From: Streptomyces aurantiacus
GTDB lineage: Bacteria; Actinomycetota; Actinomycetes; Streptomycetales; Streptomycetaceae
Direction of reading: 5' to 3'
NCBI RefSeq assembly: GCF_027107535.1
Contig: NZ_CP114283.1
Location: 7,812,001 to 7,876,000, forward strand
Length of the DNA stretch: 64,000 nt
Positions 1 through 64,000 of this stretch are shown in pieces. The stretch's first letter is position 1; every line of letters starts with the position of its first letter. Under the pieces are notes generated by a model. It was not told the origin of the DNA and ran no database searches. It saw only the letters and a program-made list of their open reading frames with translations. A program made the translations under genes and the position numbers.

Positions 1-642
1 CGGCTTCCAGACGACGACGTTGCCCATGAGAGCCGGGGCCGTCGGCAGGTTGCCCGCGATCGCCGTGAAGTTGAACGGCGTGATCGCGTAGACGAAGCCT
101 TCGAGCGGGCGGTGGTCGAGGCGGTTCCACACGCCCGGCGAGTTCGCCGGCGGCTGCTCGGCGAGCAGGTCACGGGCGTAACTGACGTTGAAGCGCCAGA
201 AGTCGACGAGCTCGCAGGGACAGTCGATCTCGGCCTGCTGGGCGGTCTTGGACTGGCCGAGCATGGTCGAGGCGGCGAGGGTCTCGCGCCACGGGCCCGC
301 CAGCAGTTCGGCGGCGCGCAGGATGATCGCGGCGCGGTCGTCGAAGGACATCGCGCGCCAGGCGGGTGCGGCGGCGAGGGCCGCGTCGATCGCGTCCTGG
401 GCGTCCTGCTCGGTGGCGTTCGCGTACGTGCCGAGCCGCGCCTTGTGATTGTGCGGCTGTACGACGTCGAAGCGCTCGCCGCCGCCCATCCGCTTCTCGC
501 CGCCGATGGTCATCGGCAGGTCGACGGGGTTCTCGGCGAGCTCCTTGAGCTTCGCCTCTAGGCGGGCGCGCTCGGGAGAGCCGGGGGCGTAGCCGTGCAC
601 CGGCTCGTTGACGGGGGTGGGGACCTGGGTGACGGCGTCCAT
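1..642 (-). CDS. pruA: L-glutamate gamma-semialdehyde (1-pyrroline-5-carboxylate) dehydrogenase, N-terminal part
   Basis: This is the N-terminal 214 codons of an aldehyde dehydrogenase; the rest lies beyond the left edge. The start ATG at 642 follows GGAAGAGGTAGCTC, a good ribosome binding site. The protein opens MDAVTQVPTPVNEPVHGYAP, typical of PruA, and contains the conserved stretch ITPFNFTAIAGNLPTAPALM, the start of the NAD-binding core. By family knowledge it oxidises glutamate semialdehyde, the product of proline dehydrogenase, to glutamate in the cytoplasm. It lies 251 bases downstream of the proline dehydrogenase gene on the same strand, so the two form a proline-catabolism unit, although several hairpins lie between them. 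The catalytic Cys and Glu are outside the window, so activity cannot be judged. Confidence 0.93.
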   Translation of the reverse strand, partial: MDAVTQVPTPVNEPVHGYAPGSPERARLEAKLKELAENPVDLPMTIGGEKRMGGGERFDVVQPHNHKARLGTYANATEQDAQDAIDAALAAAPAWRAMSFDDRAAIILRAAELLAGPWRETLAASTMLGQSKTAQQAEIDCPCELVDFWRFNVSYARDLLAEQPPANSPGVWNRLDHRPLEGFVYAITPFNFTAIAGNLPTAPALMGNVVVWKP

Positions 643-810
643 GAGCTACCTCTTCCGAGTGAATGCCTGGTTTCGGCCCGTGAGAGCCGAAGTCGTGTCC
701 GTATGTTTGGCGGCGGTCAGGGCTTGACCGTCATGAGCTCGCTGCGGCGTGCGAGTGAGAAGCCCCCACGGGGGCGGAGTCACGGGTTCCGTAACTCCTT
801 TCCGGAGCCG

Positions 811-881
811 GGTCGGCTCAGCCGACCGATGGGCGGTAGCTGCCGTCGCCCAGGATGCACCTGGGTGCCGACAGCTACCGC
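811..881 (-). terminator. Nested hairpins between PRODH and pruA
   Basis: Just after the PRODH stop codon, GCGGTAGCTG (833-842) pairs with CAGCTACCGC (872-881) and encloses a second perfect stem, CCCAGG (849-854) with CCTGGG (860-865). A third stem, GGTCGGCT (811-818) with AGCCGACC (820-827), follows. There is no clear T run. The structures could terminate PRODH transcripts partly or set the ratio of the two enzymes. That role is inferred; only the symmetry is seen. Confidence 0.6.
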
Positions 882-893
882 TCGCCTTCAACG

Positions 894-1820
894 TCAGTCC
901 TTGGTGAGGATCGAGCGGGCGAAGAAGAGGAGGTTGGCCGGCTTCTCGGCGAGGCGGCGCATGAAGTAGCCGTACCAGTCGGTGCCGTACGCGGTGTAGA
1001 CGCGCATCCGGTGCCCTTCGGCGGCGAGCCGCAGATGCTCGTCGCTCCTGATCCCGTACAGCATCTGGAACTCGTACTCGTCCGGCTTGCGGCCGGCGCG
1101 CCGGCCCAGCTCCTGTGCGATGGAGATCAGGCGCGGGTCGTGGGACCCGACCATCGGGTACCCGTCCCCCTCCATCAGGATGCGCAGGACCCGCACGTAC
1201 GCCTTGTCGATCTCCGGCTTCTGCTGGTAGGCGACCTCCGCGGGCTCCTTGTACGCGCCCTTCACGAGCCGTACGCGGCTGCCGTTCGCGGCGAGGCGGC
1301 GGGCGTCGGCCTCGGTGCGGAAGAGGTAGGCCTGGATGACGCAGCCGGTCTCCGGGAAGTCCTTCCGCAGCTCCTCGTGGATGGCGAACATCGAGTCGAG
1401 GGTGGTGTGGTCCTCGGCGTCGAGCGTGACGGTCGTACCGATGGCCGCGGCGGCCTCGACGACCGGACGGACGTTCGCGAGGGCGATCTCGTGACCGCCG
1501 GGGAGGGCCTGCCCGAACATGGACAGCTTCACGGACATCTCGGCCCGCGTCCCGAGGTCCAGCCCCTTGAGACGGTCGATGAGCTCCAGATAGGCGTCCC
1601 GGGCGACGGAGGCCTGCTCGGGCGTGGTGACGTCCTCGCCGACGACGTCCATGGTGAGCTCCAGACCCCTGCCCGCGAGGTCCTGGATGATCGGCACGAC
1701 CTGGTCGACGCTCTCGCCCGGGATGAAGCGGTCGACGACCGGCCTGGTCACCGGGGCCGCCGAGATCAAACGGCGCATCCGGTCGCTGCGCGAGGCGGCG
1801 AGAATCACGGGACCCAACAC
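894..1820 (-). CDS. Proline dehydrogenase (monofunctional PRODH)
   Basis: A 308-residue single-domain proline dehydrogenase, the FAD enzyme that oxidises proline to 1-pyrroline-5-carboxylate. The start is GTG at 1820, placed four bases after GAGGTG; the open frame runs much further upstream, but only this start has a ribosome binding site. The TIM-barrel core shows LTMDVVGEDVTTPEQA (about residue 50), KLSMFGQALPGG, LDAEDH, RLVKGAYKEPAEVAY and the C-terminal signature EFQMLYGIR, which carries the substrate-binding region of the family. Length matches the free-standing PRODH of actinobacteria rather than bifunctional PutA. Its product is the substrate of the next gene on the strand, pruA. The divergent PucR-type gene 171 bases away is the likely regulator. 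Confidence 0.93.
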   Translation of the reverse strand: MLGPVILAASRSDRMRRLISAAPVTRPVVDRFIPGESVDQVVPIIQDLAGRGLELTMDVVGEDVTTPEQASVARDAYLELIDRLKGLDLGTRAEMSVKLSMFGQALPGGHEIALANVRPVVEAAAAIGTTVTLDAEDHTTLDSMFAIHEELRKDFPETGCVIQAYLFRTEADARRLAANGSRVRLVKGAYKEPAEVAYQQKPEIDKAYVRVLRILMEGDGYPMVGSHDPRLISIAQELGRRAGRKPDEYEFQMLYGIRSDEHLRLAAEGHRMRVYTAYGTDWYGYFMRRLAEKPANLLFFARSILTKD

Positions 1821-1991
1821 GGGGCACCTCCACAACAAGGCCGGCGGAAGGCCGTACCCGCCCGTGTGCGGCGGTCGGATACGGCACGGAGAACCACCGT
1901 GAAACCTAAGGATCGCTCCGATCGTCGGCCATCGACAGCTGTCACGCATCCGTGCCCTGGATCTCAGACAGATGTATGAAGGCGCGGGAAA

Positions 1992-3515
1992 ATGGGGGAG
2001 AATGCCCGGGTGACGCCGGAACACAAAGGTGACTACCAGGAACTGGTCGACGAGATCTCGGAGCTCCTCGGCGCCCCCGCGACGCTGGAGAACCGCGACT
2101 TCGAGCTGATCGCCTTCGGCGCGTACGACAGCGAGGGCGAGCTCGACGCCTCCGCGCTGGACCCCGTGCGCACCCGCTCGATCCTCACGCGCCGCTCCAC
2201 GGCGGCGGTCCGCACGTGGTTCGAGAGTTTCGGCATCGCGCGGGCGACCGGTCCGGTGCGCATCCCGCCGACTCCGGAGGCGGGCGTCCACCGGGGCCGG
2301 GTGTGTCTCCCCGTACGCCATCGGGGGGTCGCCCTCGGCTATGTGTGGCTCCTGGCCGACGAGCCGGGCCCCACGGAGCGCCAGCTCGCCGCGGCCATGG
2401 AGGTGACGCCGCGCATCGGCGACCTCCTCGCGGACGAGGCCCAGGCGGGTGCGGACCTCAGCCGCGAGCTCCGCGCCGTCCTCACCGCCGGGAGCGGGTG
2501 GCAGCGGGACATGGCGGTGACGGAACTGCGCACGGCCCTCGGGCCCCGCGGCGAGGGCCTCCACACGCTGGTCTGCGTGGCCCCCTGGCCGTCGGCCGAC
2601 CCCGACGACGCCCCGTCCGTCCGCACCATCCCGGGCGCCACCGCCTTGTGCGCCCTCCCCTGGGAACCCGCCGGCCAGAGCCTGGCCCTGCTGGTCCGCC
2701 TCCGTTCCCCGGAGGCCCTCACCCCGGCGACGACGGCGGCCGCGCGCCTGCTGGAGAGGGCCGAGGAGGTACGGGGAACGGGGCGGACGGCCACCGAGGT
2801 CCCGGGGCCCGCGCGCCCCCGGCCGACGGGTGGCCCGCGCGCGTCCGGTCCCGCACGGGCGGCGCACGGTTCCGAGGGCCCCGGGATTCGGCGGGCCACC
2901 GAAGGCGTACGGGGACCGGGCCGCCCGCCAGCCTCCGACGGACCCGGGCGACCGGCGGCCCCGCAGGTCACCGACGCCGTCCCGGAGCACGGCGGCCCTC
3001 CGCCGTCCGACCCGGCCCCGGACCCTGCGCGTACGCGGTCGCCGGACCGGTCCCGTCCGGCCGGGGCCGGCCGGACGGCGGAGCCCCACGGCCTCCGGCC
3101 CGGTCCGGCCGCGGCCGGGATCGCCGTGCCCCGCGGCGGCCTCACCGACCTCGGCGCCGCCTGGCAGGAGGCCTCGGCCGCCGCCCGCGCGGCCCTGGCC
3201 GAGCCCCGGCTGGGCCCTCTCGCGCACTGGTCGTCGATCGGCCCGTACCGCCTGCTGTCGACGTTGTCCCCGGCCGCCTCCCACGATCCGGCCGTCCGGC
3301 CCCTGCTCGCCCCCGCCCACCGCGAACTCGCCCGTACCGCCGAGGTGTTCCTCGACTGCGCGGGCCAGGCCGGCCGCACCGCCGCCGCGCTGGGCATCCA
3401 CCGCCAGACCCTCTACTACCGCCTGTCCCGCGTCGAACAGCTCACCGGCCTCGACCTGGACGACGGCGAGGCCCGCCTGCTCCTGCACATGGCGCTCAAG
3501 GCACAGCGCCTCTAG
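1992..3515 (+). CDS. PucR/CdaR-type helix-turn-helix regulator, probably of proline utilisation
   Basis: A 507-residue transcriptional regulator. The last 60 residues form the PucR-type helix-turn-helix: [20 protein letters not shown] followed by [20 protein letters not shown]. The middle (about residues 255-375) is a low-complexity Pro/Arg/Gly-rich linker. It is divergent from the proline dehydrogenase gene, and a perfect 10-bp palindrome GACAGCTGTC (1934-1943) lies between them, so local control of proline degradation is the natural inference. The start is uncertain. ATG at 1992 has little Shine-Dalgarno character, whereas an in-frame GTG at 2010 sits nine bases after GGGGGAG and would give a 501-residue protein starting [10 protein letters not shown] keep the longer form but slightly favour 2010. 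Confidence 0.88.
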
Positions 3516-3640
3516 GGGGCTTCTGGTGGATCTCCGCGGCGTCGCGACGCCCGGCACTCCCCCGCCTCCGGCCGGGGGGACTCCCGGAGCACGCACCGGA
3601 CGCCTCTCCTCCTCCCACGGAGATCCACCAGAAACCCCCT
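3514..3640. repeat. Long inverted repeat after the PucR-type gene
   Basis: Positions 3514-3536 are an inverted copy of 3618-3640: 22 of 23 bases match, around a spacer of 81 bases. The left arm begins inside the TAG stop codon of the regulator gene. Each arm contains CTGGTGGATCTCCG. The spacer itself holds a smaller G/C hairpin near CCCCCGCCTCCGGCCGGGGG. It may be a transcription terminator or the ends of a small mobile repeat. No coding frame in it looks real. Confidence 0.7.
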
Positions 3641-3763
3641 GGCCCCGACGCCTCCCGGCCACCGCGGACCGCGGTTCGGCGGTGCGCGGATCGCCCGACG
3701 CCCTCCAGGACGAGGCCGGAAAGGACGGCCCGCCCCACGTCCCGTCGTGCTCTACTCCCGGGC

Positions 3764-4426
3764 ATGCCCCTCCTGATGATCGATCTCGACAACACCCTCG
3801 TCGACCGCGATGCCGCCTTCCGGGAAGCGGCTCGCGCGTTCCTCGCCACCGGCGGGCTCCCCGTGGACGACCTTGCGTGGCTGCTGTCCGTCGACGCCGG
3901 CGGGTACGCGCCGCGGGAGGACGTCGCCCGCGCCCTCGTCGGCCGGTACGGGGAGACCGTGTCCGGGGCCGCCGTCCGGGAGTTCCTCGACCGGGGCGCG
4001 GCCGATCGGGTCGTGCCGGCCCCGGGCGTGCGCGAGGCGCTCGGCGGAGCCGTCGGCGCCGGATGGACGTGCGTGATCGTCACCAACGGCCGTGTCGCGC
4101 AGCAGGAGGCGAAGATCCGCCGCACCGGGCTGGACGGGATCGTCCACGGGTGGGTGGTCTCCGAGGCGGTCGGGTGTTCGAAGCCCGCGCCGGAGATCTT
4201 CCGGGCCGCGGCGGCCACCCTCGGGGCCACCCTGCGCGGGGCCTGGATGATCGGGGACTCACCGCACGCCGACATCGCCGGAGCGGCCGCCCTGGACGGT
4301 GTACGCAGTGTGTGGGTGTCGGCCGGCCGGCCGTGGACCGACGGGACGTGTCGGCCCACGCACATCACCGACGACACCGCGTCCGCCATCAGCTACGTGG
4401 TCGGCCGCCCCGTCGACGCCCTGTGA
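3764..4426 (+). CDS. HAD-family hydrolase (phosphatase-like)
   Basis: A 220-residue haloacid dehalogenase-like hydrolase. Motif I is MIDLDNTLVDRD near the N terminus, with the nucleophile Asp and the +2 Asp. Motif II is VIVTNG (about residue 107), motif III is the Lys in GCSKPAPEIFRAAA, and motif IV is MIGDSPHADIAGA. A helical cap lies between motifs I and II. The family mostly dephosphorylates small molecules; the substrate cannot be read from sequence. The start ATG at 3764 begins directly before the hydrophobic first strand. It is followed by 217 bases and then the ABC importer, whose operator lies in that gap, so it is probably not in the same transcript. Confidence 0.88.
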   Translation: MPLLMIDLDNTLVDRDAAFREAARAFLATGGLPVDDLAWLLSVDAGGYAPREDVARALVGRYGETVSGAAVREFLDRGAADRVVPAPGVREALGGAVGAGWTCVIVTNGRVAQQEAKIRRTGLDGIVHGWVVSEAVGCSKPAPEIFRAAAATLGATLRGAWMIGDSPHADIAGAAALDGVRSVWVSAGRPWTDGTCRPTHITDDTASAISYVVGRPVDAL

Positions 4427-4573
4427 CGACACCTCCGGCCCGGCCCGGCCCGGCACCCGCGCCGGCCCGACCGCACCGGGTTCGTCCACCCCTGTCCGTC
4501 TCCGCACGGTCCCGTCCGATGTCGTCCGATTCGACGAAACGGCCCCGGGTGATCGGGATCCGGACACCAGTAC

Positions 4574-4588
4574 TGAAAACGATTGTCA
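4574..4588 (+). promoter_or_regulatory. Zur-like operator upstream of the ABC importer
   Basis: TGAAAACGATTGTCA is a 7-1-7 imperfect palindrome. It matches 13 of 15 positions of the Streptomyces Zur consensus as I know it (TGAAAATGATTTTCA). A -10-like TACGGT follows at 4595-4600, and the lipoprotein gene starts at 4644. A repressor here would cover the promoter. A Fur-type site is a weaker alternative, because the same 7-1-7 architecture is shared by that family. Confidence 0.62.
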
Positions 4589-4643
4589 TCGTGCTACGGT
4601 CGGCGCACGCCTTCATTGACCATCCCTTTACCCGGAGTGCTCC

Positions 4644-6137
4644 GTGCGCCTGCCCGCCCGCTTTCTCCCCCTGTCCGCGCTGACCACGGCGTCCGCGGTG
4701 CTGCTCACCGGCTGCTTCTCGGGATCCGCGTCGGACGACTCGGCGGGCGGCGACGGCAAGCGCGTACGCGTCGCGATGATGCTCCCGCCGCGTTCCGGCC
4801 TTTCGCCGCTGTCCGACGACGCGTTCAAGCTCTCGCGCTGGTCCACCGCCGAGACCCTGGTGACGCTCGACGAGGACGGCGACGCGGAGGCGTCCCTTGC
4901 CACCAAGTGGCAGCAGAGCGGCCGCACCTGGACCTTCGGCATACGCAAGGGCGTCTCCTTCCACGACGGTACGAAGCTCACCGCCGAGGCCGTCGTCCGC
5001 TCCCTCACGAAGGCCGCGACCGCCTCGCCCAAGCCCCGCATCCTCGACGGCGTGGACCTGACCGTGAAGGCCGACGGTGACTCCGTCGCCGTCACCACCG
5101 CCACCGAGGACCCGCTGGTCCCGCAGCGGCTGAGCTCGCCGCAGCTGTCGGTCCTGGCGGCGAAGGCGTACCGGGGGAAGACCGTCGACCCGGTCGGCGC
5201 GGGCACCGGCCCCTTCGAGCTGACGAAGGTGAACGGCACCTCGTCCGCGACCCTCGACCGCTACGACGGCTACTGGGGCGGGAAGGCCAAGTCCCCCGGA
5301 ATCGACGTGAAGTTCGTGCCCGACGGCACCGCCCGCGCGGCCACCCTGCGCAGCGGCGAGGCCGACATCGTCGAGGCCGTACCGGTGTCGCAGGCCGCGC
5401 TGCTCGACAAGGACCTGGTCACCGAGGTCCCGATGCCGCGCACCAACACCCTCTATCTGAACACCCGGAAGGGCCCCTTCGAGGACGCCTCCCTGAGGGC
5501 CGCCGCCCGCGAGGCCATCGACGCCGAGTCGATCGTCGAGGGCGTGTACGAGGGCAGGGCCGACGTCGCGAAGGGCCTGCTGGGCCCGGCCCTCCCCTGG
5601 GCCGCCGACCTGCGCGAGCCGGTGTCGCACGCCAAGCCCGGTGACCCGGCCGGGAAGACCATCACGATCGGTACGTTCACCGACCGCGCCGAGCTGCCCG
5701 AGGTGGCCCAGACGCTGCAGCAGCAGCTCCAGAAGGCCGGGTTCAAGGTCAAGCTGGAGGTGCGTGAGTACGCGAACATCGAGTCCGACGCACTGGCGGG
5801 CGAGTTCGACGCGTTCATCCTCTCCCGGGCGACCGTCCTCGACTCGGGCGATCCCGCCGCGTACCTCTACAGCGACTTCGGGTCGAAGGGGTCCTTCAAC
5901 ATCTCCCAGCTGTCGGACAAGACGGTCGACGCGGCGCTGGAGAAGGCCGCCGGGACGAAGGCCGGTGACGCCCGCCGCAAGGCCGTCATCGACGCGGAGG
6001 CCGCGGTGCTGGGCACCGACGCCGCGATCCCGATGCTGCACGAGCGTGTGATCCAGGGCGACGCGGCCGGTGTCGTGGACGTCGAGCACGACCCGCGCGA
6101 GCGGGCGCTGATCACCGCGGCCACCTACGTCAAGTGA
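4644..6137 (+). CDS. ABC transporter substrate-binding lipoprotein (SBP_bac_5: peptide/nickel/metallophore family)
   Basis: A 497-residue extracytoplasmic binding protein. The start is GTG at 4644, behind CCGGAG. A signal peptide ends in a lipobox at LLTGC (Cys about residue 25), so the mature protein is lipid-anchored. The family pattern is clear: ETLVTLDEDGDAEASLATKW, then TWTFGIRKGVSFHDGTKLTA and later GTGPFEL. It is a cluster 5 binding protein of the DppA/OppA/NikA/CntA kind and could bind peptides, nickel complexes or metallophores. A Zur-like site 55 bases upstream points to the metal side. The stop overlaps the permease start by GTGA, so translation is coupled and the four genes are one operon. 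Confidence 0.92.
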   Translation: MRLPARFLPLSALTTASAVLLTGCFSGSASDDSAGGDGKRVRVAMMLPPRSGLSPLSDDAFKLSRWSTAETLVTLDEDGDAEASLATKWQQSGRTWTFGIRKGVSFHDGTKLTAEAVVRSLTKAATASPKPRILDGVDLTVKADGDSVAVTTATEDPLVPQRLSSPQLSVLAAKAYRGKTVDPVGAGTGPFELTKVNGTSSATLDRYDGYWGGKAKSPGIDVKFVPDGTARAATLRSGEADIVEAVPVSQAALLDKDLVTEVPMPRTNTLYLNTRKGPFEDASLRAAAREAIDAESIVEGVYEGRADVAKGLLGPALPWAADLREPVSHAKPGDPAGKTITIGTFTDRAELPEVAQTLQQQLQKAGFKVKLEVREYANIESDALAGEFDAFILSRATVLDSGDPAAYLYSDFGSKGSFNISQLSDKTVDAALEKAAGTKAGDARRKAVIDAEAAVLGTDAAIPMLHERVIQGDAAGVVDVEHDPRERALITAATYVK

Positions 6138-7975
6138 GCGCCGTGGCACGCCTGTTCACTCCAGGCAGCCGGGCCGCCCTGACGCGGCTCGGCTGCCTCG
6201 CCGTGGTCCTCACCACCGTGGGACTGCTCCCCTGGCTCTCCGGCCGTGATCCCGCGCTCACCGTCCTGCGCGCCCGCTCGGCCGAACAGGAGGGCACGCC
6301 GGAGGCGCTGGCCGCCATCCGCCGCGATCTCGGGCTCGACGCGGGCCCCCTCTCCCTGCTGGGGGACTGGCTCTCGGGTCTGCCGCGCGGCGACTTCGGC
6401 ACGTCCTGGGTCTCGGGCACCGACGTCCTGCCGTCGGTCGTCTCCGGGCTCCAGGTGTCGCTCGCGCTGATGGGCGCGGCCCTCGGGGTCGCGGTCCTGG
6501 TGACCTGCGCGCTGGTGGCTCCCGTCCTCGTACGGGGCCGGGGGTCGGCCGGCGCGTTCGCCGCGATGCTCGCCGCCCTGCCCGAATTCCTGCTGGCCAC
6601 CGTCGCGTTGCTGGCGTTCGGGGTGTGGCTGGGCTGGCTGCCGACCTCCGGCTGGCAGGGTCCGCAGTACATGGTGCTGCCCGCCCTCGCGCTCGGCATA
6701 CCCGCCGGCGGACTGCTCGGCCGCCTGGTCGCCGACGCGCTGCCCGCCGTCCTGGACGAGCGGTGGGTGGAACTGTGGCGGGGCGCCGGAGTGAGCCGGG
6801 CCCGTGTCTCGGCCGCGGCTCTGCGCCGCGTACTGCCGCCGCTGGTACCGCAGTTCGCGATGGTCACCGTCGGCCTGACCGGCGGAGCCGTCGCCGTGGA
6901 GACGGTGTTCGCGGTGCCGGGCATCGGACGTACGGCCCTCGGGGCGGCCAAGTCGCAGGACCTGCCGCTGCTCCAGGGATCGGTGCTGGCTCTGCTCGCG
7001 CTCGGCCTCGTCACGGGCGCGGCGGCGGCCGTCGTCCGGCGTCGGCTGCTGGGCCCGGCCCTGCGCGACGCGGGGCTGACGCTGCCCGCGGCCCGCCCGG
7101 TGCGCGCGCACCCGGCCGTTCCGGCGGCGCTCGCAGTCGTGCTGCTGACCTGCGTCGGCTGGGGCCTGCTGCGCGATCCGTACACGGTGGACACGACCGC
7201 ACGCCTGCGGGCCCCGTCCTGGGCGAACCCGCTCGGCACGGACGGGCTGGGCCGTGACGTGCTGGCCAGGCTCGGGCACGGCGCCGCGTCGACGGTCGGC
7301 ACCGCGGTCGCGGTGTGCCTGGTCAGCCTGCTGCTCGCGCTGGCCCTGGGCTTCCTGCCGAGCCTGTCCGCCGGCGCCTCGGACATCGCCAACGCGCTGC
7401 CGCCGGTGATCGTCGGCATCCTGGTCGCCGCGGCGGCGGGCCCCGGCACGGGTGGCGCCGCGCTGGCCGTCGCCCTGATCTCGTGGCCCCCGCTGGCGGC
7501 GCACGCGGCGGCGCTGGTGCAGGAGGTCCGCGCGTCCACGTTCCTGCTGGCCCAACGGGCCATCGGGGCGAGCCCGTCGTGGATCCTCACCCGTCACGTA
7601 CTGCCCTCGGTGGCGGCCCCGGTGACCCGCCACGCCCTCCTGCGCCTCCCGGGCATCGCCCTGGCCCTCGCCTCCCTCGGTTTCCTCGGCCTCGGCGCCC
7701 AGCCGCCGGCCCCGGAGTGGGGCCTCCTCCTGGACGAGTCCCGCGCCTATGTGGAACGCGCTCCCTGGGCGGCCCTGGCACCGGCGGTGGCGCTGGCCCT
7801 GCTGGCGGGCCTCGCGGTGTCGTCGGCGTCGTACGCGCAGGGCGGGGCCGGGTCCGGCGGCACGAGGTCCGGCAGGTCCGGGTCCGCCGGGGCCGGATCC
7901 GCCCCGACGGCCCGCGTCATCCGCCGCGCCCTCCCCCTGCCCGCCCTCCGCCCACGCAAGGAACCAGTCCGTTGA
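6134..7975 (+). CDS. Fused ABC importer permease (DppB-like plus DppC-like)
   Basis: One 613-residue protein carries both transmembrane domains of an oligopeptide/nickel-type importer, normally two separate subunits. The first half is DppB-like, with the permease coupling motif around WVELWRGAGVSRARVSAAAL and the ending TVFAVPGIGRTALGAAKSQD. The second half is DppC-like: ANPLGTDGLGRDVLARL near residue 365, the coupling loop LAQRAIGASPSWILTRHVLP and LASLGFLGLGAQPPAPEWG. About a dozen hydrophobic segments are visible. The start GTG at 6134 overlaps the previous stop, and the stop overlaps the next start (TTGA). The C terminus is a Gly/Ser/Arg-rich tail. Fusion fixes permease stoichiometry and is a distinctive feature of this operon. 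Confidence 0.9.
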   Translation: MSAVARLFTPGSRAALTRLGCLAVVLTTVGLLPWLSGRDPALTVLRARSAEQEGTPEALAAIRRDLGLDAGPLSLLGDWLSGLPRGDFGTSWVSGTDVLPSVVSGLQVSLALMGAALGVAVLVTCALVAPVLVRGRGSAGAFAAMLAALPEFLLATVALLAFGVWLGWLPTSGWQGPQYMVLPALALGIPAGGLLGRLVADALPAVLDERWVELWRGAGVSRARVSAAALRRVLPPLVPQFAMVTVGLTGGAVAVETVFAVPGIGRTALGAAKSQDLPLLQGSVLALLALGLVTGAAAAVVRRRLLGPALRDAGLTLPAARPVRAHPAVPAALAVVLLTCVGWGLLRDPYTVDTTARLRAPSWANPLGTDGLGRDVLARLGHGAASTVGTAVAVCLVSLLLALALGFLPSLSAGASDIANALPPVIVGILVAAAAGPGTGGAALAVALISWPPLAAHAAALVQEVRASTFLLAQRAIGASPSWILTRHVLPSVAAPVTRHALLRLPGIALALASLGFLGLGAQPPAPEWGLLLDESRAYVERAPWAALAPAVALALLAGLAVSSASYAQGGAGSGGTRSGRSGSAGAGSAPTARVIRRALPLPALRPRKEPVR

Positions 7976-9006
7976 CCCCGACCCCCGAACCCCTTCTCTC
8001 CGTGCGGGACCTGCGCGTCTCCTTCGGCCCGGTCGAAGCCGTGCGGGGCCTCTCCTTCGACGTGCGCGAGGGCGAAGTACTCGCCGTGGTGGGCGAGTCG
8101 GGCGCGGGCAAGTCCCTCACGGCCCGCGCGCTGCTCGGGATGCCGCCACGGGAGGCCACGGTGACGGGCAGCGTGCGGACGGGTCCGTACGAGCTGGTGG
8201 GCGCTCCTCGTTCCGTACGGGCCGCCCTCTGGGGCCGCCGGCTCGCCCTGGTCCCGCAGGACGCCCTCTCGGCGCTCTCCCCCGTGCACCCCGTCGCCGA
8301 CCAACTCGCCGCGGCCGTACGGTCGGTGGAGCGCGTCTCCCGCAAGGCGGCACGGGCCAGGGCGGTGGCCGCGCTGGAGGAGGTCGGTATCGCGGCGGCC
8401 CAGTCCCGGTCCTACCCGCACGAGTTCTCGGGCGGTATGCGCCAACGGGCCGTCATCGCGATGGCGATGCTCCACTCCCCCGCTCTCGTGGTCGCCGACG
8501 AACCGACCACGGCCCAGGACCCGGAGACCCAGCGGCAGGTCCTCGGCCTGCTCGCCGACCGTACGGAGGCCGCGGGAGCCGCTCTCGTCCTGGTCACCCA
8601 CGACCTGGCGACGGTACGGGAGCACGCCGACCGGATGCTGGTGATGTACGCGGGCCGCCTGGCCGAGGAGGGCCCGGTGGACAAGGTGTTCGCCCGCCCC
8701 CGGGCGCCGTACACCGCGGGCCTGCTGTCGTCGTCGCTCCCGCAGGAGTACGCGGAAAAACTCTCCCGGCCCGGGGACCGCCTGCAGAGGCGCGGCCGCA
8801 GACTCCCCTCGATCCCCGGCACCCCGCCCAACCCCGCCGACCTGCCCCCGGGCTGCGCCTTCGCCCCCCGCTGCCCCCTCGCGGAGGCGACCCGCTGCCA
8901 CACGGAGAGCCCCGAGCCCCAGACGCACGACGGCCACTCGGTCGCCTGCCACCGCTGGCGCGAACTCCCCGCCCAGCCGGCCGACCTGTTCCTGGAGTCC
9001 GCGTGA
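7972..9006 (+). CDS. ABC importer ATPase, DppD-like
   Basis: A 344-residue ATP-binding subunit starting at TTG 7972, which overlaps the permease stop; AAGGAA lies upstream. Walker A is GESGAGKS (about residue 44), the signature is FSGGMRQR and Walker B is ALVVADEPTTAQD, followed by the switch His in VLVTHDLATV. The C terminus has the oligopeptide-type extension, with a Cys-rich segment (LPPGCAFAPRCPLAEATRC) found in DppD/OppD proteins. It pairs with the ATPase of the next gene to drive the fused permease. The stop overlaps the next start by GTGA. All catalytic motifs are intact. Confidence 0.92.
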   Translation: MTPTPEPLLSVRDLRVSFGPVEAVRGLSFDVREGEVLAVVGESGAGKSLTARALLGMPPREATVTGSVRTGPYELVGAPRSVRAALWGRRLALVPQDALSALSPVHPVADQLAAAVRSVERVSRKAARARAVAALEEVGIAAAQSRSYPHEFSGGMRQRAVIAMAMLHSPALVVADEPTTAQDPETQRQVLGLLADRTEAAGAALVLVTHDLATVREHADRMLVMYAGRLAEEGPVDKVFARPRAPYTAGLLSSSLPQEYAEKLSRPGDRLQRRGRRLPSIPGTPPNPADLPPGCAFAPRCPLAEATRCHTESPEPQTHDGHSVACHRWRELPAQPADLFLESA

Positions 9007-9767
9007 ACCCCGTGCCCCCCGCCGGCCCCGCCACCCCCTCGACGTCCGCGAGTCCGCTCCTCGACGTACGGGGCCTCGTCGTGCGCCACGGCCCCCGCAC
9101 CGCCGTGGACCACGTGTCCTTCGACATCGCCCCCGGCGAGACCCTCGGCCTCGTCGGTCCCTCGGGCTGCGGCAAGTCGTCGACGGCCATGGCCGTGCTG
9201 CAGCTGCGCCGCCCCGACGCGGGCGAGGTCTGGTTCGACGGACAGGAGCTGACCTCGCTGGACGATCGGCGGCTGCGGCCGCTGCGACCGGCGATGCAGC
9301 CCGTGTTCCAGGACCCGTACGGCTCACTCGGCCCCCGCCACCGCATCCGGGACGCGATAGCGGAACCCCTGCGCGCACAGGGGAGATGGGACCGGACGAC
9401 CGGACCGGACCGCGTGGCCGAGCTGCTGGAGCAGGTCGGTCTCGACCCCTCCCACGGGGACCGGCGTCCGCACGAGCTGTCCGGCGGGCAGTGCCAACGC
9501 GCCGGTGTCGCGCGCGCTTTGGCCTGCGAGCCGAAACTGCTGGTCCTCGACGAACCGGTCTCCGCGCTCGACCCGTCCCTGCGCGCGGGCGTCCTCAACC
9601 TCCTGGCGGAGCTGCAGGAACGCCTCGGGCTGGGCTATCTGTTCATCTGTCACGACATGGCGCTCGTACGCCACTTCTGCGACCGCGTCGCGCAGATGCG
9701 CGACGGCCGGATCGTCAGGACGACTCCACCGCGGTCTCCCTCGCCGGCTCTTCCACCGGCTGCCTGA
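9003..9767 (+). CDS. ABC importer ATPase, DppF-like, with short C terminus
   Basis: A 254-residue ATP-binding subunit starting at GTG 9003. Walker A is GPSGCGKSS, the Q-loop region is QPVFQDPYGSLGPRHRI, the signature is LSGGQCQR (a Cys where Arg is usual), Walker B is [14 protein letters not shown] and the switch is FICHDMALV. After DGRIV the usual C-terminal oligopeptide extension is missing. The frame instead runs through a short Pro/Ser-rich tail that is antisense to the 3' end of the neighbouring TetR gene (53-base overlap). The core ATPase fold should be complete. The tail looks like a broken end made when the TetR/MFS pair came to lie here; that history is inference. Confidence 0.88.
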   Translation: MNPVPPAGPATPSTSASPLLDVRGLVVRHGPRTAVDHVSFDIAPGETLGLVGPSGCGKSSTAMAVLQLRRPDAGEVWFDGQELTSLDDRRLRPLRPAMQPVFQDPYGSLGPRHRIRDAIAEPLRAQGRWDRTTGPDRVAELLEQVGLDPSHGDRRPHELSGGQCQRAGVARALACEPKLLVLDEPVSALDPSLRAGVLNLLAELQERLGLGYLFICHDMALVRHFCDRVAQMRDGRIVRTTPPRSPSPALPPAA

Positions 9768-10365
9768 CCCTCCCCGGCGGCGTCGTCCCGCCCGTCGCCC
9801 CGATGACCCGCCGCAGCCCTTCGGTGAGTTCGTCTGCTCCGGTCGCGGTCTCGGGGTCGAAGGTCCACTGCGCGATGAGACCCATCATCAGCGTCATGTA
9901 GAACTTGCCCAGCGTGTCGACGTCCTCCTCGGGCACGTCCTCCTCCAGGCCTCCCATCAGCACCGGGATGATGCCGCGGGCCGCTTCGCGCTGGGCCTTC
10001 GCCAGGTGGTCGCGCACCCCTGGCAGCTTGTCGCCCATGGCGACGATCTCCATGCTGAGATGCCACGGCGAGCCGGGCGTGCGCATGGTCCCGATGATGT
10101 TCGTCCAGACCTCGTGGAACCTCTCCAGCGAACCCGGCTCCGTACCGGCCGCGACCTGCCCTCCCTCGTCGAAGTCGTCGGAGAGCCCCTCGACGATGGA
10201 GATGTACGCCTCCGCGAGCAGCGCGTCCTTCGACCCGTAGTGGTAGCCGATCGACGCCAGGTTCGTCCGCGACTCCTTGACGATGTCGCGCGCCGTCGTC
10301 CGCGCGAAGCCCTTCTCCAGCAGGCAGCGCTTGGCGCCTTCGAGCAGATCCTCACGGTGTCCCAT
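9715..10365 (-). CDS. TetR-family repressor, likely of the adjacent MFS exporter
   Basis: A 216-residue TetR protein. The N-terminal helix-turn-helix is seen in TTARDIVKESRTNLASIGYH followed by YGSKDALLAEAY; the rest is the helical ligand-binding domain, with a Trp/Phe-containing stretch LMMGLIAQWTFDPETATGA. The start ATG is at 10365. It is divergent from the MFS gene at 10463, and a 10-bp inverted repeat lies between them, so autoregulation and repression of the exporter are likely. Its 3' end overlaps the end of the convergent ATPase gene. The inducing ligand is not predictable from sequence. Confidence 0.88.
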   Translation of the reverse strand: MGHREDLLEGAKRCLLEKGFARTTARDIVKESRTNLASIGYHYGSKDALLAEAYISIVEGLSDDFDEGGQVAAGTEPGSLERFHEVWTNIIGTMRTPGSPWHLSMEIVAMGDKLPGVRDHLAKAQREAARGIIPVLMGGLEEDVPEEDVDTLGKFYMTLMMGLIAQWTFDPETATGADELTEGLRRVIGATGGTTPPGRVRQPVEEPARETAVESS

Positions 10366-10408
10366 GCCGGCCAGCGTACCTCCGCGACAGACAACCGTCC
10401 CAGACCGC

Positions 10409-10455
10409 CGTATTAAACATGCGTACTAGACAGGCGTTTAATACGCTCGTACAGT
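10409..10455 (+). promoter_or_regulatory. TetR operator overlapping a leaderless MFS promoter
   Basis: CGTATTAAAC (10409-10418) is exactly inverted at 10436-10445 (GTTTAATACG). TAGACA (10427-10432) is a plausible -35 and, 17 bases on, TACAGT (10450-10455) is a plausible -10. The first transcribed base would then fall at or next to the ATG at 10463. No Shine-Dalgarno sequence precedes that ATG. The -35 lies at the centre of the repeat, so a bound repressor would exclude RNA polymerase. Confidence 0.65.
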
Positions 10456-10462
10456 CCTCGGC

Positions 10463-12031
10463 ATGACGAACCCGACCAACCTGGCGAGCGCCGACGCCGA
10501 CCGAGCACCCTCCGCAGGCCCTCGGGCGGGACGCCGTGAATGGACCGCACTCGGGGTCCTGATGCTGCCGCTGCTCCTCGTCTCGATGGACGTCTCGGTC
10601 CTCTACTTCGCGATCCCCCAGATCAGCGCCGACCTGGAGCCGACCGGCACCCAGCAGCTGTGGATCTTCGACATGTACGCCTTCGTGCTCGCCGGGCTGC
10701 TGATGACGATGGGGTCGCTCGGCGACCGCATCGGCCGCCGCAAACTGCTCCTGATCGGCGCCGGTGCCTTCGGCGCGGCCTCGCTGCTCGCCGCGTACGC
10801 GAACAGCGCGGAAACGCTCATCGCGGCCCGCGCGCTGCTCGGCATCGGCGGCGCGACCCTGATGCCGTCCACCCTGGCCATGATCCGCACGCTCTTCACG
10901 GACCCGGCCCAGCGCTCCACAGCGATCGGCATGTGGTCCGGCGTGATGACGGCCGGCGTCGCGCTCGGCTCGGTGATGAGCGGTGTCCTCGTCGAGCACT
11001 TCTGGTGGGGCTCGGTGTTCCTGGTGAACCTGCCCGCGATGGCGCTGCTGCTGCTCATCGGGCCGTTCCTGCTCCCGGAGTCCAGGAACCCGGCGCCGGG
11101 CCGCTTCGACCTGCTGAGCGTGCCGCTGTCCATGGCGGCGGTACTGCCGGTGATCTACGGCCTCAAGGAGATCCCCTCCGAGGGCTGGAACGTCCGCTAC
11201 GTCGTCCCGGTGACCGTCGGCCTGCTCTTCGCCGCGCTGTTCGTCCACCGCCAGCGGACGGCCGAGTCGCCGATGATCCCGCCCGCGCTCTTCCGCGGCC
11301 GGGGCTTCGCGCCCGCCGTCTCACTGAACCTGCTGTCGTCGTTCGGCATGATGGGCTCGGCGTTCTTCACCACGCAGTACCTGCAGTCGGTGCTCGGCAA
11401 GAGCTCCATGGAGGCCGCGCTGTGGGGGCTCCTGCCCACCGTGCTCGTCGGTGTCGCCGCGCCGGTCGCCGCGCACCTGGTACAGCGGGGCGTGCACAGG
11501 GCGTACGTCGTCTCCGGCGGCTTCGTGCTCGCCGCCTGCGGTTACGGGATGCTCACCGCGGCCGGTACGGACTCGATGTGGCTGGTGCTCGGCGGGGCCG
11601 GCGTCATCGCCTCCGGAATCGTCACCGTGATGTCCCAGATGATGGACCTGGCGCTGGGCACCGTCGCGGCGGAGAAGGCGGGGACCGCGTCCTCGGTCCT
11701 GGAGACCGGCGCGGAGTTCGGCGGCGCGCTGGGGATGGCGCTGCTGGGGTCGATCGGCACGGCGGTGTACCGCCACGAGGTGCCGGACTCGGCGCCGGCC
11801 GCGGCGCACGAGACGCTCGGGGCCGCTCTCGCGGAGGCCGCACGAATGCCATCGCGGGCGGGCGACGCGCTGACCGCCGCGGCGCGGGAGGCGTTCACGA
11901 GCGGGATGCAGGCGGCGGCGGTCGCGGGAGCGCTGCTTCTGCTCGGCGCGGCGGTCCTGGCGACGGTGAGCCTGCGCCAGGTACACGTACGCGAACCGAA
12001 GCCCACCGAACAGGACAAGGTCTGCGTCTGA
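10463..12031 (+). CDS. MFS drug exporter, DHA2 (14-helix) family
   Basis: A 522-residue membrane transporter of the EmrB/QacA type. Visible family marks are MDVSVLYFAIPQISADL in the first helix (the usual LDxTIVNVALP position), GSLGDRIGRRKLLLIG (motif A) between helices 2 and 3, and about 14 hydrophobic segments. It should use the proton gradient to export a hydrophobic or cationic compound. The start ATG at 10463 lacks a ribosome binding site but fits leaderless translation. The divergent TetR gene is its probable repressor. A perfect hairpin terminator begins seven bases after the stop codon. Confidence 0.92.
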   Translation: MTNPTNLASADADRAPSAGPRAGRREWTALGVLMLPLLLVSMDVSVLYFAIPQISADLEPTGTQQLWIFDMYAFVLAGLLMTMGSLGDRIGRRKLLLIGAGAFGAASLLAAYANSAETLIAARALLGIGGATLMPSTLAMIRTLFTDPAQRSTAIGMWSGVMTAGVALGSVMSGVLVEHFWWGSVFLVNLPAMALLLLIGPFLLPESRNPAPGRFDLLSVPLSMAAVLPVIYGLKEIPSEGWNVRYVVPVTVGLLFAALFVHRQRTAESPMIPPALFRGRGFAPAVSLNLLSSFGMMGSAFFTTQYLQSVLGKSSMEAALWGLLPTVLVGVAAPVAAHLVQRGVHRAYVVSGGFVLAACGYGMLTAAGTDSMWLVLGGAGVIASGIVTVMSQMMDLALGTVAAEKAGTASSVLETGAEFGGALGMALLGSIGTAVYRHEVPDSAPAAAHETLGAALAEAARMPSRAGDALTAAAREAFTSGMQAAAVAGALLLLGAAVLATVSLRQVHVREPKPTEQDKVCV

Positions 12032-12037
12032 CCCCCA

Positions 12038-12085
12038 CTGCGCCGTTGCCCGCGCCCCCATCTGGGGGCGCGGGCAACGGCGCAG
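12038..12085. terminator. Strong hairpin terminator after the MFS gene
   Basis: The 23 bases from 12038 to 12060 are the exact inverse of 12063-12085, giving an uninterrupted G/C-rich stem with a tiny loop. There is no long T run, as is common in Streptomyces. It sits between the convergent MFS and serA genes and could serve both. Confidence 0.85.
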
Positions 12086-12091
12086 TCCTTC

Positions 12092-12130
12092 AGGGGCGCG
12101 GGGAACTGCGCGACCAGCCCCCACGCACCC
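12092..12130 (+). repeat. Dispersed 3'-end repeat, copy 1
   Basis: The core GGGGCGCGGGGAACTGCGCG begins at 12093 and is followed by a C-rich stretch. Variants of the same core occur at 34804, 49394 and, inverted, at 62332-62353. This copy lies in the gap between the convergent MFS and serA genes. Confidence 0.75.
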
Positions 12131-12190
12131 GCAGACGAACACTCGGCCCGTCCGGCGCTCGAGGACAAGCGCACAGCGCGACGCGGGGGC

Positions 12191-12210
12191 CTGGGGGCGG
12201 CAGCCCCCAG
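12191..12210 (-). terminator. serA terminator hairpin
   Basis: CTGGGGGC (12191-12198) pairs with GCCCCCAG (12203-12210) around a four-base loop, 15 bases past the serA stop codon. Confidence 0.6.
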
Positions 12211-12225
12211 CAGGTTCGGGCAGCC

Positions 12226-13815
12226 TCAGACCAGGTTGACCGAACGAGCCTGCGTGGCCCCGATCTCCTCCGCCAGCTCCGTCAGCACCGGCTGCGGCAC
12301 CGTGTCGTCCACGGTCAGCACGGCAAGCGCCTCGCCGCCCACGTCCGCACGCGCGACCTGCATACCGGCGATGTTGATGCCCGCCTCGCCGAGGATCCGG
12401 CCGAGGGTGCCGACGACACCGGGACGGTCGGCGTAGTTGAGGACGACCATGTGGTCGGCGAGCGCCAGATCCACGTCGTACTCGCCGACGGCGACGATCT
12501 TCTGGTGGTGCTTGGGCCCGGCGAGCGTGCCGGAGACCGACACCTCCTGGCCGTCGCCGAGGGTGCCGCGCACGGTCACCACGTTCCGGTGGTCCGAGGA
12601 CTCCGAGCTCGTGGTCAGCCGTACCTCGACGCCACGCTCCTGCGCGAACAGCGGGGCGTTCACGTAACTGACGGTCTCGTCGACGACGTCCTCGAACACA
12701 CCCTTCAGGGCGCTGAGTTCGAGCACCTTGACGTCGTGCTGGGTGATCTCGCCGTACACCTCGACGTCGAGGCGGACCGCGACCTCGCCCGCGAGCGCGG
12801 TGAAGATGCGGCCGAGCTTCTCGGCGAGCGGCAGACCCGGCTTGACGTCCTCGGCGATGACACCGCCCTGGACGTTCACCGCGTCCGGGACCAGCTCACC
12901 GGCGAGCGCGAGGCGCACCGAGCGGGCGACGGAGATACCGGCCTTCTCCTGCGCCTCGTCCGTGGAGGCACCGAGGTGCGGGGTGCAGACGACCTCGTCG
13001 AGCTCGAAGAGCGGGGAGTCCGTGCAGGGCTCCTTCGCGTACACGTCGAGGCCTGCGCCGGCGACGCGGCCCTCCTTGAGCGCGGAGTACAGCGCGGCCT
13101 CGTCGACGATCCCGCCGCGCGCGGCGTTGACGATCCGCACCGACGGCTTGACCTTGTGCAGCGCCTCGTCGCCGATGAGACCGACGGTCTCGGGCGTCTT
13201 GGGCAGGTGCACGGTGATGAAGTCGGAGACCTCGAGCAGCTCGTCCAGCGAGAGGACCTTGACGCCCATCTGCGCGGCTCGCGCGGGCTGTACGTAGGGG
13301 TCGTAGGCGACGACCTTCATGCCGAAGGCCGACATGCGCTGGGCGACGAGCGCGCCGATGCGGCCCAGACCCACCACACCGAGGGTCTTCTCCGCGAGCT
13401 CGACACCCGTGTACTTGCTGCGCTTCCACTCGCCGTTCTTCAGGGCGGTGTTGGCCTGCGGGATGTGGCGCGCGGTGGCGAGCAGAAGACCGCAGGCCAG
13501 CTCGGCGGCGGTCACGATGTTCGAGGTGGGGGCGTTGACGACCATCACGCCGGCCTTGGTGGCGGCGGAGACGTCGACGTTGTCCAGGCCGACGCCGGCT
13601 CGTGCGACGACCTTCAGCTTCTTCGCGGCGGCGATGGCCTCCGCGTCGACCTTGGTGGCGGAGCGGATCAGGATCGCGTCGACATCGGCGATGGCGGGCA
13701 GCAGCTCGGCCCGGTCACCTCCGTTGGCGTGCCGGATCTCGAAGTCCGGGCCCAGGGCGTCGACGGTCGCGGGCGACAGCTCTTCAGCGATGAGTACGAC
13801 AGGTTTCGAGCTCAC
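12226..13815 (-). CDS. serA: D-3-phosphoglycerate dehydrogenase
   Basis: A 529-residue enzyme, the length of the long (type I) actinobacterial SerA. The start is GTG at 13815, eight bases after GAGGA; the protein begins VSSKPVVLIAEELSPATVDA. It contains the NAD-binding GVVGLGRIGALVAQRM, the catalytic segments NAARGGIVDE (Arg), DVYAKEP (Glu) and PHLGAST (His), an intervening ASB-type domain (about 305-445), and a C-terminal ACT domain (MVVLNYADRPGVVGTLGRIL) that binds serine as feedback inhibitor. It converts 3-phosphoglycerate to 3-phosphohydroxypyruvate, the first step of serine synthesis. It lies behind ilvC on the same strand, but a strong terminator and a 369-base gap suggest its own promoter. 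Confidence 0.96.
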   Translation of the reverse strand: MSSKPVVLIAEELSPATVDALGPDFEIRHANGGDRAELLPAIADVDAILIRSATKVDAEAIAAAKKLKVVARAGVGLDNVDVSAATKAGVMVVNAPTSNIVTAAELACGLLLATARHIPQANTALKNGEWKRSKYTGVELAEKTLGVVGLGRIGALVAQRMSAFGMKVVAYDPYVQPARAAQMGVKVLSLDELLEVSDFITVHLPKTPETVGLIGDEALHKVKPSVRIVNAARGGIVDEAALYSALKEGRVAGAGLDVYAKEPCTDSPLFELDEVVCTPHLGASTDEAQEKAGISVARSVRLALAGELVPDAVNVQGGVIAEDVKPGLPLAEKLGRIFTALAGEVAVRLDVEVYGEITQHDVKVLELSALKGVFEDVVDETVSYVNAPLFAQERGVEVRLTTSSESSDHRNVVTVRGTLGDGQEVSVSGTLAGPKHHQKIVAVGEYDVDLALADHMVVLNYADRPGVVGTLGRILGEAGINIAGMQVARADVGGEALAVLTVDDTVPQPVLTELAEEIGATQARSVNLV

Positions 13816-14139
13816 GTGAGTCCTCACAGGTCCATTGCGGACGGCCGTCCCGACGGCCGCAGGCGGTGGAGGGAGCGGCGCCGGGAAGTCGCGGGAACGC
13901 ACCCGCTCTTTCCTCGGTGTCGCGGTTGCCGCGTGTTAGACGCACGACGCTGTGGGCCCGACGCGTATGTAGTGGAGCAGTCTAGTGGTGGCACGCCGTG
14001 TTCACGCGCCTCCGCAGAAGGATCACCCGCACGTGCACATCAGCGCGTACGAACCGGCACGCGCGTTCAGCTCCTTCGGCGAACGAGGAGCGGGTCCGGG
14101 GACGGAGCCCCGTGGCCGCGCCTCGAACTGACGGGCACG
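13816..14139. other. Non-coding gap upstream of serA
   Basis: No gene is visible. The region must hold the serA promoter and leader. GGCCGTC and GACGGCC near 13844-13859 can form a small hairpin in the serA 5' leader. No leader peptide or riboswitch that I can recognise is present. Confidence 0.5.
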
Positions 14140-14171
14140 GTCGTGGTGCCGGGTCGCCCCGGCACCACGAC
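14140..14171 (-). terminator. ilvC terminator
   Basis: GTCGTGGTGCCGGG (14140-14153) pairs perfectly with CCCGGCACCACGAC (14158-14171) around the loop TCGC. It begins 13 bases after the ilvC stop codon. Confidence 0.85.
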
Positions 14172-14184
14172 CGGACCGACGGAG

Positions 14185-15853
<1,669 letters not shown>

Positions 15854-15879
15854 GGGTCTGCTTCCTTTACCTACGGCTC

Positions 15880-17736
15880 TCAGTCGTCTTCGTTGTCGCC
15901 GAAGTCGGGGCGGACGTCCCGGGCGGCCATGATCTCGTCGTTCGAGGTGCCGGCGGCGACCATCGGCCACACCATGGCGTCCTCGTGGACGATGAAGTCG
16001 ATCACGACGGGCCGGTCGTTGATCGAGTTCGCCTCTTCGATGACCTTGTCGAGGTCGTCCGGCGACTCGCAGCGGATCGCGTAGCAGCCCATGGCCTCCG
16101 ACAGCTTCACGAAGTCGGGGACGCGGGTGCCGGCGCTCGGCTGCTTGCCGTCCGCGCCCGGCCCGGAGTGCAGCACGGTGTTGGAGTAGCGCTGGTTGTA
16201 GAAGAGGGTCTGCCACTGGCGGACCATCCCGAGGGCGCCGTTGTTGATGATGGCGACCTTGATCGGGATGTTGTTCAGGGCACAGGTGGTGAGCTCCTGA
16301 TTGGTCATCTGGAAGCAGCCGTCGCCGTCGATCGCCCAGACCGTGCGGTCCGGGGCTCCGGCCTTGGCACCCATCGCGGCCGGCACCGCGTAGCCCATCG
16401 TCCCGGCGCCGCCGGAGTTCAGCCAGGTCGCGGGCTGCTCGTACTGGACGTAGTGCGCGGCCCACATCTGGTGCTGGCCGACGCCCGCGGCGAAGATCGT
16501 GCCCTCCGGCGCCAGCTGCCCGATGCGCTCGATGACCTGCTGGGGCGAGAGCGAGCCGTCCACTGGCTGCTCGTAGCCGAGCGGGTAGCTCTCCCGCCAG
16601 CGGCTGAGGTCCTTCCACCATGCGGTGTAGTCCCCCTGCTGCCCCTCGTTGTGCTCCTTCTGCACGGCCTGGATCAGGTCGGCGATGACCTCGCGGGCGT
16701 CCCCGACGATCGGCACGTCGGCGGCGCGGTTCTTGCCGATCTCCGCGGGGTCGATGTCGGCGTGGACGATCTTGGCGTACGGGGCGAAGCTGTCCAGCTT
16801 GCCGGTGACGCGGTCGTCGAAGCGGGCTCCGAGGGCGACGATCAGGTCGGCCTTCTGCAGCGCGGTGACGGCGGTGACCGCACCGTGCATGCCCGGCATT
16901 CCCACGTGCAGCGGGTGGCTGTCGGGGAATGCGCCGAGCGCCATCAGGGTGGTGGTGACGGGCGCTCCGGTGAGTTCTGCGAGGACCTTCAGCTCGGCGG
17001 TGGCGCCGGCCTTCATGACGCCGCCGCCGACGTAGAGGACGGGCCTCCGGGCCTGGGTGATCAGCCGGGCCGCCTCGCGGATCTGCTTGGCGTGCGGCTT
17101 GGTCACCGGGCGGTAGCCGGGCAGGTCCATGGTCGGCGGCCAGCTGAAGGTGGTCTTCGCCTGGAGGATGTCCTTGGGGATGTCGACCAGGACCGGGCCC
17201 GGGCGGCCGGTGGAGGCGATGTGGAACGCCTCCGCGATCGCCCGGGGGATGTCCTCCGCCTTGGTGACCAGGTAGCTGTGCTTGGTGATCGGCATGGTGA
17301 TGCCGACGATGTCCGCCTCCTGGAAGGCGTCCGTACCGATCGCCTTCGACGCGACCTGCCCGGTGATCGCGACCAGCGGCACGGAGTCCATGTGCGCGTC
17401 CGCGATCGGGGTGACCAGGTTCGTGGCGCCCGGCCCGGACGTCGCCATGCACACCCCGACCTTGCCGGTGGCCTGCGCGTATCCGGTGGCCGCGTGGCCG
17501 GCGCCCTGCTCGTGGCGGACCAGCACGTGCCGCACCCGCTTGGAGTCCATCAGCGGGTCGTAGGCCGGGAGGATGGTGCCGCCGGGAATGCCGAATACCG
17601 TCTCGGCCCCGACCTCCTCGAGAGAACGGATGAGGGACTGCGCTCCCGTCACCTGCTCGGGTGCGGAGTGCTGTCCTCCGGAACGGGGCCGCGGCTGCGG
17701 GTGGTGGGCCCCGGTGGCCTGCTCGGTCATCGGCAT
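15880..17736 (-). CDS. ilvB: Acetolactate synthase large (catalytic) subunit
   Basis: A 618-residue thiamine-diphosphate enzyme that condenses pyruvate to acetolactate or, with 2-oxobutyrate, to acetohydroxybutyrate. The catalytic Glu is in [20 protein letters not shown], the FAD-binding middle domain spans about 220-380, and the ThDP/Mg motif is [16 protein letters not shown] with [12 protein letters not shown]. The first start ATG is at 17736, but an ATG six bases downstream (17730) is better spaced from AGAAGAGA, so the protein may begin [10 protein letters not shown]. The long untranslated leader holds a leader peptide and an attenuator, so transcription should respond to branched-chain aminoacyl-tRNA supply. 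Confidence 0.97.
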
Positions 17737-17810
17737 TCTCTTCTCGATGCTGAGGGTTTTTGCATGTTTTGTACGGTGTGCGATTGCTGATCGACTGTCA
17801 CCTGTGCAAC

Positions 17811-17844
17811 AAAAAACCCCTCGTGCCGTGAGGCAGGCGAGGGG
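17811..17844 (-). terminator. ilvB attenuator (intrinsic terminator with T run)
   Basis: Read on the minus strand, CCCCTCG and CGAGGGG form a stem, extended by GCC/GGC inside, followed directly by TTTTTT. This is one of the few hairpins here with a real U tract. It lies between the leader peptide and ilvB. Upstream, 17845-17854 can pair perfectly over 10 bases with 17905-17914 inside the leader-peptide codons, and 17863-17869 with 17894-17900, giving competing structures expected of attenuation. Confidence 0.82.
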
Positions 17845-17900
17845 AGCGCGTCGGGTGCGGTCGCTGGGAGTTCCGGGTCATCGATCCGGTGCGTCCCAGC

Positions 17901-17942
17901 TCAGCCGACGCGCTTTCCAAGTACGAGAATTCGGGTGCGCAT
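17901..17942 (-). CDS. ilvB leader peptide
   Basis: A 13-residue reading frame, MRTRILVLGKRVG, with a strong ribosome binding site (GGGGGGAGGG, nine bases before the ATG at 17942). It contains consecutive Ile-Leu-Val-Leu codons plus a further Val, the three end products of the pathway. Ribosome stalling there would free or block the complementary segment overlapping its last codons, deciding whether the downstream terminator forms. Attenuation of ilvB by such peptides is established in actinobacteria; the exact folding here is inference. The frame starts only 34 bases beyond the stop codon of the GGDEF/EAL gene, so the ilvB promoter must lie inside that gene's 3' end. Confidence 0.85.
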   Translation of the reverse strand: MRTRILVLGKRVG

Positions 17943-17975
17943 GGCACAGACCCTCCCCCCGGCACGCAGTGCGTG

Positions 17976-20900
17976 TCAAGTGGGTGGGACGGGAGTCTCA
18001 TTATGTGAACGGAGCGCGATGCCGGTTCCGTAGCCGCCCGAGGCCGCCCCGGCCGCGTAGACGTTCGTGCTCCCACCTGCGTAGATGCCGCTTGCACCGC
18101 CTCCCACGAAGACGGGCTCGACGGGGCCGTGGGGCATGGGGTAGGCGCCCCCCGCCAGGGCCCGGCGCAGTCGGTACTCGTCCAGCGGCCCGGAGAAGGC
18201 GACACCCTGTCCGTGGGTGCAGCCCATCGAGCGCAGGGCGATGACCTGCTCGGGCAGATCCACTCCGTCGGCCACGGACTGCAGTCCCAGGTCGTTGGCG
18301 ATGCGCAGCAGCCCGCTGGTGATCTTGTGGAGCCGGGCGGACTCGACGACGCCCTCGACCAGACCGCGGTCGAGTTTCAGTATGTCCACGGGCAGGCGGC
18401 GCAGCGCGGTGATCGTGGCGTAGCCGCTGCCGAAGCCGTCCAGGGCGATCCGGACGCCGAGACGCCTGAGCGTGTTCAGCCGGCGCTCCAGCTCGTCCAG
18501 GGAGATCTTGGGATCGGTTTCGGCCAGTTCCACGATCAGTGCGCCGGAGGGCAGGCCGTGCCGGGTCAGCAGGGCCTCGACCGAGCTGAGGGGCATGGAG
18601 CGGTCGAGGAGCCGGCGGGCGGTCATCCGGACGGCGATGGGTACGGCGAGCCCGGTGGCGGCGCGCTCGGCGGCCTGCTCGACGGCCTCCTCCAGCATCC
18701 AGCGGCCGAGCTCGGCGGTGCGCTCGTTGTCCTCGGCGACGCGCAGGAACTCCGCGGGGGTGAACAGCACGCCCTGGGCGGAGCGCCAGCGCGCCTGTGC
18801 GGCCACCGCCGTGATCCGGCCGGTGTCCAGGGAGACCACGGGCTGGTGCAGCAGTGCGAACTCGCCGTCGTGCAGGGCGGCGCGCAGCCGGGTGGCCAGC
18901 TCCGCCTTCCGTACGACGTCCTGCTGCATCTGTGGCGCGTACAGCTCGACGCGGCCCTTGCCCGCCGCCTTCGCCCGGTACATCGCCAGGTCCGCGTTGC
19001 GCAGCAGTTCACCGGCTCCCAGGCCCGGCTCGGAGAAGGCCACACCGATGGAGGCGGCGACCCGGACATCGTTGCCGTCGATGAGGTACGGCTGCGAGAG
19101 GGTCTTGCGGAGGCGGTCGGCCAGCTCGAAGATGTGGCGCTCGCGCGCGGTGCGGTCACGGGTGCCGTCACCGACGATCAGGGCCGCGAACTCGTCGCCG
19201 CCGAGCCGGGAGGCGGTGTCCCCGTACCGGACGGCGTCCTGGAGCCTGCGGGCGGCCTGTACGAGGAGCTCGTCACCGGCCTGGTGCCCGATCGTGTCGT
19301 TGACCGCTTTGAATCCGTCGAGGTCGATGAAGAGCACGGCGGTGCCGTGGTCGGAGGAGCGGCGGCCGGACAGCGCCTGTCCGACGCGCTTGGTGAACAG
19401 GGCGCGGTTGGGCAGGTCGGTGAGCGGGTCGTGCTCGGCGTTGTGCTGCAGCTGGGCCTGGAGGCGGACCCGCTCGGTGACGTCACGGCTGTTGAAGATG
19501 AGGCCGCCGTGGTGGCGGTTGACGGTCGACTCGACGTTGAGCCAGCCTCCTTCACCGGACCTGAAACGGCACTCGATGCGGGTGGTGGGCTCCTCGGCGG
19601 GGTCGGCGGCGAGGAAGCGGCGCACCTCGTGCACCACGCAGCCCAGGTCCTCCGGGTGGATGAGCGAGGCGAGTTCGGAGCCGACCAGGTCCTCGGCGGG
19701 CCGCCCGTAGACCCCGGCCGCGGCCGGGCTGACGTACCGGAGGATGCCGTTCGGGGCGGCGATCATGATGACGTCGCTGGAGCCCTGCACCAGGGAGCGG
19801 AAGTGGTTCTCCTTCTGGGCCAGCTCCTGGGTGAGGGTGATGTTGTCGATGAGCATGATGCCCTGGCGCACGACGAGGGCGAGCACGACCGTGCCGCCGG
19901 TGACGAGCACGACGCGGTCGACGCTGCGGCCGTTGAGCACGTTGTAGAGAATCCCCAGCGTGCAGACCGCGGCGGCCAGGTAGGGAGTGAGTGCCGCCAG
20001 CGAACTGGTGATGGGCCTGCTGGCCGGATACCGACTGTGACCTCCTTCCTGGAGGGGCACGAGTGCCGGTTCTCCCTGCCGGGGCCCGGGCACGTAGCCG
20101 TACACCACGCGCGTGTGCCCCTCTTCTTCCGTGGGTCCGTTCCGGTGCCCCACCCAGGGGGCGTAGGCGAGCAGCAGCGATCCGGCGAACCAGCCGGCGT
20201 CGAGCAACTGCCCCGAGCGGTAGTCGTTGTGCAGCAGTGGCGAGGTGAACAGGGCGTCGCACATCACCGTCAGGGCCAGCGCCCCGATCGCGGTGTTCAC
20301 CGCGGAGCGGTTCACCGCCGAGCGCCTGAAGTGCAGTGCGAGCACCATGCTCACGAGGGCGATGTCCAGCAGCGGATACGCGAGCGACAGGGCGGTGTGG
20401 GGCACGCTCGGCCCCTCCGCCTTCGCCGCCTGGGCGAGCGCCAGACTCCAGGAGAGCGTGAGCAGCGAGCCGCCGATCAGCCAGGCGTCGAGGCCCAGAC
20501 AGACCCACCCGGCCTTGCTCACCGGCCGTTTGGCGAGGACGAGCAGTCCCACGATGGCCGGCGGTGCGAAGCACAGGAAGAACAGGTCGGCGTAGCTCGG
20601 GCTGGGCACCGGGCGGTTCAGGACGACCTCGTACCAGCCCCAGACGAGGTTGCCGGCCGCCGCCATCGCGGAGGAGAGCGAGAAGAGAAGCCAGGCAGGT
20701 CGAAAGCGGCTGCGGCGGGCACGGGCGCACAGGAAGCAGGAGACGGCCGCCGCGGAGGCCGCCGCGCTCAGCCCGAAGTCGCCCATGATCAGAGCGAGTC
20801 GGTGCGAGCCCCAGCCGAGCGCGGAACCGACCGCGTATGCCGCGCACATCAGGGCGAGCATGAGCTGCGGGACCGTGCCGGGTCCGCCTCCGGTGGCCGG

Positions 20901-21224
20901 GCGGCGGGCCTGCAACGCCACCGGGGAGCTCACTGTGCCTCTCCGGTCCGCCCCGCCCCCGAGTCCCTCTGGTCCCGGCGGGCCGGATGCGCGTGCCTCC
21001 TGCGACCGCTCGGCCTTCGATGGTGATGGCCGCTGTGGCCGCGTCTGCGCGCGGGTGGACACCAGGGTCGCCGTCGGCGGCCCCGCCGCGTCGGATCGTT
21101 GGTCCATAGGCCGTGCATCGCCCGTCGCCCCCCTCGCTGTTGCTGTCTCTCGATCCCCGGCGCCGAATGATGCGCGGCGCAGCCCCTGTCGGGACGATAC
21201 ACCAGTCTCGTCACTCAGGGACAT
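17976..21224 (-). CDS. Membrane GGDEF/EAL protein, probable diguanylate cyclase with a degenerate EAL domain (CdgC type)
   Basis: A 1082-residue protein; the start ATG at 21224 sits five bases after AGAGGA. Order: disordered N terminus (1-115), about ten membrane helices (116-455), PAS sensor (about 468-588), GGDEF domain (595-765), EAL-like domain (775-1025) and a Gly-rich tail. The GGDEF motif (675-679) is intact, and the product-inhibition motif RYGD (666-669) stands exactly five residues before it. The EAL domain has lost key positions: AAQ instead of EAL (808-810), VRM for NVS, DGFG for DDFG and DGVD for EGVE. I expect cyclic-di-GMP synthesis and no hydrolysis. In Streptomyces this second messenger, acting through BldD, governs the switch to development. 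The name CdgC rests on domain order and recalled synteny. Confidence 0.9.
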   Translation of the reverse strand: MSLSDETGVSSRQGLRRASFGAGDRETATARGATGDARPMDQRSDAAGPPTATLVSTRAQTRPQRPSPSKAERSQEARASGPPGPEGLGGGADRRGTVSSPVALQARRPATGGGPGTVPQLMLALMCAAYAVGSALGWGSHRLALIMGDFGLSAAASAAAVSCFLCARARRSRFRPAWLLFSLSSAMAAAGNLVWGWYEVVLNRPVPSPSYADLFFLCFAPPAIVGLLVLAKRPVSKAGWVCLGLDAWLIGGSLLTLSWSLALAQAAKAEGPSVPHTALSLAYPLLDIALVSMVLALHFRRSAVNRSAVNTAIGALALTVMCDALFTSPLLHNDYRSGQLLDAGWFAGSLLLAYAPWVGHRNGPTEEEGHTRVVYGYVPGPRQGEPALVPLQEGGHSRYPASRPITSSLAALTPYLAAAVCTLGILYNVLNGRSVDRVVLVTGGTVVLALVVRQGIMLIDNITLTQELAQKENHFRSLVQGSSDVIMIAAPNGILRYVSPAAAGVYGRPAEDLVGSELASLIHPEDLGCVVHEVRRFLAADPAEEPTTRIECRFRSGEGGWLNVESTVNRHHGGLIFNSRDVTERVRLQAQLQHNAEHDPLTDLPNRALFTKRVGQALSGRRSSDHGTAVLFIDLDGFKAVNDTIGHQAGDELLVQAARRLQDAVRYGDTASRLGGDEFAALIVGDGTRDRTARERHIFELADRLRKTLSQPYLIDGNDVRVAASIGVAFSEPGLGAGELLRNADLAMYRAKAAGKGRVELYAPQMQQDVVRKAELATRLRAALHDGEFALLHQPVVSLDTGRITAVAAQARWRSAQGVLFTPAEFLRVAEDNERTAELGRWMLEEAVEQAAERAATGLAVPIAVRMTARRLLDRSMPLSSVEALLTRHGLPSGALIVELAETDPKISLDELERRLNTLRRLGVRIALDGFGSGYATITALRRLPVDILKLDRGLVEGVVESARLHKITSGLLRIANDLGLQSVADGVDLPEQVIALRSMGCTHGQGVAFSGPLDEYRLRRALAGGAYPMPHGPVEPVFVGGGASGIYAGGSTNVYAAGAASGGYGTGIALRSHNETPVPPT

Positions 21225-21338
21225 AGTTCCTCTACGCTCCGTGACGATCAGCGGGGCCGCGGACACGGCGCGCATTCGAGGGACTGCGGAGGGTACCCGT
21301 GCGGGTCCCCGCCCTGCCGCTGCCGGGAGAGGGGAGGA

Positions 21339-22280
21339 CTACGAGCCCGTCGTAAGGACCACGTTCCGCAGGGGCTCCCGGTTCACGAAACGGTGCAACT
21401 GGTCCACGAGGAGCCGCTGGGCGCGCGGGAAGAACGCCGAGGTCGGGCCGCCGACGTGAGGGCTGATCAGTACGCCGGGCGCGTGCCACAGGGGGTGCCC
21501 CGGGGGCAGTGGTTCGGGGTCGGTGACGTCCAGGGCCGCCCGGAGCCGGCCGCTCTCCAGCTCGGCGAGGAGCGCCTTCGTGTCGACGACACCACCGCGG
21601 GCCACGTTCACGAGGAGTGCCCCGTCCTTCATACGGGCCAGGAAATCGGCGCCCGCCAGGCCTTTCGTCTGCTCGGTGAGGGGCGTGATGAGCACCACCA
21701 CGTCGGCTTCCGGGAGGAGTTCGGGCAGTGCGGCGATCGGATGCACAGGGCCGCGCGCCGTCTCGCGTGCGGAGCGCGCGACGCGCGCCACCCGCGCGAG
21801 CTCGAAGGGTACGAGCCGGTCCTCGATGGCGGAGCCGACCGCTCCGTAGCCGACGATCAGGACGCTTTTGTCCGCGAGCGCGGGACGGAAGCCGGACCGC
21901 CATTCCTCGCTGTCCTGCCCGCGGACGAAGTCGGGGACGCCCCGCAACGAGGCGAGGATCAGGGTGAGGGCGAGTTCGGCGGTGCTGGCGTCGTGCACAC
22001 CGCGCGCGTTGCACAACTGCACGCCGCCGGGCAGCAGTTCCAGGCCCGGCTGGACGTGGTCGATACCGGCCGACAGCGTCTGCACGACCCGTACGGACGT
22101 CATGTCGGCCAGGGGGCGCACCGAGATGTCGCCGCCCTTCATATAGGGGACGACGTAGAAGGCGCAGTCGGCGGGGTCGGCGGGAAAGTCCCTCTCGCCG
22201 TTCCAGTAGCGGTAGTTGGGGCCCGCGGGGAGGCCTTCGAGTTCGTCTGCGGGAAACGGGAGCCACACTTCGTACGTCAT
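21339..22280 (-). CDS. D-isomer specific 2-hydroxyacid dehydrogenase
   Basis: A 313-residue NAD(P)-dependent dehydrogenase. The Rossmann motif is SVLIVGYGAVGSAI (about residues 135-150). Catalytic residues appear in NVARGGVVDTKALL (Arg), DVTDPEPLPPGHPL (Glu) and ISPHVGGPT (His). It reduces a 2-oxoacid to the D-hydroxyacid or the reverse; the substrate is not evident, and a glyoxylate/hydroxypyruvate-type activity is only one option. No Shine-Dalgarno sequence precedes the ATG at 22280, but TAGCCT lies seven bases before it, so the transcript may be leaderless. It is divergent from the aldo/keto reductase gene 75 bases away, so they may share control. Confidence 0.9.
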   Translation of the reverse strand: MTYEVWLPFPADELEGLPAGPNYRYWNGERDFPADPADCAFYVVPYMKGGDISVRPLADMTSVRVVQTLSAGIDHVQPGLELLPGGVQLCNARGVHDASTAELALTLILASLRGVPDFVRGQDSEEWRSGFRPALADKSVLIVGYGAVGSAIEDRLVPFELARVARVARSARETARGPVHPIAALPELLPEADVVVLITPLTEQTKGLAGADFLARMKDGALLVNVARGGVVDTKALLAELESGRLRAALDVTDPEPLPPGHPLWHAPGVLISPHVGGPTSAFFPRAQRLLVDQLHRFVNREPLRNVVLTTGS

Positions 22281-22355
22281 GGTCAGGAGGCTATGCGAAG
22301 CGCCTGCGGACGCAGAGGTTAGTTTGGGGGGCCAGGAGAGGGAGGGCGCGGCCAG

Positions 22356-23369
22356 GTGGAGCGCAGGACGATCGGGGCAGCGGCGCTCGAGGTGGGGGCT
22401 GTCGGCCTCGGGTGCATGCCGATGAGCTGGGCGTACTCGGGTTCGCGGCAGCGGGGTGACGAGTCGCTGCGGACCGTGCACACGGCCCTCGACCGGGGTG
22501 TGACCCTCCTGGACACTGCCGACATGTACGGCCCCTTCAAGAACGAGCTGCTGGTCGGGCGCGCACTGAAGGACCGGCGTTCGGAGGCCTTCGTGTCGAC
22601 CAAGGTCGGTCTGCTGGTCGGCGAGCAGCACATCGTGGCCAACGGCCGTCCCGGCTACGTGAAGCGGGCGTGCGACGCCTCGCTGCGCCGCCTGCAGACG
22701 GACGTCATAGACCTCTACCAGCTGCACCGCGAGGATCCGGAGGTGCCGGTCGAGGAGACGTGGGGCGCGATGGCGGAGCTCGTGACGGCCGGGAAGGTGC
22801 GGGCGCTCGGGCTGTGCGCGATGGGCGCGCGCCCCGGCCGCGGACCGGGGGCACGGCTGCACGACGAAACGATCCGCCGGCTGGAGCGGGTGCAGCAGGT
22901 CTTCCCGGTGAGCGCGGTGGAGGCCGAACTGTCGGTGTGGTCGCAGCAGGCCTTGGAGAGCCTGCTGCCGTGGTGCGAGGCCCGCGGTGTCGGTTTCCTC
23001 GCGGCGATGCCGCTCGGCAGCGGCTTCCTGACCGGGACGCTCACCCCCGGTGAGGGGTTCGAGCGCGACGACCTACGGGCCCGGCATCCCCGTTTCACCG
23101 CCGAGATGATGGCCGCCAACCAGTCCATCGTCGTCGGCCTGCGACGGGTGGCCGCCCGTCACTCGGCCGCGGCGGAGGAAGCCCGCGTCACCCCCGCTCA
23201 GGTGGCGCTCGCGTGGGTGCTGTCGCGCGGGCGGCACGTGGTTCCGGTGCCCGGGACGAAGCGGGCGTGCTGGGCCGCGGAGAACGCGGGGGCGGCCGGG
23301 CTGCGCCTGACGGCGGAGGACCTCGCCGAGGTGGCGGGGTTGCCGCCGGCGCTGGGATCCTGGGACTGA
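22356..23369 (+). CDS. Aldo/keto reductase
   Basis: A 337-residue NADPH-dependent oxidoreductase with the (beta/alpha)8 AKR fold. The catalytic tetrad is visible: Asp and Tyr in LLDTADMYGP (about residues 49-58), Lys in VSTKVG and His in LYQLHRED. The C-terminal cofactor loop is HVVPVPGTKRACWAAENAGA. The start is GTG at 22356, nine bases after GGAGGG. The physiological substrate is unknown. It is divergent from a 2-hydroxyacid dehydrogenase gene. Confidence 0.92.
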   Translation: MERRTIGAAALEVGAVGLGCMPMSWAYSGSRQRGDESLRTVHTALDRGVTLLDTADMYGPFKNELLVGRALKDRRSEAFVSTKVGLLVGEQHIVANGRPGYVKRACDASLRRLQTDVIDLYQLHREDPEVPVEETWGAMAELVTAGKVRALGLCAMGARPGRGPGARLHDETIRRLERVQQVFPVSAVEAELSVWSQQALESLLPWCEARGVGFLAAMPLGSGFLTGTLTPGEGFERDDLRARHPRFTAEMMAANQSIVVGLRRVAARHSAAAEEARVTPAQVALAWVLSRGRHVVPVPGTKRACWAAENAGAAGLRLTAEDLAEVAGLPPALGSWD

Positions 23370-23552
23370 GCGGGCCCGCCGGACCTCGGCAGGTTCCGGG
23401 CCGGTTGGCCGGGACGGCTGCCGGAAGGGTTCTCGGGGCTGTATCGCCCGGTTCGGGCGGGGTCCGGCGATTCGGTGTTCCGTGATCGGGAACTCGTGGG
23501 GCCCGAGCGGTGTATGAAAAGTAGAACCTGCCGCGTCGAAGGGATCCTGATC

Positions 23553-24722
23553 GTGCAACGTCGAGCTGTGACGGCTGTGTTGGCCGCGGCCGCGCTCCTG
23601 CTGACGGCCGGGTGCTCCTCCGGTGACGGGGAGGATCCGGGCGACGGCAACAGCGCGCCCGCGAGCAGCCCGGAGCCGGGGACGTCGGCCTCGGCCTCCG
23701 GACGGGCGGGCGAGGAGGCGCCGCCTCCCGCCAAGGGCTCCGTGAAGGTCGTGCGGACCGTCACCGAAGGCCTGAAGACACCCTGGGGGCTCGCGCCGCT
23801 TCCCGAGGGCGACCTCCTGGTGTCCTCGCGGGACGAGGGGACGATCACCAGGGTCGACGGCGAGACCGGGAAGAAGACCGAGCTGGGCTCGGTCCCGGGA
23901 GTCGCTCCCGCCGGGGAGGGCGGCCTGATGGGCCTGGCCCTGTCCCCGTCGTACGCGTCGGACCACATGGTCTACGCGTACTTCACGTCGGACTCCGACA
24001 ACCGCATCGTGCGCATGCTGTACGACGAGAAGAGGCCGGCCGGTGAGCAGCTGGGCGCACCCGACACGGTGTTCAGGGGCATCCCGAAGGGCACGAACCA
24101 CAACGGCGGCCGGATCGCCTTCGGCCCGGACAAGATGCTCTACGCGGGCACGGGCGAGACGTACGTGACCGAGCTGGCCCAGGACAAGAAGTCGACGGGC
24201 GGCAAGATCCTGCGTCTGACGCCGGACGGCGAACCGGCGCCGGGCAACCCGTTCGACTCACCCGTGTACTCGTACGGCCACCGCAACGTGCAGGGCCTGG
24301 CCTGGGACAGCAAGCAGCGCCTGTTCGCCTCGGAGTTCGGCCAGGACACATGGGACGAGCTGAACCACATCAAGCCGGGTGACAACTACGGCTGGCCGGA
24401 CGCGGAGGGCAAGTCCGACGACTCCGAGTACCACAGCCCGGTCGACCAGTGGAAGACCGACGAGGCCTCCCCGAGCGGCATCGCCTATGCCGAGGGCTCG
24501 ATCTGGATGGCGGGCCTGCGCGGCAAGCGGCTGTGGCGCATCCCGCTCGACGGCACCGAGGCGTCGGCGGAGTCCCAGGCCTTCCTGGAGGACGACTACG
24601 GCCGTCTGCGCACCGTGGTCTCGGCGGGCGGCAACAAGCTGTGGCTGGTCACGAGCGAGACGGACGGCAGGGGGACCCCCGGCAGCGGGGACGACCGGAT
24701 TCTGCAGCTGGAGGTGACGTAG
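23553..24722 (+). CDS. PQQ-dependent sugar (glucose/sorbosone-type) dehydrogenase lipoprotein
   Basis: A 389-residue exported lipoprotein. The start is GTG at 23553, nine bases after GAAGGG; the signal peptide ends in LLTAGC. After a Ser/Gly/Pro-rich linker comes a six-bladed propeller of the GSDH family: TPWGLAPLPEGDLLVSSRDE, EGGLMGLALSPSY, the active-site segment GTNHNGGRIAFGPDKMLY, VYSYGHRNVQGLAWD and GDNYGWPDAEG. The His in NHNGG is the usual base of PQQ sugar dehydrogenases. It probably oxidises sugars at the outer face of the membrane. No PQQ synthesis genes are in the window, so cofactor supply is unknown and the enzyme could be inactive without it. Confidence 0.9.
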   Translation: MQRRAVTAVLAAAALLLTAGCSSGDGEDPGDGNSAPASSPEPGTSASASGRAGEEAPPPAKGSVKVVRTVTEGLKTPWGLAPLPEGDLLVSSRDEGTITRVDGETGKKTELGSVPGVAPAGEGGLMGLALSPSYASDHMVYAYFTSDSDNRIVRMLYDEKRPAGEQLGAPDTVFRGIPKGTNHNGGRIAFGPDKMLYAGTGETYVTELAQDKKSTGGKILRLTPDGEPAPGNPFDSPVYSYGHRNVQGLAWDSKQRLFASEFGQDTWDELNHIKPGDNYGWPDAEGKSDDSEYHSPVDQWKTDEASPSGIAYAEGSIWMAGLRGKRLWRIPLDGTEASAESQAFLEDDYGRLRTVVSAGGNKLWLVTSETDGRGTPGSGDDRILQLEVT

Positions 24723-24797
24723 AGGCGCCTAGGCGGGGGCACCCGGATCGCTCCGGGCCCCGGAATCCCCGGATGCCGCCGAGGGGTCGCGGTCGTC

Positions 24798-25094
24798 CTA
24801 ACCGTCACGACCGTCGTGGTCGCCCGGGCCGTCCTGGTCGCCGTGACCGTCCTGGCCGTCCTGGCCGTCCTGGCCGTCCTGGCCGTCCGGATCACCCTGA
24901 CGGTCATGCCCGTCCGGGGCGCCGCCCGCGGGCTGTCCCGGCAGGCGCACGATCACCTTGCCTGAGGTCAGGTCTATCGGTCCCCTGCCCGGGTCACCGT
25001 CGTTCAGGTCGACGCGCGTCAGCTCCAGCCGCTTGCGCTCCTCGTCGGTGTGCTTGCGGCCCGGTGCGAAGAGCTCGTTGATCATGTTGAACAC
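24798..25094 (-). CDS. Small actinobacterial protein (DUF6191-like) with an Asp/Gly/Gln repeat tail
   Basis: A 98-residue protein. The start is GTG at 25094 behind GGGAGG; an in-frame ATG three codons later is more distant from the site. The conserved head reads FNMINELFAPGRKHTDEERK and continues into LELTRVDLNDGDPGRGPIDL, which I recognise as a common Streptomyces domain of unknown function. The last 35 residues are a collagen-like run of GQD/GDQ/GPG triplets encoded by 9-base tandem repeats. No enzymatic motif is present. It is convergent with the sugar dehydrogenase gene. Confidence 0.8.
   Translation of the reverse strand: MFNMINELFAPGRKHTDEERKRLELTRVDLNDGDPGRGPIDLTSGKVIVRLPGQPAGGAPDGHDRQGDPDGQDGQDGQDGQDGHGDQDGPGDHDGRDG
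24829..24888. repeat. 9-bp tandem repeat inside the small DUF gene
   Basis: The unit CCGTCCTGG occurs four times head to tail at 24847-24882, followed by a partial fifth, with one more unit at 24829. On the coding strand it gives repeated Gly-Gln-Asp. Such arrays change copy number easily, so the tail length probably differs between strains. Confidence 0.85.
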
Positions 25095-25175
25095 GGTGCC
25101 TCCCTCGGCCCGGGGTCTCCTCCAGCGTAGGCGTCCCCGGGCGGATCTCACCGAGAGGACCTCGGCGGGTGGATC

Positions 25176-28100
25176 TCACCCTGTCGTCCGGGCGTCCACC
25201 GTCTCCGGTGGGAACAGCCGCAGCCGGTGCGCCAGCGCAGCGGCCTCGCCGCGGCCCGAGACGTTCAGCTTGGCGAGGATGTTGGAGACGTGGACGCTGG
25301 CCGTCTTCGGGGAGATGAAGAGTTCCTCGGCGATCCGGCGGTTGCTGTGGCCGGCGGCCACCAGGCGCAGGACGTCCCGCTCCCGGCTGGTGAGGCCGAG
25401 CGCCTCGGCCGGGTCGGCGGGAGCGGTGGAGGTCCGCTCGGGGGTGCGGGAGAGGGTGAGGCGGGCGCGTTGCGCGAGCAGGGAGACGGCCTCCGCGAGC
25501 GGGCGCGCGCCGAGGTGGTCGGCCGCGGCCCGGGCCAGCCTCAGCAGTTCCCTGGAGCGGTCCCGCTCCTCCTCGCCGCCTCCGGCGACCAGCAGGGACT
25601 CGGCCAGGCGGTACCGGACGCAGGCGAGGTCGTAGGGGCGTTCGAGGGGCTCGAAGGCGTCGAGCACCTCGGCCCACTCGTCCGGGGTGTCCCGGCCCTC
25701 GGCGCGCAGCAGCTCGGCCCGCACCCAGCGCTCGTACCCCTGCCAGACGGGTACGTTCGTGGCGAGGCCCTTGGCGGCGCCTCTCAGGCGTTCGAGGACG
25801 TCGGCGCGGCCCTCGTCGGCGCCGGGGCGCCCGCGGGCGTCGGCCTCCGCGGTCGCGGAGGCGAGGAGCAGGGGCCAGCCGTAGCGGTGGGTGCCCGGCG
25901 GGAAGCCGATGCCCAGAGCCTCGTTCAGTTCCGCACGGGCATCGAGGAGGCGGCCCTCCCCGGCGGCGACGCCGATCGCGAGGGCGGTCAGCGGAAGCAG
26001 ATGCTGGGGCACGACGTCATGGGTGCCGAAGTGGCCCCGGGCGGCTGCCAGTTGGCGGCCCGCCTCGGCCAGGTCGCCCCGCGCGAGGGCGAGCCGGGAG
26101 TGGACGGTGGCGTTGAAGCCGCGGGGCTTCTCGCTCTGGCCGATGCGCTCCGAGTTGACCCCGGCCTCACCCGCCTCGTCCCAGCGGCCCAGGGAGAAGA
26201 GGGACTCGCTGAGGTTTCCCCAGACCCAGGCCTCGGAGTACACCAGGCCGAAGCTCCGGGCGAGTTCGACCCCCTCCCGGAGGATGCGGACGGCTTCCTG
26301 GGAGCGGCCGAGGCCCTCCAGGTGGGACGGCAGGTTGATGTGGACGCGGCCCACCACGTAGGCGGCACCGGCCTCCGAGGCCTGCTTCTTGACCTCGTGC
26401 ACCTCGGCGAGCCCCGCCTCGATGTCCCCCGACTCGACGAGGAGCCCACCCAGGGTGAGCCGTGCGTGCAGCTCGATGTCACGGGCGCCCACCATGCGGG
26501 CGTACTCCACGGCGCGCTCGGCGGCCAGGAGTGCTTCCGGGCCGGGGCGGTGCTGCATGGACCAGTTGGCGACGTTGGCGAGGACGTCGGCGTGCACCGC
26601 GGACGGCGGCAGTCCGCGGACCAGGTCCTGGGCGGTGGACAGCTCCTTCCAGCCGTCGCCCCGGGAGCGTGCCTCCATCAGCCGGGAGCGCTGGATCCAG
26701 AACCAGGCGGCGCGCAGCGGGTCGCCCTCGTCCTCCAGGAGGTGCAGGGCCCGCTTCGTGATCTTCAGGGCGCGCTCGCGCTCCCCGCTGAACCGGCCCG
26801 CCACGGCGGCCTCGGCCATCAGGTCGAGGTACCGCAGCGGGGTGGTCTGCGGGTCGCAGCCGCACGGGGGGTAGACCTCGGCGTAGTCGACGGGCCGCAG
26901 CTCGGCGCGTACGTCCTCGGGGGCCGTGTCCCACAGCTCCATCGCCCGCTCCAGGAGCCGCAGTTGCTCCGAGTAGGCGTGCCGGCGGCGGGCCTCAACG
27001 GAGGCTTCGAGGACGGCGGGCAGAGCCTTGGCGGCGTCGTGCGCGTGGTACCAGTGGCTGGCCAGCCGGGCGGCTCGCTCGTCGGCCGGGACGAGCGCGG
27101 GGTCGGCCTCCAGGACCTCCGCGTACCGGCGGTTGAGGCGGGAGCGCTCGCCGGGCAGCAGGTCGTCACCGACGGCCTCGCGCACCAGGGAGTGGCGGAA
27201 GCGGTAGCCGCCCCCGTCGGCCGTGGCGAGCAGGATGTTGGCGCCGACGGCGGCCCGCAGCGCCTCGATGAGGTCGTCCTCGGAGAGCCGGGCGACGGCG
27301 GCGAGCAGCCGGTACTCCACGGTGGAGCCGCCCTCGGCGACGATCCTGGCGACCCGCTGGGAGCTCTCGGGCAGGCTCTCGACGCGGACGAGGAGCAGGT
27401 CGCGCAGGGAGTCGGTGAGGCCGGCGCAGCAGCCTTCGTGGGCGGCCACGGCCAGTTCCTCGACGAAGAAGGCGTTGCCGTCGGAGCGCGCGAAGATCTC
27501 GTCGACCTGGGCCGGATCGGGTTCGGAGGCGATGATTCCGGCGATCTGGCAGCCGACTTCGGTGCGGCTGAAGCGGCCGAGCTCGATGCGGCGGACGGTG
27601 CGCAGCCGGTCGAGTTCGGCGAGGAGCGGCCGCAGCGGGTGGCGGCGGTGGATGTCGTCGGCGCGATAGGTGGCGACGACGAGGAGGCGGCCGCTGCGCA
27701 GCGTCCGGAAGAGGTAGGCGAGGAGGTGGCGGGTCGAGGCGTCGGCCCAGTGCAGGTCCTCCAGGAGGACGACGACCGGGCGGTCGGCGGCGACGCGCTC
27801 CAGGAGGCGGACGGTGAGTTCGAAGAGGCGGGCCATGCCGTCCTCGTCGTGCCGTCCGCGGGAGGTCTCGCCCAGTTCGGGCAGCAGCCGGGCCAGCTCG
27901 TCCTCCTGTCCGGCGGCCGCGGCGGCCAGTTCGTCGGGCAGCTGGCGGCGCAGGGCCCGCAGGGCGGTGGAGAACGGGGCGAAAGGCAGGCCGTCGGCGC
28001 CGATCTCGACACAGCCGCCGACCGCCACGACGGCGCCCTCGCGGCAGGCCCTCACCGCGAACTCCTCGATGAGGCGGGTCTTGCCGACGCCGGCCTCACC

Positions 28101-28226
28101 GCCGAGCAGCAGTGCCTGCGGCTCGCCCGTGGCTGCTCGGGCGAACGCGTCGTTCAGTACGTCCAGTTCGTCGGCCCGGCCGACGAAGACAGGACTGACG
28201 GACCTGGTCTCCACAGCGCCGAGCAT
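25176..28226 (-). CDS. Large AAA-ATPase/LuxR-type transcriptional regulator
   Basis: A regulator of about 1016 residues of the LAL/MalT-like class. An AAA domain near the N terminus has Walker A LLLGGEAGVGKTRLIEEF and Walker B VVVLLEDLHWADAST. A long helical TPR-like region follows, and the C-terminal LuxR helix-turn-helix is LGLTSRERDVLRLVAAGHSN followed by RRIAEELFISPKTASVHVSN. ATP-dependent activation after ligand binding is the family model; target and ligand are unknown. The start is uncertain. The frame stays open to GTG 28409, which overlaps the previous stop, but the extra 61 codons run through two perfect hairpins that look like terminators, so I prefer the ATG at 28226 (MLGAVETRSVSPVFVGR). 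GTG 28343 is another option. Confidence 0.88.
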   Translation of the reverse strand: MLGAVETRSVSPVFVGRADELDVLNDAFARAATGEPQALLLGGEAGVGKTRLIEEFAVRACREGAVVAVGGCVEIGADGLPFAPFSTALRALRRQLPDELAAAAAGQEDELARLLPELGETSRGRHDEDGMARLFELTVRLLERVAADRPVVVLLEDLHWADASTRHLLAYLFRTLRSGRLLVVATYRADDIHRRHPLRPLLAELDRLRTVRRIELGRFSRTEVGCQIAGIIASEPDPAQVDEIFARSDGNAFFVEELAVAAHEGCCAGLTDSLRDLLLVRVESLPESSQRVARIVAEGGSTVEYRLLAAVARLSEDDLIEALRAAVGANILLATADGGGYRFRHSLVREAVGDDLLPGERSRLNRRYAEVLEADPALVPADERAARLASHWYHAHDAAKALPAVLEASVEARRRHAYSEQLRLLERAMELWDTAPEDVRAELRPVDYAEVYPPCGCDPQTTPLRYLDLMAEAAVAGRFSGERERALKITKRALHLLEDEGDPLRAAWFWIQRSRLMEARSRGDGWKELSTAQDLVRGLPPSAVHADVLANVANWSMQHRPGPEALLAAERAVEYARMVGARDIELHARLTLGGLLVESGDIEAGLAEVHEVKKQASEAGAAYVVGRVHINLPSHLEGLGRSQEAVRILREGVELARSFGLVYSEAWVWGNLSESLFSLGRWDEAGEAGVNSERIGQSEKPRGFNATVHSRLALARGDLAEAGRQLAAARGHFGTHDVVPQHLLPLTALAIGVAAGEGRLLDARAELNEALGIGFPPGTHRYGWPLLLASATAEADARGRPGADEGRADVLERLRGAAKGLATNVPVWQGYERWVRAELLRAEGRDTPDEWAEVLDAFEPLERPYDLACVRYRLAESLLVAGGGEEERDRSRELLRLARAAADHLGARPLAEAVSLLAQRARLTLSRTPERTSTAPADPAEALGLTSRERDVLRLVAAGHSNRRIAEELFISPKTASVHVSNILAKLNVSGRGEAAALAHRLRLFPPETVDARTTG

Positions 28227-28276
28227 CGCACAGGGGTCCGATGTCGCGGCACTGGTTATCCGGGGTCCCGCCACGG

Positions 28277-28312
28277 CCTCGGGCCCGTCCGCGGTCGCGG
28301 ACGGGCCCGAGG
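28277..28312 (-). terminator. Perfect 16-bp hairpin upstream of the AAA/LuxR gene
   Basis: CCTCGGGCCCGTCCGC (28277-28292) pairs with 28297-28312 around a four-base loop. It lies downstream of the 63-residue gene and is probably its second terminator. It also argues that this stretch is not protein-coding. Confidence 0.7.
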
Positions 28313-28357
28313 AGGAACTGCCGGTGGCCGGGAGAGCGGTCACCGGGTCCCCGCCCC

Positions 28358-28394
28358 GCGGAGGGCGGCCGACCCCCGTGCGGCCGCCCTCCGC
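28358..28394 (-). terminator. Perfect 14-bp hairpin after the 63-residue gene
   Basis: GCGGAGGGCGGCCG (28358-28371) pairs with CGGCCGCCCTCCGC (28381-28394) around a nine-base loop. It starts 12 bases after the stop codon of the small gene at 28406-28597. Confidence 0.72.
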
Positions 28395-28405
28395 TGCCCC
28401 GGGGC

Positions 28406-28597
28406 TCACGCGGCGCGCGCGAACCGGGGCCTGCGGTGGCTGTGGCCGTTCACCCGCCCCTCGCTGTCGTCGTGGCCGGAGCGCGCGGCCTGCCTGGCGG
28501 CGCGACGGCTGCGGGCCGCCTCGCGGGCCATGCGGTAGTTGTCGGCGTTGCGGATCATTTCCGCGGAACGGATCTGCTGGAGCTCGTGCTCGAACAT
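28406..28597 (-). CDS. Small basic protein of unknown function
   Basis: A 63-residue protein beginning MFEHELQQIRSAEMIRNADN, rich in Arg, Ala and Glu, and predicted helical. I recognise the pattern as a small protein widespread in Streptomyces, but no function is known to me. The ATG at 28597 follows GAGGGG with good spacing. It has two strong hairpins downstream and an 8-bp inverted repeat in its leader, so it looks like an independent, regulated gene rather than part of the AAA/LuxR gene. Confidence 0.75.
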   Translation of the reverse strand: MFEHELQQIRSAEMIRNADNYRMAREAARSRRAARQAARSGHDDSEGRVNGHSHRRPRFARAA

Positions 28598-28615
28598 CTG
28601 GTACCCCTCGGGCTG

Positions 28616-28636
28616 AGTGACTCGTGGAGAGTCACT
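28616..28636. promoter_or_regulatory. Inverted repeat in the leader of the 63-residue gene
   Basis: AGTGACTC (28616-28623) and GAGTCACT (28629-28636) are perfectly inverted around GTGGA, about 20 bases upstream of the start codon. It could be a protein-binding site or a small RNA hairpin before the ribosome binding site. Confidence 0.5.
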
Positions 28637-28724
28637 GTCGGCTTCGCTCGTTTGCGATGCCTCTACCTTCGTCTCCGAGGGGGGTGCGCCACATCGGGAG
28701 AGTTCCGCATCTTGCGCGCACGAA

Positions 28725-28769
28725 GGGCCTTAGTCCCGCCGTAAGTGGCCTACGGCGGGACTAAGGCCC
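28725..28769 (-). terminator. Perfect 19-bp hairpin after the three-helix membrane protein gene
   Basis: Positions 28725-28743 are the exact inverse of 28751-28769, with a seven-base loop. It lies 19 bases past the stop codon of the gene at 28788-29396 and is a strong terminator candidate. Confidence 0.82.
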
Positions 28770-28787
28770 CTCAGAACGTGCGGTTCG

Positions 28788-29396
28788 TCAGCCGGCGGAC
28801 GGCATGGACAGGAGGATGTCGGAGTACTTGAGGACGGCCAGCAGCAGGCCGACGACGCCGAGCGAGACGCCCGCCCAGGCGACGGACTTGACCCACGGGG
28901 ACTGGGCGGGGATCCGGTCGGGGTTGCCGAACGCGGGCCGGACCAGCACCACGACGCCGACGATCAGCGCGGCCAGTGCGAAGAAGCCGGCGACCAGCGC
29001 GTTGGCGTTCCAGGAGTCGGAGTACACCTGCTTGATCTGCGTGGCCACGGGCTGGCCCTGAACGGTCTCCAGCTGGCCGTACAGCGAGTCGCGTGCCTGC
29101 GCGATCGTGCCGACCCAGCTGCCGGTGAGCGAGACGATGCCGAGTCCGGCGGAGACGACGGCGGCTGCGCCCAGGCCCACCCCGGAACCGGCGGCGGGTT
29201 CGGCCCCCGCCTGCTCGTCCTCGTCCTCGCCCAGGATCTCGGCGTCGGCCCGGTCGTCATCCGGCGCGGCGTCGGTCTCCTCGACCTTCCCGATCGCTGC
29301 CGTTCCGTCGCTCTTGCCGAGCTTCACGGCCTCGTCGTCGCGCTGTGCCTCGGTGCCGGTCTCGGTTCCGGCCTCGGTCTCTGTCTTGGTTCCCAT
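28788..29396 (-). CDS. Membrane protein with acidic cytoplasmic-type N terminus, unknown function
   Basis: A 202-residue protein. The first 70 residues are highly charged and rich in Glu, Asp and Thr; three hydrophobic helices follow (about 75-95, 135-155 and 173-195). A soluble loop of some 40 residues (QARDSLYGQLETVQGQPVAT and onward) lies between helices 1 and 2. I do not recognise the family. The ATG at 29396 is preceded by TACGGT seven bases away and has no clear ribosome binding site, so a leaderless transcript is plausible; a GTG three codons upstream is the alternative. Confidence 0.75.
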   Translation of the reverse strand: MGTKTETEAGTETGTEAQRDDEAVKLGKSDGTAAIGKVEETDAAPDDDRADAEILGEDEDEQAGAEPAAGSGVGLGAAAVVSAGLGIVSLTGSWVGTIAQARDSLYGQLETVQGQPVATQIKQVYSDSWNANALVAGFFALAALIVGVVVLVRPAFGNPDRIPAQSPWVKSVAWAGVSLGVVGLLLAVLKYSDILLSMPSAG

Positions 29397-29505
29397 GCTC
29401 CGCACCGTACGGACGCTGTCTGAGAATTTCTTTAAGATCCCGGGATCGTCACGCGGCGGTCGTCACATCGCCTCGCCGGCCGCCGCCGGGGACGCGCCCG
29501 CGCCG

Positions 29506-30069
29506 TCACTTCCCCCGCGCGCGTGCGGCCCGCCACTCCCCCGCCAGCACCGACCACACCTCGGTGTCCTGCCGTACGCCCCGGTACGGGTAGCTCTCCC
29601 TGAGGACGCCGTCACGGCTCATGCCGAGCCGTCGCGCCACGTTCAGGCTGGGCTCGTTCCCGGAGGCGGCGTGCCACTCCACCCGGTGGATGCCGCGTTC
29701 GTCGACCGCCCAGTCGATGAGGACGCCCACCGCGCGCGTGATCAGCCCGCGGCCGGCCGCAGCGGGCTCCAGCCAGCAGCCGACCTCACAGGTGTTGTTC
29801 TCGGCGTCGAAGACCCGGAAGAGCACTCCGCCGACGAGCTTCCCGTCCAGCCACACCCCGTGCAGGCTGCCCGTGTCGGCGGCCTTCTTGTCGGCGTACG
29901 CCTGGAGCAGCTCCCGGGCGGACTCGGTGTCCGTGGCGCGTGACCCGAAGGGGATGTACTGCTGGACGAACTCGCGGCCGCGGTCCAGATGGGCGAGGAA
30001 CTCCTGCGCGTGCCACGGCTCCAGGGGCCTGAGTTCGGCGCCGTCGTCACCCAGGGATATCGCGTACAT
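29506..30069 (-). CDS. GNAT acetyltransferase (RimJ/RimL type)
   Basis: A 187-residue acetyltransferase. The acetyl-CoA-binding region is seen in EVGCWLEPAAAGRGLITRAV, with the typical Q/RxxGxG/A turn, and WHAASGNEPSLNVARRLGMS towards the end is characteristic of the RimL/RimJ group that acetylates N-terminal amino groups. The substrate is unknown. The ATG at 30069 has AAGGAG ten bases upstream. Its start lies inside the 3' end of the MMPL gene (23-base overlap), so it is translated from the same message. Confidence 0.9.
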   Translation of the reverse strand: MYAISLGDDGAELRPLEPWHAQEFLAHLDRGREFVQQYIPFGSRATDTESARELLQAYADKKAADTGSLHGVWLDGKLVGGVLFRVFDAENNTCEVGCWLEPAAAGRGLITRAVGVLIDWAVDERGIHRVEWHAASGNEPSLNVARRLGMSRDGVLRESYPYRGVRQDTEVWSVLAGEWRAARARGK

Positions 30070-32302
30070 CCTGTTGTCGCTCCTTCACGAGTACGTCCGC
30101 GAGCGCGTCGCCACGCGCCCCCGGGATCCTCGCACGCGGGCCGGCGTCGGCGGTACGGATTTCCGGCGGCTCGATGCTCAGGCGCGGCAGGCGCCGGTCG
30201 AGCCAGCCGGGCAGCCACCAGTTGGCGCCGCCCAGCATGTGCATGAGGGCGGGCACCAGGAGCGTACGCAGCACGAACGCGTCGAGGGCGACGGCGGCGG
30301 CGAGCGCTATGCCGAACATCGCGATGACGCGGTCGCCGCTGAGCACGAAGGCCAGGAAGACCGAGATCATGATGACGGCGGCGGAGTTGATCACCCTGCT
30401 GGTCTCCGCGAGGCCCACGCGGACGGCCCTGCGGTTGTCGCCGGTCTCCAGCCACTCCTCGTACATCCTGCTGACCAGGAACACCTGGTAGTCCATGGAG
30501 AGCCCGAAGAGCACGGAGACCATGATCACGGGCAGGAAGGGCTCGATGGGGCCCGCCCGGCCGAGGCCCAGCAGTTCGCTGCCCCAGCCCCACTGGAAGA
30601 TCGCGACGACGACTCCGAAGGCGGCGGCGACGGCCGCGACGTTCATCGCGGCGGCCTTCAGAGGGATGCCGATGGACCGGAAGGCGAGCAGCAGCAGGAT
30701 GCAGCCGAGGCCGATCACCACGCCCACGAAGAGGGGCAGTTTGCCGACGATGACGTCGGCGAAGTCGTCGTATCCGGCGGTCATGCCGCCGACCCGCAGG
30801 TCGAGCGTGGTCCCGGTCTCGGCCCGCGGCAGCACCTCGGTGCGCAGCCGGTCGACGAGTTCGCTGGTCCGCTGGGACTGCGGCGAGGACTCCGGTACGA
30901 CGGTGAGATAGGCGGTGTCTCCGTCGTTGTCGTACGTCACCGGGGTCGCGGCGCGGACGCCCTCGGTGCTCCGGAGCGTGGCGTCGAGGTTGTCCAGGGC
31001 GAGCCGGTCCTGGCCGCCGGAGACGGGCGTGACAAGGGTCAGCGGCCCGTTGAGGCCCGGTCCGAAGCCGTCCGCGAGCAGGTCGTACGCCTGCCGCGTG
31101 GTGGCCGTCTCCGGGTTGTTGCCCTGGTCGGAGGTGCCCAGGTGCAGTGAGAACGTCGGCAGGGCGAGCAGTGCCATGACGGCGAGGGCGACGCCGCCGA
31201 GGAGTTTGGGGTGCCGCTCGACGAAGGCGGACCAGCGGGCGGCGAGCCCGGTGGGGATCTCCGGCTGGGGCCCGTGCTCGTCCAGCCGGCGGCGTTCGCG
31301 GCGGCTCAGGGCGCGCATGCCGATGAGGGAGAGCAGCGCGGGCAGCAGGGTCACGGAGGCCGCGACGGTGAGGACCACGGTGAGGGAGGCGGCGATCGCG
31401 ACGCCGTTGAGGAAGCTGAGCCGCAGTATGAGCATGCCGAGCAGGGCGATACAGACGGTGGCGCCCGCGAAGACGACCGCGCGGCCGGTGGTGGCGACCG
31501 CGTTCCGTGCGGCCTCCTCGACCGGGAGACCGCGTTTCAGGCCGCGGCGGTGCCTGGTCACGATGAACAGCGCGTAGTCGATGCCGACACCGAGGCCGAT
31601 CAGCATGCCGAGCATCGGCGCGAAGTCGGCGACGGTCATCGCGTGGCCGAGCAGCACGATCCCCGCGTACGCGGTGCCGACGCTCACCAGGGCGGTGGCG
31701 ATGGGCAGCAGCGAGGCGGCGAGGGAGCCGAAGGCGAGGAAGAGGACCACGGCGGCGACGGCCACGCCGACGATCTCGGCGATGTGCCCGCCGGAGGACT
31801 CGGTGAGGGCGACCGCCTGGCCGCCCAGCTCGACGCGCAGTCCGTCGGCCTCGGCGGCCTTCGCGGTGTCGACGACCGCGCCGGCCTCGCCCTGGTCGAT
31901 GTCCTCGGCCGGGTCGGCGAAGGTGACCGTGGCGTAGGCGGTGCGTCCGTCGCCGCTGATCCGGCCGGCTCCCTGGTCCCCGTAGGGGCTGACGACCGCG
32001 GCCACCCCGGGCAGGGCGGCGATCTTGTCGAGGGTGCGGGTCATGGTCTGCTCGACGTCGGCGGCGCGGACCGTGCCGGGGCCGGAGTGCCAGACGACGG
32101 TGTCGCTGTCGCCACCGAGGCCGGGGAAGTTGTCCTGGAGGAGCCGGGCGGCACTGCCCGACTCGGTGCCCGGCACCTGGTAGTCGTTCGAGTACGCGGC
32201 GCCGGTCACGGAGGCGGCGGCGGTGGTCCCTCCGAAGGCGAGGAGCCAGAGCAGTACGGCGACGAGGCGGTGCTGCACACACCAACGTGCGAGGGCTGCC
32301 AC
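30047..32302 (-). CDS. MMPL-family (RND-type) transporter
   Basis: A 751-residue membrane protein of the MMPL family. The two repeated halves each have one helix, a large extracellular domain and five helices. The conserved GIDYALFIVTRHRRGL and its counterpart SMDYQVFLVSRMYEEWL are the proton-relay segments in the fourth helix of each half. Family members export lipids, siderophores or polyketides; nothing adjacent reveals the cargo. The start is GTG at 32302 behind GGGAGC. The GNAT gene overlaps its 3' end. The TetR gene further upstream on the same strand is more likely linked to the MFS gene beyond it. Confidence 0.93.
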   Translation of the reverse strand: MAALARWCVQHRLVAVLLWLLAFGGTTAAASVTGAAYSNDYQVPGTESGSAARLLQDNFPGLGGDSDTVVWHSGPGTVRAADVEQTMTRTLDKIAALPGVAAVVSPYGDQGAGRISGDGRTAYATVTFADPAEDIDQGEAGAVVDTAKAAEADGLRVELGGQAVALTESSGGHIAEIVGVAVAAVVLFLAFGSLAASLLPIATALVSVGTAYAGIVLLGHAMTVADFAPMLGMLIGLGVGIDYALFIVTRHRRGLKRGLPVEEAARNAVATTGRAVVFAGATVCIALLGMLILRLSFLNGVAIAASLTVVLTVAASVTLLPALLSLIGMRALSRRERRRLDEHGPQPEIPTGLAARWSAFVERHPKLLGGVALAVMALLALPTFSLHLGTSDQGNNPETATTRQAYDLLADGFGPGLNGPLTLVTPVSGGQDRLALDNLDATLRSTEGVRAATPVTYDNDGDTAYLTVVPESSPQSQRTSELVDRLRTEVLPRAETGTTLDLRVGGMTAGYDDFADVIVGKLPLFVGVVIGLGCILLLLAFRSIGIPLKAAAMNVAAVAAAFGVVVAIFQWGWGSELLGLGRAGPIEPFLPVIMVSVLFGLSMDYQVFLVSRMYEEWLETGDNRRAVRVGLAETSRVINSAAVIMISVFLAFVLSGDRVIAMFGIALAAAVALDAFVLRTLLVPALMHMLGGANWWLPGWLDRRLPRLSIEPPEIRTADAGPRARIPGARGDALADVLVKERQQDVRDIPG

Positions 32303-32559
32303 GGACGAGCTCCCTGGGTATTTTGTGGATCTTTATCGGGAACTGCCCGCAAAGAACGCATGACCGATGCGTTGTCACTCTTGCAGCCGAAAATGATCGT
32401 TGGCCTCATTCGTGGGTTTACTCACAAGAGTGCGAGGAGGTTCACACGACAATCCGATGAACTCTGTCGCCCCTCCCGGCGTCCGCAGGCACGCCAGGAG
32501 TGACGCGCATCGGCGTCGGCCCATCCCCCGATCGACCGACATGGAGTACGCGAGCGGCC

Positions 32560-33183
32560 TCAGCGCCGTTCATAACCCCGCAGGAACGCCCGGACCCCGG
32601 ACGCGATCAGCTCGTCGCGCTCCTCGTCCGTGACGGGTACGGCCCCCTGATAGGTGCGGTCACTGAGCTCACCGACGGCCAGCTGGAGGAAGTGCGTGGC
32701 GGCCCGCCGCGGGTCGGGGGCGTCGAGGAGCCCTTCCTCGGACAGCTCACGGAAGCGGACCGCCACCTCCTCCAGGGCGCGGTCGGGGCCGGAGGCACGC
32801 CACGCGTCCAGGAACTCCTGGGGGATGTGGCCGACCTCGGCCCGCAGCTGCCGTACGACGGCGAAGTGGTCGGGATACAGGTGCATCGGCGACGTCCAGG
32901 CGTGCGCGAACGCCACGAGGTCGGCCTCCAGGTCCGTGACCTTGTGGAGCCGCCGGTCGACGGCGTCATGGAGGGCCCGTACGACCTCCTCCGACCCCTC
33001 CACGACGACGACCCGGAAGAGCTGCGCCTTTCCCTCCGGGAAGTGGTTGTAGATCGTGCGGGAGGAGACCCCGGCCTCCTCGGCGATGGAGTCGACGGCG
33101 GCGCGGGTGTAGCCGTCGCGCCCGAAGACACGGCGGGCTCCCCGCACGATCGCCTGCCGCTTCTCCGCGAGCCCTTGCCTCAC
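32560..33183 (-). CDS. TetR-family repressor, likely of the adjacent MFS exporter
   Basis: A 207-residue TetR protein. The helix-turn-helix is in YTRAAVDSIAEEAGVSSRTI followed by YNHFPEGKAQLFRVVV, and the C-terminal domain resembles the AefR group (RRAATHFLQLAVGELSDRTY). The start is GTG at 33183. A CAACG/CGTTG palindrome and a further half site lie between it and the divergent MFS gene, suggesting it represses both genes. The ligand is unknown. Confidence 0.9.
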   Translation of the reverse strand: MRQGLAEKRQAIVRGARRVFGRDGYTRAAVDSIAEEAGVSSRTIYNHFPEGKAQLFRVVVVEGSEEVVRALHDAVDRRLHKVTDLEADLVAFAHAWTSPMHLYPDHFAVVRQLRAEVGHIPQEFLDAWRASGPDRALEEVAVRFRELSEEGLLDAPDPRRAATHFLQLAVGELSDRTYQGAVPVTDEERDELIASGVRAFLRGYERR

Positions 33184-33230
33184 GCGCCTGCCCCTTCCTG
33201 TCGCCCGTCACGGTATCCGGATCAAGGCCA

Positions 33231-33272
33231 TTACAACGACCGTTGCATTTATTGCCATCACCGTTGTACTTT
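33231..33272 (+). promoter_or_regulatory. TetR operator and promoter of the second MFS gene
   Basis: CAACGACCGTTG (33234-33245) is a palindrome, and CGTTGTA (33262-33268) repeats one half inverted to TACAACG (33232-33238). A promoter can be drawn as TTGCAT (33243-33248), an 18-base spacer and TACTTT (33267-33272), which would start transcription about at the ATG of the 13-codon frame at 33279. Confidence 0.55.
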
Positions 33273-33278
33273 CTCGTC

Positions 33279-33320
33279 ATGACCGACTCAGTCACCTCAT
33301 CCCCGTACGGGGCACGATGA
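33279..33320 (+). CDS. 13-residue leader frame overlapping the MFS start
   Basis: ATG at 33279 opens MTDSVTSSPYGAR, whose TGA overlaps the MFS start codon as ATGA. The MFS ATG has only a weak ribosome binding site, so reinitiation after this short frame is plausible. With a leaderless start at 33279 the short frame would be the entry point for ribosomes. Whether it is translated is not shown by sequence alone. Confidence 0.4.
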   Translation: MTDSVTSSPYGAR

Positions 33321-34720
33321 GCGCCACCCTGCCGACGCGGACCGGGGGCAGCGGGGAGAAGGGCGCTCCGCCCCTGCCCGCCATCCCCCGGGACGTCCTG
33401 GCCCTCGCGGGCGTCGTGGTCCTCGGGTCCTTCATGACGGTGCTCGATCTGACCATCGTCAACGTGGCCCTGGACCGCCTGTCGCGCGCCTTCGACGCAC
33501 CCCTGTCCGTCGTCCAGTGGACGGTGACCGGCTACTCACTGGCGCTCGCCACCGTCATCCCCGTCACCGCGTGGGCGGTGGGCCGTCACGGCGCCAAGCG
33601 GGTCTTCCTCACCGCCGTCGCGCTCTTCACGCTCGGCTCGGCGCTCACCGGCCTCGCCTGGGACGCCGGCTCACTGATCGCGTTCCGGGTGGTGCAGGGG
33701 CTCGGCGGCGGCATGATCGTGCCCGTCGCGATGACGGTGGTCCTGCGCGCCGCCCCGCCCGAGCGCAAGGGCACGATGATGGGCATCCTCGGGATTCCCG
33801 TCCTCGTCGGTCCGATGACGGGTCCGGTCCTGGGCGGCTTCCTCACCGACTCGCTGTCCTGGCGCTGGATCTTCTTCGTCAACGTCCCCGTCGGCGCCCT
33901 CACCCTGCTGCTCGGGGCACGCGTGCTGCGCGGCGACGACGAGCGGACCCGCCGCCCGCTGGACCTGGCCGGACTGCTGACGCTCTCCCCCGGCCTCGCG
34001 GCCCTGCTGTACGGGCTGACGCTGGGCGGCGAGCGCGGCGGCCTGGACTCGGTGGGGGTCGTCGTCCCGCTCGTCGCCGGTGCGGCACTGGTGACGGCCT
34101 TCGCCGTACGGTCCCTCCGGGTGGACCACCCCCTGCTCGATCTGCGACTGCTGCGCGGGGCGCCGGTCGGCCGGGCGGTGGCGACGATGATGCCGTTCTC
34201 GGCCGCGTACTTCGGCTCGATGATCCTCGTACCGCTGTACTGGCAGCAGGAGCGCGGCCTGTCCGCCACGGAGGCCGGGCTGCTGATGGCTCCTCAGTTC
34301 CTCTTCAGCGGCACGGTGATGCAGATCTCCAGCCGGGTCTCGGACCGGGTCGCGACGCGCGCGATCGTCGTACCCGGTGTCCTGGTCGCCGTCACGGGCT
34401 TCCTCGCCTTCGCCGTACAGGCCGGTCCGGACACGCCGTACTGGCGCCTGGTCGCCTCCCTCGCCGTCATGGGCACCGGCGTCGGCATGACCAGCATGCC
34501 GGTGATGGCCTCCGCCACGCGCGGCCTCGCGGACGCCGAGGTCGCCGCCGGCAGCACGGCGCTCGGCATCGTCCTCCAGATGGCCGCGTCGGTCGGCACG
34601 GCCCTGGCGGCCCTGCTCCTGACGGCGACGGACGGCTTCCGTACGACGCTCCTGTGCGGGGCGGCCCTGATGCTGTCGGCCCTGCCGATGGCGGCACGCC
34701 TGCCGAGGCATCGCCCGTGA
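33317..34720 (+). CDS. MFS exporter, DHA2 (EmrB/QacA) family
   Basis: A 467-residue transporter with about 14 hydrophobic segments. The DHA2 first-helix signature is MTVLDLTIVNVALDRL, followed by WTVTGYSLALATVIPVTAWA and the antiporter motif C in LGIPVLVGPMTGPVLGG. It should export drugs or metabolites by proton antiport. The start ATG at 33317 overlaps the stop codon of a 13-codon leader frame. The divergent TetR gene is the likely regulator. It is the second such TetR/MFS pair in the window but is not a recent duplicate: the proteins differ throughout and the operators are unrelated. Confidence 0.92.
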   Translation: MSATLPTRTGGSGEKGAPPLPAIPRDVLALAGVVVLGSFMTVLDLTIVNVALDRLSRAFDAPLSVVQWTVTGYSLALATVIPVTAWAVGRHGAKRVFLTAVALFTLGSALTGLAWDAGSLIAFRVVQGLGGGMIVPVAMTVVLRAAPPERKGTMMGILGIPVLVGPMTGPVLGGFLTDSLSWRWIFFVNVPVGALTLLLGARVLRGDDERTRRPLDLAGLLTLSPGLAALLYGLTLGGERGGLDSVGVVVPLVAGAALVTAFAVRSLRVDHPLLDLRLLRGAPVGRAVATMMPFSAAYFGSMILVPLYWQQERGLSATEAGLLMAPQFLFSGTVMQISSRVSDRVATRAIVVPGVLVAVTGFLAFAVQAGPDTPYWRLVASLAVMGTGVGMTSMPVMASATRGLADAEVAAGSTALGIVLQMAASVGTALAALLLTATDGFRTTLLCGAALMLSALPMAARLPRHRP

Positions 34721-34802
34721 CCCCGGGGCCGGACGGGCCGGCCCTGCGCCAGGTGGCCGCCGTGGGCCGGGCAACCGTCACCCCGTGACCCCGTCACCGG
34801 TT

Positions 34803-34850
34803 CAGGGGCGCGGGGAACTGCGCGGCCGCCCCCGTCCGGCCCGCGGCCGA
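34803..34850 (+). repeat. Dispersed 3'-end repeat, copy 2
   Basis: The core GGGGCGCGGGGAACTGCGCG starts at 34804, followed by a C-rich segment and GGCCCGCGGCC. It lies in the gap between the convergent MFS and gatB genes. Confidence 0.75.
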
Positions 34851-34878
34851 CATGCGGCCGCGCTTGTGGCGGAACGCC

Positions 34879-34918
34879 GAAGGGGCGGTGCACCTGACCA
34901 CAGGTGCACCGCCCCTTC
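34879..34918 (-). terminator. gatB terminator
   Basis: Positions 34879-34896 are the exact inverse of 34901-34918 (18-bp stem, loop ACCA). It begins 28 bases after the gatB stop codon and may also stop transcription coming from the MFS side. Confidence 0.85.
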
Positions 34919-34945
34919 AGGCAGGAGAGCAGGGGGAACCGTGGG

Positions 34946-36457
34946 CTAGCCCTCGGCGCCGAGCTTCTCCAGGATCAGTTCCTTGACGCGGGCCGCGTCG
35001 GCCTGACCCCGCGTGGCCTTCATGACGGCGCCCACGAGAGCGCCCGCGGCGGCCACCTTGCCGGCGCGGATCTTGTCCGCGACGCCAGGGTTGCCCGCGA
35101 TGGCCTCGTCGACGGCGGCCGTCAGGGCGCCCTCGTCGGAGACGACCTTCAGACCGCGCTTCTCGACGACCTCGTCGGGTGTGCCCTCGCCCTTGAGGAC
35201 ACCCTCGATGACCTGGCGGGCCAGCTTGTCGTTGAGGGAGCCCTCGTCGACCAGGGCGGTCACCCGCGCGACCTGCTCGGGCGTGATGGCCAGCGCGTCC
35301 AGGGAGACCCCCGACTCGTTGGCCGTGCGCGACAGTTCACCCATCCACCGCTTGCGCGCGGAGGCCGCGTCGGCGCCCGCCGCGATGGTGGCGACGATCA
35401 GGTCGATGGCACCGGCGTTGAGCATCGACTGCATGTCGTGGGCGCTGACGCCCCACTCCTCGCGCAGCCGGTTGCGGCGCGCCAGCGGCTGCTCGGGCAG
35501 GCCCGCGCGCAGTTCCTCGACCCACTCGCGGGACGGGGCGACCGGGACGAGGTCCGGCTCGGGGAAGTAGCGGTAGTCCTCCGCCTCCTCCTTCACCCGG
35601 CCCGAGGTCGTGGAGCCCGTGTCCTCGTGGAAGTGACGGGTCTCCTGGATGATCGTTCCGCCGTCGTTGAGGACGGCCGCGTGCCGCTGGATCTCGAAGC
35701 GGGCCGCACGCTCGACGGAACGCAGCGAGTTGACGTTCTTCGTCTCGCTGCGCGTGCCGAACTTCTCCCGGCCGTGCGGGCGCAGCGACAGGTTCACGTC
35801 GCAGCGCATCTGGCCCATCTCCATGCGGGCCTCGGACACACCGAGCGCCTTGATGAGCTCGCGCAGCTCGGCGACGTACGCCTTGGCGACCTCGGGAGCG
35901 CGCTCGCCCGCACCCTCGATCGGCTTGGTGACGATCTCGATGAGCGGGATACCGGCGCGGTTGTAGTCGAGCAGCGAGTGCGAGGCGCCGTGGATACGGC
36001 CCGTGGCGCCGCCGACGTGCAGCGACTTCCCGGTGTCCTCCTCCATGTGGGCGCGCTCGATCTCCACGCGGAAGACCTCGCCGTCCTCCAGCTGGACGTC
36101 CAGATAGCCGTTGAAGGCGATCGGCTCGTCGTACTGGGAGGTCTGGAAGTTCTTCGGCATGTCCGGATAGAAGTAGTTCTTCCGGGCGAAGCGGCACCAC
36201 TCGGCGATCTCGCAGTGCAGCGCGAGACCGATCTTGATGGCGGACTCGACGCCGATCGCGTTGACGGCCGGCAGTGCGCCGGGCATGCCGAGGCAGGTCG
36301 GGCAGGTCTGCGAGTTGGGCTCGGCACCCAGCTCGGTGGAGCACCCGCAGAACATCTTGGTCCTGGTGCCGAGTTCGACATGGACCTCGAGGCCCATGAC
36401 GGGGTCGTAGGACGCCAGCGCGTCCTCGTACGACACCAGGTCAGTCGTGGCAGTCAC
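34946..36457 (-). CDS. gatB: Asp-tRNA(Asn)/Glu-tRNA(Gln) amidotransferase subunit B
   Basis: A 503-residue subunit. The cradle domain starts [20 protein letters not shown] and continues with CGCSTELG and [20 protein letters not shown], the Cys pairs typical of the zinc site; [18 protein letters not shown] binds the tRNA 3' end. The C-terminal YqeY-like tail (about 350-503) grips the tRNA body. GatB activates misacylated Glu-tRNA(Gln) or Asp-tRNA(Asn) with ATP and receives ammonia from GatA. The start is GTG at 36457. It follows the small membrane-protein gene by 16 bases and is the last gene of the operon. Confidence 0.97.
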
Positions 36458-36473
36458 GGTGAAACATTCCCTC

Positions 36474-36716
36474 TCAGCCCAGCAGGACGTCTTCGTCGCC
36501 CAGGCGCTTGAGCTCCCGGTAGAGGATGGCGAGGCCGGTGACGATGGCGGCGGCGGATACGGCGGCGTCGACGAGCCTCAGCATGTCCCCGTCGCTGCGG
36601 GCCAGCTTGGCCTGCTTGGCGACACTGATCACGCCGAAAGCGGTACTGCCGAGCGACACGTACAGCCCGGTCTTCGACTTCTTGAAGTTCTTTGCCTTCT
36701 TGCCCATGGCACTCAC
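36474..36716 (-). CDS. Small membrane-associated protein inside the gat operon
   Basis: An 80-residue protein with a Lys-rich head ([20 protein letters not shown]), a hydrophobic stretch and a second helix ([19 protein letters not shown]). It has no recognisable domain. The GTG at 36716 overlaps the gatA stop codon as GTGA and has GAGGAGG ten bases upstream; the alternative ATG at 36707 gives 77 residues. Its place between gatA and gatB makes it co-translated with the amidotransferase, but no link in function is known to me. Confidence 0.8.
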
Positions 36717-38218
36717 AGCGACGGAGCCTCCTCGATCAGCGGGTGGCCCCAGCGTTCCACGAACGCGGCCTCGACAGCAGCACCGACCTTGTAAAGGCGG
36801 TCGTCCTTCAGGGCCGGCGCGATGATCTGCAGGCCGACGGGCAGGTTGTCCTCGGGCGCGAGGCCGCAGGGCAGTGACATCGCGGCGTTGCCCGCGAGGT
36901 TCGTGGGGATGGTGCACAGGTCCGCGAGGTACATCGCCATCGGGTCGTCGGCGCGCTCGCCGATCGGGAAGGCGGTGGTCGGCGTCGTCGGGGAGACGAT
37001 CACGTCGACCTGCTCGAACGCCTTCTCGAAGTCACGCGTGATGAGCGTACGGACCTTCTGGGCGCTGCCGTAGTACGCGTCGTAGTAGCCCGAGCTGAGG
37101 GCGTACGTGCCGAGCATGATGCGGCGCTTGACCTCGTCGCCGAAGCCCGCCTCACGGGTGAGGGCGGTGACGTCCTCGGCGGAGCGGGTGCCGTCGTCGC
37201 CGACGCGCAGGCCGTAGCGCAGGCCGTCGAACCGGGCGAGGTTGCTCGAGCACTCGGACGGGGCGATGAGGTAGTACGCCGACAGGGCCAGGTCGAAGGA
37301 CGGGCAGTCCAGTTCGACGATCTCGGCGCCCAGCTCCCTGAGGAGCTCGACCGACTCGTCGAAGCGCTGCACGACACCGGCCTGGTAGCCCTCGCCGCGG
37401 AACTGCTTCACGACGCCGACGCGCATGCCCGCCACGCTGCCGTTGCGGGCGGCCTCGACGACGGCCGGTACGGGCGCGTCGATGGAGGTGGAGTCGAGGG
37501 GGTCGTGGCCGGCGATGACCTCGTGGAGGAGCGCGGCGTCCAGGACCGTACGGGCGCAGGGGCCGCCCTGGTCGAGGGACGACGAGAACGCCACCATGCC
37601 GTACCGCGAGACCGCGCCGTACGTCGGCTTCACGCCGACCGTGCCGGTGACGGCGGCGGGCTGGCGAATGGACCCGCCGGTGTCGGTGCCGATGGCGAGG
37701 GGCGCCTGGAAGGAGGCGAGGGCGGCGGACGAACCGCCGCCGGAGCCGCCGGGGATCCTCGTCAGGTCCCAGGGGTTGCCGGTGGGCCCGTACGCGCTGT
37801 TCTCGGTGCTGGACCCCATGGCGAACTCGTCCATGTTGGTCTTGCCGAGGATCACGACGTCGGCGGCCTTGAGCCGCTTGGTGAGCGTCGCGTCGTAGGG
37901 CGGGATCCAGCCTTCGAGGATCTTCGAACCGACGGTCGTCGGAATGCCCTCGGTGGTGAAGATGTCCTTGAGCGCCAGGGGTACACCGGCGAGCGGGCCG
38001 AGCTTCTCGCCCCTCGCCCGCTTCTCGTCGACGGCGCGGGCCTGGGCGAGCGCCCCTTCCCGGTCGACGTGCAGGAAGGCGTGCACCTTCTCGTCGACGG
38101 CCTCGATGCGCGCGAGGTGGGCCTCGGTGACCTCGACGGCCGTGAGCTCACCGGCGGCGATTCCGGCGGCGATCTCCGCGGCGGTGAGCCTGATGATGTT
38201 GACGTTGCTGTCCGTCAT
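36713..38218 (-). CDS. gatA: Asp-tRNA(Asn)/Glu-tRNA(Gln) amidotransferase subunit A (glutaminase)
   Basis: A 501-residue amidase-signature enzyme. The Ser-cisSer-Lys triad is visible: Lys in [18 protein letters not shown] (about residue 82), cis-Ser in [16 protein letters not shown] and the nucleophile Ser in [12 protein letters not shown]. It hydrolyses glutamine and passes ammonia to GatB. The start ATG at 38218 follows GGAGGAC and lies five bases after the gatC stop, so gatC, gatA, the small gene and gatB form one operon. The presence of GatCAB implies that glutaminyl-tRNA or asparaginyl-tRNA is made by the indirect route. Confidence 0.97.
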
Positions 38219-38223
38219 GGTGA

Positions 38224-38520
38224 TTAGTCCTCCCCCAGGATCTGCGGCACCTTGAAACGCTGCTGCTCCTGGGCCGGGGCGCTGGAGAGCGCCTGCTCGG
38301 GGGTGAGCGACGGACGGACCTCGTCCGCGCGCATGACGTTCGTCAGCGGCAGCGGGTGGGAGGTCGGCGGTACGTCTTGGTCGGCGACCTCGCTGACGCG
38401 GGCGACCGCGCCGATGATGTCGTCGAGCTGGCCGGCGAAGTGGTCGAGCTCTTCGCCCTTCAGCTCCAGACGCGCCAGCCGGGCGAGGTGGGCGACCTCC
38501 TCGCGCGTGATGCCAGGCAT
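38224..38520 (-). CDS. gatC: Asp-tRNA(Asn)/Glu-tRNA(Gln) amidotransferase subunit C
   Basis: A 98-residue subunit with the family opening [20 protein letters not shown] and the conserved Pro-rich exit [20 protein letters not shown]. It wraps around the GatA-GatB interface and stabilises the complex. The start ATG at 38520 follows GAGGA. It is the first gene of the gat operon, so the promoter must lie in the 453-base gap upstream. Confidence 0.96.
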
Positions 38521-38973
38521 GCAGCGATCCTCAGGGGTGAGTGAGTGTGGTTTGGCCCAATCCTATGGGTCGCACGCCGATCCCCGTACACCGGTTTCCC
38601 CGCACCACCCGGCCCGGCACACACGAGGACCGCACCACCGGCACGGGAGAAGGCCGGCGCCCCGGCCGACGGGGCGCCGGCCGGACGCCGCGCAGGGAGC
38701 AACCGGGGCGACGGAGCCCGGCCATCGGGCGGCGGCGCCGCAGGACGGGCGGAGAGCCGCGGGCAGCCGCGCCCGTCAGCGGGGGGGCGCCCGCAGCACG
38801 AACGGAGAGCCGCGGGAGTCGTGCGCGGGCGGCGCGGGCTCAGCGGGCGCAGGCGTACGACGGACCGGGAGCCGCCGGCGGTGGGAACCCCCGCGGCAGA
38901 CCTTCGCCTGTCAGGCGCCGGTCACGAGTGGAGCGGGTGGGAAAAGAAGCAAGACCCACCGACCCGCACCCGC
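38521..38973. other. Non-coding gap between gatC and the second GGDEF/EAL gene
   Basis: No convincing gene on either strand; open frames here are Arg/Pro-rich artefacts of base composition. It contains a 12-bp hairpin, GCCGGCGCCCCG (38653-38664) with 38670-38681, and a direct repeat CGGAGAGCCGCGGG near 38750 and 38806. It should hold the gatC promoter and the 3' end of the convergent-side GGDEF/EAL transcript. Confidence 0.5.
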
Positions 38974-41274
38974 CTACTCGTCAGCCGCCGCGGGCAACGC
39001 CGCGGGCAGCGCCGCGGCGGGCCGCTGCCACCCCCGCGCGCCCCGGGCGAGCAGCCACGCGGTGGCCTCCTCCGGAGGCATCGCCGCGGCCACGAGCCAC
39101 CCCTGAACCGCGTCGCACCCGAGGTCCCGCAGCCGCTCCCACGTCTCGTCGTCCTCGACACCCTCGGCGACGACCACCAGCCCGAGCGAATGGGCGAGAT
39201 CGATGGTGCACCGGACGATCTCGGCGTCCTCGGTGTCCACCGCGAGCCGGGCCACGAAGGACCGGTCGATCTTCAGCTCGCTCACGGGCAGCCGCCGCAG
39301 ATGCACCAGCGACGAGTACCCGGTCCCGAAGTCGTCGAGCGACATCTTCACGCCGTGTGCGGTCAGCCCGGCCAGGGTGTCCGCGGCCCGCTGCGGGTCC
39401 TCCAGCAGCACGTGTTCCGTTATCTCCAGCTGAAGCGCCCCCGCGGGAACCCCGTGCCGGGCCAGCCGCGCGGCCACCGATCCGGCGAACCCGGGCGTGT
39501 GCACGTCCCGCGGTGACACGTTGACGGCGACCGGGACCCGCAGTCCACGGGCCCGCCAGCTCGCCACCTGCGCGAGCGCCTTCTCCAGCACGTACTCGGT
39601 CAGATGCGGCATCAGACCGGACGACTCGGCGATGGCTATGAACTCGTCCGGCGGTACCTTCCCGCGCTCGGGATGCACCCACCGCACGAGCGCCTCCAAC
39701 CCGGCCACCTGCCCGTCGAAGCGCACCTTCGGCTGGTAGTGCAGTTCGACGTCGCCCGTGTCGAGCGCCCGCCGCAGATCCCCCAGCAGCCCGAGCCGGT
39801 CAGGGGTGTTGGAGTCCCGCTTGGACTCGTAGACCTCCACCCCCGTGCGGTCCCTCTTCGCCTGGTACATCGCGACGTCCGCCCGCCGCAGCAGCCCCTC
39901 CGCGTCGAGTGCGTGGTCGGGGAAGACCGCGAGCCCCGCGCTGGCCTCCAGGACGAGCGTCAGCCCGTCCAGGTCGAGCGGTGATCCCAGCATCGTCACG
40001 AGATTGCGGGCGACCCGCGTCGCGGACGTCGTCGAGTCGACGATCGGCAGTAACACGGCGAACTCGTCCCCGCCGAGCCGCGCGGCCTCCGCCCCGCGCG
40101 GCAGTGCGACCCGCAGCCGGTCCGCTATCTGCAACAGCAGCCGGTCCCCGGCGAGATGCCCGAGCGTGTCATTCACGGCCCTGAAGCGGTCGAGGTCGAT
40201 CAGCATCAGCGCCGAACGTGCACCGATTCGCTCGGCATCGTCCAGCGCCCGCCAGGTCCGTTCGAGAAGCCACTGCCGGTTGGGCAGCCCGGTGAGGGGG
40301 TCACGCAGTTGCTCCTCGGCCCGGGCGCGCGCTATCCAGAGCGTGGAGTCGAGAGCGATGAGGGGGACGGAGAAGAGCGGCAGGAGCGCGGGGAGTGCGA
40401 TGGCGACGACGCAGATCAGCGGGGCGATGCCGAGCAGCGCGACGGCCACCAGCCCCTGTCTGGCCAGGGCGGTACGGGCCACGGTCGGCAGTCCGGCGGT
40501 ACGCGGCGCATGGAGGTACCAGAGCAGCGCGCGGGTGACCCCGAGATACGCCCCGGCCACCAACACCACCGAAGGCGCGGTGTAGAGGGTCCAGGTCTCC
40601 GGCTTCCAGGGCGTCTCGACGGACGGCACCCGGCCGAACGCGGCCAGTACCAGCGCCCCGGCGCCGATGCCCAGCATGTCCACGGCGCCGTGCAGGACAC
40701 CCTGGCGCCAGCGGTGGCGGCGGGCTATGCCGACGAGGACGACGACGGTGAGGCTGACCATTCCGGCCGGCACCCAGCCGTACAGCAGCAGGACGGCCAG
40801 CGTGAGGGCCGCTCCTGAACCGGTGCCGCCCCACCAGCGGGAACGGCCGAGCGCGACGAGGTGGCCGACGATGATGCCGACCAGGACGGCCAGCGCCCAG
40901 CCGACGGACCCCGACGGGAAGAGGGCGTGGTGCCCGGTGAAGGCCCGGTAGAACCCCGCGCCCAGCACGAAGGCGGCGGCCGTGACGACCGCCGCGGGCA
41001 GCGCGGGCCAGGACTGCTGGTCGGCCTCCTGGCCCGGCATCCGGGAGTGGGATCCGGAGGCGGCGGTGGGACGGCCGGGGCCCTGCCCGTGCATCGTGCT
41101 CCGCTGTCCGACGGCGTATCCCGGCGGGCCCGGTCGCACCGGGGGCCCGGCGACCCCGAGACCCGCTGTGAACTCCCGGCTTCGCTGGAGCAAGGGGTGA
41201 CCCCACCGCCGCACGCCGGTCATCCAGCGTGGGCGCAGCCGTGAGTCCGGGGAGGCGCTCTCGGTCGGTTCCAT
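38974..41274 (-). CDS. rmdB: Membrane GGDEF/EAL protein with intact EAL (RmdB-type c-di-GMP phosphodiesterase); contains a TTA codon
   Basis: A 766-residue protein; the ATG at 41274 follows GAGAGGGACGGGA. Order: disordered head (1-88), six or seven membrane helices (90-310), GGDEF domain (320-485) and EAL domain (500-745). The GGDEF motif (401-405) is present but the inhibitory RxxD site is not. The EAL domain keeps every catalytic group: GLEAL (525-529), VAVNVS, EITE, LDDFGTGYSSL, KIDRSF, AEGVE and QGW. Hydrolysis of cyclic-di-GMP is therefore expected. RmdB of S. coelicolor, as I recall it, is such an enzyme and lies next to ligA, as here. Codon 408, three residues after the GGDEF motif, is TTA (40051-40053), so full translation should need the bldA tRNA. 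Confidence 0.92.
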   Translation of the reverse strand: MEPTESASPDSRLRPRWMTGVRRWGHPLLQRSREFTAGLGVAGPPVRPGPPGYAVGQRSTMHGQGPGRPTAASGSHSRMPGQEADQQSWPALPAAVVTAAAFVLGAGFYRAFTGHHALFPSGSVGWALAVLVGIIVGHLVALGRSRWWGGTGSGAALTLAVLLLYGWVPAGMVSLTVVVLVGIARRHRWRQGVLHGAVDMLGIGAGALVLAAFGRVPSVETPWKPETWTLYTAPSVVLVAGAYLGVTRALLWYLHAPRTAGLPTVARTALARQGLVAVALLGIAPLICVVAIALPALLPLFSVPLIALDSTLWIARARAEEQLRDPLTGLPNRQWLLERTWRALDDAERIGARSALMLIDLDRFRAVNDTLGHLAGDRLLLQIADRLRVALPRGAEAARLGGDEFAVLLPIVDSTTSATRVARNLVTMLGSPLDLDGLTLVLEASAGLAVFPDHALDAEGLLRRADVAMYQAKRDRTGVEVYESKRDSNTPDRLGLLGDLRRALDTGDVELHYQPKVRFDGQVAGLEALVRWVHPERGKVPPDEFIAIAESSGLMPHLTEYVLEKALAQVASWRARGLRVPVAVNVSPRDVHTPGFAGSVAARLARHGVPAGALQLEITEHVLLEDPQRAADTLAGLTAHGVKMSLDDFGTGYSSLVHLRRLPVSELKIDRSFVARLAVDTEDAEIVRCTIDLAHSLGLVVVAEGVEDDETWERLRDLGCDAVQGWLVAAAMPPEEATAWLLARGARGWQRPAAALPAALPAAADE

Positions 41275-41535
41275 TCCCGTCCCTCTCACAGCCGGCGGTG
41301 CCCACGCCACGCGGTCCGATGCCCGACAAATCCCTCAGCGGCACCGCGTCTGAAAACCCTTCCCCCGGCTCCTGAGGAGCAGGAGGCTGCCCCGACCGCA
41401 GCTGGGCACGGCAGGCGCACACCTCAACAGTAGGCCGCAGAAGGCTTCTACGGGCAGCGGTCGTCCACGGTTGCCCGAATGCGACCCGGCCACCCGTATG
41501 CATCTGGTATGCGCCGAACGGGTGGTCTTCAACCG

Positions 41536-43764
<2,229 letters not shown>

Positions 43765-44784
43765 TTACTCTGGGTTGTCCGCGAGGGATCTCGCCGCCCG
43801 GACGCAGTGGGCGAGCGCTTTGCGCGCGTACTCGGGGGAGGCGCCCGCGAGTCCGCACGACGGGGTGAGGGTGAGCGCGTCCGTGAGAAGCCCCGGACTC
43901 AGCCCCAGCCTGCGCCACAGCGTCCTGACACCCATGACGCTACCGGCAGGGTCCGACAACGGGCCGTCCGTGCCCGGGGCGACACCGGCGAAGAGCTTGG
44001 TCCCCCCTTCCACCGCTTCCCCGATCGTGTCGTCGTCACGCTCGGTGAGGAGTGCGAAGTCGAAGGAGACGGCGGTCGCTCCGGCCCTGCGCAGCAGCGC
44101 GAACGGAACGTCGGGGGCGCACGAGTGGACGACGGCGGGGCCGGAGCCCTGCACTCCGATGACGTCCCGCAGGGTGGCCTCGACGAGCTGCCGGTCCACG
44201 GCCCGGTGGGTGCGGTAGCCGCTCGCGGACCTCACCTGGCCGCGCAGTACGCCCATGAGTGAGGGTTCGTCGAGCTGCAGGACGATCTCGGCGCCGGGGA
44301 TGCGGCGCCGTACGTCGGCCAGGTGCTCGCGCAGGCCCTCGGCGAGCGACCCGGCGAGGTCCCGGCAGGCTCCGGCGTCGGAGAGGGCCACCTCGCCGTT
44401 GCGCAGCTCCAGCGCTGCCGCGAGGGTCCAGGGGCCCACCGCCTGTACCTTCACCGGTCCCGTGTAGCCCTGGGTGAACTCCTCCAGAGCGTCGAGGTCC
44501 TCGCCGAGCCAGGACCTGGCCCGTTTGGTGTCGCGGCCCGGCCGGTCACCGAGGCGCCAGCCGCTGGGCTCCACGCGCGCGTACAGCTCGGCCAGCATTC
44601 CGGCGGTCCGGCCGATCATGTCGGCGCCGGGTCCGCGGGCGGGCAGTTCCGCGAGGAACGGCATGCCCGTCTCCGGGCCGTCGAAGGTCCCGGCGACGGT
44701 CTTCGCGGCCTCCCGGGCGTCGCCGCCCGGCATCGACCCGATCCCGGTCGCGGGGCCGGGCCTGAACTTGCTTTTTTCGCTCAC
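43765..44784 (-). CDS. MetE C-terminal-like cobalamin-independent methyltransferase
   Basis: A 339-residue, single-barrel relative of the catalytic half of MetE; the N-terminal half found in full methionine synthase (about 750 residues) is absent. The head GPATGIGSMPGGDAREAAKT is typical of the short form. Likely zinc ligands remain: His and Cys in VVHSCAPDVPF and a later Cys in LTPSCGLAG; LQLDEPSL is also conserved. The short proteins transfer methyl groups from donors that are mostly undefined, so synthesis of methionine here is possible but unproven. The start is GTG at 44784; TAGGCT lies six bases upstream and no ribosome site is evident, so it may be leaderless. It heads a unit with ligA. 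Confidence 0.88.
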   Translation of the reverse strand: MSEKSKFRPGPATGIGSMPGGDAREAAKTVAGTFDGPETGMPFLAELPARGPGADMIGRTAGMLAELYARVEPSGWRLGDRPGRDTKRARSWLGEDLDALEEFTQGYTGPVKVQAVGPWTLAAALELRNGEVALSDAGACRDLAGSLAEGLREHLADVRRRIPGAEIVLQLDEPSLMGVLRGQVRSASGYRTHRAVDRQLVEATLRDVIGVQGSGPAVVHSCAPDVPFALLRRAGATAVSFDFALLTERDDDTIGEAVEGGTKLFAGVAPGTDGPLSDPAGSVMGVRTLWRRLGLSPGLLTDALTLTPSCGLAGASPEYARKALAHCVRAARSLADNPE

Positions 44785-44849
44785 CCGGGAAGCCTACGGA
44801 ACCGGCGGGCCGGTGCCACGCCCGGCCGACGGCCCGGCGCCCTGGCCGG

Positions 44850-45539
44850 TCAGCGGCCCGGGCGCACCGTCAGGTCGTTGACCTCGGCGTCCCTCGGCAG
44901 GTCCAGGGCCATCACGATGGTCGTCGCGACGGACTCCGGGTCGATCCACTGCGAGGCGTCGTACTCCTTGCCCTCCTGCTGGTGGACCTTGGCCTGCATG
45001 GGGCTCGCGGTGCGGCCGGGGTAGACGGAGGTGACGCGGACGCCGTTCGCGTGCTCCTCGTGGCGCAGGGAGTCGGCGAGGGCCTTCAGGCCGTGCTTGG
45101 ACGCGGCGTACGCGGACCACTCGTGGCCGGCCTTGAGACCGGAACCGGAGTTGACGAAGATCACATGGCCCTGGGCGACCCGGAGTTGGGGCAGGAAGTG
45201 GCGGGTCAGCTCGGCGGGCGAGATCAGGTTGACGTCGAGCTGGTGGCGCCAGGTCTTCGGGGTCAGGTCGCCGACCCGGCCGAGGTCGATGACGCCCGCG
45301 ACATGCAGGAGCGAGTCCACCCGGTCGGGCAGCGTCTGGTGGGAGAACGCCCAGGAGAGCCGGTCCGGTTCCGCGAGGTCGCCGACGAGGGTGCGAGCCC
45401 CGGGGAACTCGGCGGCCAGCTCCTTCGCGCGGCCCGCGTCGCGCGCGTGCAGCACGAGATCGTCCCCGCGCGCGTGGAGGCGGCGGGCGACGGCCGCGCC
45501 GATGCCGGAGCCGGCCCCGGTGATCACATGAGTAGCCAT
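44850..45539 (-). CDS. Short-chain dehydrogenase/reductase
   Basis: A 229-residue classical SDR. Cofactor motif TGAGSGIG is at residues 6-13, the structural motif is HVAGV, the catalytic Ser is in VNSGSGL, and the Tyr-Lys pair is in YAASKHGL. An ATG nine bases upstream (45548) is an alternative start. The substrate is unknown. It follows the LOG-family gene by 70 bases on the same strand and precedes the MetE-like gene by 65 bases. Confidence 0.92.
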   Translation of the reverse strand: MATHVITGAGSGIGAAVARRLHARGDDLVLHARDAGRAKELAAEFPGARTLVGDLAEPDRLSWAFSHQTLPDRVDSLLHVAGVIDLGRVGDLTPKTWRHQLDVNLISPAELTRHFLPQLRVAQGHVIFVNSGSGLKAGHEWSAYAASKHGLKALADSLRHEEHANGVRVTSVYPGRTASPMQAKVHQQEGKEYDASQWIDPESVATTIVMALDLPRDAEVNDLTVRPGR

Positions 45540-45609
45540 GCCCGCCATGCTCGCACGCGCGTGTCCCGCCCCCGCCGGGCCCTGCGGCCGGTGCCCGACC
45601 GCCCCCGGC

Positions 45610-46149
45610 TCACTGCGTGCCCTGGCTCTCCTCCAGGTAGGCCAGCGCCCCCACCGGCTCCTCGGCGAAGAAGACCAGGTCCGTGAGGGGCTTCGGCAGG
45701 AAACCCTCGGCGTCCATGCGCCGGAACTGCTCCTTTAGGCCGTCGTAGAACCCCGCCGTGTTGAGCAGGACGACCGGCTTGTCCGTGTGCCCGTGCTTCT
45801 TCAGCTCGAGGATCTCGGTCGCCTCGTCGAGGGTGCCCGTACCGCCGACCATGATGACGACGGCGTCGGCGCGCTCCAGGAGCAGGGCCTTGCGCTCGGC
45901 GAGGTCCCGGGCGACCACCATCTCGTCCGCGCCCGTCCGCGCCTTGGCGACGAGGAACTCGACGGAGACGCCCACCAGCCGTCCGCCCGCCTCCTGGACG
46001 CCGTCGGCTACCACCTTCATGAGTCCGACGTCCGAACCGCCCCACACGAGGGTGTGCCCGCCCTTGCCGAGCAGTTCGGCGAACTCGCGGGCGGGCCGGG
46101 TGTAGCGCTCGTCGAGGTCGGCGGCGGAGAGGAAGACACAGATTCTCAT
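45610..46149 (-). CDS. LOG-family (TIGR00730) nucleotide-binding protein
   Basis: A 179-residue Rossmann-like protein of the lysine-decarboxylase-like/LOG group. The family motif PGGxGTxxE appears as VGGTGTLDEATE, with Val for the Pro, and the Arg region is RDLAERKALLLERADA. Related proteins release cytokinin bases from nucleotides or hydrolyse nucleoside 5'-monophosphates; in bacteria many have no assigned role. The ATG at 46149 begins MRICVFLSAADLDERY. It lies 28 bases after the SAM methyltransferase gene on the same strand. Confidence 0.88.
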   Translation of the reverse strand: MRICVFLSAADLDERYTRPAREFAELLGKGGHTLVWGGSDVGLMKVVADGVQEAGGRLVGVSVEFLVAKARTGADEMVVARDLAERKALLLERADAVVIMVGGTGTLDEATEILELKKHGHTDKPVVLLNTAGFYDGLKEQFRRMDAEGFLPKPLTDLVFFAEEPVGALAYLEESQGTQ

Positions 46150-46177
46150 GGCTCCACGCTACGGGCCCGCGCGGGCC

Positions 46178-46990
46178 TCACGAGACGGATCCGGCCTCAC
46201 GGGCCCGCTCGGGAGCGGCGGTGACGCGCAGCTTGGACTGCCGGTGCGGGAGTGCCTCCCAGTCGTCGAGGAAGCGGGCCGACAGGCCGTGCCGGGCGGC
46301 GAGTCCGGCGAGGGTCTCCGTGCGGTAGTAGAAGTCCTCGTGCAGGACCTGGTGTTCGGTGCCCTCGGTCCGGTCGAAGGTGAAGTCGAAGAAGCCGCCG
46401 GGTGCCAGGATCCGGCCGACGTGGGCGAGGCACTCGTCGATGACGTGCGCCGGCGAGTGCGAGAACACGCTGTGCGCGTGCACCACGTCGAAGTGGGCGT
46501 CCGGCAGGAACGCGAACGTCAGGTCGTCGGTCAGCGTCAGATGGGGCAGCTTGGCCTGGAGCCCTTCCCGTACGAGGGTGTCCTGGGCGGCGATGAGGAT
46601 GTCGGGCGAGATGTCGATCCCGTAGTAGTTGCCGCTGTCCAGGTGGTCGATGAACAGCCGTCCGGCGCGCAGGTTCCCGCAGCCGATCTCCAGCATCCGG
46701 TGCTCCGGCCTCAGTCCGTGCCGCACCAGGTAGTCGAACTGCATCCGGCCGATCTGCGCCCACCGGTCGGGGGACGGGTTGTGGCCCACCGCCGCCTCGG
46801 TGCAGCGGGCGGCGTCGGAGGCCATCACGGCCCGGTAGTAGGCGATGTGGTCGTGGCCGTACCGGAGCCGCAGCCAGGCGTCCCGCGCGGCCCTGCGCGC
46901 GTGGGCGGGCACTTTCCCCGGGTTCCGCAGGGCGTAGCGCGCTCGGTGGGTGAGGCTCCCGCGGTCGCGGGTCAGGCTCGTGGCGCCCAT
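46178..46990 (-). CDS. Class I SAM-dependent methyltransferase
   Basis: A 270-residue methyltransferase. Motif I is MLEIGCGNLRAGRLFIDHLD (about residue 106), the acidic residue binding the SAM ribose is in YYGIDISPD, and the later motifs are HFDVVHAHSVFSH and GRILAPGGFFDFTFD. The first 80 residues are basic and helical (LRNPGKVPAHARRAARDAWL), as in sugar or small-molecule methyltransferases of this group. The substrate is unknown. The ATG at 46990 follows GGAGG by five bases. It is divergent from the DUF427 gene. Confidence 0.88.
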   Translation of the reverse strand: MGATSLTRDRGSLTHRARYALRNPGKVPAHARRAARDAWLRLRYGHDHIAYYRAVMASDAARCTEAAVGHNPSPDRWAQIGRMQFDYLVRHGLRPEHRMLEIGCGNLRAGRLFIDHLDSGNYYGIDISPDILIAAQDTLVREGLQAKLPHLTLTDDLTFAFLPDAHFDVVHAHSVFSHSPAHVIDECLAHVGRILAPGGFFDFTFDRTEGTEHQVLHEDFYYRTETLAGLAARHGLSARFLDDWEALPHRQSKLRVTAAPERAREAGSVS

Positions 46991-47128
46991 GAGGACCTCC
47001 GGCGGAGAGATGCCAGTGGGGAGTACGACGGGGTGAGGGCCCGAAAACGGGCCCCGAAGCCGGGGAAGAACACGACAGCAGCCTGCGCTGTACCGGGCGA
47101 GACCGCTACCCGAGGAGGCCCAGAAGCC

Positions 47129-47452
47129 GTGACCGCAGGCCACCGCATCACCGTCGAGCAGGGCACCGAGCACGTCCGCGTCGTCCACGGAGGGCAGGTG
47201 CTCGCGGAGAGCACACGCCCTCTGCTGCTGCGCGAGACGGGCCTGCCCGTGCGCTACTACCTCCCCGTGGAGGACGTACGCCTCGACCTGCTGACGCCGT
47301 CGCAGACCCACACCCACTGTCCGTTCAAGGGTGACGCGTCCTACTGGTCGCTGCCGGACGCCCCCGATCTCGTCTGGACGTACCCCGACCCGAAGCAGGA
47401 GGTCGCGGAGATCAAGGACCACCTGTGCTTCTACGAGGTGGAGGTCGTCTGA
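47129..47452 (+). CDS. DUF427-family protein
   Basis: A 107-residue protein covering the whole DUF427 domain: HVRVVHGGQVLAESTRPLLL, YYLPVEDVRLDLL, the signature HTHCPFKGDASYWSL and WTYPDPKQEVAEIKDHLCFY. The domain is common in actinobacteria and its biochemical role is not settled. The GTG at 47129 follows GAGGAGG. It is convergent with mnmA, with a G/C hairpin between them. Confidence 0.9.
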   Translation: MTAGHRITVEQGTEHVRVVHGGQVLAESTRPLLLRETGLPVRYYLPVEDVRLDLLTPSQTHTHCPFKGDASYWSLPDAPDLVWTYPDPKQEVAEIKDHLCFYEVEVV

Positions 47453-47462
47453 ACCGTCGGCC

Positions 47463-47485
47463 GGTCCGGGCCCCGCGCCCGGGCC
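47463..47485. terminator. Hairpin between DUF427 gene and mnmA
   Basis: GGTCCGGGC (47463-47471) and GCCCGGGCC (47477-47485) pair with one mismatch around a five-base loop. The 43-base gap between two convergent genes makes a shared terminator likely. Confidence 0.55.
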
Positions 47486-47495
47486 GTCGGCGGGT

Positions 47496-48626
47496 TCAGA
47501 CCGTTGCGGCCGCAGCCCGGGTGGTCGTCGCGATCGTCGCCGAGCCCACCACGCGGGTGTCGTCGTAGAGGACGATCGCCTGGCCGGGGGCGACGCCGCG
47601 GACCGACTCGGCGAAGCGCACCCGGAGCTCGCCGTCGACGAGCTCGGCGGTGACCGTCGTCTCGCCGCCGTGGGCGCGGAGCTGGGCGGTGTACGTGCCG
47701 GGGGCGGTCGGGGCCGCGCCGCACCAGCGGGGCTTGACGGCTGTCAGCCCGCTCACGTCCAGGGCGTCGGCCGGGCCCACCGTCACGGTGTTGTTCACCG
47801 GCGAGATGTCGAGGACGTACCGCGGCTTGCCGTCGGCGGCCGGGGTCCCGATGCGCAGGCCCTTGCGCTGGCCGATCGTGAAGCCGTACGCGCCCTCGTG
47901 GCTGCCGAGGACCGCGCCGGACTCGTCGACGATGTCGCCCTCCGCCTTGCCGAGACGCTTCGACAGGAAGCCCTGGGTGTCGCCGTCGGCGATGAAGCAG
48001 ATGTCGTGCGAGTCGGGCTTCTTGGCGACGGCCAGGCCCCGCCGCTCGGCCTCCGCGCGGATCTCGTCCTTCGTGGTGACCGTGTCGCCGAGGGGGAACA
48101 GCGCGTGCGCGAGCTGGCGGTCGTCCAGGACGCCGAGGACGTACGACTGGTCCTTGGCCATGTCGGAGGCGCGGTGCAGCTCGCGCGTGCCGTCCTCGTT
48201 CACCAGGACCTTGGCGTAGTGGCCCGTGCAGACCGCGTCGAAGCCGAGGGCGAGGGCCTTGTCGAGCAGGGCCGCGAACTTGATCTTCTCGTTGCAGCGC
48301 AGGCAGGGGTTCGGGGTGCGGCCGGCCTCGTACTCGGCGACGAAGTCCTCGACCACGTCCTCGCGGAACCGCTCGGCGAGGTCCCACACGTAGAACGGGA
48401 TGCCGATGACGTCCGCGGCGCGGCGGGCGTCCCGCGAGTCCTCGATGGTGCAACAGCCACGCGCGCCCGTGCGGAACGACTGCGGGTTCGCCGAGAGGGC
48501 GAGGTGGACACCGGTCACGTCGTGCCCGGCCTCCGCGGCGCGGGCGGCGGCGACGGCGGAGTCCACACCGCCGGACATGGCGGCCAGTACTCGGAGGGGG
48601 CGGGGGCGCTGCGTGGTCTCAGTCAT
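47496..48626 (-). CDS. mnmA: tRNA-specific 2-thiouridylase MnmA
   Basis: A 376-residue enzyme that thiolates U34 of tRNAs for Lys, Glu and Gln. The PP-loop is [14 protein letters not shown] (residues 15-28). The two catalytic Cys are in [14 protein letters not shown] and [10 protein letters not shown], with TGHYAK and [10 protein letters not shown] also conserved. A second, beta-barrel domain follows ([16 protein letters not shown] segment at [15 protein letters not shown]). Sulfur comes as persulfide from a cysteine desulfurase; the gene at 49491-50660 is a good candidate donor. The ATG at 48626 is the likely start. Confidence 0.97.
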
Positions 48627-48686
48627 AACCCTTCAAGGGTACGGGTCGCCGGGAACCGGAGCCCGCGAGTATCCGTTCACGATCAC

Positions 48687-49370
48687 ATGGGCGACTCGAC
48701 GAACGACTCGGACCGGCGCATCGGGCGCCGCGGCCTGCTCATCGGCGGCGCCGCGGCCGCCGTGGGCACCGCCGTGCTGGCCCGGGACGAGCTGGGGCGC
48801 CTGTGGTGGCGGCTGCCGAGCGTGGAGAAGCCGCGCAAGGAGGGCGAGGTCGACTTCCGGGGTGCGCGCTGGGTGGCGGCGTCCTCGGGGAACTGGCGAA
48901 GGGCCGACCGTCCCGACGACTTCGGCATAGACCGCGTGATCATCCATGTCACGCAGGGCAGTTACAACAGCGCGGTGAAGGTCTTCCAGGACCCCGCCCA
49001 CGGCGCCGCCACGCACTACATCGTCCGCCAGGACGGCCGCATCACCCAGATGATCCGCGAGCTGGACGTGGCCTTCCACGCGGGCAACCGCGAGTTCAAC
49101 GAACGCAGCGTGGGCATCGAGCACGAGGGCTTCGTGGACCGGCCCCAGGACTTCACGGACGCGATGTACGAGGCGTCCGCCCGTCTGACGGCCCGGATCT
49201 GCGCCCGGTACGACCTCCCGATCGACCGGCAGCACATCATCGGCCACGTCGAGGTCCCGGGCACGGACCACACCGATCCCGGACCGCACTGGGACTGGGA
49301 CCGCTACATACCGCTCGTCCGCAAGGCTGCGAAGCAGGCAGCGACAGCCACACCGACGGCCGGCGCATAG
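48687..49370 (+). CDS. Tat-exported N-acetylmuramoyl-L-alanine amidase (Amidase_2)
   Basis: A 227-residue enzyme. The head DRRIGRRGLLIGGAAAAVGT is a twin-arginine signal for export of a folded, metal-containing protein. The Amidase_2 domain has zinc ligands in VIIHVTQGSYNS and IIGHVEVPGTDHTDPGPHWD, plus VAFHAGNREFNERSVGIEHE. It should cleave the bond between muramic acid and the stem peptide in cell-wall remodelling. No ribosome binding site precedes the ATG at 48687. It is divergent from mnmA and convergent with the cysteine desulfurase gene. Confidence 0.9.
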   Translation: MGDSTNDSDRRIGRRGLLIGGAAAAVGTAVLARDELGRLWWRLPSVEKPRKEGEVDFRGARWVAASSGNWRRADRPDDFGIDRVIIHVTQGSYNSAVKVFQDPAHGAATHYIVRQDGRITQMIRELDVAFHAGNREFNERSVGIEHEGFVDRPQDFTDAMYEASARLTARICARYDLPIDRQHIIGHVEVPGTDHTDPGPHWDWDRYIPLVRKAAKQAATATPTAGA

Positions 49371-49392
49371 CCGGCCGAGGTCACGCCCTGCG

Positions 49393-49430
49393 AGGGGCGC
49401 GGGGAACCGCGCGATTGGCCCCCACCGGCC
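49393..49430 (+). repeat. Dispersed 3'-end repeat, copy 3
   Basis: The core GGGGCGCGGGGAACCGCGCG starts at 49394, with GGCCCGCGGCC further on as in copy 2. It lies between the convergent amidase and cysteine desulfurase genes. Confidence 0.75.
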
Positions 49431-49490
49431 CGCGGCCACACACGACAGCAGCCACGCACGCCACCCGAGCGAAGCGAACCGGCGGAGCCG

Positions 49491-50660
49491 TCAGCTCAGA
49501 CCCGCCGACCGAGCCCGTTCCACCGCCGGGCCGATCGCCTTCGCGACCGCCTCGACGTCCGTCTCCGTCGAGGTGTGGCCGAGGGAGAAGCGGAGGGTGC
49601 CGCGGGCCAGGTCGGGGTCGGTGCCGGTGGCGAGAAGCACGTGGCTGGGCTGGGCCACGCCCGCCGTGCACGCGGAGCCCGTGGAGCACTCGATGCCCTG
49701 GGCGTCGAGCAGCAGGAGCAGGGAGTCGCCCTCGCAGCCCGGGAAGGTGAAGTGGGCGTTCGCGGGAAGTCGGCCCCCTTCCGACGGGTCGCCGCCGAGG
49801 ATCGCGTCGGGCACGGCCGCGCGTACCGCGTCGACCAGGTCGTCGCGCAGCGAGCCGATCTCGCGGGCGAACCACTCGCGCTGCTCGGCGGCGGTCCGGC
49901 CCGCCACGGCGAACGCGGCGACGGCGGGCACGTCGAGGGTTCCGGAGCGCACGTGGCGCTCCTGGCCACCGCCGTGCAGGACCGGTACGGGGCTGTACTC
50001 CCGGCCGAGCAGCAGCGCCCCGATGCCGTACGGGCCGCCGATCTTGTGCCCGGAGACAGTCATCGCGGCGAGTCCCGAGGCGCCGAAGTCGACCGGGATC
50101 TGACCGAAGGCCTGGACCGCGTCGGCGTGCAGCGGGATGTCGAACTCCCCTGCCACGTCGGCGAGTTCACGAACCGGCATGACCGTGCCGATCTCGTTGT
50201 TCGCCCACATGACGGTCGCGAGGGCGACGTCGTCGGGGTTGCGGGCGACGGCCTCGCGCAGGGCGTCGGGGTGGACGCGGCCGTACCGGTCGACGGGGAG
50301 GTACTCGATGGTGGCGCCCTCGTGCTCGCCCAACCAGTGGACGGCGTCGAGGACGGCGTGGTGTTCGACGGGGCTGGCGAGGACGCGGGTGCGGGCGGGG
50401 TCGGCGTCGCGGCGGGACCAGTACAGGCCCTTCACCGCGAGGTTGTCGGCCTCGGTGCCGCCGGAGGTGAAAACCACCTCGCTGGGGCGGGCGCCCAGGG
50501 CGTCCGCCAGGGTCTCGCGGGCCTCCTCGACCGCCCGGCGGGCGCGGCGGCCGGCGGCGTGGAGGGAGGAGGCGTTGCCGGTGACGGCGAACTGGGCGGT
50601 CATCGCCAGGGCCGCCTCCGGAAGCATGGGGGTGGTCGCGGCGTGGTCGAGGTATGCCAT
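49491..50660 (-). CDS. Cysteine desulfurase (IscS/NifS family)
   Basis: A 389-residue PLP enzyme. The head is [20 protein letters not shown], the PLP contacts are [14 protein letters not shown] and [12 protein letters not shown], the Schiff-base Lys is in [16 protein letters not shown], and the persulfide Cys is in [20 protein letters not shown] on the flexible loop, as in group I enzymes. It takes sulfur from cysteine for Fe-S clusters and tRNA thiolation; nearby mnmA is a likely customer. No scaffold gene (iscU or sufU) is adjacent. The start ATG is at 50660. Confidence 0.95.
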
Positions 50661-50911
50661 GGTGGCCCGATTCTATGGCCCGCCGTCTGCCGGGCCGGTC
50701 GGGCGGGGGGTGTACGGCCTCGGGCCTCCGCCGGCGCCCCTGCCCGGTCCGCCGGGCATGCACCCGGGACCGGACATGGCCGCGCACACCTTCCCCGCTC
50801 CTGGGTCCGCCGGGGCGGAGCCTCGTCGGTCCGCGGAACGACAGCCCGCCGCACGGCGGTTGCCGGCGGCTTCTTCGCCGCGAGGGGGCCGCTCCGGTGG
50901 CGGCGCCGCCG

Positions 50912-51181
50912 TCAGAAGCTCCAGGACAGGGTGCTGTCCGCCGACATGAAGGCGGCCAGGACCAGGAGGTCGGCGACGCCCAGGCCGAGGCCGAGGAAGG
51001 CGCGCCCGCGGCGGGTGGTGCCCCGGTAGAGGGCCACGGAGGCGAGTGCGATGGAGACGGGGCCGAGGAAGATGTTCAGCGCGAGCAGGCCGACGAGGCC
51101 GAGGATGAAGGACGCGACGGCCATGCCGTCGGCGTCACGGGCGGCGCTCCGGGGCCGCGGCGCGGCGGTGGTGAGTTCCAT
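50912..51181 (-). CDS. DUF4190-type small membrane protein
   Basis: An 89-residue protein with a short disordered head and two hydrophobic helices (GMAVASFILGLVGLLALNIF and FLGLGLGVADLLVLAAFM) with RGTTRRGR between, the usual DUF4190 pattern. The ATG at 51181 follows GGGAGC. Its function is unknown. It lies 53 bases after another small membrane-protein gene on the same strand. Confidence 0.85.
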   Translation of the reverse strand: MELTTAAPRPRSAARDADGMAVASFILGLVGLLALNIFLGPVSIALASVALYRGTTRRGRAFLGLGLGVADLLVLAAFMSADSTLSWSF

Positions 51182-51234
51182 GTGTCTGCTCCCAGCAGGC
51201 AGTCGTACGGGGACGGGTGGAGGTTGCGGTCGGT

Positions 51235-51399
51235 TCAGCTGGAGGTCCGGCGCCGTCGGCCGTGGCGCTCGCGGACCGCGAAGACGGCCAGCCAGACGCC
51301 GATGACCGCGGCGGCGACGAGGGTGAAGGACAGAGGTGCGTGGGCCACGGTGCCCAGCACGACGCCCAGCAGCAGCAGCGCTGCGACGAGGAACAGCAT
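51235..51399 (-). CDS. 54-residue membrane protein
   Basis: Begins MLFLVAALLLLGVVLGTVAH and has a second helix (FTLVAAAVIGVWLAVFAV) and a basic tail. The ATG at 51399 follows GGGAGG by seven bases, a better site than any upstream start. It is divergent from the TetR gene and probably under its control, together with the DUF4190 gene behind it. No function is known to me. Confidence 0.78.
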   Translation of the reverse strand: MLFLVAALLLLGVVLGTVAHAPLSFTLVAAAVIGVWLAVFAVRERHGRRRRTSS

Positions 51400-51496
51400 G
51401 AGATGCCTCCCGTGGAAGTCCGGCGAGTCGCCGTGCCCGGTCCGGGTGTCCCCGGATGTTTCAGGGAGCCGACGATTCGGTGAACGCTTGTGGTTA

Positions 51497-51566
51497 CAGT
51501 TGTTCACTGACTCCAGAGTCTAGCCTGTCAGGCGACTTTCCAATCACAGAGAACAGTTGTTAACTG
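51497..51566. promoter_or_regulatory. Two operator-like sites between the small membrane genes and the TetR gene
   Basis: CAGTTGTTAACTG (51554-51566) is a palindrome ending seven bases before the TetR ATG, and CAGTTGTTCACTG (51497-51509) is the same site with one change, 57 bases away. Paired copies flanking a divergent promoter region suggest autoregulation by the TetR protein. Confidence 0.65.
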
Positions 51567-51572
51567 CATGGC

Positions 51573-52190
51573 ATGAGTCACAGTCTCGGCGTCCGGCAGG
51601 CCCAGAAACAGAAGACCCGACAGGCGTTCCTGGACGCCGCGTTGGGCCTGCTGGAGGAGCAGAGCCTCAGCAGCCTGGGCCTGCGCGAGGTCACCCGGGC
51701 CGTCGGCGTCGCCCCGACCGCGTTCTACCGGCATTTCCACTCGACCGCGGATCTGGGCGTCGCCCTGGTCGAGGAGGCGCTGGGCAGCCTGCATCCGATG
51801 ATCTCCGGCACGGTGTCCGCGTCCGGCGACAGCGACGAACGCATAGACCGGGCCGTCACCCTGATCGCCGGTCACGTACGCGAGCACCCGGCGCACATCC
51901 GGTTCATCGCCCGCGAGCGCAACGGCGGTGTGCAGAAGGTCCGGGCCGCGATCGCGGAGCAGATGGACCGCTTCACCGACGAGGTGACGGCCGAACTGGC
52001 CAGGCAGCCGGAGTCGGCCGGCTGGACCGACGACGATCTGCGGATGCTCGCCGGGCTGTACGTCGACCAGATGCTGATGACCGCCAGCACCTTCCTGGAG
52101 GCGGCTCCCGAGGAGGAGGACCGGGTGGCCCGGGTGGCCGTGCGCCGGATGCGCCTGATCAGCATCGGCCGCCGCCACTGGCTGGGCTGA
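51573..52190 (+). CDS. TetR-family regulator (FabR/DesT-like)
   Basis: A 205-residue TetR protein. The helix-turn-helix is LGLREVTRAVGVAPTAFYRH followed by FHSTADLGVALVEEAL, which resembles FabR/DesT-type regulators of fatty acid unsaturation; HPAHIRFIARERNGG in the ligand domain fits that group. No desaturase gene is in the window, so the real targets may be elsewhere or be the divergent small membrane genes. The ATG at 51573 has no evident ribosome site. A 19-bp hairpin terminates the gene. Confidence 0.88.
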   Translation: MSHSLGVRQAQKQKTRQAFLDAALGLLEEQSLSSLGLREVTRAVGVAPTAFYRHFHSTADLGVALVEEALGSLHPMISGTVSASGDSDERIDRAVTLIAGHVREHPAHIRFIARERNGGVQKVRAAIAEQMDRFTDEVTAELARQPESAGWTDDDLRMLAGLYVDQMLMTASTFLEAAPEEEDRVARVAVRRMRLISIGRRHWLG

Positions 52191-52252
52191 CGCCCTCCGG
52201 CCGCACGACTCACCCCCACGCCCGCATCCACCGGGCACGTCGGCGGGCACGC

Positions 52253-52294
52253 GCGAAGGGTGCGTACGGGGACCGCCCCGTACGCACCCTTCGC
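52253..52294. terminator. Perfect 19-bp bidirectional terminator
   Basis: Positions 52253-52271 are the exact inverse of 52276-52294, with loop ACCG. It lies between the convergent TetR and lipoprotein genes, about 60 bases from one stop codon and 32 from the other. Confidence 0.85.
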
Positions 52295-52325
52295 CCTCTC
52301 CTGCGCCCGACCTGGCGCGGGCAGG

Positions 52326-52676
52326 TCAGCCCTGCGTCTGCTGCCCCTGGTTCCCGTTCTGGTTCTGGCCCTGGGCGCCGCCTGGGCCGCAGCCGCCGCC
52401 CTGGCCGCCCCCCTGCCCGCCGGGGCCGCCGCTGGGCGCACCCGACGGCTTTCCGGAAGGCGCGCCAGACCGGACCTCCCCCGTCGGGCCGCCGGACGGC
52501 GCTCCCGAGGGCGCGCCGCTCGGCATTCCCGAGGGAGCCTGGCAACTCTGCTGTCCCGAAGTTCCGCTGCCGCTGCCGCTGCCCGAGGACGAGGAGTCGC
52601 CCGAGCCGCAGGCCGTCAGCAGGAGCGGCGAGAGGGCCAGCAGGGCGACGGCCGGGACGTGACGTACACGCTTCAT
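52326..52676 (-). CDS. Small Gly/Ser/Pro-rich lipoprotein
   Basis: A 116-residue exported protein. The signal peptide MKRVRHVPAVALLALSPLLL ends at lipobox LLTAC (Cys 23). The mature part is low complexity: a Ser/Gly run, then PSGAPSG-type repeats and a Gln/Asn/Gly tail, with two further Cys (QQSCQAPSG and GGGCGPGG). The ATG at 52676 follows GGGAG. It is probably a cell-surface protein; no function can be assigned. Confidence 0.75.
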   Translation of the reverse strand: MKRVRHVPAVALLALSPLLLTACGSGDSSSSGSGSGSGTSGQQSCQAPSGMPSGAPSGAPSGGPTGEVRSGAPSGKPSGAPSGGPGGQGGGQGGGCGPGGAQGQNQNGNQGQQTQG

Positions 52677-52916
52677 GAGGGCAACTCCCGTTGTATGAGC
52701 CGGTTCTGAGAGGCGCATGCAACCAACGGTCCTTGGGTGCCGCATGGGCGCGCACTGTGCGCCACCTGTGGCCAGGGCGCGGTGCGGCGTTACAAACCGC
52801 CGCCGACCTGCGCTTTTACGGGCTCCGTTCAACTCCCCTGCTGGTACAGCTCCGTGACGAGGGCCGCCACCCGCGCCCGGTTCCCCACACACCGCGGACG
52901 CTCCGCCCAGGCGTCG

Positions 52917-53777
52917 TCAGCCGAGGCGCACCCGGGCCAGTTGGCGCGACTGTGCGACGAGCCGGTCCGCGCTGTCCCAGACCTCGGCGTCCTCCTCCAG
53001 GAAGCCGCCGGCGAGGTTGCGGGTGGTGATGGCGACCCGGAGGGGGCCCGGCGCCGGGCGGCAGCGCACGTGGACGGTCAGCTCGACGGTGGGCACCCAG
53101 CCGGTCAGGCCGATCTCGAAGGCGGTCGGCGGCAGCGCGTCCACCGCGAGGAGCAGCGAGAGGGGATCCGCGTCGCGGCCGTCGGCGAGGCCGAACCAGG
53201 CCCGCATCTCGCCCTTGCCGGACGGCGCCCCGAGGGCCCAGCCGAGCGTGGCGGGGTCGAGCTTGAGCATCAGCCGGTCGGTGATGGCGGAGCTGCCGGG
53301 GACGGGCGCGGGGCTGTCCGCGGGCCCGAAGCACTGGTCGATCGGGGCGATGGCGGGCGGCTTCGCGGTCGTACGGACGTCGTCGGGCAGGCTGTCGAGG
53401 TCTCCGTACGAGGCGAGTACACGGATCCGCTCGGTCTCGCGGCCCTCGTCGTCGTACTGGAACAGGGACGCCTGGCCGGTGGAGAGGGTGCGGCCGGTGC
53501 GGACGACGTCGGTGCGGACGACCGCCGGGCCCGGCTGGGACGCCGTCAGGTAGTGCGCCGAGATCGTGAACGGGTCGGAGTGCGGCAGGGCGTCCGCGAG
53601 CGCGCGGCCGAGGACGGCGAGGAGGTAGCCGCCGTTGACGGCGCTGATGATGGTCCACCCGGCGGACAGGTCGATGTCGTAGACGCCGGGTTCGCGTCGG
53701 GTGACCGCGGTGTCGCGGTCGAACTCGCTGTCGCCGATCCTGGCCCGTGTCGCGTGCAGGGAAGCTGCTTCTGGCAT
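52917..53777 (-). CDS. TesB-like acyl-CoA thioesterase
   Basis: A 286-residue double hot-dog protein. The first half shows WTIISAVNGGYLLAVLGRAL and FTISAHYLTASQPGPAVVRT, the second VDALPPTAFEIGLTGWVPTV and DSADRLVAQSRQLARVRLG, the standard ending of this thioesterase group. It should hydrolyse acyl-CoA esters; chain preference is unknown. The ATG at 53777 has no ribosome binding site, but TAGCGT lies six bases upstream, so a leaderless transcript is likely. Confidence 0.88.
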   Translation of the reverse strand: MPEAASLHATRARIGDSEFDRDTAVTRREPGVYDIDLSAGWTIISAVNGGYLLAVLGRALADALPHSDPFTISAHYLTASQPGPAVVRTDVVRTGRTLSTGQASLFQYDDEGRETERIRVLASYGDLDSLPDDVRTTAKPPAIAPIDQCFGPADSPAPVPGSSAITDRLMLKLDPATLGWALGAPSGKGEMRAWFGLADGRDADPLSLLLAVDALPPTAFEIGLTGWVPTVELTVHVRCRPAPGPLRVAITTRNLAGGFLEEDAEVWDSADRLVAQSRQLARVRLG

Positions 53778-53867
53778 GCCTGAACGCTACAACAGGAAAT
53801 TACTAAGCGGTAGCTTTCCCTGTTTCTGTCACATGAACGCCGACAGCGGACGCGGGAGCGGGGGCCC

Positions 53868-54551
53868 TCAGTCCGGCACCTCGACCGCCGTCGAGCGCCG
53901 GTGCCACGCCCGGGGCGCGCGCCAGTGGTAGCGCATCGCGAGCAGCCGCAGCGCGAAAGCGGTGACGACGGCGAGCGCGGACGTGTAGGGCGTCAGCACG
54001 TCGTAGCGGATGCACAGGGCGACCATCGTGGCACCGACCATGGCGGGCACGGCGTACAGGTCGCGGTCCCAGCGCAGCAGCGAGGGCACCTCGTTGGCGA
54101 GGACGTCCCGCAGCACACCGCCGCCGACGGCCGTCGCCAGTCCGAGGGTCGCGGAGGCGGTGAGGCCCAGCCCGTACTCGTACGCCTTCGTCGTGCCCGC
54201 GACGCAGAAAAGGCCGAGCCCGGCCGCGTCGAAGACGTTCACCCCGAGCTGGATCCGCTCCACCTCCGGATGGAGGAAGAACACGAGAAGGGTGGCGAGC
54301 AGGGGTGTGAGGAAGTACCCCAGGTCCGTGAAGGCGGCCGGCGGCACGGCCCCGATGACCAGGTCCCGGAACAGTCCGCCACCCAGCGCGGTGACCTCGG
54401 CGAGGACGGCGATGCCGAAGACGTCGAAGTTCTTGCGCACGGCCAGCAGCGCCCCGGAGATCGCGAAGACGAAGATGCCGATCAGTTCGAGCGTGTGCTG
54501 AACGGAGGGAGTGAAGAGTTGCTGGAGCACCTGCACATTCTCACCCAGCAC
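53868..54551 (-). CDS. TRIC-type cation channel family protein (former UPF0126)
   Basis: A 227-residue membrane protein with seven helices in two similar halves. Each half carries the diagnostic glycine motif: ALGGGLFRDLVIG and AVGGGVLRDVLAN. The family forms trimeric, largely potassium-selective channels. The GTG at 54551 is the first start; a GTG at 54530 (VLQQLFTPSVQH) lies after GGTGAGA and is an attractive alternative. It is downstream of the oligopeptide transporter operon but separated by that operon's terminator, whose 3' stem overlaps the first possible ribosome binding site. Confidence 0.9.
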   Translation of the reverse strand: MLGENVQVLQQLFTPSVQHTLELIGIFVFAISGALLAVRKNFDVFGIAVLAEVTALGGGLFRDLVIGAVPPAAFTDLGYFLTPLLATLLVFFLHPEVERIQLGVNVFDAAGLGLFCVAGTTKAYEYGLGLTASATLGLATAVGGGVLRDVLANEVPSLLRWDRDLYAVPAMVGATMVALCIRYDVLTPYTSALAVVTAFALRLLAMRYHWRAPRAWHRRSTAVEVPD

Positions 54552-54587
54552 TGAGCCCCCGCCTTGCGTTGCAAGGCAGGGGCTCAG
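54551..54587 (-). terminator. Terminator of the oligopeptide transporter operon
   Basis: CTGAGCCCC with GCCTTGC (54551-54567) pairs with GCAAGGC and GGGGCTCAG (54571-54587), leaving a short loop and a single bulge. It lies 21 bases after the last gene of the operon and reaches the TRIC gene start. Confidence 0.82.
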
Positions 54588-54608
54588 TGCTGCTCACTTC
54601 TCAGTGGC

Positions 54609-55885
<1,277 letters not shown>

Positions 55886-55889
<4 letters not shown>

Positions 55890-56983
55890 AGCTTCGGCGC
55901 AATCTCTTCGGTCCAGATCCGTTCCCGCTGCTCCTGCGTCATGTGACACGCGGCCCAGTGCTGGCTGCCCACCTCGGACAGCTCGGGGCGGACCGTGCGG
56001 GTGACGTTGTCCTTGGGGACGTCCGCGTACGGGCAGCGCGGGTTGAAGGCGCAGCCGGACGGGATGTTGATCAGCGAGGGCGGTGAACCCTTGACCGGGA
56101 TCAGCCGCTCGGTCTGCTCACGGTCGAGGCGCGGCATCGAACCCAGCAGACCCCAGGTGTACGGGTGCCTCGGCTCGTAGAAGACCTTCTCGGCGGGGCC
56201 CCGCTCGATGCAGCGGCCGCCGTACATCACCAGGATGTCGTCGGACAGTTCGGCGACGACGCCCAGGTCGTGGGTGATGATGATGACCGCGGAGCCGAAC
56301 TCCTTCTGCAGGTCACGGATGAGGTCGAGGATCTGCGCCTGGACGGTCACGTCCAGGGCGGTCGTCGGCTCGTCCGCGATCAGCAGTTCGGGGTTGTTGA
56401 CCAGCGACATCGCGATCATCGCGCGCTGGCGCATACCGCCGGAGAACTCGTGCGGGTAGTTGTCGACCCGCTTGTCCGGCTGGGGGATGCCGACCCGGTC
56501 GAGCATCTCGACGGCCCGCCTGCGGGCCACCTTCTTGTCGACCTTGTGGTGGATCCGGTAGGCCTCCACGATCTGCTGACCGATCGTGTAGTACGGGTGC
56601 AGCGCCGACAGCGGGTCCTGGAAGATCATCGCCATCTCGCGGCCACGCAGCTTGCGCACGTAGTCCGGGTCGGCGGAGAGCAGTTCCGTGCCGTCGAGCC
56701 AGATCTCGCCGGAGATCTGCGCCTTGCGCTTGCCGTACTGACCGGCGGTGTGCAGACCCATGATGCCGAGCGAGGTCACCGACTTGCCCGAGCCCGACTC
56801 GCCCACGATGCCGAGGGTCTTGCCCTTCTCCAGCGTGAAGCTGAGCCCGTCGACGGACTTGACCAGGCCGTCGTCGGTCGGGAAGTGGACCTTCAGGTCG
56901 CGGACTTCCAGGAAGGCGGAGGGGGCGGGCGAGTCCTTGACGGGCTCGGTCATGGCCGCTCCGGTCTTGCTGAGTTCGGTCAT
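55886..56983 (-). CDS. Oligopeptide ABC importer ATPase, DppD/OppD-like
   Basis: A 365-residue ATPase with Walker [16 protein letters not shown]-loop [16 protein letters not shown], signature FSGGMRQR, Walker [15 protein letters not shown] and switch [10 protein letters not shown]. The C-terminal extension carries [13 protein letters not shown]. The ATG at 56983 overlaps the permease stop codon (ATGA). A second in-frame ATG ten codons on (MTEPVKDSP) is possible. It forms the heterodimeric motor with the next gene product. Confidence 0.94.
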
Positions 56984-57978
56984 GACAGCCTCACACGGGG
57001 GTCGATCACGGCGTACAGGAGGTCGACGACCAGGTTGGCGAAGATCACGGCGAGCGAGGTGATCAGCGTGACGCCCAGGATGATCGGCAGGTCCTTGGTG
57101 TTGATCGCCGTCAGCACGGCCTGGCCGAGGCCCGGCAGGCTGAAGGTGGTCTCGGTGAGGATCGCGCCGCCGATCAGGGCACCCAGGTCCATGCCGAACA
57201 TGGTCAGGATCGGCGTCATGGTCGAACGCATGGCGTGCTTGCCGATGACGACCGGCTCGCGCAGGCCCTTGGCACGGGCCGTGCGGATGTAGTCCTCACC
57301 CAGGATCTCCAGCATGGTGGCGCGGGTGATCCGGGCGTACATGGCCGCGTAGAGGAAGGCCAGGGTGACCCAGGGCAGGATCATGCCCCCGAGCCAGCCG
57401 CTGAAGCTCTCCTCCAGCGGGACGTACTGGCCGTCGATCCATCCGAGGCCGTAACTGAAGACCGCCAGTGACAGCAGACCGGTGAAGTAGATCGGGAGCG
57501 AGACACCGCTGAGGGCGACGATCATCGCACCGCGGTCCCACAGGGAGCCGCGCTTGAGCGCGGAGAGCACACCCGCCGCGACACCGAAGATCAGCCACAG
57601 GACCGCGGCACCGAGCGCGAGAGCCAGGGTCACTGGGAAGCGGTCGGTGAGTACGGGCCAGATGGCCTGCTCGTTGCGGAACGAGTAACCGAAGCACGGG
57701 GCCGCGCAGTTCGTGACGTCGCCGCCCGACGCGTAGGTGCGCCCGACGAAGATGCCCTTGAAGAACTCCCAGACCTGGACGAAGATCGGCTCGCCCAGCC
57801 CGAGCTTCTGCCGTACGGCCTCGATCGCCGCGGGGTCGGCCTGCTTGCCCACGAACATCGTGGCCGGGTCCACGCCCGCCCAGCGGGGGACGAGGAAGAA
57901 GATGCAGAAGACCACCAGAATGATGACCACCAGCATCACTGCGGCGGCGAAGAGCCGCCTGATGAGGTAAGCGAGCAC
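56980..57978 (-). CDS. Oligopeptide ABC importer permease, DppB/OppB-like
   Basis: A 332-residue permease. The N-terminal helix is LAYLIRRLFAAAVMLVVIIL; the coupling motif is EDYIRTARAKGLREPVVIGK followed by HAMRSTMTPILTMFGMDLGA; the ending ETTFSLPGLGQAVLTAINTK is typical. A 20-residue segment with two Cys (VTNCAAPCFGYS) in the first extracellular loop is less common. The start is GTG at 57978. It follows the binding-protein gene by about 150 bases that hold a hairpin, which may lower expression of the membrane parts relative to the binding protein. Confidence 0.94.
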   Translation of the reverse strand: MLAYLIRRLFAAAVMLVVIILVVFCIFFLVPRWAGVDPATMFVGKQADPAAIEAVRQKLGLGEPIFVQVWEFFKGIFVGRTYASGGDVTNCAAPCFGYSFRNEQAIWPVLTDRFPVTLALALGAAVLWLIFGVAAGVLSALKRGSLWDRGAMIVALSGVSLPIYFTGLLSLAVFSYGLGWIDGQYVPLEESFSGWLGGMILPWVTLAFLYAAMYARITRATMLEILGEDYIRTARAKGLREPVVIGKHAMRSTMTPILTMFGMDLGALIGGAILTETTFSLPGLGQAVLTAINTKDLPIILGVTLITSLAVIFANLVVDLLYAVIDPRVRLS

Positions 57979-58024
57979 TGCTCTCGGCCCGACGGCGGGG
58001 CCGCGGGCCACCGGAGGTCTTTCC

Positions 58025-58046
58025 CCCACTGCCTTAAAGGCGTGGG
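58025..58046 (-). terminator. Intercistronic hairpin in the oligopeptide operon
   Basis: CCCAC and GCC (58025-58033) pair with GGC and GTGGG (58039-58046), with one bulged base. It lies between the binding-protein gene and the downstream permease gene, where a partial terminator or 3' stabilising stem is common in such operons. Confidence 0.5.
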
Positions 58047-58129
58047 AGGTGCCCCCAGGTGGCCCGCGGGTCACGCCGCGCCGGCCTTCACCTGCCTTTC
58101 GTGCCGTATGGCGGGTGCGCCGGTCGGGA

Positions 58130-59920
58130 TTACTTCTTCAGAGCCAGGTTCACGAAGTCGTACTGACCGCTGTAGTTGTCGGTCGTGTAGACGTTCGCGA
58201 GGTTGCTGCCACGCCAGTTGACGAACTTCTCGAAGACGAAGGGCAGGTAGTAGCCGCCCTCCATGACCTTGTGGTTGATCTCCGTGGAGAGCTCGACCTT
58301 CTTCGCCTCGTCGAGCTCCTTGACGTAGTCGTCGAAGAGGCCGTCGATCGTCTTGTCCTTGATCAGGGCGAAGTTGTTGTTGCCGCTCTCAAGGATGTAC
58401 TTGCCGCTCCACAGCGGCAGACCGAAGCCCTGGACGGTCGGGAAGTCCGGACCCCAGCCCATGATGATGATGCCGTAGTTCTTCTTCTTGACGTTCGCGG
58501 GGCTGCCGATGATGCCGCTGGTCTGCGCGCCGTCGTACTGGTCGATCTCGGCGGTGATGCCGACCTTCTTCAGCGAGGCCTGGAGGGACTCGGCGGTGGC
58601 GACCTCGACCGGCTTGTTGTTGCGGACCGCGATGGTGGTCTTGAAGCCGTTCGGCTGGCCGCAGGCCTTCAGCTCTTCCTTGGCCTTGGCGACGTTGCCC
58701 TTCTTGTTCGTCGTGGCCGACTCGTACGGGTCGTACTTCTGGCCCTCGGCGCCCGGGACGGACGGCGGCAGCATGTTGGTGCCGATGTCACCACCGGCCA
58801 CCGGGCCACCGCGCGCGGTCTGCAGCGACTCGTGGTCGGCGCCGTAGATCACGGCCTTGCGGCAGTGCTCGTTGTCGAACGGCTTGACGCTCTGCGGGAA
58901 GACCGCGTAGCGGACGTAGCCGGAGACCGGGTTGTCCAGGTTGCCCTTGTGCTGCTTCAGGGCGGTGGTGCGGCCCTGCGGGGACATGCCGGTCTGGTTG
59001 ATGTCCAGGTCGTAGTCGCCGTTGATCAGACGCTGGTCCATGTCATTGGCGTTGGTGAACAGGGTCAGCGTGATCTTGTCCGGGTACGCCTTGCGGATCT
59101 TGTCCGAGGACGCCTTCCACTCCGGGTTGCGGACCAGGGTCAGCGACTTGTTCGGCGTGTACGACTCGAACTTGTACGGGCCGGACGAGAACGGCTTCAG
59201 GCCGTACTTGGACTTGGTGTCCTTGTCCTGGCGGACCGGCGAGGAGGAGGCCAGCGCCAGCATGTCCTCGAAGTCCGAGTTGGCCTGCGGCAGCTTGAAG
59301 ACGATGGTCTTGTCGTCCGGCGTCTCGATCGCCTTCAGACCCAGCTTGTCCGCGGACTTGTCCTTGTACGGGCCCTTGTACTCGCCCTTGGGGTCGAGGA
59401 CGTCCTTCAGGTAGACCGGACCGCCGGACAGCACGTCCTGCGCCCACTGACGCTCGATGCCGTACTTGACGTCCTTGGAGGTGATCGGCTTGCCGTCCTC
59501 CCAGGTCACCCCGTCACGCAGTGTGTAGGTGTACGTCTTGCCGTCGTCGCTGATCTTCGCCGTGCTGGTGGCGAGGTCCGGGGAGAGCTCGGCGCCCTTG
59601 GCACCGGGCTCGGCGTTGCCGGTCACCAGCGTGCGGCTGTAGTACCGCATGAAGTTCCAGGCGAAGCCGTAGTAGCCACGCGTGGTGTCCCACGAGTCGG
59701 CGTCCTGGACGCCCGCGAACTTCAGCGTGCCGCCCTTCTTGGCGAGGGAGGCCTGCGCGACCTTGTTGTTCGCCGCGTTGAAGCCGGCCGCGCCGTTCTT
59801 CGAGCCGCCGTCGTCGTCGTTGCCGCCGCCGCCGCACGCCGCCGTGGACAGCAGTGCAGCGACCACGGCTGCGGCGGCCGCAGCCTGCTTACGCCGCCCT
59901 GTGGTGCGTTGGGTAATCAC
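58130..59920 (-). CDS. Oligopeptide-binding lipoprotein (SBP_bac_5)
   Basis: A 596-residue lipoprotein. The start is GTG at 59920, seven bases after GGAGG. The signal peptide ends at lipobox STAAC, followed by a Gly/Asn/Asp linker. The family segments are KTYTYTLRDGVTWEDGKPIT and SSGPYKFESYTPNKSLTLVR, and further on MSPQGRTT and GADHESLQTARGG. It captures peptides at the outer face of the membrane for the permease. Peptide uptake of this kind supplies nutrients and signals during development. It is the second gene of the operon, after the DppC-like permease. Confidence 0.94.
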   Translation of the reverse strand: MITQRTTGRRKQAAAAAAVVAALLSTAACGGGGNDDDGGSKNGAAGFNAANNKVAQASLAKKGGTLKFAGVQDADSWDTTRGYYGFAWNFMRYYSRTLVTGNAEPGAKGAELSPDLATSTAKISDDGKTYTYTLRDGVTWEDGKPITSKDVKYGIERQWAQDVLSGGPVYLKDVLDPKGEYKGPYKDKSADKLGLKAIETPDDKTIVFKLPQANSDFEDMLALASSSPVRQDKDTKSKYGLKPFSSGPYKFESYTPNKSLTLVRNPEWKASSDKIRKAYPDKITLTLFTNANDMDQRLINGDYDLDINQTGMSPQGRTTALKQHKGNLDNPVSGYVRYAVFPQSVKPFDNEHCRKAVIYGADHESLQTARGGPVAGGDIGTNMLPPSVPGAEGQKYDPYESATTNKKGNVAKAKEELKACGQPNGFKTTIAVRNNKPVEVATAESLQASLKKVGITAEIDQYDGAQTSGIIGSPANVKKKNYGIIIMGWGPDFPTVQGFGLPLWSGKYILESGNNNFALIKDKTIDGLFDDYVKELDEAKKVELSTEINHKVMEGGYYLPFVFEKFVNWRGSNLANVYTTDNYSGQYDFVNLALKK

Positions 59921-59982
59921 TCGGATCCTCCGTGTGTGTAGCGGCCCGTCGACAGATGACGGGGCCCTGGGGGTACGGCAGT

Positions 59983-60996
59983 TCAGCGGGAACCCTTCGG
60001 GTCGAGCGCATCGCGTACGCCGTCGCCGAAGAGGTTGAAGGAGAGCACGGTGATGAAGATCGCTACACCCGGGATGACCATGTACATCGGATCCGAGTCG
60101 TAGTAGTCGATCGCGGAGGAGAGCATCTGCCCCCACGAGGCGGAGGGCGGCTTGACGCCCACGCCCAGGAAGCTCAGCGCCGCCTCGGTCAGGATGTTGG
60201 TCGGGATCATCATCGTCGTGTAGACGATGATCGGCGCGACCAGGTTGGGCAGCAGTTCCTTGAACAGGATGTAGAAGCGGCCCGCCCCGAGGCTGCGCGC
60301 GGCCTCGACGTACTCGCGCTCGCGCATGGACAGCGTCTGGCCGCGCACCACACGTCCGACATAGGGCCAGCCGAAGAAGCCGATCACCAGGATCATGACG
60401 AACAGGCGCACGCCCGTGCCGGTCAGGCCCAGCATCTCGTTCGGCATGACCGAGACCAGCGCGATGATGAAGAGCAGCTGCGGGAAGGCCAGCAGGCCGT
60501 CCATCACCCGGCTGATGACGGCGTCCAGCCAGCCGCCGAAGTAGCCGGCGAGTACGCCGAGGACGGTGCCGAGCACCACCGCGACCAACGCCGACAGGAA
60601 GCCGACCAGGAGCGACACCCGGGCGCCGTAGACGATCCGGGCGAAGATGTCGCGGCCGCTGACCGGTTCGACACCGAAGAGGTGGTCCCCGCTGATGCCG
60701 CCGAAGGACCCGGTGGGAGTCGAGAAGAGCGGGTCGATCAGGTCCTCGTGGTGGGTCTCGGGGTCCTGGCCGACCAGACTCGTGATCACGGGAGCGAACA
60801 GCGCGATCAGGATCAGCACGAGTACGACGACACCGCCCGTCAGGGCGAGCTTGTCCCGCTTCAGGCGCTCCCAGGCGATGCGGCCGAGGGAACGCCCCTG
60901 TACCGCCTTCGCCTCGGCGGAGCCCGCGGCGAGCGCCGCCTCCTCGGCCGCACTCGGGGCGGCTTCGGCCGTCGGCTCGTGCAATGGTGCCGTCAT
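59983..60996 (-). CDS. Oligopeptide ABC importer permease, DppC/OppC-like
   Basis: A 337-residue permease and the first gene of the operon. A cytoplasmic Ala/Glu-rich head is followed by ERLKRDKLALTGGVVVLVLI (first helix), DHLFGVEPVSGRDIFARIVY, the coupling loop REYVEAARSLGAGRFYILFK followed by ELLPN, and EAALSFLGVGVKPPSASWG. The start is taken as ATG 60996 (MTAPLHEP), with GAGAGGGG upstream; ATG 61074 would add 26 residues of doubtful coding character. The partner permease is encoded after the binding protein, an unusual split of the two permease genes. Confidence 0.93.
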   Translation of the reverse strand: MTAPLHEPTAEAAPSAAEEAALAAGSAEAKAVQGRSLGRIAWERLKRDKLALTGGVVVLVLILIALFAPVITSLVGQDPETHHEDLIDPLFSTPTGSFGGISGDHLFGVEPVSGRDIFARIVYGARVSLLVGFLSALVAVVLGTVLGVLAGYFGGWLDAVISRVMDGLLAFPQLLFIIALVSVMPNEMLGLTGTGVRLFVMILVIGFFGWPYVGRVVRGQTLSMREREYVEAARSLGAGRFYILFKELLPNLVAPIIVYTTMMIPTNILTEAALSFLGVGVKPPSASWGQMLSSAIDYYDSDPMYMVIPGVAIFITVLSFNLFGDGVRDALDPKGSR

Positions 60997-61338
60997 CGTG
61001 GCAGGGACCCCTCTCAACCGGCGGTAGCCGGCCCACGCTTGCCGCTGTAGCGGCGTGATCAGTCCGTCGTACACAGGGGCGAAAACCCCCTGGACCGGGA
61101 GTCTTCAACGCCTCAGCGATCTGTAGCCAGACCTGACGGTGAATGGATGCGCAAACGTGATGCTGTCTGGGGGGTTCCGTTATCCGAACGCCGGGTAACG
61201 GGGGTCGGACGCATGACATTTGGTGCGGAACGGGCCTTGCATCCCATTTACCCGCGTAGATCGGGACATTCCGCCCGGAGGCGGTGTGGGAATGCGAGGA
61301 GGAACTCCACGAGGTGGACGCGGTCCACCCCGATCATC
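60997..61338. other. Promoter region of the oligopeptide operon
   Basis: No gene is visible in 342 bases. It contains the operon promoter, an inverted repeat at 61177-61201 and the 3' flank of the first SseB-like gene. No T-box, riboswitch or leader peptide that I can recognise is present. Confidence 0.5.
61177..61201. promoter_or_regulatory. Inverted repeat upstream of the oligopeptide operon
   Basis: CCGTTATCC (61177-61185) and GGGTAACGG (61193-61201) are inverted with one mismatch around seven bases. It lies about 180 bases before the first gene and could bind a dimeric regulator. Confidence 0.45.
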
Positions 61339-62130
61339 TCAGTACGCGCCGGGGAACCCGTACCCGCCGGCCGCCGGAGCCTGGACCGGCGCCGCGTGCG
61401 CCTCCCGGTCGTAGAACGGCCGGGCGTGCGCCCGCAGCCACAGAGCCACCGGGTCGTACTCGTCCGACATGGCGACGGTCGACACCGGCAGGCCGTCCGG
61501 CACCGCGCCGATGGACTGCTGCATCATCGCCCGCACCGAGTCCACGGCGGGCGGGCTGGTGTCGTACACGTCGAGCCCGATGGCGAGATACGGCGCCCCG
61601 AGCGAGGGCTGCACCCAGGCGCGGCGCAGCGAGCGGACGGCGGTGGTCCGGTGCGCGTTCTGCGTGAGCAGGGCGTAGAACTGCGGGATCTCGATGCCCG
61701 GCTCGGACAGTCTCAGCGGGCCCGCGGGCTGCCGCTCCAGACCGGTGGCGATACGGCGCAGATCCAGCCAGGGGATACCGACGCCGCCGCCCGGCGCATG
61801 CGGGTTCAGCCAGAGGCCGTAGTGGTCGGGGTAGAGGGTCCGGGCGACGTCGAGCCCGTCGACCACCTCGTACGAACGGTTCCAGCCGCTGGCCGAGAGC
61901 TCCTGCGCGGAGGTCACACAGGGGGCGTAACCGAAGCCGTCCACCTGCATGTTCCCGTACTGGGCGTCGGGCGAGCCCGCCTGGCCGTGCCAGAGCAGCA
62001 TCCAGACCTGGCCGGACGACGGGGTCGCGAGCGCGCGAAGGAGCGCCTCGTAGGCGTCGTAACGCCCGGGCGTCACTTGGCGCAGCATGTGCTCGACCTG
62101 CCCGGCCGCGGCCGTGCCCGACGCGCTCAC
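61339..62130 (-). CDS. SseB-like (enhanced serine sensitivity) protein, first copy
   Basis: A 263-residue protein of the SseB family. It begins VEHMLRQVTPGRYDAYEALL after a short head and ends RAHARPFYDREAHAAPVQA with a Gly/Pro tail. The C-terminal domain (APYLAIGLDVYDTSPPAVDS) corresponds to the second SseB domain. Overproduction of SseB in E. coli raises serine sensitivity; its molecular role is unclear. The start is GTG at 62130. A second family member lies directly upstream, and both share the ending W-L-R-A-x-x-R-P-F-Y, so they are ancient duplicates. Confidence 0.82.
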   Translation of the reverse strand: MSASGTAAAGQVEHMLRQVTPGRYDAYEALLRALATPSSGQVWMLLWHGQAGSPDAQYGNMQVDGFGYAPCVTSAQELSASGWNRSYEVVDGLDVARTLYPDHYGLWLNPHAPGGGVGIPWLDLRRIATGLERQPAGPLRLSEPGIEIPQFYALLTQNAHRTTAVRSLRRAWVQPSLGAPYLAIGLDVYDTSPPAVDSVRAMMQQSIGAVPDGLPVSTVAMSDEYDPVALWLRAHARPFYDREAHAAPVQAPAAGGYGFPGAY

Positions 62131-62331
62131 CTTCTACCGCCCCTTCGCGACATCCCTGACATACGGGTCCGTTCGGCGGGGCACTGTGCTCGCTTGAACA
62201 CGACACCACCCCGACCGAGCCATGAAACCAGCTTAAGTGGCGATCCCGACAGCACCGTTGCGCTCCGCCGGGTTTGGTGTTGAGAGCTCGGGGCTTTCTG
62301 TTGTTCACCGCCCGGGTCGGGTGTGGTTGAG

Positions 62332-62353
62332 CGCGCCGTTCCCCGCGCCCCTG
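62332..62353 (-). repeat. Dispersed 3'-end repeat, copy 4 (inverted)
   Basis: Read on the minus strand, CAGGGGCGCGGGGAACGGCG begins at 62353. It is the only copy on this strand and lies just past the stop codon of the second SseB-like gene. Confidence 0.7.
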
Positions 62354-62363
62354 TGAGCGCGAC

Positions 62364-63185
62364 TCAGAAGGTGCGGGTGTAGAAGGGGCGGACCTGTGCC
62401 CGCAGCCAGTCGCCCACCGGGTCCTGGGCCACGTCGAGGAAGACGAGGCTCACCGGGTGTGCCAGGGGAACGCGTCCCAGCGCCCGGCCGAGGGCGTCCA
62501 GCGGAAGCGTGCGCGCGCTCTCGTCCCAGTGGACCGCCTCGATGCCGACGAACATCACGGGGTCGCCGCCCTCGATGCTCGCCAGACAGCGGCGGGCGCT
62601 CAGCACGACGCCGGTCGCGGCGAACTCCGCCGAGGCCGCGGCCAGGAAGTCCACCGGATCGTCCTGCCAGTCGGGCTGGAACAGCCGGACCCGGCCGCCG
62701 CTCGCGGTCCCGTCCAGCTGGGTCCGCCCGGTCCGGCACAGCTCGGCCACGGCCGCCGGGGGCAGCGGCACACCGACCGTGCCGTCCGGGTTCAGCACGA
62801 TGCCCACCTGGGGCGGCAGGCCGCGCGCGAACTCCACGGCGGGCGCGACGGTGTACGCCATGTGGTCGCCGACGACCTGGCGGAACTGCTGGTCCGAGGT
62901 GAAGACCGGCACGTACGCCTGCCCGCCGAGCTCCATCGTGGGCAGGTCGAGCGGGCCGCTGTGCGGGCCGCCGCCCTCCGGCAGCGGCACCCAGAGGAAG
63001 GCGCGCCCGACGGCCTCCACGATCCGGGCGCCCGTCGAGGGCGACGGGGGAAGCCCGAGGGAGGCGGCGAGCACCTCCTCCACCTCGTTGCCGGGCCAGC
63101 CGGCATGGGGATGCGGGTGCGCCCGTGCCGGAAAGTCCTGTGTGGGAAAATCCTGCGCCGGAATGTCCTGTGCCGGGAAGTCCAT
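62364..63185 (-). CDS. SseB-like protein, second copy
   Basis: A 273-residue SseB-family protein. The head is a short repeat of the type AQDFPTQDFPA, then GWPGNEVEEVLAASLGLPPS. The N-terminal SseB domain has AFLWVPLPEGG and YVPVFTSDQQFRQVVGDHMA; the C-terminal domain ends LVFLDVAQDPVGDWLRAQVR followed by PFYTRTF. The start is ATG at 63185. It probably shares a transcript with the first copy. Function is unknown apart from the family name. Confidence 0.85.
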   Translation of the reverse strand: MDFPAQDIPAQDFPTQDFPARAHPHPHAGWPGNEVEEVLAASLGLPPSPSTGARIVEAVGRAFLWVPLPEGGGPHSGPLDLPTMELGGQAYVPVFTSDQQFRQVVGDHMAYTVAPAVEFARGLPPQVGIVLNPDGTVGVPLPPAAVAELCRTGRTQLDGTASGGRVRLFQPDWQDDPVDFLAAASAEFAATGVVLSARRCLASIEGGDPVMFVGIEAVHWDESARTLPLDALGRALGRVPLAHPVSLVFLDVAQDPVGDWLRAQVRPFYTRTF

Positions 63186-63297
63186 CTCTACCGCCTGCTC
63201 GAACCGCCTTCTGCGGTTGACGAGATTACGCGCCCGCCGGCCCGTTCACCGCGTCCGAGACCCGTGGAAGCCGGAATCCGCCGGCCGGGAGGGGCGC

Positions 63298-63966
63298 TCA
63301 GTCGCCGAAGTCGATGCGCCGCAGCACGTCCGCCGCGGCACGGTCGACGAGGACCGCGGAGCCGCAGCCCTCCGGGAGGTCGCCCTTCTCGACGGAACGC
63401 AGCAGCCTGGCGACGGCGCCGCGGTGCCGCGCGAACGCGTACCTCGAGACACCCCGGCCGCGCTCGCGCTGGCCGTCCAGGGCCGTGCCGGGATCGACGT
63501 CGAGCAGCAGCAGGTGCAGGGTGCCGCCCCGGCGCCGGGCGTCCCGGGCGAGCCAGTTGCGCACCCAGGCCTGCGTACCGCAGTCGTGCACCACGACGCC
63601 CTCGCCGGAGCGCAGAGCCCCGCGCAGGCCCGCGTAGTGCGCGGCGCGCACGAGGGGGCGGTAGACCGCGTACGGAAGGAAACGCGCCAGCCTGCCGTCC
63701 CACCGGTCGCGGGTGTCCTGGGAGTCGATGCGGCGGCCGGTCACCGCCCGGCGCATCAGGGTCGACTTGCCGCTGCCCGGCAGGCCCGTGACGACGACCA
63801 GGTCGGCCGCTCCGAACCGCAGACCGTGAGGGCTGTGACCCGCGCGCTCCCGCAGATCACGGACGACGGGCGCCGGAAGCGGGTCGCACGCCTCCCCGGC
63901 CGGTGCGGTGGGCTGCTTGGGCAGCGCGATGCCCGTACTGGTCGCGTACGCCGTGATCCTGTTCAC
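63298..63966 (-). CDS. P-loop NTPase (zeta-toxin/kinase-like AAA protein)
   Basis: A 222-residue protein with Walker A VVVTGLPGSGKSTLMRRA (Lys about residue 66) and a later LLLLDVDPGTALDGQRERGR and GVSRYAFARHRGAVARLL, the pattern of small nucleotide or gluconate-kinase-like P-loop proteins common in Streptomyces. The start is taken as GTG 63966, eight bases after GGGAGGA; the ATG six codons upstream has no ribosome site. The substrate is unknown. It lies upstream of the SseB-like pair on the same strand, with a 112-base gap. Confidence 0.8.
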   Translation of the reverse strand: MNRITAYATSTGIALPKQPTAPAGEACDPLPAPVVRDLRERAGHSPHGLRFGAADLVVVTGLPGSGKSTLMRRAVTGRRIDSQDTRDRWDGRLARFLPYAVYRPLVRAAHYAGLRGALRSGEGVVVHDCGTQAWVRNWLARDARRRGGTLHLLLLDVDPGTALDGQRERGRGVSRYAFARHRGAVARLLRSVEKGDLPEGCGSAVLVDRAAADVLRRIDFGD

Positions 63967-64000
63967 CCTGATCGTCCTCCCCATGGGGTCGGGAGACCCA

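Follow-up and report, generated by a model that had tools for sequence, protein, structure and literature searches.

The window analyzed here, a stretch of 64,000 nucleotides from Streptomyces aurantiacus, carries on its minus strand a gene of the RmdB type and, about 20 kb away, a cdgC-like gene (Table 1). The product of the former has the domain order of the RmdB type, namely N-terminal membrane segments (recognized by hydropathy only), a GGDEF domain, and an EAL domain, and both the GGDEF and the EALVR motifs are intact in its translation. In a published table, rmdB of S. ghanaensis encodes a 6TM-GGDEF-EAL protein and has the orthologues sco5495 and sven5165; cdgC corresponds to sco5511 (PMC7911125). 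Following that table, we identified the window gene as rmdB from its architecture and its nearness to the cdgC-like gene rather than from a direct comparison with SCO5495. Hydrolysis of c-di-GMP by the encoded protein is putative, the activity of orthologues being known from the literature (PMC7026642, PMC7911125).

Table 1. Positions of the rmdB gene, its parts, and the cdgC-like neighbor in the window.
Feature	Position	Strand	Basis or remark
Gene of the RmdB type (766 aa; membrane segments, GGDEF, EAL)	38974..41274	minus	Pfam domains; genus orthologues
Membrane part: hydrophobic stretches toward the N terminus (residues about 88-315)	40330..41013	minus	hydropathy scan
GGDEF domain, residues 324-476, contains TTA-408	39847..40305	minus	Pfam
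GGDEF motif of rmdB	40060-40074	minus	sequence
Leucine codon TTA-408 in rmdB	40051..40053	minus	in frame; next codon CTG
EAL domain (phosphodiesterase), residues 499-730, encoded after TTA-408	39085..39780	minus	Pfam
cdgC-like PAS-GGDEF-EAL gene, a control gene; window copy TTA-free	17976..21218	minus	Pfam + ORF reading

The feature of interest is a single leucine codon. Read directly, the plus-strand letters at its position are TAA, giving TTA on the coding strand, and 1077 bases separate it from the end of the gene. Because the codon lies in frame in an open reading frame that extends from GTG 41310 or ATG 41274 down to a stop ending at 38974, a wrong-frame reading was ruled out. Counted from ATG 41274, it is codon 408 and encodes the third residue past the GGDEF motif, as the sequence-only reading had placed it. 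That number depends on the start, however, and the candidate starts of rmdB give 420, 413, 408, and 391, among others. The same reading had found no in-frame TTA in the other genes of the window, which holds for the convincing ones: of these, rmdB alone contains a TTA in frame. Among 47 open reading frames picked by codon composition, a second TTA is in frame at 59889, in a dubious plus-strand frame (59682-60038) whose codon composition is poor and which overlaps the last part of a better one.

When the number of genes per genome is used to derive an expectation for a window, about one TTA gene per window matches the genus average, and the mere presence of a TTA is therefore no more than chance. 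For Streptomyces, that average is 177 TTA genes per genome (PMC10327506). Retention within the clade to which the window belongs exceeds such chance-like presence: TTA-408 occurs in 63 of its 85 rows at a GC3 of 0.934, as against 11 of 85 for the next A/T-ending leucine codon.

In an even sample of 91 genomes of the genus, the window's own included, we found one rmdB match at E 1e-150 in 90 (the others being 66-91% identical), and all 90 were read; the sole genome without a match at this cutoff (G066) is 82% complete. Codon 408 was CTG in 51 orthologues, TTA in 24, CTC in 12, TTG in 2, and CTT in 1. Conservation among orthologues was one of the two grounds on which the sequence-only reading had asked to be judged. 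Genus-wide it did not hold, as TTA-408 is absent from 66 of the 90, but it did hold within the window's clade. A genus-wide, position-conserved TTA of the kind known from adpA was accordingly rejected. Of these 66 orthologues, 19 carry a TTA at another codon, compared with none of the 24 that have TTA-408. Altogether, 43 of the 90 contain some TTA and 47 contain none in the aligned part. The former fraction agrees with published counts, in which SCO5495 (rmdB) has a TTA in 7 of 14 Streptomyces and also in K. setae (PMC4255298, Table 2). A separate set made up of the best 80 matches, and thus biased to near relatives, gave TTA-408 in 40, with a TTA elsewhere in 8 of the other 40 and a second TTA in none of the TTA-408 rows. 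The three nearest relatives that were read are divided, with CTG at 408 in two (L041 and L151) and TTA in one (L152). Not counted in these figures are TTAs upstream of the aligned start, and possibly before the true start, in two loci of the even sample (L204 and L208) and three of the best 80 (L054, L065, and L115).

The history of the codon was reconstructed on a quickly built tree of the rmdB gene, not of the species, which comprised 166 rows after the removal of four identical ones and 168 with two outgroups. Parsimony placed a single gain of TTA-408 in the window's clade (85 rows, node label 99), followed by 13 losses; the outcome did not change across five gain costs between 1 and 10. 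Elsewhere in the genus, TTAs occur at 13 other codons (92, 102, 109, 157, 162, 193, 213, 233, 234, 275, 280, 305, and 356), which require about 16 changes (17 in the 166-row tree; 16 with outgroups, that is, 30 less the 14 at codon 408). All 13 precede codon 408 in the genus rows and so precede the EAL domain. Specifically, changes before and after codon 408 numbered 16:0 for non-408 TTA, compared with 11:9 for CTA, 140:107 for TTG, and 63:74 for CTT (Fisher p of 0.002 against CTA and 0.0003 against TTG). The absence of a second TTA from orthologues with TTA-408 gave a Fisher p of 0.002 on related tips and about 0.017 by branch length, which is only suggestive of mutual exclusion by selection.

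We compared these patterns with other rare codons of rmdB and with neighboring genes. For the latter, 40 genomes with long contigs were selected from the 90, and 20-kb stretches of them were searched with twelve window genes as queries; at a minimum of 45% identity and 60% coverage, ten of the twelve yielded 285 orthologues. Their 17961 leucine codons include 40 CTA and 7 TTA, and all 7 TTA are in cdgC, an orthologue of which is present in 37 of the 40 syntenic stretches. These cdgC codons occur singly in 7 of the 37 orthologues, at seven different positions, some of them by index in or near the EAL domain. No TTA was seen in orthologues of the nine other neighboring genes in the 40 genomes. 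When non-408 TTA was set against CTA in rmdB and in the controls, p was 0.006, or 5e-6 without cdgC, by a rough test that compares changes in rmdB with cells in the control genes. Lax codon use as the source of the rmdB TTAs was rejected on these grounds, since TTA is overrepresented and, among the genus orthologues, confined to the first half of the gene, relative to CTA, TTG, and CTT and to the neighboring genes. This control is weakened, however, by the TTAs of cdgC and by a similar bias toward the first half of rmdB in several other rare codons that end in A (first:second half counts of 72:17 for AGA, 216:96 for GCA, and 52:13 for AAA, but 117:97 for ATA and 9:6 for CTA).

Retention is shared with other codons as well. 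TTA-408 is the third best kept A/T-ending codon in the clade, after GAA-2 and TCA-11, both of which are near the start. TCA-11 is kept in 76% of the rows, ATA-546 in 72%, CAT-373 in 68%, and AGA-272 in 60%; together with ATA-618, the rare ATA, CAT, and AGA codons are thus kept in 60-72% of the 85 rows despite the high GC3. These codons are kept about equally, so that retention by itself does not set TTA apart.

Beyond the genus, the patterns break. Among other genera of the family, where 25 of 35 matches were read, 11 orthologues have some TTA and three (L285, L293, and L298) have one inside the EAL domain. TTA-408 is present in two, L283 and L288, which belong to one other genus and carry a second TTA at codons 425 and 379, respectively; their TTA-408 is possibly of separate origin. 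Mutual exclusion therefore fails beyond the genus, and the upstream-only and one-at-a-time patterns hold within the window's genus at most. Five matches from outside the family (L146 to L150) have CTG at 408 and no TTA.

In the same genome, a tRNA-Leu gene with a TAA anticodon lies on the minus strand at about G000:C2:8755188-8755272 (L272:159-243 minus) and is likely the bldA gene. It was the single TAA anticodon among 42 of 71 tRNA matches that were read, including all 12 of class-II length, the remaining 29 all being of class-I length. Of the ten GGDEF loci in this genome, four contain a TTA in frame: rmdB, C2:8027404 (L005), C2:4915357 (L009), and C1:71611 (L007), in frames that were chosen by composition and partly cut by locus ends; the TTA of C1:71611 is near the start and may precede the true one. 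The last two loci, of which C1:71611 is on the smaller contig, share the residues PGSGALRLPSR around the TTA, and this similarity suggests a duplicated gene. No TTA was found in the examined frame stretches of the four other EAL genes of the genome, and total breakdown of c-di-GMP thus need not wait for bldA. All candidate BldD boxes near bldA or rmdB deviated from the consensus at two positions, and sites of that quality occur in the window at a density of about 0.5 per 401 bases.

Previous experiments have shown that a TTA can place rmdB under the control of bldA. The single TTA of rmdB in S. ghanaensis (ssfg_02196) is located before the EAL domain, and an RmdB-GusA fusion had no activity during the first 24 h, whereas a CTG version had low activity already at 18 h. 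In a bldA deletion, translation of rmdB almost ceased, and the version in which TTA was changed to CTG was unaffected (PMC7026642, 2020). The same work reports no direct binding of BldD at the rmdB promoter. The link between bldA and c-di-GMP, which the sequence-only reading had put forward, is therefore already in print. The S. aurantiacus gene is like that of S. ghanaensis in type, in its TM-GGDEF-EAL architecture, and in having one TTA ahead of the EAL domain. It differs in that bldA dependence was measured there and is inferred here.

A diguanylate phosphodiesterase gene of S. coelicolor, which is probably the same gene as SCO5495, has a TTA at nucleotides 1171-1173 that was counted among 11 TTA codons shared at the same position by at least 50% of species (PMC10327506, 2023). 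At codon 408 we found a lower share, 24 of 90 (27%), but the sampling differs and the sites compared may not be identical. Codon 391 of that report was not matched exactly: with the candidate starts of two TTA-408 loci, from S. tendae (L068) and S. parvulus (L062), the site becomes codon 392 and 390. As with adpA, one TTA would subject a developmental gene to bldA. The TTA of adpA, however, is present in all streptomycetes analyzed (PMC4255298, PMC7026642), while that of rmdB is not universal and changes place. Our literature searches on rmdB with TTA, which covered titles only and so give no proof of absence, brought up no title concerned with a shift of the TTA inside the gene. This positional turnover is a modest addition to a known finding.

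How TTA-408 acts in S. aurantiacus can be considered in light of these results. We think it probable that the codon makes full synthesis of the c-di-GMP phosphodiesterase dependent on the bldA tRNA, a tRNA-Leu that reads UUA, and that it thereby gates development. While this tRNA is scarce, ribosomes would stall at codon 408, within the GGDEF domain and ahead of the EAL domain, so that no active phosphodiesterase would be made and c-di-GMP would remain high. Once bldA matures, RmdB would be made, c-di-GMP would drop, BldD would be released, and development could proceed. We infer that the gene behaves in this strain as it does in S. ghanaensis and that stalling before the EAL domain is important; from the present analysis, the codon itself, its retention in the clade, and the tRNA-Leu(UAA) gene are in support, as are the lack of a second TTA in genus orthologues with TTA-408, the placement of the other TTAs before codon 408, and the scarcity of TTA in neighboring genes. 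Speaking against it are the orthologues without TTA-408 or any TTA, the CTG of two near relatives, and the comparable retention and first-half bias of other rare codons. The dependence of c-di-GMP turnover on bldA that the sequence-only reading proposed is in part supported, by the S. ghanaensis experiments and by this tRNA gene; against it, the site is not shared genus-wide, and the other EAL genes lack TTA in the stretches examined.

Alternatively, TTA-408 could be a relic of little effect, if the bldA tRNA is available early enough or UUA is misread with sufficient efficiency, in which case RmdB would not be delayed and other EAL proteins would set the level of c-di-GMP. The 13 losses inside the clade that gained the codon, the CTG in two of three nearest relatives read, the four EAL genes with no TTA in the examined stretches, and the 47 orthologues that are TTA-free in their aligned part are all consistent with such a relic. 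We nevertheless regard it as improbable, given that RmdB-GusA activity was nearly lost upon deletion of bldA in S. ghanaensis and was restored by CTG (PMC7026642), and that TTA-408 is kept far above any other A/T-ending leucine codon despite the GC3 of the clade. Even less credible, and in our judgment very hard to sustain, is the idea that the codon serves as a pause in translation during which the GGDEF domain folds, and not as a developmental gate. The similar retention of ATA-546, CAT-373, ATA-618, and AGA-272 is what a pause model predicts. A fixed pause site, however, would not account for the TTAs that other lineages of the genus carry at 13 further codons, and the CTG fusion of S. ghanaensis was still active, and earlier than the TTA form (PMC7026642).

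A further reading is that rmdB has been brought under bldA control repeatedly, through TTAs arising at different places, with selection favoring a single TTA anywhere ahead of the EAL domain over one at a particular codon; we offer this view tentatively, as somewhat less than an even prospect.

Our findings on TTA-408 agree with the published link between the bldA switch and the breakdown of c-di-GMP, and they indicate that this link is lineage-dependent. With about half of the genus orthologues TTA-free in the aligned part, the results from S. ghanaensis should not be transferred to every Streptomyces. The turnover of the codon offers a natural set of strains, with TTA-408, with a TTA elsewhere, or with none, in which effects on timing can be compared.
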